Source: Actinomycetes bacterium
GTDB lineage: Bacteria > Actinomycetota > Acidimicrobiia > Acidimicrobiales > RAAP-2
Reading direction: 5' to 3'
DNA: 36,440 nt
Assembly (NCBI GenBank): GCA_021822565.1
Contig: JAKAQM010000013.1
Span: 1-36,440, forward strand
The translations under genes were made by a program, and so were the position numbers. Under the pieces are notes generated by a model. It was not told the origin of the DNA, ran no database searches, and saw nothing but the letters and a program-made list of their open reading frames with translations. Positions 1-36,440 of the stretch are shown here, one piece after another; the stretch's first letter is position 1, and every line of letters begins with the position of its first letter.

Positions 1-1
1 A

Positions 2-721
2 GCCGACGGCAGCGAGCGGGAGAAGCCACGCCACCGGGCTGCGATAGTTGACGATCAGCAGGACGGTCACGAGCAAGGCGGTTGCCACGACAAGCGTCGT
101 GTCCACGCCGGCAAGGGAACCCAAGAGGTCGGTCTCGAAGGCTGCAGGCCCGGTGACACCCACCCTGACACCAGGTGACACACGGCTCGAGGCGGAGGCG
201 ATGACGCGAAGGCGCTGGACGACCCTGAGATCGGTCGGCTCCCCACCTGTGATCGTTGCCGCCAGGACAGCAACCATGCGATCCGTGGATATGACCGGTC
301 GACTAAGGGCAGTGACACCCCGCACATGCGCATCCTCGAGCTCCCGCCACGTCGCAGCTGCCTGCGCCGCCAGTCCACGGTGAACGGACCGGAGGACCAC
401 GAGCGCCTCGCTGCGATGACCTCCTTCGACGTCGCGCAGGAGTCGCAGTGCCTCGGTCGACGGTGCGCCCGCGGGTAGCAGAGAAGAAAACCTGTCGGTC
501 TCCACCGAGCTGAGCCGCAGCGTGGCGGGCAGGGTGACCAAGGCCACGGCGAGCCACAGCGCCACTACCACGACACCGAGGAACGCCGGATGTTGTCGTA
601 GCACCTGCTGATCACCACCCAGGCGGGCGCCGGCTCCTCGGACAGCAGCTCTCCAACGCCGAGGCACCACACGATCTGGACGGAGAAAGAGACATGCCCA
701 GGGCGTCGACATCGATCGCAT
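2..721 (-). CDS. MMPL/RND-superfamily transporter, N-terminal part (runs off window start)
   Basis: Own reverse-strand translation from ATG at 721: MRSMSTPWACLFLRPD...VLRQHPAFLGVVVVALWLAVALVTLPATLRLSSVETDRFSSLLPAGAPSTEALRLLRDVEGG...VGVTGPAAFETDLLGSLAGVDTTLVVATALLVTVLLIVNYRSPVAWLLPLAAV. Open to the window edge, TM1, 'LPAGAPSTEAL' and 'TGPAAFETDL...YRSPV' are typical of MMPL proteins. Absent from the ORF track. Confidence 0.85.
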   Translation of the reverse strand, partial: MRSMSTPWACLFLRPDRVVPRRWRAAVRGAGARLGGDQQVLRQHPAFLGVVVVALWLAVALVTLPATLRLSSVETDRFSSLLPAGAPSTEALRLLRDVEGGHRSEALVVLRSVHRGLAAQAAATWRELEDAHVRGVTALSRPVISTDRMVAVLAATITGGEPTDLRVVQRLRVIASASSRVSPGVRVGVTGPAAFETDLLGSLAGVDTTLVVATALLVTVLLIVNYRSPVAWLLPLAAVG

Positions 722-1020
722 GATCGACGTGATGACTGGCGCTGGTCCACGCGCCAGTGCGGCTCTCAGGGTCGGAACACGGGCCGATGTGACGAGGATA
801 CGTCTCGGTGGTCAGTGTGTGGGCGATCACGGATCCCCGCGTTCTGCGCCTCATGGCCGACCGCGACTCCTGACGATCGCCCCCACCGAGCCACCTCACC
901 GCGCGGCCCCTCGTGACGTGGTGGTCTTACCTTGTCACAGTACAAGACCACCTTCTACGGCCCGGAGTAGCGCGTTTGCGCAGGTAGACGGCCCGGTGCT
1001 CCAGCTGCCGCCGCTGGGGA

Positions 1021-1415
1021 CCGTGCTACGGCCGAGCCCAGGCGAACCGCCTGTCCACCCGACCGCCCCTCTCGTTGCCACTCTCCCAATCCAGCGACGC
1101 CTCGGACCCGACGAGGTGACCGAGCTGGTCGCGGCCTACCGCCAGGGTATCCCCGTGGAGGAGCTCGCCGCATCGTTCCAAATCAACCGGACGACTGTCC
1201 TCGGGCACGTCAGGCGCCATGGGGTCCCCAAGCGGGACCGCCGGGCGCTCCGACAGGACGACGTCGAAAGGGCCGTGAAGCTCTACGCCGAAGGGCGATC
1301 TGCGTACTGGGTAGCTGCCGAGCTGTGGGTAGCGCCGAGCACGGTGCGGCGTGCCTTGAAGGACGCCGGCGTCACCCTGCGACCAAGGGGACGGCAACCT
1401 ACCGCCGGCCGATAG
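1021..1415 (+). CDS. Orphan double helix-turn-helix protein resembling the C-terminal HTH region of serine recombinases
   Basis: Within ORF 720..1415. Two HTH-like segments: GIPVEELAASFQINRTTVLGHVRRHGVP and GRSAYWVAAELWVAPSTVRRALKDAGVTLRPRG. Start uncertain (GTG at 1021 is one option). No catalytic domain precedes it. Confidence 0.6.
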
Positions 1416-1448
1416 GACCTGCTACGAAGCCCTCAGGGCAAGCGGTGG

Positions 1449-1607
1449 CTATCGCTTCTCGGACGGCGAAGTCGGCCGAACGGGCGGCTTCTGGCCCTTC
1501 TCGATATAGCCGATGAGATCCTTGTTCGGCCGAAAGGGAGGCGGCTCAGGCCGGCCCTTCGCCGGTTGCGGGACTGGTGCGCTTTGAGGCGCCTTGTCGT
1601 CAGGCAT
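1449..1607 (-). CDS. Small proline/charged-rich protein (about 52 aa)
   Basis: MPDDKAPQSAPVPQPAKGRPEPPPFRPNKDLIGYIEKGQKPPVRPTSPSEKR; ATG at 1607 overlaps the end of the upstream membrane-protein gene (stop at 1600-1602), suggesting translational coupling. Confidence 0.5.
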   Translation of the reverse strand: MPDDKAPQSAPVPQPAKGRPEPPPFRPNKDLIGYIEKGQKPPVRPTSPSEKR

Positions 1608-2124
1608 GCAAGCGACCTCCCATTGGAGTGAGTATACCGGCGACGACCAGGGCGGCAGCGGTGGCCAACGAGCCGACGGCGGCACGAACCCGCCATCCCT
1701 TCTGCCTGACCAACGTCGCAGCCTCCTTGACCATCACGATCTGGGTGTCCAGCAACTCCAGGCGCGTCTCCGCCTCCGACGCGGTGAGGTTGGCCTGCCG
1801 GAGTCGCTCCACCTCCAGCACTGGGTAGCGACGAGGGAGGAACGCCCACGCCGCGAGAAGGGCGGCAACGACGGCAACCGCGAGTCCTATCTGGAAGACG
1901 ATCCCGTCCGAGACAGCGGCCTGTGCGGTGGCGCCGAGTCCCACCAGCACACCAGCAAAACCCAAGACGACGCCAGCCTTGCCATCGAGACTCTCGGCAT
2001 GCGCGTTCATCGTCTCTCGCTCTGCCGCGACCTGCGCGAGCACGATCGCCAGCGACGGAAGCTCCTGATCCTCGTCCACTCCGCCGAGGGTACGAGGTAG
2101 GTGTGTCAGCGAGCCGGACTCCAC
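1600..2124 (-). CDS. Small membrane protein with coiled linker, unknown function
   Basis: 174 aa; ...AAERETMNAHAESLDGKAGVVLGFAGVLVGLGATAQAAVSDGIVFQIGLAVAVVAALLAAWAFLPRRYPVLEVERL...VRQKGWRVRAAVGSLATAAALVVAGIL: two TM segments, polar linker, third TM. True start may be GTG near 2080. Confidence 0.65.
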   Translation of the reverse strand: MESGSLTHLPRTLGGVDEDQELPSLAIVLAQVAAERETMNAHAESLDGKAGVVLGFAGVLVGLGATAQAAVSDGIVFQIGLAVAVVAALLAAWAFLPRRYPVLEVERLRQANLTASEAETRLELLDTQIVMVKEAATLVRQKGWRVRAAVGSLATAAALVVAGILTPMGGRLHA

Positions 2125-2183
2125 CCCAGCCTTCCCCGGCGGTAGGATACGCCGTCAGACATGATCTCGCGCCGTGACAAAAA

Positions 2184-2259
2184 TGGTGGGCGCTGCCGGG
2201 ATCGAACCGACGACCTGCTCGTTGTAAGCGAGCTGCTCTACCGACTGAGCTAAACGCCC
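2184..2259 (-). tRNA. tRNA-Val (anticodon TAC), CCA encoded
   Basis: Reverse complement GGGCGTTTAGCTCAGTCGGTAGAGCAGCTCGCTTACAACGAGCAGGTCGTCGGTTCGATCCCGGCAGCGCCCACCA: paired acceptor stem, D-loop, anticodon loop CTTACAA (TAC), GGTTCGATCC T-loop, terminal CCA. Confidence 0.95.
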
Positions 2260-2387
2260 CTCGCATGCGCCGAACGCGCCGAACCCACCGATCAGGCGCT
2301 CGACGAGCGCAGCGCGAAGAAGAGGCCAATTCTGTGCTGGTCGACCTCCGGCATGCAATACCTCCTGGTCGGCGCCGTCCTTGGCCG

Positions 2388-3212
2388 TCAGAGGGTGGCA
2401 GCCACGAGCTGCGCGAGCAGAGGCGCGGTAGCTGCGACGACCGGGCTGCGCGCCGACGCATCCTTGACCAGGAGATCACGCCCGCCGTGCTCGGTCACCG
2501 AAACGCCGGCTTCGGTGCAGACGAGCACCGCGGCCGCGTAGTCCCACACGGAGAGGAAAGACCGCCCCGCGGTCCGGTAGCCGTCGAGCACCCCTTCGGC
2601 CACGGCGCACATGTCCAGCGAGGCAGCCCCGAGTGCGCGGAACTGGGACCAGCCAGGATATGCGCTCGGGAACCCGGAGATGCCGATGACCGCGTGAGCA
2701 AGCTCGGTCGTCCCTGAGGGTCGGAGCGGGACGGCATCTCTGAAGGCCCCTCCACCCCGGACGGCGTGGTAGCGCACCCCCGAGACCTGGTGGACCACCA
2801 GGGCGGCCAGCGCTCCCGCCTCGTCGAGCACGCACAAGCTCGTCGAGTACCACGGGATGCCGATCGCGGCGTTCGTGGACCCGTCCACGGGATCGACGAT
2901 CACGAGAAGCGGGGACTCCGGACCCGTCCTGCCGGACTCCTCGGACAGCACCTCGAGTCCCGCTCCATGGAGCACGGAGCGCACCGCGTCATCGGCCACG
3001 ACGTCGAAGGCGTACTGGCCGGGCCGGGTGCCAGCCCGGCGCCGATCGGCAGCGTCGATGCCGTCCAGCGCGCGCCGTGCCGCGCCGGCTCCCTCGGCAA
3101 GCACCGAGAGCAGCTCTTCAGGGTCGTCGACCAGTCCGCTCACCGGAAGGGACACTACCGGCGGGATCCGGCGGGGCAGGCCCGAGCGACGACCAGAGGC
3201 CGCGAACGGCAC
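2388..3212 (-). CDS. Inositol monophosphatase family protein
   Basis: LSEESGRTGPESPLLVIVDPVDGSTNAAIGIPWYSTSLCV and SVWDYAAAVLVCTEAG motifs of the IMPase/FBPase superfamily. Confidence 0.9.
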   Translation of the reverse strand: MPFAASGRRSGLPRRIPPVVSLPVSGLVDDPEELLSVLAEGAGAARRALDGIDAADRRRAGTRPGQYAFDVVADDAVRSVLHGAGLEVLSEESGRTGPESPLLVIVDPVDGSTNAAIGIPWYSTSLCVLDEAGALAALVVHQVSGVRYHAVRGGGAFRDAVPLRPSGTTELAHAVIGISGFPSAYPGWSQFRALGAASLDMCAVAEGVLDGYRTAGRSFLSVWDYAAAVLVCTEAGVSVTEHGGRDLLVKDASARSPVVAATAPLLAQLVAATL

Positions 3213-3238
3213 AGGCTCGCCCTAGTCTCGTACCTACT

Positions 3239-3796
3239 GTGGCTGCCATTGACGTCGCCGGCTACGTCGCCGACCTGAAGGACCACTCCGTCGATCACGG
3301 GTTCCACGTCCACGACGAGCGGCATTTCGTAGAGACGTACTCCCTGCGCCAGGTCTGGGAGGTGGACCTCCACCCCGAGGAGGGCTGCGGAGGACCGCTC
3401 GACCTGCACCTCGCGCTCGAGGTGGATCCGCGCGTGCTGCTGTCCTTCGAGGACGTCGTGATGGAGCTCTCCGACGACGAGGAGCCCCCGGACGACTTCC
3501 ACTTCCCGCTGACCTTCACGTGGGCACTCCCGCCTCTGCCGCACGGCCCTGACCTGCTCCGCCTGGCAATCGACCTGGCGGGCATCGGCGGCATCGAGCT
3601 CCCGCTCGAGGTCTCGGCGATCGACTCGTTCGCGTCCGCGACCGACGGCCCCGAGCGCAGGTTGAACATCGTCGCACGGCACCCCGTGTCCCTCGCCCGT
3701 GTGCTCGCGGGCGAGGAGCTGCTCTGCGACGTCTTCGACCGATGCCTCGCGGTCAGTCGCTTCCTGCTCGAGGCTGCCGAGACCTGGCTCGGATGA
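3239..3796 (+). CDS. Conserved acidic hypothetical protein
   Basis: In-frame GTG at 3239 within ORF 3077..3796; VAAIDVAGYVADLKDHSVDHGFHVHDERHFVETYSLRQVWEVDLHPEEGCGG..., well-behaved coding composition. Confidence 0.7.
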   Translation: MAAIDVAGYVADLKDHSVDHGFHVHDERHFVETYSLRQVWEVDLHPEEGCGGPLDLHLALEVDPRVLLSFEDVVMELSDDEEPPDDFHFPLTFTWALPPLPHGPDLLRLAIDLAGIGGIELPLEVSAIDSFASATDGPERRLNIVARHPVSLARVLAGEELLCDVFDRCLAVSRFLLEAAETWLG

Positions 3797-4257
3797 CCGC
3801 GGCCGGAGGCACGCTTGCGCGCCGACGCCACCGCCTACGCCGTGCTCGCCTGCCCGCTGCGATCGCAGTCTCGGCAGGCACGGCGCTGCTGCTGGCCGGG
3901 TGCTCGAACGTCGGCAACTCGCTCGCGCTCGCAGCCTGCGCCCACGTGAGCACCTCGATCCGCCTCTATTCCGAGGCCGAGCACGCGGCGACCACCGCGG
4001 CAGCCCGCTCGAAGGTGGACCGGGCGGCTGAGCAGCTCGCCGAGGCGCTCCCGCTCGCCGCTAGGGCAACGTCGGCGAACCCGGCGTTCAACCCCCTCAT
4101 GACCACCCTCCAAGAGATCGGGCGGACGTCCGAGGTGAACCTGATCCCTGCGTTGCGCGCGCAGTGCTCGGCGGCGGAGAACCCGACATCGCAGTCCCCG
4201 ATCCCTGGCGGCCCGACACCCGGCACAGTCCCAGCGCGAGCACCGACACACGGCTGA
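3793..4257 (+). CDS. Putative lipoprotein
   Basis: ATG at 3793 in an ATGA overlap with the previous stop; basic N-terminus then AAIAVSAGTALLLAGCSNVG (signal peptide plus lipobox LLLAGC). Confidence 0.65.
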   Translation: MTAAGGTLARRRHRLRRARLPAAIAVSAGTALLLAGCSNVGNSLALAACAHVSTSIRLYSEAEHAATTAAARSKVDRAAEQLAEALPLAARATSANPAFNPLMTTLQEIGRTSEVNLIPALRAQCSAAENPTSQSPIPGGPTPGTVPARAPTHG

Positions 4258-4525
4258 GGCAGGGCGCGATCCGGTGAGCCCGACGCCACCAGGTGCAGCG
4301 ATCGAGACCGCGCCGCCCGTGGCACGATGGGCGTGATACGGCACACACATGGTGCATCGTTATCGTTTCCGCCGAGCAGGTGCAGCAGGGGAGACCTACG
4401 CTGAAGGGCGTCGGCATCCTCGCCCTGACGACTGAAATGGAGTGGGAGGAGCGTTGCTGCCACCGCGAGAGGACTTGCGTACACGTCACGGCCAGGCGTC
4501 GAGCCGGGTACCTGCCGTGAGGTCC

Positions 4526-5320
4526 ATGCGGGCAACCCCACCCCCTCGTGGTGGACCCCGTGCCAAGACAGCGGGATCGGCGGCGTCATGGCCTGCTCCG
4601 AGCCCAGCCTCGCCGCGGCGCACGCCGTCGCCCGCACGCCGACGTGCCTCGCTCCGGGTACGCCGGCGGCGCGTCGGTGCGCTCGTCGTCGTCGCTGCCG
4701 TCGTCGTGTTGGGGCTGCTCGCCACCGGCTTCTCCGCGTCGAGCAGCTCGAGCGGGTCCAGCCTCCCGCCTCCCCCGTCCACACCATTTCGTGCCCGTCT
4801 CGTGGCGATCGCCGAATCGCAGCTCGGGTACCACACTGACCCTGCTCGGTCGTATTGCAACAAGTACAGCGCCTACTGGGGGGCGGGTACCGCATGCGCC
4901 CACGGCCTCCGCTCCGAGGAGTGGTGCGCGGATTTCGCAGCGTGGGTCTGGCGCAAGGGTGGCGCCCAGTTCACATACGGGTACACATCGTCCGACCTCA
5001 ACGCCGCGTCGGGGAGCTTCTATCTCTGGGCGCTCGCTCACGGCACCTGGCACCCGGTGACAAGCGGGTACACCCCGCAGCCCGGCGACGCTGCCGTCTA
5101 CGGGCTCGATCCCACATCGGGGACCGCCGCCCACGTCGCGATCGTGACCGGCTATGCGACGGGCGCCCGGGGACCCGACGTCGTGAACGGCGACGGAGAT
5201 CGCACCGGTTTCAGCGTGGTGGAAGCCGGGACGGATCAGTACAAGGCGGACACCCCGGGGTCGAGCGCACCCCTGTCGGGGTACGCCTCACCGATCGCCC
5301 CCAAGCAGGCGCACCCGTAG
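4526..5320 (+). CDS. Membrane-anchored CHAP-domain (cell-wall amidase/peptidase-like) protein
   Basis: N-terminal TM VGALVVVAAVVVLGLLATGF; CHAP-like ...AESQLGYHTDPARSYCNKYSAYWG...EEWCADFAAWVWRKGG...PQPGDAAVYG...AAHVAIVTGY with Cys/His positions. Start uncertain (ORF opens at 4442). Confidence 0.85.
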   Translation: MRATPPPRGGPRAKTAGSAASWPAPSPASPRRTPSPARRRASLRVRRRRVGALVVVAAVVVLGLLATGFSASSSSSGSSLPPPPSTPFRARLVAIAESQLGYHTDPARSYCNKYSAYWGAGTACAHGLRSEEWCADFAAWVWRKGGAQFTYGYTSSDLNAASGSFYLWALAHGTWHPVTSGYTPQPGDAAVYGLDPTSGTAAHVAIVTGYATGARGPDVVNGDGDRTGFSVVEAGTDQYKADTPGSSAPLSGYASPIAPKQAHP

Positions 5321-5327
5321 CCTGCAC

Positions 5328-5669
5328 TCACTTCTCTGGCCCGAGGAGAGGCTCGGGCCAGATCACCTCCGCCGGCACCACGATGTCTTCGCCCTCCTTC
5401 TCGCACACACGGCTGAATCGACGCTCCCACTCGTCGTCCACGTCGCCCGCGGCGTGGAACCGCACCGCTTCGGCGCGGAGCCGAGCTGCGCCTTCGGACT
5501 CGAGGCTCCCCATGTTCGTCGCGGCGAGGACGTCGGCAAGCCGGTGCACTGTCGCTCGGCGCGCGGCGCTCGCACGACGGGGCGATGCGACCACCACCGT
5601 GGCGCGGGCCAGGTCGTCGGCGTCGCGCAGGACGACGACGACCCTCTCGAGGTCGACGACGAAGCGCAT
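5328..5669 (-). CDS. Hypothetical protein (113 aa)
   Basis: ORF MRFVVDLERVVVVLRDADDLARATVVVAS...; starts a few nt after the stop of the upstream minus-strand gene. Confidence 0.55.
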   Translation of the reverse strand: MRFVVDLERVVVVLRDADDLARATVVVASPRRASAARRATVHRLADVLAATNMGSLESEGAARLRAEAVRFHAAGDVDDEWERRFSRVCEKEGEDIVVPAEVIWPEPLLGPEK

Positions 5670-5672
5670 CCC

Positions 5673-6065
5673 TCAGGGTGTGACCGCGGCGCCGGTCGAG
5701 AGCACGCCACGCTCACGAAGCCGTTGCACCATCCACGCCACACTGTCGGGACCCTCCATCGCCTGCTGCCAACCGTCGAGCAGCTTCTCGACCTCCTCGC
5801 GGCTCGGGACGGTCGCGATGACCGCGACGGACATCTGCTCGAGCTCCTTCTCGTCGGCGCTGTGCGCGCCATACACATGGATGCCGCCGAACGGTGTCGC
5901 CCATCCTGACGGCACGGGCTCGCGCATCACGTAGAGCTCCCCGGTGTCCTCGATCCAGCTCAGCTCGTAGCGGACACCGTGGGCATCCCGCCAGTCCTGT
6001 CCGAACTCCAGCTCGACGGAGCTGCGCCGCCGCGGGTCTGCGTCGTAGAAGGTCTCGATGTCCAC
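5673..6065 (-). CDS. Hypothetical protein (130 aa)
   Basis: ORF MDIETFYDADPRRRSSVELEFGQDWRDAHGVRYELSWIEDTGELYVMREP...; globular composition, GTG start. Confidence 0.65.
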   Translation of the reverse strand: MDIETFYDADPRRRSSVELEFGQDWRDAHGVRYELSWIEDTGELYVMREPVPSGWATPFGGIHVYGAHSADEKELEQMSVAVIATVPSREEVEKLLDGWQQAMEGPDSVAWMVQRLRERGVLSTGAAVTP

Positions 6066-6198
6066 TCCGGCGCACTGTAGTCGGCGCCTCGCGGACCCCG
6101 AGGGAGAGCCGCTGGCACCGTCGCTCGCCTCTCACGTCCTGGTCTGCGCCGTTTTCGGTCAGCGCACCCCGGGTGGGAGTGCCGGTGGGAGTGCCGCC

Positions 6199-6978
6199 AT
6201 GCACCGTCGTCGCCCTATGACGACGATTGACGCGCTTCGACCCCTCGACCGCCTCGCACGGGACTGGGAGTCCCAACGACGCACCCTTGCGTCGCGCGAT
6301 GCGATGGCCGCTCTGGCACGCGCCGAGCCGGACCTGGCAAGCATCGGTGCCCAGGATCTCGGCGATCTGGTCGACGCGCTCGTCGGTGCTGCCCTCGATG
6401 CGTGGGGCGCGGGACGCGGCCCCGACGAACGTGCGCATGCGGCCGCGCTGTTCCGAGCGATGCTGCGCTCCGGACGGGCCCATCCGCTGGTCTCGCGTGC
6501 GCTCGTCCAAGCGCTCACGCCAGGACTCGTCGGCGTCGGCCGCCGTCTCGGCTGGGGCCAGGGCGGGGAATGGGACAGCCCGGCGTCGTTCACGGTCGAC
6601 GCGATCGCCACTGCGTGGGAAGTGGTGGAGGAGTGGAGTGGCCAGGACCGCGCCTATGCGGTCCTCGACGTGCTCTCGGCACTCAGATGCCGTCTCCGCC
6701 GACGCATCGCCCGCCATCGCGCCCTGCACCGCTCCGAGCGGCTCGCCGCCTCGGATGAGCCCCTCTCCGAGCGAGCAGGGGTGAGCGGAAGCGACGTCGA
6801 GGAGCTCGCCCGCGCCATCGAACGGGAGCGGCGCCACCTCGATGACGGGGACGCGCTCGTGCTCTACGCACACCGGGTGCTCGGGTACTCGCTCTCCGAG
6901 CTGTCGGCGTGGTCGGGGCACTCGCGGCGGCTCCTCGCCGCGCGCCGAGACCGCGCCGCTGGCGCCCTCATCGCTTGA
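6199..6978 (+). CDS. Putative regulator with C-terminal sigma-region-4-like HTH
   Basis: ATG 6199 or 6217; C-terminus RHLDDGDALVLYAHRVLGYSLSELSAWSGHSRRLLAARRDRAAGALIA resembles a sigma factor region 4 HTH. Confidence 0.55.
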   Translation: MHRRRPMTTIDALRPLDRLARDWESQRRTLASRDAMAALARAEPDLASIGAQDLGDLVDALVGAALDAWGAGRGPDERAHAAALFRAMLRSGRAHPLVSRALVQALTPGLVGVGRRLGWGQGGEWDSPASFTVDAIATAWEVVEEWSGQDRAYAVLDVLSALRCRLRRRIARHRALHRSERLAASDEPLSERAGVSGSDVEELARAIERERRHLDDGDALVLYAHRVLGYSLSELSAWSGHSRRLLAARRDRAAGALIA

Positions 6979-7210
6979 CCGCCTGCGTGTGGGTTGATGC
7001 CGAACCCGAGACCGCCAATTCCATCCCCGTCATGCAGTGGGGATTGCAGCATCGCGCTACCCTGTCTGGGCGTGGATGGTGCGTGCCCGACTGGCACGGA
7101 CGCAGGGGAATGGGAGGCGGCGCCTGGCGGCGCCCACGTCCGGGCGCGCGCGACATGCGCGGCGCAGGCGCGTACGACGCGCGCGGCACGGCCGATCCCC
7201 CCGGTGCGCC

Positions 7211-8032
7211 ATGGCTGACGAGCGCCGCGGATCTCGATCATGGGCCATCCTTGCTGTGGCGCTCGCGCTCATGGCGCTCGTGACCGCGCTCTCCTCGACG
7301 TCGGGCCACAGCCGCCCGGTCGCACTTCAGCGCCGCACACAGCGCACGGTTCCGGCGAAGCGCACGATGAGCGACACCGCGCAGCGAGCTGGTCGCCGAT
7401 CTCACGCCGGGCTGGGATCCCCCAGACTCCGTGCCCTGAGCACCCTCGCCGCACCGGCTCCCAAGGCCTCTCGCGCCGCCGACGCCGGCACCGGAACGTC
7501 GGCGGGGTCCGCGGGACCGCACCGTGCCACAGGGGCTGCCTTCTCCCAGCCGGACCCAGGAGCCTCCGGCACACCAGGCACCGGCTTCCTCGAGGCGGCG
7601 GATTCCTGGTCGCCCGCCACTGGGCCGTCCCTCCTTCCGGCGGCGTCGGGCTCAGCATCGAGCTCGCCATCGGGCTCAGCATCGGGCGCGGCATCGGGCG
7701 CGGCCAGGTCGAACGGCGGAGGCACTGCGACGAGCCCGCCGACGGGCGCATACCCCGGGCACGGCTCGATCGAGCCGCCCGCCACGTCCGCGACGTTCGC
7801 AGCTCTGGGCGGCGGAACGGTCTCGGCTCGGGCCACGTGGACCGACACGCCGGATCTCGAGCTCGAGATCTCGTGCGGCGACGGCGTGTCGGCGACCCGC
7901 ACGGGATCCTCGGAGCTGTCGCTCGAGGTCGATGACACGCACGGTACCGGTAGCTGCACGGTCACGCTCTCGCTACCCCCGGGCGTGCGCGCGGACGTGC
8001 CTTTCACACTGGTCGTCGACCCCGCACCCTGA
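7211..8032 (+). CDS. Membrane-anchored/secreted low-complexity protein with C-terminal beta-rich domain
   Basis: ATG 7211; MADERRGSRSWAILAVALALMALVTALSS TM; Ser/Ala/Gly-rich linker; C-terminal FAALGGGTVSARATWTDTPDLELEISCGDGVSATRTG...CTVTLSLPPGV. Stop is 5 nt before the next ATG. Confidence 0.65.
   Translation: MADERRGSRSWAILAVALALMALVTALSSTSGHSRPVALQRRTQRTVPAKRTMSDTAQRAGRRSHAGLGSPRLRALSTLAAPAPKASRAADAGTGTSAGSAGPHRATGAAFSQPDPGASGTPGTGFLEAADSWSPATGPSLLPAASGSASSSPSGSASGAASGAARSNGGGTATSPPTGAYPGHGSIEPPATSATFAALGGGTVSARATWTDTPDLELEISCGDGVSATRTGSSELSLEVDDTHGTGSCTVTLSLPPGVRADVPFTLVVDPAP
7646..7705 (+). repeat. 12-bp in-frame tandem repeat (5 imperfect copies)
   Basis: tcgggctcagca/tcgagctcgcca/tcgggctcagca/tcgggcgcggca/tcgggcgcggcc, encodes SGSA-type repeats. 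Confidence 0.85.
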
Positions 8033-8037
8033 ACGCC

Positions 8038-10857
8038 ATGATCTCGACATCGCACGCACTCCGACGGATGTGGGATGCAATCGTCGGCGCCACCGCGGCG
8101 TTGCTCGTCTTCGCGGCGGTCCCAGGGGTGCTCGTAGCGCTCGTCGGGCTCCCCGCCCCGCGGCATTGGACGGTGCAGAGCCTCATGTCATGGCATGGCC
8201 TGTTCGACCTGCTGGCCGTCGTCAGCTGGTGCGCGTGGGCGGCGTGCGCGTGGCCGATCCTTCGCTCCGTGGCGGTCCGCGTCCGCTCGGGTGATCCCGG
8301 TACCGCGGCGCGCCTCTCCGACCGGATCGCGGTGAGGATCGCTCTCGGCGTGCTCGCAATCACGTCGTTCACCGGACTGGGCGCATCGGTGGCCAGCGCG
8401 TCGGTGGCCAGCGCGTCGGTGGCCAGCGCACCGGTGGCCAGCGCACCGGTGGCCAGCGCGTCGGTGACGGAAACGGCCCGCGCCCTCAGCACCAGAACCG
8501 CAGCCCCGCCGCCACAGGTGTCCTCGGAGCCGGTGCACACGTCGGAGCCGGTGCGCACGTCGGAAACGTCCGAGGTCCCTGACGAGCTCCCTGACGAGGT
8601 CCCTGACGACGACTCCTACCGACACGCTACGGGAGCAGCCGTCCACGTCGTCGGCCACGGTGAGACGCTCGCATGCATCGCCGCCGCCCACTACGCCGAC
8701 GCGTCGGCGTGGCCCGCGATCGCCGCTGCCAACCTGGGGCGGCTGATGGGCGACGGCACACGCTTCGTCGACCCGACCATGATCGCCCCTGGCTGGACCC
8801 TCGTGCTGCCATCACTCGACGCCGACGTGGCGCTCGACGCCGATGTGGCGGCCGGGACCAAGCGCGCGACGGCCCACGGCGCGACACGCCTGGCCAGTCG
8901 GGGCACGCTCGGGAGCGCACTGCTGCCGCTCGGCGAGCTCTCGGCGGCTGGCGTCAGCGCGCTCGTGGCAGGGCTGCTCGCGCGGCGTTCCCGTCAGCTG
9001 CGCCGCCTCCGAGCCTTCCTCCGCGAGGAGGGAGCGGACAGCTTCGCCCCGGTCGAGCGGGAGGCGGATCTCGGCAGGTTGGTCGCTCCGTTCGAGCGGG
9101 TCCCGATCGTGGACCTGATCGAGGCCGCTGCGTGCCACCTCGCAAGGGCCATCGCGACACTCGACCCGCCACCCGGTCCGGTGCAGTGGCTACGCGCAGG
9201 GAGTGACGGCGTGGAGGTGTGCTTCTTCGAACCGGTGCCCGAGGCTCTCGATGGCTGGCAACGCTCCGCGCCTGCGAATTGGGCGTTCCCCGCTGCCGTC
9301 GACGCCGCAGAGCTGCGTCGCGTGCACGACGGAGAGCCGTGGTGCCCGGTCCTGCTCCCCCTCGGCGACGACGAGCGTGGCACGTGGCTCATCCCTGTCG
9401 AGATCGGGGCGTGCGTCTCGGTCATCGGGTCGCGCGGAGCGGACCTCGCACGCGCGATGCGCGCAGCCGCTTCGACGTGGAGCTGGCACGAAGCCGTCGT
9501 GATCGTCGACGACCCCCAGGAGGCGATCGAGGCGGTCGAGGCGGTCTGCGGTACCTCGACGCGTGTGGAGAAGCGCGTGGAGAAGCGCGTGGCGAACGGT
9601 CCGCACGTGCTCTTCGTGGGCGACCCCGAGAGGCTCCCCGAAGCGACTCGGAATGCATGCGCGGTGCTCGCAACCCGCCAGCTCGACGACGCCGAGGTCA
9701 CCGTCGTCGTCGACGACCGCGCGGCGAGCGTGCATCCTCTCGGGCTCACGGTCCGGCCTTCGCTGCTCGACCCCTCCTGGAAGGTCGCGGTCGAGGCGCT
9801 CGTCGATGGCGGCGTGCCCAGCCCCAGCGCAGCGGCCTTACCGCTCGTACGGCGCAGAACTGCGCCTGCCACCCTGCGGCTGGCGGATCCCGCTGCTGTC
9901 GATCGGTCCGGCCCCGTGGAGCTCGCCGCGATGTTCGACCCGGCGCACGCCACCAAGGAGCTGCGCCGCGAGGCGACCGGAGAGCTGCACCGCGAGGTGT
10001 CGATCCGCGAGCGCGCCGGTGCGGAGGTACAGCTGCTCACGACGGTGCCGGGCATCGTCGGCCTGCAGGCGGACCTCCCGCCCAAACGCGCCCGGCGGGC
10101 GGTGGAGGTGATCGCCTACCTCGCGATGCACGCACCCGAGCCCGTCACCGGTGAGCGACTAAGGATGCGGGTGCTCGGTTCAGCCGACGCGGACGCCGCA
10201 GCCAAGACGCTCTTCAACACGGTCGGCGCGGCGCGGCGTGCCCTCGGCGCCGGTCCCGACGGGAAGCCGCTGCTGCCACCCGCCTCCCGCTCGGGTCACT
10301 ACCGTCTCGCGTCGACGGTGACCGTCGACGCATTGCGGGCGAGCGCCCTGTTGCACGAAGGCCTCGCGGCGCGAGACCCGGTCGAGCGCGTTGCCCGGCT
10401 TCGCGAAGGGCTCCAGCTCGTGAAGGCCGAGCCGCTCGCCGGGGTGCTGGCCGGCTACGCCTGGTGGCGCGCCGAAGGCCACGAGCGCCGCCTCGCCGAT
10501 GCCGTCGTCGATGGCGCCTGTGCCCTCGTGCGCGCGGCGCTCGGATCGGGTGACGTCGACCTGGCCCGATGGGCGCTCGGGCAGGCGAGGAAGGTGGAGC
10601 CCTACAGCGAGGCGCTCACCCGAGCGGCGATGAGGGTGGCCGCCGAGAGCGGTGACGTACGCCGCCTCCACGCCGAGTGGAGGGAATGCCAGCGACAGGT
10701 CGACGAGCTGGACCCCGGCGGCATGCCGTCAGAGCGCACGGAGCAGCTCTACGCCATCTTGCGAGCGCAGCTCGCCGGCGAGGGCGGTCACGACAGCTTC
10801 GCTGCGATCGATGCTGCGCCCTTGAGCACGGTCCCGTCCGCACCTTCGACCGTGTAG
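8038..10857 (+). CDS. Multi-TM LysM-domain protein with C-terminal OmpR-like/BTAD (SARP-type) regulatory module
   Basis: About three N-terminal TM segments, LysM HVVGHGETLACIAAAHYADASAWPAIAAANLGRLMGDGTRFVDPTMIAPGWTLVLPS, TM4 SAAGVSALVAGLLARRSRQLRRLR, C-terminal winged-helix-like KRARRAVEVIAYLAMHAPEPVTGERLRMRVLG... plus BTAD-like helical repeats. Confidence 0.85.
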   Translation: MISTSHALRRMWDAIVGATAALLVFAAVPGVLVALVGLPAPRHWTVQSLMSWHGLFDLLAVVSWCAWAACAWPILRSVAVRVRSGDPGTAARLSDRIAVRIALGVLAITSFTGLGASVASASVASASVASAPVASAPVASASVTETARALSTRTAAPPPQVSSEPVHTSEPVRTSETSEVPDELPDEVPDDDSYRHATGAAVHVVGHGETLACIAAAHYADASAWPAIAAANLGRLMGDGTRFVDPTMIAPGWTLVLPSLDADVALDADVAAGTKRATAHGATRLASRGTLGSALLPLGELSAAGVSALVAGLLARRSRQLRRLRAFLREEGADSFAPVEREADLGRLVAPFERVPIVDLIEAAACHLARAIATLDPPPGPVQWLRAGSDGVEVCFFEPVPEALDGWQRSAPANWAFPAAVDAAELRRVHDGEPWCPVLLPLGDDERGTWLIPVEIGACVSVIGSRGADLARAMRAAASTWSWHEAVVIVDDPQEAIEAVEAVCGTSTRVEKRVEKRVANGPHVLFVGDPERLPEATRNACAVLATRQLDDAEVTVVVDDRAASVHPLGLTVRPSLLDPSWKVAVEALVDGGVPSPSAAALPLVRRRTAPATLRLADPAAVDRSGPVELAAMFDPAHATKELRREATGELHREVSIRERAGAEVQLLTTVPGIVGLQADLPPKRARRAVEVIAYLAMHAPEPVTGERLRMRVLGSADADAAAKTLFNTVGAARRALGAGPDGKPLLPPASRSGHYRLASTVTVDALRASALLHEGLAARDPVERVARLREGLQLVKAEPLAGVLAGYAWWRAEGHERRLADAVVDGACALVRAALGSGDVDLARWALGQARKVEPYSEALTRAAMRVAAESGDVRRLHAEWRECQRQVDELDPGGMPSERTEQLYAILRAQLAGEGGHDSFAAIDAAPLSTVPSAPSTV
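8386..8460 (+). repeat. 15-bp tandem repeat, 5 copies (in frame, SVASA)
   Basis: tcggtggccagcgcg x5 with 1-2 nt variants, between TM3 and the LysM domain. Confidence 0.95.
8524..8610 (+). repeat. Short in-frame repeats: 18-bp (SEPV[HR]T) x2 then 12-bp (VPDE/LPDE) x3
   Basis: tcggagccggtgcacacg/tcggagccggtgcgcacg; gtccctgacgag/ctccctgacgag/gtccctgacgac. Confidence 0.85.
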
Positions 10858-11909
10858 TGATGCGCAGGTCGCTGACGCGCTTCGGCCACCATGTCGGAGA
10901 GCAGGGTGCGAAACGGCAGAGCCGGGTCGATCCACAGGTACCGCGCCAACGAGCCCGGGATCGTGTTGATCTCGTTGACGAAGAGCTCCCGGCCGTCCGA
11001 GAGGAAGTCCACGCGCGTGATGCCGCGTACCGAGCACAGCCGCGCGACGGCGGTGGCGGCCTCGCGCAGACGCCGCTCGAGCTCGTCGTCGATCTGGGCT
11101 GGCAGCTCTCGCGGCGCGCTCGCCATTCCCTCACCGCCGACGTACTTGTCCGCGTAGCCGAGGATGTCCGGCTCTCCTGCGGCACCGCCGGCTCTGGCAG
11201 TCCGAAGTGGCCGTTCGATCGCGGACAACTCCAGCTCCGGCCACGTTCGCACGGCGATCTGGAGGTCGAAGAGGTCGGCGCGGTAGGGCTCGATGACCGC
11301 GCCGGCGCGCAGGTGACGGTTGGCGCCGAGCAGCGCGACCGCCGTCTGGAGGTCCGCGACGTTCGCGACGATCCCGATCGAGGACCCGCCGAACCGCGGC
11401 TTCACGATGTAGGGGGGTGCGAGCTCGATCTCGGTGGTGGACGCGTCCAGGAGCAGGCGCGGCAGCGCCGGCAACCCGGCCTGGGCCACCACGTCGGCGA
11501 ACGCGAGCTTGTCCATGCCGAGCGCTGCGCCGGCGAGGCTGGGACCCGTGTACCGCACCCCGGACAGGTCCAGCGCAGCCTGCAAGGTGCCGTCCTCGCC
11601 GGGTCCGCCGTGGCAGCACACCACGGCGACGTCGACTCCGAGCGGGCGCGGTCGCCCGAAACGCCCCGCTCCGGTGGTGAAGCCCGACTCGAGGAGCAAC
11701 TGGACCCGCGTCGCACCCTGGGGCACCCCGTCGACGAAGGCGCTTGCCTCGAGCTCCGAGCTCACCTCGTGCCACTCACCGGTCTTCGTCCAGTAAAGGC
11801 AGCGAGCGCCCAAGGCACGGGCGGCCTGTAGGCCGGTGAGCACGCTCACGTCGTGCTCGGGGGAAGGGCCGCCGAAGACGACCGCGAGATCGGTGATGAC
11901 GTCAGCCAC
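10788..11909 (-). CDS. ddl: D-alanine--D-alanine ligase
   Basis: DLAVVFGGPSPEHDVSVLTG; CHGGPGEDGTLQAALDLSGVRYTGPSLAGAALGMDK; IVKPRFGGSSIGI; RVDFLSDGRELFVNEINTIPG - ATP-grasp Ddl signatures. Confidence 0.93.
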   Translation of the reverse strand: MADVITDLAVVFGGPSPEHDVSVLTGLQAARALGARCLYWTKTGEWHEVSSELEASAFVDGVPQGATRVQLLLESGFTTGAGRFGRPRPLGVDVAVVCCHGGPGEDGTLQAALDLSGVRYTGPSLAGAALGMDKLAFADVVAQAGLPALPRLLLDASTTEIELAPPYIVKPRFGGSSIGIVANVADLQTAVALLGANRHLRAGAVIEPYRADLFDLQIAVRTWPELELSAIERPLRTARAGGAAGEPDILGYADKYVGGEGMASAPRELPAQIDDELERRLREAATAVARLCSVRGITRVDFLSDGRELFVNEINTIPGSLARYLWIDPALPFRTLLSDMVAEARQRPAHHYTVEGADGTVLKGAASIAAKLS

Positions 11910-11957
11910 GATGCGCTCCCTGAGAGGCGATGCGCCGGGAAAAGGCCCCGGCGGCGG

Positions 11958-13508
11958 TCAAGGGTAGTGGTCTGGGAGGTCGTTCTCGTAGAGCACCGCG
12001 TCGCCGGGCCCGAGGTTCGCGCGCACCCACGCCACTGCCTCGTCGCGGGTGCGCACGATGACGACTGGCCGCAGGCCGTCGGCCCCACGGAGCAGTGCGC
12101 GCCGGTTCGTGAGGCCCACGACGACGAGGATCGACGCGACCTCGCACGCGGCTCGGGCGAAGGCCTCGTTCTCCGCCGCCTGCCGTGCGCCCAGCTCGAC
12201 CATCCCCGGGGTCACCACGACCCTCCTGCCGGTCGCAGGCGACGCCTCGAGCGCCGAGAGCGCCGCGCGGGCGCCGGCGGGGTTCGAGTTGAAGGTGTCG
12301 TCGATCACATAGAAGCCCGAGGAGGAGGTATCTGCGGTGAGCCGGTTGGCCACCGGCGTCAGGGTGGGGATGCGCTCGACGACCGTCTCGGCAGGCACGC
12401 CGAGGTGCAACGCCACGGCGACGGCGCAGGCGAGGTTGGTCGGCTGGATGCCCGGGCGGAGCTGCACCGGCGCCCCGACCGGCGAGCCGCCCACGACGAC
12501 GGTTGCCTTCCCTTCGTCCACGCACAGGCGCACGTCTGCGTGCGGGTCGTCGACGGCGGCACGGATGACCTGAAGGCCTCGATCCGCCTCGAGCGCGGCG
12601 CCGAGCGCCGCGAGCCGGCTGTCTTCGGCGTTCACCACGACGGTCGAGGCCCGCTCGGTGATCTCGGTCTTGGCGGTGAGGATCGCGTCCTGCGAACCGA
12701 ACCGTTCGAGGTGCACCGGCCCGATCGCAGTCATCACCGCGATGTCCGGCGGGCACCAGCGGCACAGATCGCGGATCTCTCCGGGCCCGTAGGTGCCCAT
12801 CTCCGCGACGAAGACGTCGGTGCCCTCGGCCAGATGCTCGTTGACCGCGCGGGCAAGACCGCCGCGGTTGTTGAAGGACGCCGGCGTCGCCACCACGCTC
12901 TTGGCTCCCGCGACCAGGTGCGCGATGTGGTTCTTCGTGGACGTCTTGCCGTAGGAGCCGGTGATCGCCACGATGGTCGGAGACACCCTCCGCAGCCGCT
13001 CGGCGGCCATGGCCACGAACCGCTCCGAGAGCCGGCGCTCGATCGGCTCGGTGGCGAAGAGCGCAGCGTCCACCAGTGCAGGCGCCGCGACGAGCCCGGC
13101 TGCCGCGAACGGCGCCGGAGCCCCGATCGCGGCACCGACGCCGAGCACGGCTGCTTCTGCGAGCAGCCAGACCACCGCAAGCGTTTGGAGCCTTCGCGTG
13201 AGGACGAGCCGAGACGTCCGGCCCCGGATCGACAGGTGCAGGGGTCCGAGCGCCGCCGCCGCCACCGTCGCAGCTGCAGCGACCGGCCACAGCCCGCTCA
13301 GGACGACCCCGGCGAGCGCGACCCCGCCGAGCGCGACGTTGAGCGGCTCGCTCCTCCACCAGCGCAGCGCGAACCTGCTGACCGAGTCAGGGACGTAGTG
13401 CTCGCGCTGGGCCACTCGCAGCCAGCGTGCTCCGGCTGGCACCAGCGCCAGGATGCACGCACCGTAGACGCCCCAGGCCGCGCCGCCCGTCGCCCCGAGG
13501 ACACCCAT
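11958..13508 (-). CDS. MurF-type Mur ligase with N-terminal multi-TM domain
   Basis: P-loop AITGSYGKTSTKNHIAHL; SFNNRGGLA; EMGTYGPGEIRDLCRWCPPDIAVMTAIGPVHLERFGS...AKTEI; YVIDDTFNSNPAGARAALSAL. Roughly 190 aa of hydrophobic segments precede the ligase core. Confidence 0.88.
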   Translation of the reverse strand: MGVLGATGGAAWGVYGACILALVPAGARWLRVAQREHYVPDSVSRFALRWWRSEPLNVALGGVALAGVVLSGLWPVAAAATVAAAALGPLHLSIRGRTSRLVLTRRLQTLAVVWLLAEAAVLGVGAAIGAPAPFAAAGLVAAPALVDAALFATEPIERRLSERFVAMAAERLRRVSPTIVAITGSYGKTSTKNHIAHLVAGAKSVVATPASFNNRGGLARAVNEHLAEGTDVFVAEMGTYGPGEIRDLCRWCPPDIAVMTAIGPVHLERFGSQDAILTAKTEITERASTVVVNAEDSRLAALGAALEADRGLQVIRAAVDDPHADVRLCVDEGKATVVVGGSPVGAPVQLRPGIQPTNLACAVAVALHLGVPAETVVERIPTLTPVANRLTADTSSSGFYVIDDTFNSNPAGARAALSALEASPATGRRVVVTPGMVELGARQAAENEAFARAACEVASILVVVGLTNRRALLRGADGLRPVVIVRTRDEAVAWVRANLGPGDAVLYENDLPDHYP

Positions 13509-14287
13509 CAGCGCGCGAGATACCGCTCCACCGCCTCGCGCAGGGCGCCAGGAGCGGTGAGGGGGACGAGATGGCCCGCGCCGGGGAGGACCAAGAGCTC
13601 GGCTCGAGGCGACCGTGCGTCACGGAGCCTGTCGAGCGCCGCCCGTGCGACGCCGAGGGGCACCACGGCGTCGTCGTCGCCCCAGACAAGGGTGACCGGG
13701 GCCTCGATCGCGTCGAGCTGCTCCTCGTAGCTCTCCGCCACGACGCATCCATGGATCCTGCGCATGACACCGGAGGCGGCGGCGTAATCGGCGGACCCGT
13801 GCCGCCGGCGCGCGCGTTCCATGCGCTCGTCGCTGACGAGCCCCGCGCGGTGCGCTGCCCGAACCGACCGGTACGCGAAAGACGGGCGGCGGGGGGGCGA
13901 GAGGCGCAGGAGCGGGACGCCGCAGAGGACGAGGGCGGCGACGGCGTCGGGCCTGGTGGCTGCGAGCTGGAGCGCGACCCGGCCGCCGAAGGAGTGCGCG
14001 AGCACGACCACGGGAGCCGCCATCTCCTCGAGCAACGGGTCGAGGCACGCGGCGTACTGCACCGAGCCCCAGGGCTCAATGGGCGGCGGAGTGGCGCCGA
14101 ACCCTGGAAGGTCGACGGCCACCGCTGCGAGCTCAGCGCCCTCCACCGGGCGGAGCACCGCGTCGAAGTCTCGGTGGGTGCGGCTCCAGCCATGGAGCGC
14201 GAGGACCTTCGGCGCTCCTGCGCCCGACCGCGTGCCGAAGAGGCTGCCGCCCGCGAACGTGCGCAGCATCGTCAGCCAGCCTCCCAC
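13508..14287 (-). CDS. Alpha/beta hydrolase
   Basis: LALHGWSRTHRDFDAVL; VVLAHSFGGRVALQLA (GxSxG nucleophile elbow); VTLVWGDDDAVVPL; PGAGHLVPLTAP. Confidence 0.92.
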   Translation of the reverse strand: MGGWLTMLRTFAGGSLFGTRSGAGAPKVLALHGWSRTHRDFDAVLRPVEGAELAAVAVDLPGFGATPPPIEPWGSVQYAACLDPLLEEMAAPVVVLAHSFGGRVALQLAATRPDAVAALVLCGVPLLRLSPPRRPSFAYRSVRAAHRAGLVSDERMERARRRHGSADYAAASGVMRRIHGCVVAESYEEQLDAIEAPVTLVWGDDDAVVPLGVARAALDRLRDARSPRAELLVLPGAGHLVPLTAPGALREAVERYLAR

Positions 14288-14434
14288 GCGCGCCGGTCCT
14301 GCGATCCTTCCTCAGCCATGTGCGGCAGCATTCTCGCGTGCACCTGACGACCCGCGCGCGATGAGCTCGCACGGGGGACCTGCATGCGCCGGCTACCGGC
14401 ACCGCCGGTCCCGACAACGGCACCCAGGAGCCGC

Positions 14435-16228
14435 GTGCCCTCTTCCACCTCGGTAGCGTGGCTGCGAGTGGCTCACCGCACGGACACCGCGACGCAGCCC
14501 GACATCGCCCGGCTGGTGGCTGGCCTCGAGCCGGCCCAGATGGAGGCGGTGCTGGCGGACGCCCCTGTGGTCTGCGTTCTCGCCGGCGCAGGGACCGGCA
14601 AGACGAAGGTCCTCACGCTGCGCGTCGCCCGGCGCATCCTCGACGCCAGCGCGCACCCTGGTCACGTGCTCGTGTGCACGTTCAGCCGCAAGGCGGCGGA
14701 GGAGCTCCGCGGCCGCCTCTTCACGCTCGGCGTCGGACGCGAGGTGGACGCGGGCACGTTCCACCGCACGGCGCTCAGGCTGATCGCGCATCACTGCCAC
14801 GACCGCGCCCAGGCGACCCCGACGATCGTCGCCGACCGCCGGCCCCTCCTCGCCGAGCTCCTCGACCAGAGCCACAGCACGTCACGCCAGCGTACGGACC
14901 CGAACCGACGCAGCCGAGCGGCGCGCGCCGAGCTCGAGCCGGTCGCCCGGCGCAGCGACGCCGCCCGCCTCGACGCCGAGATCGGCTGGGCCAAGTCCCG
15001 GCTGGTCGGGCCATCGGGCTACGAGGAGGCCGCCAGGGAAGCCTCGAGACGGACGTTCCTGCCTGCAGCGCGAGTTGCAGATCTCTACGCACGCTACGAG
15101 GAGGCCCGGCGCCGGCGCCGGCTCCTCGACCTCGACGACCTCGTGTGGCACTGCGGCGATCTCCTGGAGCAGGAGCCGGCCTTCGCCCGGGCGATCCGCT
15201 GGTGGCACCGTCACCTGTTCGTCGACGAGATGCAGGACCTGAGCGACGCGCAGTACCGCCTCCTGCGCCTGCTCGCGGGCGACACGCCGGATCTCTTCGT
15301 CGTGGGCGACCCGAACCAGTCCGTGTACGGCTGGAACGGAGCAGACCCTGAGCTGCTCCACCGTATGACCGAGGAGTTCGCCGGGACCCGTGTCGTCCGG
15401 CTGGAGACGAACCACCGCTGCACGACGCCGGTGGTCCAGCTCGCCTCGGCGGCGCTCGGGCGTGCGACCCCTCCGCCGAGCGCGCGGGGCGACGGTCCGC
15501 TGCCGACGGTTGCACGCCTCGCCAACGATGTCGAAGAGGCCCGCTGGGTCGCACGCCAGGTATGGATCGCCCATCGCCCGGGGCGGCGATGGTCGTCGAT
15601 CGCCGTCCTTGCCCGCACCAACGCCCAGCTCGTGCGCATCGCCGAGGCACTGGGCGACGAGCACGTCCCGCACCGGATCTCCGGAGCCGAGCTCGGACCG
15701 GCGAGCGACGTGCGGGGCGCTCGCGACGACCCCGGCGCGGCCGACCCCGGCGCGGCCGACCTCGTCACTGGCGATCGGCCAGGTCCGCTGCGCTCGGAGC
15801 TCGCGGTCTGCGACGCGTACGCATCGCCCCACGTGGATGCGCCCGACGACGCCGTCGTACTGAGCACGTTCCACCGGGCAAAGGGGCTGCAGTGGCGCAC
15901 GGTGTTCGTCGTCGGTGCGTCCGACGGTCTCGTCCCGCTCGTCGCCGCTCGCTCGAACGCCGCGAAGGCGGAGGAACGAAGGCTGTTCTACGTCGCGCTG
16001 TCCCGGGCAGAAGAGGAGCTCACCTGCACCTGGGCCCTCCGTCCCGGCGCCGCGACCGCGGCCGACGAGGCGCCCGAGCGGCGTGCCTCTCCCTGGCTCG
16101 CTCCCCTCGAGCACACCCTCCAAGAGCTGCGCCACGGCAGCGCCGATGCGAGCCCCGCTCGAACCGCGCAGCACCTCGCCGAGATGCGCGGCCTGCTCTC
16201 CTCTCCTTCCCTCGGCGCCACGACGTGA
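14435..16228 (+). CDS. UvrD/PcrA-type (SF1A) ATP-dependent DNA helicase
   Basis: VLAGAGTGKTKVLTLRVARRIL (Walker A); LFVDEMQDLSDAQYRLL (motif II); VVGDPNQSVYGWNGADPELL (motif III); STFHRAKGLQWRTVFVVGASDGLVP; ERRLFYVALSRAEEEL. Exact start uncertain. Confidence 0.92.
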   Translation: MPSSTSVAWLRVAHRTDTATQPDIARLVAGLEPAQMEAVLADAPVVCVLAGAGTGKTKVLTLRVARRILDASAHPGHVLVCTFSRKAAEELRGRLFTLGVGREVDAGTFHRTALRLIAHHCHDRAQATPTIVADRRPLLAELLDQSHSTSRQRTDPNRRSRAARAELEPVARRSDAARLDAEIGWAKSRLVGPSGYEEAAREASRRTFLPAARVADLYARYEEARRRRRLLDLDDLVWHCGDLLEQEPAFARAIRWWHRHLFVDEMQDLSDAQYRLLRLLAGDTPDLFVVGDPNQSVYGWNGADPELLHRMTEEFAGTRVVRLETNHRCTTPVVQLASAALGRATPPPSARGDGPLPTVARLANDVEEARWVARQVWIAHRPGRRWSSIAVLARTNAQLVRIAEALGDEHVPHRISGAELGPASDVRGARDDPGAADPGAADLVTGDRPGPLRSELAVCDAYASPHVDAPDDAVVLSTFHRAKGLQWRTVFVVGASDGLVPLVAARSNAAKAEERRLFYVALSRAEEELTCTWALRPGAATAADEAPERRASPWLAPLEHTLQELRHGSADASPARTAQHLAEMRGLLSSPSLGATT

Positions 16229-16232
16229 TCCG

Positions 16233-17675
16233 ATGGGCGTCCAGGATCTCCTCGACGCGCTGCGTGCGATCACCGGCTCCGCCCATGTCGACGCGGGGAG
16301 CGACGTACGCGAGGAGGACACCCACGACGAGGCACTGACCGCTCGGCCCGTTGTGCCGCTGGCTGTCGTCCGCCCTTCGACGACCGAGCAGGTGAGCGCG
16401 CTGCTCGCCCTCGCCGACGCCGCTCGGGTCCCCGTGGTGGCCCGCGGCAGCGGGACCGGGCTCGCAGGCGGCGCCCGGCCCGTCGCCGAGGGCATCGTCG
16501 TGTGCTTCGACCGGATGGCGAAGATCCTCGAGATCGACGAGCAGAACCACGTCGCCGTCGTCCAGCCCGGCGTCACCTTGCGCGAGCTCGACGACGCGCT
16601 CCGCCCGCTCGGCTTCGTCTACCCCGTGCACCCCGGGGAGATGCGCTCGTCGCTGGGCGGCAACGTCGCCACGAACGCCGGCGGGATGCGCGCCGTTCGC
16701 TACGGGGTGACGCGCCACCACGTCATCGGCCTGGAGCTGGTGCTGCCCGGAGGGCAGGTGCTGCGCACCGGCGGCAAGCTCGTCAAGTCCTCATCGGGCT
16801 ACGACCTCACCCAGCTGGTCGTCGGGAGCGAGGGGACCCTGGCGCTCGTGACCCAGGTGACCGTCAAGCTCGTCCCGCGTCTCGCACACCACGCGACGCT
16901 CCTCGCACCCTTCTCGACCCTCGAGCTCGTTGCCGCGGCGATCCCTCCCCTCCTTCGCGCCGGGATCGCACCGGTCGTCCTCGAGTACCTCGACACCGGT
17001 GCGATGGGGGCGATCGTCGCGGAGGCGGGGCTCGAGCTCGGCGTCTTGGACCAGGTGCGCGAGCGCACGGCCGCGTACCTGGTCGTCGTGCTCGAGAGCT
17101 CCCACGCCGACCGCCTGGACGAGGACGTGGAAGCTGCGGCAGAGCTCCTCGGCCGCCACGGTGCGCTGGACGTCTACGTGCTCCCGCCGTCTGCGGGGGC
17201 GAGCCTCGTCTCGGCCCGGGAACGCATCTTCTTCGTCGCCAAGGCGCTCGGCGCCGATGACCTCGTGGACGCGGTCGTGCCACGCTCGGAGATCCCTGCC
17301 TTCCTCGCCAGGACGGCCCAGCTCGGCGACGAGCACGGGGCGATCATCTCGGGGTGCGGCCATGTGGGCGACGGCAACGTCCATCTCTCGGTGTTCCAGC
17401 CGGATGCCCGTCGACGCCACGAGCTCCTCGAGGCGCTCTTCCGCGTGGCACGTGACCACGGGGGCGCGGTTTCCGGTGAGCACGGCATCGGGACCGAGAA
17501 GCTCTCCTACTGGCACGAGCTCGAGGATCCCGCGAAGATCTCGCTCATGCGGCGGATCAAGGCCGCGTTCGACCCGAACGGCATCCTCGGACCGGGCCGG
17601 CTGCTCGACACGCCCTTGCCGCAGGCTGGCCCAGCCCCGGCATGGGTGAGCGAACGGCCGACGGCACGGCGATGA
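16233..17675 (+). CDS. FAD-linked oxidase, GlcD/D-lactate dehydrogenase-like
   Basis: ATG 16233; VPVVARGSGTGLAGGARPV; SLGGNVATNAGGMRAVRYGVTRHHVIGLELVLPGG; LVVGSEGTLALVTQVTVKL; HGIGTEKLSYW. Confidence 0.93.
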   Translation: MGVQDLLDALRAITGSAHVDAGSDVREEDTHDEALTARPVVPLAVVRPSTTEQVSALLALADAARVPVVARGSGTGLAGGARPVAEGIVVCFDRMAKILEIDEQNHVAVVQPGVTLRELDDALRPLGFVYPVHPGEMRSSLGGNVATNAGGMRAVRYGVTRHHVIGLELVLPGGQVLRTGGKLVKSSSGYDLTQLVVGSEGTLALVTQVTVKLVPRLAHHATLLAPFSTLELVAAAIPPLLRAGIAPVVLEYLDTGAMGAIVAEAGLELGVLDQVRERTAAYLVVVLESSHADRLDEDVEAAAELLGRHGALDVYVLPPSAGASLVSARERIFFVAKALGADDLVDAVVPRSEIPAFLARTAQLGDEHGAIISGCGHVGDGNVHLSVFQPDARRRHELLEALFRVARDHGGAVSGEHGIGTEKLSYWHELEDPAKISLMRRIKAAFDPNGILGPGRLLDTPLPQAGPAPAWVSERPTARR

Positions 17676-19216
17676 ACGGCGCGGAGGCCCTCCTGCGCTC
17701 CCTCGTCGGGTCGGGTGTCGACGTGTGCTTCGCGAACCCCGGGACCTCCGAGCTGCAATTCGTCGCTGCGTTGGACCGGGTGCCGGCGATGCGTGCCGTG
17801 CTCACCCTCTTCGAGGGGGTGGCAACCGGCGCGGCCGACGGCTACGCACGCGTCGCACGAAAGCCTGCGGCGACGCTGCTCCACCTCGGTCCGGGGCTCG
17901 CCAACGGATGGGCGAACCTCCACAACGCGCGTCGAGCGCGGGTCCCCCTCGTCAACGTCGTGGGCGACCACGCGACGTACCACCAGCGCTTCGACACCCC
18001 CCTCCAGTCCGACCTGTGGGGGCTCGCGCGCTCTGCGTCGGCGTGGCAGCGCTCCAGCACGCGCCCAGAAGACGTCGGTGCGGACGCTGCCGAGGCGGTC
18101 GCTGCGAGCTACGGGCCTCCTGGCGGCATCGCGACGCTCGTCGTGCCTGCCGACGTCTCGTGGGGCGGCGGCGCAGCGCCCGCGTCGCCCCGGCCCATCC
18201 CGCCCGTGCCGCTGGTCCCACCCGAGACCATCGAGTCGGTTGCCAGGGTCTTCGGCTCAGGAGAACGGGTGGTCCTCCTCATCGGGGGAGCGGCGCTGCG
18301 CGAGCAGGGGCTCGAGGCTGCGGCGCGCATCGCACACGCCACCGGAGCGAAGCTCCTCGGCGAGACCTTCCCGGCCGTGCACGCCCGGGGCGGCGGGTTG
18401 CCCGATGTCGAGAAGCTCGCCTACTACGGCGAGACGGCCATGGACCAGCTCAGTGGCGCCCGGCACTTGGTGGTCGCCGGGGCTCGCGCGCCCGCGTCGT
18501 TCTTCGCGTACCCCGGCAAGCCGAGCGACCTCGTCCCAGACGGCACGACCCTCCACGAGCTCGCAGGACCGGCGCACGACGTGCCTGCCGCGCTCGACGC
18601 GCTGGCCGACACGCTCGGCGCCCACGCGCCGGCGCCGCGCAGTGCCGCGACCCGTCCACCCCGGCCATCGGGGCGCATCACCCCTGAGTCGATGGCCGCC
18701 GCCATCGGGCACACGTTGCCCGATGGTGCGATCGTGGTCGACGAGTCGGTGACGAGCGGGCTCTCGGTTCCTGCCGCCACGGCAGGGGGACCCCGTCACG
18801 ACTGGCTCTCCCTCACCGGCGGCTCGATCGGCCAGGGCCTGCCGGCCGCGACGGGGGCGGCTGTCGCCGCGCCGGGACGGCGCGTGGTGTGCCTCGAAGC
18901 GGATGGCAGCGCCATGTACACCATCCAGGCGCTGTGGACCCAGGCCCGGGAGAGCCTGGACGTGACGACCGTCGTGCTCGTCAACCAGGCGTACGCGATC
19001 TTGCAGTTCGAGCTCGGGCGGGTCGGCACCAGCGAGGACGGCGACCGGGCACGGGCGATGCTCGACCTTCGCCACCCGTCGCTCGACGTCGTCGCGCTCG
19101 CTCGAGGCATGGGTGTCCCCGCAGAGCGCGCGCGCGATGCGGACGACCTCGTCTCGCTCCTCGAGCGCAGCTTCTCGGCGAACGGTCCGATGCTGATCGA
19201 GGCCCGATTGACCTGA
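17672..19216 (+). CDS. Thiamine-pyrophosphate enzyme, acetolactate-synthase-like large subunit
   Basis: ATG 17672 overlaps previous TGA (ATGA). [79 protein letters not shown]; C-terminal [62 protein letters not shown] (TPP motif). Confidence 0.9.
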   Translation: [514 protein letters not shown]

Positions 19217-19232
19217 GCCTCGCCCACGTCGG

Positions 19233-19290
19233 CTCACATTCGGCGCACCTGCTCGATCGCACTCACGTTCGGCGCACCTGTGCGATCGCA
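19233..19290. repeat. 29-bp tandem duplication in a convergent intergenic region
   Basis: ctcacattcggcgcacctgctcgatcgca (19233-19261) followed by ctcacgttcggcgcacctgtgcgatcgca (19262-19290); 3 mismatches. Confidence 0.92.
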
Positions 19291-19296
19291 CCCGCG

Positions 19297-20079
19297 TCAG
19301 TCGAGATCCACCACGACCACGGTGTGATCCGACGGCTTGTTCCCTTTCGGGCTCTTCTTGCGCGCGTCGCGGTCGATCACCGCGGAGACGGCACGCGCTG
19401 CAAGGGGCTGCGAGAGGAGCACGAGATCGATGCGCATGCCCATCCCCTTGTGGAAGCTCCCTGTCCGGTAGTCCCACCACGAGAAGATCCCACCGTCGGG
19501 ATGGAACCGGCGGAAGGTGTCCTCGAGGCCCCAGTCCAGGATCTCCCGGAGTGCACGGCGCTCGGGTTCGCTCACGTGGGTCGCTCCGGCGAGCGCCGCA
19601 GGATCCCAGACGTCCCTGTCGTCAGGAGCGACGTTGAAGTCGCCGCAGACGGCGACGGCGTCGTCGGGGCTGTCGTGCTCGGCAAGGTACGCACGTAACC
19701 GAGCCAGCCAGTCGAGCTTGTTGCGGTAGTGCTCGCTGCCGAGGCTCCTGCCGTTGGGCACGTAGACGGAGTGCACGCGGATCCCCGCACAGGTGGCTGC
19801 CAGCATCCGGCAGCCCTGCGCGTCCACCTCCGAGCCGAGGCCGGCGAGCGGCTCTTCGAGGCCGACGCGGCTCACGATCGCCACGCCGTTCCACCGGCCG
19901 TCGCCGTGATGCGCCGAGTCGTAGCCGATCTCCGCGAACGCGTCGGAGGGGAACGCGCTGTCCGCGAGCTTGGTCTCCTGCAGGCACAAGATGTCTGGGG
20001 CGTTCGCCTCGACCCACTCGACGACGAGCGGGAGCCGCGCACCCAGGGAGTTCACGTTCCAGGTCGCGAGCCGCACCAT
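19297..20079 (-). CDS. xthA: Exodeoxyribonuclease III
   Basis: MVRLATWNVNSLGARLPLVVEWVEANAPDILCLQETKLAD; GRWNGVAIVSR; CGDFNVAPDDRDVWDP; RIDLVLLSQPL; PSDHTVVVVDLD. Confidence 0.95.
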   Translation of the reverse strand: MVRLATWNVNSLGARLPLVVEWVEANAPDILCLQETKLADSAFPSDAFAEIGYDSAHHGDGRWNGVAIVSRVGLEEPLAGLGSEVDAQGCRMLAATCAGIRVHSVYVPNGRSLGSEHYRNKLDWLARLRAYLAEHDSPDDAVAVCGDFNVAPDDRDVWDPAALAGATHVSEPERRALREILDWGLEDTFRRFHPDGGIFSWWDYRTGSFHKGMGMRIDLVLLSQPLAARAVSAVIDRDARKKSPKGNKPSDHTVVVVDLD

Positions 20080-20081
20080 GC

Positions 20082-20501
20082 TCAATCCCGGTCGACGAGC
20101 ACGAAGAGCAGGTCGGCCTCGCAGGCGATCTTGCCGCCGACGTGCGCGTGCCCGTGACCCGAGCCCCCTCGCGCGGAGAGTCGGCCGACAGTGACCTCCA
20201 GCTCCAGGGTTTCTCCGGGCAGCACCTGTCGACGGAAGCGCGCCCGGTCCACTCCGCCGAAGAGCGGCAGCTTGCCGGTGAACCGCTCGTCTGCCAGCAC
20301 CGCGATACCACCGAGCTGGGCGAGGGACTCGAGCATCAAGACGCCCGGAAGGGTGGGGCGGCCCGGAAAGTGGCCCGCGAAGAACTGCTCCTCGCCCGTC
20401 AGGTGCCAACGCCCCGACGCCGCGCGCCCGGGCTCCACCGACACGACCTCGCTCACGAAGAGGAACGGATCACGGTGCGGGAGCACGTCGGCGGGTCGCA
20501 T
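20082..20501 (-). CDS. FabZ-like 3-hydroxyacyl-ACP dehydratase (hotdog fold)
   Basis: MRPADVLPHRDPFLFVSEVVSVEPGRAASGRWHLTGEEQFFAGHFPGRPTLPGVLMLESLAQLGGI. Confidence 0.88.
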   Translation of the reverse strand: MRPADVLPHRDPFLFVSEVVSVEPGRAASGRWHLTGEEQFFAGHFPGRPTLPGVLMLESLAQLGGIAVLADERFTGKLPLFGGVDRARFRRQVLPGETLELEVTVGRLSARGGSGHGHAHVGGKIACEADLLFVLVDRD

Positions 20502-20541
20502 CGTCACGACGCTACCAACCGACCACTTCGATCTTCGCCAG

Positions 20542-22203
20542 TCACCTTCCCGCAGCGCCGTGCGCACCGACGAGCTCGGGGAGCGCGAGCTCCGCGACGC
20601 GGCGCGGAGGGTCGAGGGCGACGAGCACGAACCGCCGCCGCTCTCCTCGCTTCAGGACCTCGCGCGCCTTGGTCGGCGGTGGGTTGCCCATCGCGGTCAA
20701 GGGGATGTACGCGTGCAGGGACCCGCCATCGGGAAGGTCGACATCGACCATCGCGCCGTGCGAGGTGTAGGAGACCACTTCGCCTTCGAGCTCGCTGTCG
20801 AGTGGGTACGTCGCGACGAACGTGATGAACGCGAGCGGCTCGTTGACCGCAGGCGGTGGTGATGGAGCCCGCCGCCGGCGGCGCCGACCCGCCTTCCCTT
20901 CCCGGTTCCTCTCCTCTCCCCCACCTTGCTCGCTGCTTCCTCCGTCGCCGGCGGGGCTGGGGCCGATCACCTCGACGAGCGCTTGACCGATGGCCTCCTG
21001 GACCGCCGGATCATGCGCGGCAGTGCTGCGCGCCGCTCTTGCCGCCGCTGTCGCTCCGTTCGCGGCGGCTGCAGCCAGCCCCTCCGAACCGGCCACTGCC
21101 GTCGGCTCGCCGCTCTCGAGTGCCAGTTCTTTCTTCGCCGGCGCCTTCTTCGCAGCCGGCGCCTTCTTGGCAGCCGGCGCCTTCTTGGCAGCCGGCGCCT
21201 TCTTGGCAGCGGGCGCCTTCTTGGCAGCGGGCGCCTTCTTGGCAGCGGGCGCCTTCTTGGCAGCCGGCGCCTTCTTGGCAGCGGGCGCCTTCTTCGCCGG
21301 CGCCTTCTTGGCAGGCGAAGCCTTCTTCGTGGCAGGGGCGGCGTTCGTCGCCGGGGCTTCGGCCACCACCTCGTGCTCTTGCGCAGTGATCGCCTTCTTC
21401 GGTGCCACTCTCCTCTTCGCAGCGGTCGGCTCGGCCTCCTCCACGCCGGCGGCCACCTTCGCGCCCGCAGCCTTCTTCGCGCCCGCGGCCTTCTTCGCGC
21501 CGGCGGGCTCCTCCGCGTTCCCAGCCTTCACCGCCTTCTCGGCTTTCTTCGCGGGCTTCTTCGTGGCGGTCTCGGCCAGACTGCTCACCAGCGGCTCTTC
21601 GACCTTCCAGACATCGCCGATCTTCGGCTTCGAGCCGTCAGGGAAGACCGCTGCCGGCGCCTTGCGAACGGCGGTCTTCCTCGCCGCCTTCGCCAGCTCT
21701 GCCGCCTTGACCGTCGGTGACAGGTCCTCGGTCGCGCGGCGTTTGGCCTTCCCGGTGACCTGGCGGCTCTTCGGGCCGCGCACGGGGATGCGCGGCGTGA
21801 AGATCCACCCGACACCCGGTACGGGCTTCCCACCGATGAGCCTGCCCTCCTCGAAGAGCCAGGGGTGCTCGGCGTGGAACTCCTGGAAGGAGTCGTTGGA
21901 AAGCACGCGAGCACCGGTGCGCTCGGCGATACGAAGCACGAACGCGTCGCCGCGACCGATCGCTCCGGCCGGGGGCGACACCACCTCTCCGTGGAGCTCC
22001 GCATCGACCAGTTGGTCTCGCTCGGACGGGTCGATGCGATGCTCGAAGGAGGCATCCACCACCACGACGATCTCTGCAGCGGGATCCTCGGACGCGTACG
22101 CGCGGACGGCCTCGTCGAGCTGGCGCAGGCTCGGAGTGGTGCGGCCTTCGGTGGCGAGGTTCGATCCGTCGACCACGACCACGTGCCTACCGCGCACGGT
22201 CAC
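20542..22203 (-). CDS. NYN/PIN-like (Zc3h12a-type) putative RNase with histone-H1-like KKAPAA repeats and C-terminal S1-like OB domain
   Basis: N-term HVVVVDGSNLATEGRTTPSLRQLDEAV...IVVVVDASFEH...GRGDAFVLRIAERTGARVLSNDSFQEFHAEHPWLFEEGRL; middle Lys/Ala/Pro-rich (KKAPAA)n; C-term ITFVATYPLDSELEGEVVSYTSHGAMVDVDLPDGGSLHAYIPLTAMGNPPPTKAREVLKRGERRRFVLVALDPPRRVAELALPEL. Confidence 0.85.
   Translation of the reverse strand: MTVRGRHVVVVDGSNLATEGRTTPSLRQLDEAVRAYASEDPAAEIVVVVDASFEHRIDPSERDQLVDAELHGEVVSPPAGAIGRGDAFVLRIAERTGARVLSNDSFQEFHAEHPWLFEEGRLIGGKPVPGVGWIFTPRIPVRGPKSRQVTGKAKRRATEDLSPTVKAAELAKAARKTAVRKAPAAVFPDGSKPKIGDVWKVEEPLVSSLAETATKKPAKKAEKAVKAGNAEEPAGAKKAAGAKKAAGAKVAAGVEEAEPTAAKRRVAPKKAITAQEHEVVAEAPATNAAPATKKASPAKKAPAKKAPAAKKAPAAKKAPAAKKAPAAKKAPAAKKAPAAKKAPAAKKAPAAKKAPAKKELALESGEPTAVAGSEGLAAAAANGATAAARAARSTAAHDPAVQEAIGQALVEVIGPSPAGDGGSSEQGGGEERNREGKAGRRRRRRAPSPPPAVNEPLAFITFVATYPLDSELEGEVVSYTSHGAMVDVDLPDGGSLHAYIPLTAMGNPPPTKAREVLKRGERRRFVLVALDPPRRVAELALPELVGAHGAAGR
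21139..21312 (-). repeat. 18-bp tandem repeat encoding KKAPAA (about 8 full copies plus flanking degenerate copies)
   Basis: Plus-strand unit ggcgccttcttggcagc[c/g] repeated; flanked by cgccggcgccttctt variants. Confidence 0.95.
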
Positions 22204-22230
22204 GAGGCCACAGCCATGGGTGCTCCGACG

Positions 22231-25200
22231 TCAGCCGATTGCACGGTCGAGGAGGACAGCCTGCTCGAGCTGGTGCAGCGTGCCGCTCCCGGTCGCCGGG
22301 CTTGCAGACTCCCGGCGGCTCACGTGAAGGAGCGTGTAGCGGTCCCTCAAGATCCTGTGCAGCCGCGCGTGGACGAACGACCACGCACCCATGTTCTCGG
22401 GCTCCTCTTGGAGCCACACGATCTCGGTGGCAGCTGGGTAGCGTGCCAGGACGTCCCCGATGCGCCGTTCCGGCCAGGGGTAGAGCTGCTCCACGCGCAC
22501 GACCGCCACTTCTGACGCGGGGTGCGGCGACACTCGAGACGCGGCGACGGCAGGAGCAGGCCCTCCCCCGCTGACGCGCTCGTCGCGTCGCTGCATGGCC
22601 TCGTGAGCGATCTTCCCGCTGGCGAGCACGACGCGGCGCACGCGCGAGGCATCCGACACGGACGCATCGTCGAGGACTTCTGCGAAGGACCCGGACACCA
22701 GCTCGTCGATCGGCGAACGCGAGCGGGTGGCTCGGAGCATCGACTTGGGGGTGAAGACGACGAGCGGCGTCGCCGGCGTCCGTCTGGGCTGGGACCGCAG
22801 GAGGTGGAAGTACTGCGCCGCAGTGGACGGCACCACGACCCGGAGGTTGCCGCGTGCCGAGAGCGTCAGGAAGCGCTCGATCCTGGCCGAGGAGTGCTCC
22901 GGTCCCTGGCCTTCGTAGCCGTGGGGGAGCAGGAGCACGAGGCCGGCGTGCTGACCCCACTTGTCCTCGGCCGCGACGAGGAAGTTGTCGATGATGATGC
23001 TGGCCCCGTTCACGAAGTCGCCGAACTGCGCCTCCCAGGCGACGAGGGCGTCGGGAGCCTCCACCGAGTAGCCGTACTCGAAGCCGACGGCGGCGTACTC
23101 AGAGAGGAGCGAATCGCGCACGGTGAAACGACCGGGGCGGCCGCGCTCGGGATCCGCGAGGTCCCCCAGGTGCGCGAGGGGCACGTACTCGTGTCCGTTG
23201 CGGTAGTCGACGAGCACCGAGTGGCGCTGGCTGAACGTGCCACGCCTGGTGTCCTGGCCGGTGAGCCGCACGTCCACGCCGTCGACGAGCAGTGAGCCGA
23301 TCGCGAGATGCTCGGCAAGGGGCCAGTCGACCTGGCCCGAGGAGACGAGCGCCTCGCGGCTGGCGAATTGGCGTACCAGCTTCGGGTGGAGCGTGAAGCC
23401 CTCCGGCACGGCCGTGGTGCGACGGGACAGCTCGACGAGCAGCGGCCGCCCGACGCCCGTCTCCACGGACGGAACCTCTGGCCCGGCCTTGTCGTCGGCG
23501 TCTTCGTCCACCATTCCGATCGATGCCGGCGGTGGGGGCGGCGCGGCCCGGACCTCGTCGAGGACTGCCTGGAGCTGCGCGTTGAACGCGTCGAGCGCCT
23601 TCTCGGCCTGCTCGAGGGTGAGATCGCCGCGGCGGACGAGCGTCTCGGTGTAGAGCTTGCGCACCGACCGCTTGGCGTCGATGCGCTGGTACATGAGGGG
23701 CTGCGTGTAGCTGGGGTCGTCGCCTTCGTTGTGCCCGTGGCGCCGGTAGGTCACGAGGTCGATGACCACGTCCTTGTGGAACTCTTGGCGGAAGCGGAAC
23801 GCAAGGCGGGCCGCCCGCATGCAGGCCTCGGGATCGTCGCCGTTGACATGGAAGATGGGAGCCTGCACCATCTTGGCCACGTCCGTCGGATAGACGGAGC
23901 TGCGTGCAGCGCCGGGGGCCGTCGTGAACCCGAGCTGGTTGTTCACCACGACGTGCACCGTCCCGCCGACGTGGTAGCCCGAGAGCGCCGAGAGGTTCAG
24001 CGTCTCGGCCACGACCCCCTGCCCGGCGAAGGCTGCGTCCCCGTGGACGAGCACCGGCAGGACGGGGAAGGTGATCGCCCCCTGGGCGGCGATCCCGGCG
24101 GGCGTGCCGTCGCTCGGCGGGAGGAAGTGATCCTGCTTCGCCCGCGCCATCCCTTCGACGACCGGGTCCACCGCTTCCAGGTGGGAGGGGTTCGAGGCCA
24201 TGGTCACCGCGAGCTCGAGGCCCGAGGGGCCGGTGAACTTCCCACTCGCACCCTTGTGGTATTTCACGTCTCCAGACCCCTGCACCGATTCGGGGTCGAG
24301 GATGCCTTCGAACTCCTCGAAGATCTCCCGGTAGGACTTTCCGACGATGTTGGCCAGCACGTTCAGCCGGCCGCGGTGGGCCATGCCGAGCACAGCCTCG
24401 ACGGCACCGCCGCGTGCCGCGTCGTCGAGGAGCGTGTCGAGGACGACGATGAGCGACTCTGCGCCTTCGAGCCCGAAGCGCTTCTGGCCCACGTAGCGGC
24501 TGTGCAAGAAGCGTTCGAAGACCTCAGCGGCGTTCAGCCGGTCGAGGATGTGCCGCTGCTCCTCGGGGGTGATCGTCTGGTCGACACCTTCCACGTGCTC
24601 CTGGATCCACCGCTTCTGCGCCGGGTCCTGGATGTGCATGTACTCGATGCCGAGCGTCCTGCAGTAGGCGTCACGCAGGATGTGGAGGATCTCGTCGAGC
24701 GTGGCCCAGTCGCGCCCGGCGAGCCCGTCGGTGACGAAGCGGCGTGGCAGGTCCCAGATGCTGAGGCCGTAGGTGAGCGGGTCCAGCTCGGGATGGATCC
24801 TCGGCGGCTCGGCATCGAGCGGATCCAGGTGGGCGATCAGGTGGCCGCGGACCCTGTACATGTTGATGAGGGTCTGGACATGGACCTGCTTCACGAGGCG
24901 GTCCTGCTCCCGGTCCTCCGTCGTCGAACGGTCGGCGTGCCAACGCTCAGCCTTGTACGGCACGCCCATCGACTCGAAGACCTCGTCGTAGAAGTCGTGG
25001 CCGCCGGTCAGGCACTCGGCGACGTGGGCGAGGAAGAGGCCCGACTCTGCCCCCTGGATGATGCGGTGGTCATAGGTCGACGTCAGGGTCACGACGCGGC
25101 CCACCCCGAGCTCGGCGAGCAGGCGAGGATCGGCTGCCTCGAAGCCCGCAGGGCTGGAGATCGCCCCCACTCCCACGATCACGCCCTGCCCCGGCATGAG

Positions 25201-26247
25201 CCGGGGTACGGACTGCGCCGTGCCGAGCGTCCCGGGGTTCGTGAGGCTCACGGTCACCCCGGCAAAGTCGTCCGGGCTCACGTTCCCGGAGTGCACCTTA
25301 CGGACGAGCTCTTCGTAGGCGAGGACGAACTCCCGGAAGTCCAACGTGTCGGCGTTCTTCACACAGGGGACCATGAGGGTGCGCGACCCGCCCGGGCGCT
25401 CCACGTCGACCGCGAGCCCCAGCCCGAGGTGCGCGTGGTGGACCACTCCGGGCATCACGCGCCCGTCGGCTCCCTGCTCTTCGACGTAGGAGGAATTCAG
25501 CACCGGCACTGCGCCCAGCCCCCGGACGACCGCGTAGCCGATGAGATGGGTGAAGCTGACCTTCGCCCCGGTCGTCCGAGCCAGCTGGTCGTTCAGGATC
25601 CTGCGGTTGACCTCGAGCAGCGTGGCAGGGACCGTCCGAACACTCGTCGCAGTAGGGACGGCGAGGCTCGCGGTCATGTTCACGGCGATCCGGGACGCCG
25701 CGCCGCGCAGGGGGACCAGCTGGTCGCCCGAAGCTTCCGCACGCTCGGGTCCGGTCGTCGACGCGCCCGCCTTCCCCGTCCCCTCGCGTACCTGGGTGCC
25801 CGACCCGGCGGCACTCGCCGGGGAAGGCGTGACCGGCGCTCCAGCTGCCGGCGCACCCACACCCGCTGGTGCGGCAGGTGCACCAGGAGGCGGCTCGTTC
25901 ACGACGGGCGGCGCAGTCGCCCACTCCGCGGGCACGGCGACGTGGCCGTTCTCCTGGCGCACCCCCCCGGGCGAGGCAGCCACGCCCTCGGGCTCGGTGG
26001 CCACCTCGCTCGACAGCTCTTTCTGCGCGACCTCCCTCGCGAGGGCGTCCATGGGGGCGGGGAGGGGCGCGGGGCGGTAATCCGCGAAGAAATCCTGCCA
26101 GCTCTCGGCGACGGAGCCGGGATCGGCGAGGTACCGCTCGTACATGTCGTCGACGAGCCACGCGTTGGGCCCGAACGCGCCGTCCGATGGGCGACGTGCC
26201 GGCGCAGCTGCCGCCCGTCGGCGGTCCTGTGGTCCGGACGAATTCAT
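22231..26247 (-). CDS. kgd: Multifunctional 2-oxoglutarate decarboxylase/dehydrogenase E1 with N-terminal succinyltransferase domain
   Basis: N-term FGPNAWLVDDMYERYLADPGSVAESWQDFFADYRP; E2-like VSFTHLIGYAVVRGL...STYDHRIIQGAESG; E1 GMAHRGRLNVLANIVGKSYREIFEEFEG...HLEAVDPVVEGMARAKQD...HGDAAFAGQGVVAETLNLSALSGYHVGGTVHVVVNNQLGFTT. Confidence 0.97.
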   Translation of the reverse strand: MNSSGPQDRRRAAAAPARRPSDGAFGPNAWLVDDMYERYLADPGSVAESWQDFFADYRPAPLPAPMDALAREVAQKELSSEVATEPEGVAASPGGVRQENGHVAVPAEWATAPPVVNEPPPGAPAAPAGVGAPAAGAPVTPSPASAAGSGTQVREGTGKAGASTTGPERAEASGDQLVPLRGAASRIAVNMTASLAVPTATSVRTVPATLLEVNRRILNDQLARTTGAKVSFTHLIGYAVVRGLGAVPVLNSSYVEEQGADGRVMPGVVHHAHLGLGLAVDVERPGGSRTLMVPCVKNADTLDFREFVLAYEELVRKVHSGNVSPDDFAGVTVSLTNPGTLGTAQSVPRLMPGQGVIVGVGAISSPAGFEAADPRLLAELGVGRVVTLTSTYDHRIIQGAESGLFLAHVAECLTGGHDFYDEVFESMGVPYKAERWHADRSTTEDREQDRLVKQVHVQTLINMYRVRGHLIAHLDPLDAEPPRIHPELDPLTYGLSIWDLPRRFVTDGLAGRDWATLDEILHILRDAYCRTLGIEYMHIQDPAQKRWIQEHVEGVDQTITPEEQRHILDRLNAAEVFERFLHSRYVGQKRFGLEGAESLIVVLDTLLDDAARGGAVEAVLGMAHRGRLNVLANIVGKSYREIFEEFEGILDPESVQGSGDVKYHKGASGKFTGPSGLELAVTMASNPSHLEAVDPVVEGMARAKQDHFLPPSDGTPAGIAAQGAITFPVLPVLVHGDAAFAGQGVVAETLNLSALSGYHVGGTVHVVVNNQLGFTTAPGAARSSVYPTDVAKMVQAPIFHVNGDDPEACMRAARLAFRFRQEFHKDVVIDLVTYRRHGHNEGDDPSYTQPLMYQRIDAKRSVRKLYTETLVRRGDLTLEQAEKALDAFNAQLQAVLDEVRAAPPPPPASIGMVDEDADDKAGPEVPSVETGVGRPLLVELSRRTTAVPEGFTLHPKLVRQFASREALVSSGQVDWPLAEHLAIGSLLVDGVDVRLTGQDTRRGTFSQRHSVLVDYRNGHEYVPLAHLGDLADPERGRPGRFTVRDSLLSEYAAVGFEYGYSVEAPDALVAWEAQFGDFVNGASIIIDNFLVAAEDKWGQHAGLVLLLPHGYEGQGPEHSSARIERFLTLSARGNLRVVVPSTAAQYFHLLRSQPRRTPATPLVVFTPKSMLRATRSRSPIDELVSGSFAEVLDDASVSDASRVRRVVLASGKIAHEAMQRRDERVSGGGPAPAVAASRVSPHPASEVAVVRVEQLYPWPERRIGDVLARYPAATEIVWLQEEPENMGAWSFVHARLHRILRDRYTLLHVSRRESASPATGSGTLHQLEQAVLLDRAIG

Positions 26248-26414
26248 GACCCAAACCCTACCGGGGTGCCCGCCGTCGTCTGGCCCTGCTCGAGCTGCGC
26301 GTACGCAAGTGGTCGGAGCGCAGGCTCCAGCGACCGCCGGGCCTTCCTGGCGAGACGGGCGGCGGCAGGTTCCCTGGCAGTGGCCTCACGGCGATCGGTG
26401 GCTCGCGCAACCGC

Positions 26415-27380
26415 TCACGAGCCGCACGGGCGGATCCCCGTGGCCGGTTCGGATTCGCTGGAAGGGGAGGTGTGCGACTGGCCGGCCCGGCGCCGAAAGC
26501 GCGGCCCCAGGCGGTCGGCATCGGCGGTCCCACCGGCGCGGATCCCGGTGATGAGCGGCGAGTGGCTGAGCAGCACGCCGCCGACGAACAGCACGAGGAG
26601 GGAGAGCGCCTCGAGCGGTCCCCACGCCCCGCTCGTGCGAAGGTCGTCGTCGAACAGCGCAATGCCCATCAGGATGCTCGCGAAGGGGTCCACCAGCACG
26701 AGCGTGGACTGGGACGCCGCGATCGGGCCGGCATGGTAGGCGTTCTGTGCGAGGAAGACGGCGAGCACACCGGACCCAGCGAGCCCGTAGGTCTGCCAGT
26801 GCCAGAAGATGGACACCCAGTCACGCGCGAGGTACCCGGTGACCTCCTTCGTGCACGCCGCCGCGAACGCGTAGGCGACCGCGCTCGCGGTCCCGAAGCA
26901 TGCGGCGCGCCACCAGCGCGGGCCGCGTCGCGCGAGCAGGATGCCGACCGCGACCGCGAACGCACATGCCGCGGCGACTTCTACCCAGTCCGTCGTGCTC
27001 GGGTGGCCGTTGCCACGCCCTGGGTCGGCGAAGATCAGGAACCCGGTGAGGCCGAGCGCCGCGGCGATGGACCCCGTCCACTCCTTCCAGCTGAGCGAGT
27101 ACTGGAACCAGATCCCGAGGATCACCACGAGGAAGAGCAGCTCGACGGTGAGGATGGGCTGGACCTCCGACAGGCGACCAAGGTGCAGCGCGGTCGCCTG
27201 CATGACGAAGGAGAGCACCATGAAGCCGAACCCCGCGAGCCACACACGGTTGCGCACCGCATGCGCGATCAAGCGGAAACGCAGCCTGTCCGACTCGGGC
27301 GCGTCCTCGACGCCCATCCGCTGCAGGATGCTCGTCAGCGCGTTGGAAAGCGCGGCGCCCAGGGCGAGGAGGTAGACCAT
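26415..27380 (-). CDS. DMT-superfamily permease
   Basis: MVYLLALGAALSNALTSILQRMGVEDAPESDRL...about 8-10 hydrophobic segments, AAIASQSTLVLVDPFASILMGIALFDD. Confidence 0.85.
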   Translation of the reverse strand: MVYLLALGAALSNALTSILQRMGVEDAPESDRLRFRLIAHAVRNRVWLAGFGFMVLSFVMQATALHLGRLSEVQPILTVELLFLVVILGIWFQYSLSWKEWTGSIAAALGLTGFLIFADPGRGNGHPSTTDWVEVAAACAFAVAVGILLARRGPRWWRAACFGTASAVAYAFAAACTKEVTGYLARDWVSIFWHWQTYGLAGSGVLAVFLAQNAYHAGPIAASQSTLVLVDPFASILMGIALFDDDLRTSGAWGPLEALSLLVLFVGGVLLSHSPLITGIRAGGTADADRLGPRFRRRAGQSHTSPSSESEPATGIRPCGS

Positions 27381-27394
27381 TGGCGCTCCCCATC

Positions 27395-28177
27395 CTACGA
27401 TGAGGGCTCGGTCGACCCGGAGGGCTCGGTCGACCCGGAGGGCTCGGTCGACCCGCACGTGGCTGGGCGCCACGGAAGGCTTGCCACGTACGCCCAGCTG
27501 CGCCGGTGGATCGCCGAGAGGCCGTAGCCGCGCAGCGCGATCTGGTGGCGGACCGACGGGTACCCCTTGTTCGAGTCGAACCCGTACGGCGGGAAGTGGA
27601 CCGCCTCCTCGCGCATCATCCTGTCGCGGACGACCTTGGCGAGCACCGACGCAGCGGCGACGGCAGCGCAGCTGGCATCAGCGCCCACCATCGTGAGCAC
27701 CCTCGAAGAAACGGGCCCCGCTCGGAGCCCGAGCGCGTCCCCGCGCTCTGGAGAAAGCGCCGTCCCCGCCTCCCTCAGCAAGTCGTGGGGGCCGTCGATC
27801 ACCAGCGCGTCGGGGACGACCTCGAGCTCGCCGAGCGCGCGGTGCGCTGCCAGGCGCCACGCGCGCGTCATCCCGAGCCGGTCGCACTCCTCGGCCGTGG
27901 CATGCCCGACCGCAGCATCCGCGCACCATCGCGCGACGTCCTCGAAGACCAGCTCGCGGCGCTGCTCGGACAGCATCTTGGAATCACGCAGCCAGCGCGG
28001 GAGGGTGCGCGCACGCAAGCCCGCGTGCACGACCGCGATCCCCACGCTGAGCGGCCCCGCCCAGGCGCCACGACCCACCTCGTCGACGCCCGCCACCCAG
28101 CGGTAGCCGTCGCGCCACAGCCTGCGCTCGACCTCGAGCGTGGGGCGACGCACGGGCGCGCCCGCAGGGGTCGTCAC
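27395..28177 (-). CDS. rnhB: Ribonuclease HII
   Basis: YRWVAGVDEVGRGAWAGPLSVGIAVV; LRDSKMLSEQRRELVFEDV; VVPDALVIDGPHDLL; VGADASCAAVAAASVLAKVVRDRMM; YGFDSNKGYPSVRH. GTG start at 28177 inferred. Confidence 0.95.
   Translation of the reverse strand: MTTPAGAPVRRPTLEVERRLWRDGYRWVAGVDEVGRGAWAGPLSVGIAVVHAGLRARTLPRWLRDSKMLSEQRRELVFEDVARWCADAAVGHATAEECDRLGMTRAWRLAAHRALGELEVVPDALVIDGPHDLLREAGTALSPERGDALGLRAGPVSSRVLTMVGADASCAAVAAASVLAKVVRDRMMREEAVHFPPYGFDSNKGYPSVRHQIALRGYGLSAIHRRSWAYVASLPWRPATCGSTEPSGSTEPSGSTEPSS
27402..27455 (-). repeat. 18-bp perfect tandem repeat, 3 copies (C-terminal GSTEPS tail of RNase HII)
   Basis: gagggctcggtcgacccg x3 on plus strand. Confidence 0.97.
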
Positions 28178-28258
28178 GCGCGCCCCTTCGGCGCGGGAGC
28201 GCCTTCGTCCCTGACGCCGCCGTTTCCCATGGCAGGCACCACCGTACCGAGCAGGCGA

Positions 28259-28355
28259 GCTCAGGGGGCGGGTCTCGAGGTCAGGGGCGGGCCGCGGGCT
28301 CAGGGGGCGGGTCTCGAGGTCAGGGGCGGGCCGCGAGGTCAGGGGCGGGCCGCGA
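28259..28355. repeat. G-rich tandem repeat in the divergent rnhB / mannosidase intergenic region
   Basis: gctcagggggcgggtctcga/ggtcaggggcgggccgcgg/gctcagggggcgggtctcga/ggtcaggggcgggccgcga/ggtcaggggcgggccgcga (alternating 20/19 bp units). Confidence 0.95.
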
Positions 28356-28406
28356 CAGCACCGCCCGCCGCCGTGCCAGACGTGGGTCGCCCTAGCCTGG
28401 CTCTCC

Positions 28407-31148
28407 ATGGCCCCTCGACGCGTCGCGATCGTGCCGCACACCCACTGGGACCGGGAGTGGTACGAACCGTTCCAGTCCTTCCGATTGCGGCTCGTCGAGG
28501 TGGTGGACGAGCTCCTCGCGCTCCTCGAGTCCGATCCCTCCTACACCAGGTTCCTCCTCGACGGCCAGACCGCTGCCGTCGACGACTACCTGGAGGTCCG
28601 TCCCGAGGCCGAAGGGCGGATCAGGAACCTCGCTGCGGCCGGCAGGCTCGATGTGGGCCCGTGGTACACGCTCCTCGACGAGTTCTGCGTGTCGCCCGAG
28701 ACCATCGTGCGCGACCTGCAGATGGGCGTGCGCCGGAGCGCGGCCTTCGGCGGGGCGATGCAGGTGGGCTACCTCCCCGACATGTTCGGCCACGTCTCCC
28801 AGATGCCCCAGATCCTTCGCCTCGCCGGCTTCGAGCACGCGGTGGTCTGGCGAGGGGTCCCGGCTGCGATCACGTCCACCGGCTTCGTCTGGGAAGCGCC
28901 GGACGGGTCGTCGGTGAGGGCCGAGTACCTGCCCTTCGGGTACGGCAACGGGTCCCTGCTGCCCGACGACGCGAAGGCGCTCGTTCGGCGCGTCCGCAGC
29001 CACCTCGAGCAGATCGGACCCTTCTGCGTCTCGGATCTCTTGCTCATGAACGGCTCCGACCATTTGCCCCCCCAGCCCTGGCTCGGCCGAGTCGTCGAAG
29101 AGGCCAACGCGCTCCAAGACGACCTGCGCTTCGAAGTCACCTCGCTGCCCGAGTACCTCGCGCGGACCTCGAGGCAAGGGCTCCCCCGCTGGCGCGGCGA
29201 GCTGCGCTCGGGAGCGCGCGCGAACATGCTCATGGGCGTCACGTCGAACCGCGTGGACGTGAAACGCGCGGCGGCAGCCGCCGAGCGCGCGCTCGAGCAA
29301 CGGGCCGAGCGCTATGGCGCGCTGTTCCTCCCGCCCGAGGCTTGGCCGGCGCGCCAGCTCGAGCTCGCGTGGAAGGAGATCGTCCGGAACGCCGCGCACG
29401 ATTCGATCTGCGCGTGCTCCGTCGACGATGTCGTGAAGGAGGTGCTGGCACGCTTCGCGTCGGCGCGGGCGATCGCGGACGGGATCTCGTCACGAGCCCT
29501 CCTCGCGCTCTCCAGCTCCTTGGCCTCGCCGGGCACCGTGATCGTGAACCCGTCATCCCGAGTGCGCGGCGGGGTGGTGGAGCTCGCCGTCCCAGCGGGC
29601 GCAGACCGCTGGGACACAGAGCGCTGGGACACAGAGCGCTGGGACACAGAGCGCTGGGACGCCGACGCTGGCGGACCACGGAATTGTGACGTCCAGATCC
29701 TCTCCGAGCGCGTGGAGCGCCTGAGCGAGCTGACGCTGGACGCCGAGACGGCCCACAAGATGCTCGCGATGATCGACGGCGCCAAGATCGACAGCGACGG
29801 GTGGATCCAGCACGTGGCGATCGAGGAGGACGACGCGGGAATCGACGTGACGGTGTCCATCGGCCCACACGAGCGTCCGCACGCGTCGATCGCCCAGGCC
29901 AGAGAGGACCTCGTGGCGCGGCTCGGGGCGCGTCCCACCTCGCCGGTCCGGGTTCGTCTCGACCAGTGGCCGACGCGGCGCATCGTCGCCCGAGCAGAGC
30001 CGGTCGCGGGCTTCGGTTGGCGCCCGTTCAGCCCTGCGCGCCTCGCCCACCCCGTTGGTGTCGTCGACGACGCCGGGGCGCTGCGCCTCGACAACGGTCT
30101 CGTCACGGTGCGCGTCGACACGTCGGACGCCACGTTCTCCCTCGGCTCGCTCTCTGGACTGGGCCGGGTCGTGGACGGCGGCGACCTCGGCGACTCGTAC
30201 AACTACTCGCCGCCTGCGAACGACACCCTCGTCGACACTCCCGACTCGGTCAGCACCCAGGTGCTCGAGCGGGGCCCCGTCCGTGCGAGGGTCGTGGTCA
30301 CGGCCCGCTACCGATGGCCCGACCATGCCGAGGCGTCGTCCCAGCGCCGCGTGGGCACACGCCCCGTGGAGGTCACCACCATGCTCGAGCTGCGGGCGGA
30401 CGAGGGTCTGCTCAGGGTGACGACCTCGTTCGTCAACCCGTCGCGCGACCACCGGGTGCGCATCCATCTCCCCCTGCCCGAGCCCGCAGCGCGCTCGGAG
30501 GCGGAGACGGCCTTCGGGACCGTTGAACGCGGGCTCGAGGCCGAGGGGCGCCCCGACGAACGCGGGCTCCCCACGTTCCCCGCGCGCCGGTTCGTGCGCG
30601 CCGGCGGGCTCACCGTCGCGCACGACGGGGTGACCGAGTACGAGCTGATCGACCTGACGAGCACCGAAGAGGGAGCGAGGGCACGCACCCTCGCGCTCAC
30701 CGTGCTGCGCGCCACGGGGATGCTCTCCAGGCTCGGGATGGCCTACCGTCCGTTCCCCGCCGGACCCCTCACGCCGGTCGAAGGGCTGCAGATGGTCGGC
30801 AGCGCCGTCGAGCTTCGCTACGCGGTCGCGCTCGGCGACGTCGACCCTTGGGCACTCGTCGACGACGTGCTCCTCCCGCTGGAGGTCGTCGCGCCCCTCG
30901 GCGGTGGCACGCGCCCGGACGCCGGGAGTGCGCTCGAGGTCGAGGGGGCCGAGGTGAGCGCGGTCGGACGCGAGCACGGGGTGCTGGAGGTACGCGTCTT
31001 CAACCCGTACGGCTTCCCCGCCACGGTACGCGTCGGCGATCGGTCCGGGTGGCTCGTGGACCTGCTCGGGTCACCTGTCGAGCCTTTCGACGGCGCCTTC
31101 GAGCTCCGCCCCTACGGCATCGCGACCATTCGGCTCCCGGGCGTCTGA
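28407..31148 (+). CDS. GH38-family alpha-mannosidase
   Basis: VAIVPHTHWDREWYEPFQSFR (metal-binding HxHWDREW); GYLPDMFGHVSQMPQIL (nucleophile Asp motif); AAHDSICACSVDDVVKEV; C-terminal beta-sandwich region. Confidence 0.95.
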   Translation: MAPRRVAIVPHTHWDREWYEPFQSFRLRLVEVVDELLALLESDPSYTRFLLDGQTAAVDDYLEVRPEAEGRIRNLAAAGRLDVGPWYTLLDEFCVSPETIVRDLQMGVRRSAAFGGAMQVGYLPDMFGHVSQMPQILRLAGFEHAVVWRGVPAAITSTGFVWEAPDGSSVRAEYLPFGYGNGSLLPDDAKALVRRVRSHLEQIGPFCVSDLLLMNGSDHLPPQPWLGRVVEEANALQDDLRFEVTSLPEYLARTSRQGLPRWRGELRSGARANMLMGVTSNRVDVKRAAAAAERALEQRAERYGALFLPPEAWPARQLELAWKEIVRNAAHDSICACSVDDVVKEVLARFASARAIADGISSRALLALSSSLASPGTVIVNPSSRVRGGVVELAVPAGADRWDTERWDTERWDTERWDADAGGPRNCDVQILSERVERLSELTLDAETAHKMLAMIDGAKIDSDGWIQHVAIEEDDAGIDVTVSIGPHERPHASIAQAREDLVARLGARPTSPVRVRLDQWPTRRIVARAEPVAGFGWRPFSPARLAHPVGVVDDAGALRLDNGLVTVRVDTSDATFSLGSLSGLGRVVDGGDLGDSYNYSPPANDTLVDTPDSVSTQVLERGPVRARVVVTARYRWPDHAEASSQRRVGTRPVEVTTMLELRADEGLLRVTTSFVNPSRDHRVRIHLPLPEPAARSEAETAFGTVERGLEAEGRPDERGLPTFPARRFVRAGGLTVAHDGVTEYELIDLTSTEEGARARTLALTVLRATGMLSRLGMAYRPFPAGPLTPVEGLQMVGSAVELRYAVALGDVDPWALVDDVLLPLEVVAPLGGGTRPDAGSALEVEGAEVSAVGREHGVLEVRVFNPYGFPATVRVGDRSGWLVDLLGSPVEPFDGAFELRPYGIATIRLPGV
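29607..29657 (+). repeat. 15-bp in-frame tandem repeat (RWDTE) about 3.4 copies
   Basis: cgctgggacacagag x3 then cgctgggac. Confidence 0.95.
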
Positions 31149-31171
31149 GCCCCGGCAGGCGCCGTCGCGTC

Positions 31172-32212
31172 TCAGCTGCTGAGCTCGCGAACGACCGCGT
31201 CGTCCCACTCCGGCCTCGGTGGGCGCTCCATGAGCGCCTCGAGGGCGTCTGCTGGCGACGTGCGGCCCGCCAGGAGCGCGTCGACCTGCGCGGCGATGGG
31301 CATCTCCACCCCGTGCGCCTCGGCCAGCGCCACCAGGGGTCCGGCGGTGCGCACCCCCTCGGCCACCATGTGCATCTCGGAGACGACGTCGTGCAGCCGT
31401 CGGCCGCGACCGAGCTCGAGGCCGACCCACCGGTTGCGGCTCTTGGGGCTCGTGCACGTCGCAACGAGGTCCCCGACGCCCGCGAGCCCACCGAAGGTGA
31501 ACGCGTGCCCTCCGAGCGCAAGACCCAGACGCACCTGCTCGGCAAGTCCCCGGGTGATGAGCACCGCACGGGTGTTGCCACCGAAGCCCAGACCGTCGCA
31601 CACGCCGGCCGCGATGGCGATCACGTTCTTGCTCGCCGCGGCGATCTCGCAGCCCACCACGTCGGTGGCCGTGTACACCCTGAACGTCGAGCAGTGGAGC
31701 GCCTCTTGGACGCTGCGGGCAACCTCCTCGTCGTCACAGGCGACGACGGTCGCCGCAGGGTGCCCGACGGCGACCTCGTGGGACAGGTTCGGCCCGGTGA
31801 GCACCCCTACCGGTCGCCCGGGGAGCACCTCTGCGACGATCTCTGACATCCGACGGTTCGTCCCGGCCTCGATGCCCTTGGCGAGGCTCACCACCGCGGC
31901 GCGCGCGGGGAGCACGGGTTCCATCGCCTCGAGCACCGCCCGGAAGCCATGCGACGGCACGGCCACGAGCACCACCGCCGCGTGCTCCACCGCGTCGGGG
32001 AGCGACGAGGTCGCACGCAGCGTGGCGGGCAGCACGATGCCGGGCAGGTAGCGCCGGTTCTCGCGCGTCGCCACCAGCTCCTCGGCCAGCTCGGGAGAGC
32101 GCGCCCAGAGGGTCGTCGGCCCTTTGCCGGCGGCGAGCGACGCGATGGTGGTGCCCCACGACCCCGCTCCCACGACCGTCACGCCCTCGGTGTGCACAGA
32201 GCTGCCAGCCAC
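31172..32212 (-). CDS. gpsA: NAD(P)H-dependent glycerol-3-phosphate dehydrogenase
   Basis: GVTVVGAGSWGTTIASLAAGKG; VVSLAKGIEAGT; VGVLTGPNLSHEVAVGHPAATVVA; EIAAASKNVIAIAAGVCDGLGFGGNTRAVLITRGL; GLAGVGDLVATCTSPKSRNRWVG. GTG at 32212 chosen. Confidence 0.95.
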   Translation of the reverse strand: MAGSSVHTEGVTVVGAGSWGTTIASLAAGKGPTTLWARSPELAEELVATRENRRYLPGIVLPATLRATSSLPDAVEHAAVVLVAVPSHGFRAVLEAMEPVLPARAAVVSLAKGIEAGTNRRMSEIVAEVLPGRPVGVLTGPNLSHEVAVGHPAATVVACDDEEVARSVQEALHCSTFRVYTATDVVGCEIAAASKNVIAIAAGVCDGLGFGGNTRAVLITRGLAEQVRLGLALGGHAFTFGGLAGVGDLVATCTSPKSRNRWVGLELGRGRRLHDVVSEMHMVAEGVRTAGPLVALAEAHGVEMPIAAQVDALLAGRTSPADALEALMERPPRPEWDDAVVRELSS

Positions 32213-32302
32213 GCGCCCCGAGCCTACGGATGGCGCGTCGCCGGTGCGAGCGCCGCCAGTCGACCGTCGGAGCTCCTGCGGGCGCTCGCGTAGACTGAGG
32301 GC

Positions 32303-32974
32303 GTGACCGGCGACGAGGAGGTCGCCTGCGCCGCTGCCGGAGCTGGAGCTGGAGCTGGAGAGCGGAGCGCAGCGCGGGGTCGCACCGGCCAGCAGGCCGT
32401 GCTCGTGCCGGTCAAGTCGTTCGCCCACGCCAAGGGCCGGCTCACGAGCGCGCTCGACGACGCGGATCGCAGGGCGCTCGTTCGCCGCATGGCCGAACAG
32501 GTGCTCCGAGCCGCGGCGCCCTTGCCGGTCGCGGTCGTCTGCGACGATCCGGAGGTCGCCGACTGGGCACGCAGCCAGGGGGCGATCGTCCTGTGGGAGC
32601 CAGGTCGGGGACTGAACGGCGCCGTGCAGTCGGGCGTCGCCCAGCTCGCCGGCCTCGGCGTACGCCGTGTCGTCGTGGCGCACGCCGACCTGCCGCTCGC
32701 TCGCGATCTTGCCCGGTTGGTGGGGTTCGGCGGGGTCACGCTGGTCCCCGACCGCCGCGACGAGGGCACGAACGTGATCGAGCTCCCGGCGGACGCAGGG
32801 TTCCGCTTCTCCTACGGTCCGGGCTCCTTCTCCCGGCATCGCGCAGAGTCCCTCCGCCTGGGGCTGGACGTCCGGGTGCTGCGCGAGCCCTCGCTCTCCT
32901 ACGACGTGGACTGGCCGAGCGACCTTCCCACAGCCGGCTGCCAGGCAGGCGGCGGCCGGGGTCGGACCGGGTAG
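32303..32974 (+). CDS. cofC: 2-phospho-L-lactate/phosphoenolpyruvate guanylyltransferase (coenzyme F420 biosynthesis)
   Basis: AVLVPVKSFAHAKGRLTSALDDADRRALVRRMAEQVL; VAHADLPLARDLARL; LVPDRRDEGTNVIELPADAGFRFSYGPGSFSRHRAES - CofC/FbiD signatures. Confidence 0.92.
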   Translation: MTGDEEVACAAAGAGAGAGERSAARGRTGQQAVLVPVKSFAHAKGRLTSALDDADRRALVRRMAEQVLRAAAPLPVAVVCDDPEVADWARSQGAIVLWEPGRGLNGAVQSGVAQLAGLGVRRVVVAHADLPLARDLARLVGFGGVTLVPDRRDEGTNVIELPADAGFRFSYGPGSFSRHRAESLRLGLDVRVLREPSLSYDVDWPSDLPTAGCQAGGGRGRTG

Positions 32975-33066
32975 CGGAGCGCACCGCGCCTGGGGACGAC
33001 GCGACCGTTGTGCGCGATGCCTCGCATCGCATGCGTTCGCAGACGACCTCGGCACGCCGGGCAGGG

Positions 33067-34572
33067 ATGACGGCCGAGGCGCACGGCGGCGAGTGGGACG
33101 CGCGGGCAGGGTCGGTCGCCAGGCTGCAGGGAGCGGCGCGCACCGGGCGCGGGATCTACCTCGGCCTCGGCGCACGTGGATGGGCGTGGTCGGGAGCGCA
33201 GCGATCGACGCTCGTCCTCGGGCCTTCGCGCTCTGGCAAGACCTCGTCGCTCGTGGTGCCCAACGTCCTGTCGGCACCTGGTGCGGTGCTCGCCACGTCG
33301 ACGAAGCCAGACGTCTTGCGCGCGACCGCCGGTGCGCGAGCGTCGATGGGCTGGTGCCTCGCGTTCGACCCGACGGGAGAGCTCGAGCTCCCGCCAGGGG
33401 TCCATCGCGTGGGCTGGTCTCCCGTGGGCGCCGCGCGCGAGTGGCACGCCGCCTTGGAGGTCGCCGACGCGATGGTGCGGACGGCACGCGGAAGGCCGAC
33501 CGGCGCCGTCGGAGCCGGAGCCGAGGGCCACTGGTCCGAGCGCGCCGCGGCACTGCTCGCACCTGTGCTGCATGCCGCGGCGCTCGACGGCGTCCCGATG
33601 CGCGGAGTGCTCCGCTGGGTCGACCGCCACGACGGCGCGCCCGCGCTCGACGCCCTTGCGGCACACCTCGGGGACGACGCCGTGGCCACCGACCTGCTCG
33701 CCGGGATCTTGAGCACCGAGCCCAGGGAGCAGTCGGGCATCTGGTCCACGGCATCGGGAGTGCTCGCCGCCTACCGCTCTCCCGGCGCGCTCGCGTCGAC
33801 CGAGGCGCCGCTCCTCGATCCCGACGCGTTCTGCGCGGGTGCCCACACGCTCTACGTCTGCGCACCCGCGGCGCGCCAGCAGCTGCTCGCACCCCTCGTC
33901 GTCGCCATGCTCGCAGAGGTGCGCGACGCCGCCTACCGGCGCGCCTCGCGCACAGGCGGGTTCGACGGCGCGCCCGTGCTCTTCGCGCTCGACGAGGTGG
34001 CGAACATCGCGCCGTTGCCCGATCTCCCCTCCTTGGTGACCGAGGGTCCCGGGCAGGGCCTGCTCACGCTCGCATGCCTCCAGGACCTGTCCCAGGCCCG
34101 TGCGCGCTGGGGCACGGAGGCCGACGCCTTCGTCTCCATCTTCGGCACGACGGTCGTCCTCGGGGGGATCGCGGACATCCGCACGCTCGAGGCGCTCTCG
34201 GCACTGAGCGGGGACCGGGAGGTGCGCAGCCGCAGCGTCGGGTTCACGGACGGAGCGGGAGGCAGGCAGGTCTCCGCGACGGACGCGACGGTGCTGCGCC
34301 GGCGCCTTCCGGTGGACGTCGTCGCACGCGGGAGGCTCGGCTGGGCGCTGTGCGTGGACGCCCGCAATCGTCTCGGGTGGGTCCGGCTCACCCCTGCCCA
34401 CGACGCGTGGCCGTGGCGCGACTGCATCCCGACCGGTCGGGCCAGGACCCAGGACCTCCTCGGTCCCCCTGGGTTGTCCGGCTCTGCGCGGCCAGGCGTG
34501 GGGCGTGCCCCCGGACGCACACGCAGCGCCGGTGGCGGCACCGATCCACGGGGTTGGCTGAGCTGTTCCTGA
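33067..34572 (+). CDS. VirD4/TraG-type conjugative coupling ATPase (T4CP-like)
   Basis: ATG 33067; STLVLGPSRSGKTSSLVVPNVLSAPGAVLATSTKPDVL (Walker A); GAPVLFALDEVANIAPLPDLPSLVTEGPGQGLLTLACLQDLSQARARWG (Walker B and downstream motif). No obvious N-terminal TM pair. Confidence 0.88.
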   Translation: MTAEAHGGEWDARAGSVARLQGAARTGRGIYLGLGARGWAWSGAQRSTLVLGPSRSGKTSSLVVPNVLSAPGAVLATSTKPDVLRATAGARASMGWCLAFDPTGELELPPGVHRVGWSPVGAAREWHAALEVADAMVRTARGRPTGAVGAGAEGHWSERAAALLAPVLHAAALDGVPMRGVLRWVDRHDGAPALDALAAHLGDDAVATDLLAGILSTEPREQSGIWSTASGVLAAYRSPGALASTEAPLLDPDAFCAGAHTLYVCAPAARQQLLAPLVVAMLAEVRDAAYRRASRTGGFDGAPVLFALDEVANIAPLPDLPSLVTEGPGQGLLTLACLQDLSQARARWGTEADAFVSIFGTTVVLGGIADIRTLEALSALSGDREVRSRSVGFTDGAGGRQVSATDATVLRRRLPVDVVARGRLGWALCVDARNRLGWVRLTPAHDAWPWRDCIPTGRARTQDLLGPPGLSGSARPGVGRAPGRTRSAGGGTDPRGWLSCS

Positions 34573-34590
34573 ACGGTCGGAGCGGCTAGG

Positions 34591-36099
34591 TCACCTCAGG
34601 TCGCGTGCGCGCTCCACCCCGCGATCGCGAAGGGGCTCTCGCACTCGTCCGATGCGAGCGAGCGCGTCATCGATCGTCCTGGTGGTCGCGAGGTGGTCGG
34701 CGAGACGGCGTGCGGGCAGCGCGCGCAGCTCCGCCGGGGTGTGGACGCCGAGGACCTGCCATCGGTCGTGCACGTCCCAGCGCGTGCGGTAGCGCGCGAT
34801 CGAGGAGGCCGCGGACTCCCAGACCCCGAGCGCGTGAGGCGCCGACGGCCGAGGGCCGAGCAGGCGCAGGACGTGCGGCGGCGGCACCACTGCGGCCGGT
34901 GCCAGCACACGTTCGCCGACTCCCGTGCCAGTGCCCCAATCCGCAAGCATGTCCACGCAGCGCTCGACGTCTCCGGCCGGCCCACCCGCGTCGAGCGCCC
35001 CGGCCCACGCGCCGATCGCCGCCCGCCTCGTCACACCACGGTCCGCGACCTCGGAGACGGCCGCCGCGAACCGGTGCTCGTCGATCGCCCCCCTCCCGGC
35101 GCGCGCGAGCGGCGCGCTCACGGAGAGCTCGGGGGAGCAGCCAACGTCCCGGGCGATGGCGCCCCAGCGACGGCGAAGCTCCGCGGGTGTCTCGGGCACT
35201 TCCTTCGGATCGCGCGTCGCCGCCCACGCGATGCGGCGCGCTCGTCTCGACGCCGACCCGGGCGCCGACCCGGGCCCCGAACCGGGCGAGCGAGTCGCGA
35301 GATGGGCGAGGATCTCGGCGCGCCGAGATGACAACGCGGCGGCGAGGAAGGGGTCCACGGCGGAGAGCTCCCACCCTCGGCCGGCTCTCGAGACCCATTC
35401 GAGACCAAGCCGCGTGGTGATGCCGTGGCGCAGCACCGCGTCGTAGAGCGCGCCGGCTGCCTTGGCGTGGGCGTAGAGGCCCCGGCCGTCGATCGCCCGC
35501 CAACGCCCGTCGTTCCCTCGGGCGAGGTTGGCGACGACCACGTGCGAGTGGAGGTGGGGATCGAGCGCCCTGCTCACTCCGTGATCGAAGCGCGCGGCGA
35601 CCAGGCCGTCCACCGGGCTCGCCGCAGGCGTGCACCGCACCGTCGCCGCGCGTGCCGCCACGTAGCCCATCGCGGCGTCGACCGCCCCTTCGTGCGCCTC
35701 CCGGGCAGCGGCTGCCGCGCCCGGGTCCCCCAGCGCGAAGAGGACGCTCACCGACTTGGGCGCAGCGAACGTGAGGTCGTACCCGCTGACCGTCGTCTCG
35801 CGCCTTCGGAGCCGGTGGCCCCCCGAGGGGTGACGGCCCGAGAGCACCTCCGAGAACGCCCGGCCGTCGACCTGACCGACCAGTCCGAGCCCTGCCGCCG
35901 CGGTGCCGAGCCACCGGCCCCCGCGGGGCTCCCGGGCACCAGGCGACCCGAGGCCAGGCGACCCGAGGCCAGGCGACCCGAGGGCAGGCGACCCGAGGGC
36001 AGGCGACCCGAGGGCCACAGACGCTGCATCGAGCTCGGAGGCGAGGTCCGTGAGGTAGTAGCGCCCGGTCCGGTCGCTGATCCGTGCCACGCGCAGCAT
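34591..36099 (-). CDS. MobF/TrwC-type relaxase domain protein, no helicase domain
   Basis: N-term Tyr pair (GRYYLTDLASELD); SGYDLTFAAPKSVSVLFALGDP; ARFDHGVSRALDPHLHSHVVVANLARGNDGRWRAIDGRGLYAHAKAAGALYDAVLRHGITTRLGLEW (His triad region). 502 aa total. Confidence 0.9.
   Translation of the reverse strand: MLRVARISDRTGRYYLTDLASELDAASVALGSPALGSPALGSPGLGSPGLGSPGAREPRGGRWLGTAAAGLGLVGQVDGRAFSEVLSGRHPSGGHRLRRRETTVSGYDLTFAAPKSVSVLFALGDPGAAAAAREAHEGAVDAAMGYVAARAATVRCTPAASPVDGLVAARFDHGVSRALDPHLHSHVVVANLARGNDGRWRAIDGRGLYAHAKAAGALYDAVLRHGITTRLGLEWVSRAGRGWELSAVDPFLAAALSSRRAEILAHLATRSPGSGPGSAPGSASRRARRIAWAATRDPKEVPETPAELRRRWGAIARDVGCSPELSVSAPLARAGRGAIDEHRFAAAVSEVADRGVTRRAAIGAWAGALDAGGPAGDVERCVDMLADWGTGTGVGERVLAPAAVVPPPHVLRLLGPRPSAPHALGVWESAASSIARYRTRWDVHDRWQVLGVHTPAELRALPARRLADHLATTRTIDDALARIGRVREPLRDRGVERARDLR
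35941..36015 (-). repeat. 15-bp tandem repeat, 5 copies (LGSPG/LGSPA) inside the relaxase
   Basis: aggcgacccgagg[c/g]c x5, immediately after the catalytic-Tyr segment. Confidence 0.97.
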
Positions 36100-36176
36100 G
36101 TGGGCTCACCTGGCGCTCGATGGCACGCCGGCGCCGAGGAGCGCGTGCGAGCGCGGCGCGTGCGAAGTCCCTACCG

Positions 36177-36206
36177 CATCATGACCTTTCATGTGCTTTC
36201 ATGCTA
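36177..36206. promoter_or_regulatory. Candidate helically phased direct repeats (CATGAAAG-type, 10-bp period) upstream of relaxase
   Basis: Minus strand CATGAAAGCA CATGAAAGGT CATGATGCGG; CATG at 36180, 36190, 36200. Confidence 0.4.
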
Positions 36207-36440
36207 ACCCCTTCTCGGTGGAGGGTGCGTGGAAGGTGCGTAGAGGGTTCGCAGCAGGCGCGACGCCGCTTCCCGCCCGACGCCCTGGAGGTCTGGCGGG
36301 GCGACGACCCGCGCCCTCGGGCCCGCCTGCAGGAGGAGGCGTTCGAGCCACGCACGTCCGCCCACTGCGAGGGTCACCTCGAGCGCAGATCCCGGCCCTT
36401 GGCGCACATCGAGCACCGGCACGGGGTCGGGCACCCACCG
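36204..36440 (-). CDS. WYL-domain-type transcriptional regulator, C-terminal end (runs off window end)
   Basis: ...VPDPVPVLDVRQGPGSALEVTLAVGGRAWLERLLLQAGPRARVVAPPDLQGVGREAASRLLRTLYAP resembles the WYL C-terminal extension; reading frame open to the edge. Confidence 0.65.
   Translation of the reverse strand, partial: RWVPDPVPVLDVRQGPGSALEVTLAVGGRAWLERLLLQAGPRARVVAPPDLQGVGREAASRLLRTLYAPSTHPPPRRG

Follow-up and report, generated by a model that had tools for sequence, protein, structure and literature searches.

Organization of the locus

The window, i.e. the whole stretch of 36,440 nucleotides analysed here, comes from an Actinomycetes bacterium of the class Acidimicrobiia; the host group consists of actinobacteria from soil and freshwater that have received little study. 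At positions 20542..22203 of the minus strand it carries a gene for a protein of 553 aa, in which a NYN domain of the Zc3h12a type, a polybasic linker and an S1 domain follow one another (NYN-S1), as defined by the open reading frame, the PF11977 and S1 matches and a class-wide family of homologs. The gene starts with GTG at 22203 and its stop codon ends at 20542, and the frame of the plus strand across 20542-22203 contains stops. A sequence-only reading of this DNA had already placed a gene of 553 aa at 20542-22203, and both the coordinates and the length were borne out, with the strand now refined to minus. Two antisense ORFs of the plus strand (20990-22327 and 20926-21720) were regarded as shadows of the repeat, and the NCBIfam match to the IgA-binding protein BAC (15.6 bits vs a cut-off of 1700) and the phmmer matches to photosystem and azurin chains, both of which fall within the low-complexity tract, were dismissed.

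The synteny analysis showed that the gene lies among metabolic genes. The conserved upstream neighbour encodes 2-oxoglutarate dehydrogenase E1/E2 (kgd, 22231..26247, minus strand), which was present at 71 of 80 related loci and in 48 of them ended within about 150 nt upstream of the NYN-S1 start. Downstream, on the same minus strand, are the genes for a FabZ-like dehydratase (20082..20501) and an exonuclease III (xth)-like protein (19297..20079), both named from reading of the sequence and with their starts placed by eye. The common order kgd - NYN-S1 - fabZ-like - xth suggests co-transcription rather than a toxin-antitoxin module. NYN-S1 is chromosomal, normally occurs as one copy per genome and has been kept by genomes as small as 1.4-2 Mb.

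The N-terminal NYN domain and its active site

The NYN/PIN nuclease domain comprises residues 6-143 (21775..22188, minus strand), which matched PF11977 RNase_Zc3h12a with an E-value of 1.8e-7, the score of 31.5 bits exceeding the cut-off of 23. In the Pfam scan of the whole protein no family besides PF11977 exceeded its cut-off, and so no PPR domain was found; all 18 members of the NYN-S1 family that were scanned matched PF11977. The profile search against the PDB recovered ZC3H12A, ZC3H12B, ZC3H12C and KHNYN at 8e-6 to 1e-4. The domain was modelled by AlphaFold2 from a 47-row alignment with a mean pLDDT of 90.4 and a pTM of 0.84, and the Foldseek search of this model gave RNA-bound ZC3H12B as the best PDB match (E 7e-7), followed by ZC3H12C and MCPIP1 (ZC3H12A) and then by PRORP1/2 and KHNYN. 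The model has the PIN-like alpha/beta fold of the ZC3H12 proteins. The PIN/NYN fold proposed for the N-terminal end in the first reading was thus recovered by both structural methods, the motifs on which it was based (VVVDGSN, VVVDASF, GRGDAF and SNDSFQEF) are all found in the protein, and the subtype is Zc3h12a/PRORP-like. To our knowledge, all NYN nucleases of the Zc3h12a type characterised to date come from animals.

The acidic residues, whose loss across homologs would have spoken against a nuclease, are retained in all the sequences examined, as D12, N15, E19, D50, R84, G85, D86, N103, D104, Q107, E108 and H110 are invariant in 81/81. In the HMM alignment, Asp12 (VDGSN; 22168..22170, minus strand) stands at the first Asp of the tetra-Asp motif and aligns with D141 of MCPIP1 and D443 of KHNYN (PMC12709174), Gly85-Asp86 (GRGDAF; 21946..21951, minus strand) at the eukaryotic DD pair, and Asp104 (SNDSFQEF; 21892..21894, minus strand) at the fourth Asp; in the profile alignment to ZC3H12A these residues fall on D, DD and SND, respectively. 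The second Asp alone of the DD pair is retained, and the HMM alignment reads 'Gdaf' over 'DDRF'. In KHNYN the tetra-Asp motif is made up of D443, D524, D525 and D543; a single Mg ion is bound by D524 together with D525, and mutation of D443 or of D524/D525 leaves KHNYN impaired or dead (PMC12709174). The second Asp of this motif, D524 in KHNYN and D279 in ZC3H12B, is an Mg ligand (PMC12709174), and the present family has Gly85 at the equivalent position in each of the 81 sequences. Three of the four Asp are thus found here, a complete site being a trait of the characterised animal enzymes which the Pfam definition does not demand. On the other hand, the family has an extra invariant acid of its own, Asp50 (VVVDA; 22054..22056, minus strand; 81/81), at the end of the second strand (strand 43-48 in the AlphaFold model), which may participate in metal binding and possibly compensates for the missing Asp.

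The occurrence of Gly at an Mg-ligand position in all 81 sequences makes the catalytic competence uncertain, and this is the main point for a pseudonuclease, i.e. a NYN domain that has lost catalysis and serves in RNA binding or scaffolding alongside the S1 domain and the basic tract; RNA chaperones and ribosome-associated factors would be examples of such a role. We consider such a protein unlikely, because three of four Asp, Asn15, Glu108 and the extra Asp50 are invariant in 81/81, which is more than expected if catalysis were lost; short paralogs of the same class, by contrast, appear degenerate at these sites. Given the domain identity and the conserved acids, the NYN domain is likely, but not certain, to be active as a nuclease.

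The short NYN paralogs, which lack S1 and are about 150-190 aa long, were observed in related genomes (L173:208-663; L174:144-608, minus strand; L175:179-757, minus strand). The first Asp is retained in them (LLDADT/LVDADS), the Asn and the GRGD motif are gone, and their sequences suggest degenerate relatives that may be inactive.

The C-terminal S1 domain and distribution of the fusion

The S1 RNA-binding (OB-fold) domain covers residues ~456-541 (20581..20838, minus strand). The window protein alone matched PF00575 with an E-value of 0.012, under the cut-off, and all 16 family members scanned matched it (best 5e-9); the family profile matched ribosomal protein S1 (bS1) at 1.4e-24. Matches of the S1 profile to Pizza proteins, which cover about 30 residues, were regarded as chance. 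The AlphaFold2 model of the domain (pLDDT 92.7, pTM 0.83) has a five-strand OB fold, its best Foldseek matches were the ribosomal S1 domains of bS1, and the S1/OB-like segment suspected at this end from the letters alone is indeed an S1 fold. The SHGA motif is invariant, and D..RR is conserved at the last strand.

The joining of the two domains is a family trait. Among 296 sampled Acidimicrobiia genomes the NYN domain was found in 90. Beside the own genome, these are all 18 others sampled from its family, 55 from the order and 16 from the remainder of the class; the S1 query matched 89 of the 296, nearly the same set. In most genomes both matches share one open frame, the exceptions being frames cut at contig ends and genome G205, and the order NYN then S1 is kept across the class. 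The named relatives include Acidimicrobiaceae, Acidimicrobiales, Aciditerrimonas, Acidiferrimicrobium and Candidatus Microthrix. The search of a phylum sample of 397 genomes gave 28 matches, all inside the class and none outside, PF11977 had no match in any sampled Actinomycetota genome outside the class, and the score exceeded the cut-off in 20/20 genomes with a PF11977 match. No relative of NYN-S1 was found in the viral contigs searched. At least 20 genomes of the same order are without the gene, and since many genomes of the class lack it, NYN-S1 is not indispensable.

Two departures from the common architecture were seen. In G205 the NYN match (C4:70328-70768, a frame of 167 aa) and the S1 match (C80:10554-10787) lie on different contigs, which may be due to a break in the assembly, to a fortuitous S1 match or to a genuine split. 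The frame at L128:5995-6930 departs from the family after the linker and has no SHGA, probably as a result of a frameshift in the metagenome assembly.

A polybasic region of variable position

The two domains of the window protein are separated by a linker of 312 aa (residues 144-455; 20839..21774, minus strand), which is basic, rich in Ala, Lys and Pro, of net charge +36 and, as its composition suggests, probably disordered. Its core is built from an 18-bp unit repeated 10.8 times in tandem, which codes for (KKAPAA)n and was located by Tandem Repeats Finder at 21137..21327 (minus strand). The sequence-only reading had spoken of about 150+ residues of Lys/Ala/Pro repeats; the unbroken (KKAPAA)n run is 58 residues long (299-356) and lies inside the basic linker.

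For 69 homologs the charge was measured in everything that lies outside the NYN and S1 folds, and it was net positive in every one of them (+10 to +64, median +29), whereas the joined NYN and S1 cores were acidic in most cases (median -8, range -15 to +2). The basic part was placed in the linker in 51 homologs, mainly in the tail in 13 and in both in 5; the 13 tail-type homologs have a short linker and a basic tail of 146-470 residues after S1. On the tree of the folded domains the placement requires at least six changes, and it is clustered, shuffles averaging 16.9. The Ala/Pro-rich linkers of the neighbouring kgd proteins, taken as a control at 15 loci only, had net charges of -7 to 0.

The polybasic tract could be a functionless, neutral by-product of slippage in GC-rich tandem repeats, a view that concerns the tract only and is compatible with the explanation of the domains given below. 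The 18-bp array in the core of the window protein and the different linker lengths of close relatives are in its favour, but we regard it as rather unlikely, as the gene contains 52 Lys codons, which are AT-rich, despite the 72% GC of the window, the net charge is positive in 69/69, the repeat sequences vary between homologs, the tract is found after S1 where the linker is short, and the A/P-rich kgd linkers of the same loci are not basic.

A C-terminal tail of the KKAPAA type is also carried by this genome's DNA topoisomerase I (L002; G000:C143:5198-5428). The lysine repeats of actinobacterial TopA bind DNA, stabilise TopA there and raise its processivity (PMC7398561). Both the TopA tail and the presence of positive charge independent of position strengthen the earlier idea of a tether and support a putative electrostatic one, while they are silent on RNA versus DNA. 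Indeed, the polybasic region could prefer DNA, which is a point against an RNA-directed enzyme, and the H1-like lysine repeats of TopA together with xth as a conserved neighbour would fit a DNA-directed nuclease or a nucleoid protein, targeted to DNA by its histone-like tract and acting in repair with the neighbouring exonuclease III. This reading is nevertheless improbable in our view: kgd and the fabZ-like gene are equally conserved neighbours, which points to a mixed housekeeping operon. Characterised members of the Zc3h12a/PRORP NYN group and of S1 are, moreover, RNA-directed.

Two further features of the linker were recognised. A helix-like motif AIGQALVEVI (residues 404-413; 20965..20994, minus strand) conforms to the pattern AIxxAxxE(A/V)(I/V/L), which a regular-expression count found in the linker of 32/69 homologs, in all three placement types, against 0.45 in residue shuffles, figures that do not amount to a probability, because the pattern was chosen after viewing the rows and the rows are related. 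An Arg cluster RRRRRR (residues 440-445; 20869..20886, minus strand) lies just before S1, and a cluster of at least four Arg within eight residues was counted ahead of S1 in 38/69 homologs. Judging from their sequences, the helix-like motif may be a docking site for a partner, and the Arg cluster a patch that grips RNA.

Proposed function

The genome that carries the window also contains RNase P RNA (208 bits), and RNase E/G was found in 281 of the 296 class genomes, including nearly all NYN-S1 carriers; replacement of RNase E by NYN-S1 was rejected on the latter count. The predicted RNase would therefore be an additional one and not a replacement. Genome G190, one contig of 95% completeness, has NYN-S1 and no RNase E/G match, a possible loss of RNase E/G. 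The fold similarity to PIN and PRORP proteins might also recall a VapC-like toxin or a PRORP-type replacement of RNase P, but neither is credible, since the protein has 553 aa instead of the size of a small PIN protein, is mostly single copy and conserved, lies next to metabolic genes with kgd, fabZ-like and xth as its conserved neighbours rather than an antitoxin gene, and showed no PPR domain in the Pfam scan, in a genome that keeps its RNase P RNA.

Our best explanation, to which we assign a probability of roughly 0.7, is that the gene encodes a chromosomal, accessory and metal-dependent NYN endoribonuclease, equipped with an S1 domain for RNA binding and a polycationic tether, which acts in RNA decay or processing. 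The folds, the conserved acids and the domain order all support the original suggestion of an RNase with a built-in tether and an RNA-binding domain; the catalysis, RNA as the substrate, the function of the tether and the cellular role are inferred. The Zc3h12a/PRORP-type NYN domain would serve as a metal-dependent endoribonuclease, and the S1 domain would bind RNA in single-stranded form, which may be mRNA close to the ribosome. The polycationic region, as linker or as tail, would be an electrostatic tether that raises affinity for and residence time on the polyanion and enables the folded core, itself acidic, to act on RNA. The enzyme would act beside RNase E/G and RNase P, not in their stead. 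A more specific and only tentative proposal is a class-specific bacterial counterpart of Regnase, in which a three-Asp (+Asp50) NYN endoribonuclease, S1, a movable polycationic tether and the helix-like docking motif would together target mRNA or rRNA and might seed an RNA-decay assembly distinct from the degradosomes of RNase E and of RNase J.

NYN-S1 may thus add an RNase to RNA decay in its host group. The bacterial fusion offers a simple system in which to study the guidance of PIN-type nucleases by RNA-binding modules and by polycationic disorder, and its invariant Gly-for-Asp makes the metal chemistry of the NYN fold directly testable.

Comparison with known systems

Our literature searches, whose coverage was incomplete, returned no description of a NYN-S1 protein and no characterised member, and automatic annotation probably already names it a NYN-domain protein. 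The closest likeness is to the animal endoribonucleases ZC3H12A-D (Regnase/MCPIP) and KHNYN, with which it shares the PF11977-type NYN/PIN fold, the first Asp, the Asn, the latter Asp of DD and the Asp of SND, as well as the logic of a nuclease plus an RNA-binding module. Unlike them, it is bacterial, has S1 in place of the CCCH zinc finger or KH as the RNA-binding module, carries Gly at one tetra-Asp residue and the extra invariant Asp50, and contains a polybasic low-complexity region. The metallonuclease domain of PRORP is a fold match (Foldseek E 3e-6), but NYN-S1 has S1 and no PPR domain was found in it, and its genome keeps RNase P RNA. The S1 OB-fold with D..RR conserved at the last strand resembles that of bS1, PNPase and GSP13, from which it differs by the single copy, the family-specific SHGA and the fusion to a nuclease. 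The polybasic tract has the same K/A/P repeat composition as the tails of actinobacterial topoisomerase I and HU (HupB), yet it is joined to a predicted RNase, either between its domains or as a C-terminal tail. DIS3/Rrp44 and PIN-TRAM proteins likewise combine a PIN nuclease with OB-fold RNA-binding domains, but belong to other PIN subfamilies and have other partner domains, and we know of no comparable polybasic tract in them. The individual parts are known. New are the way they are combined, the restriction of this architecture to one class, the basic region that changes its place and the Gly that replaces an Asp of the active site.
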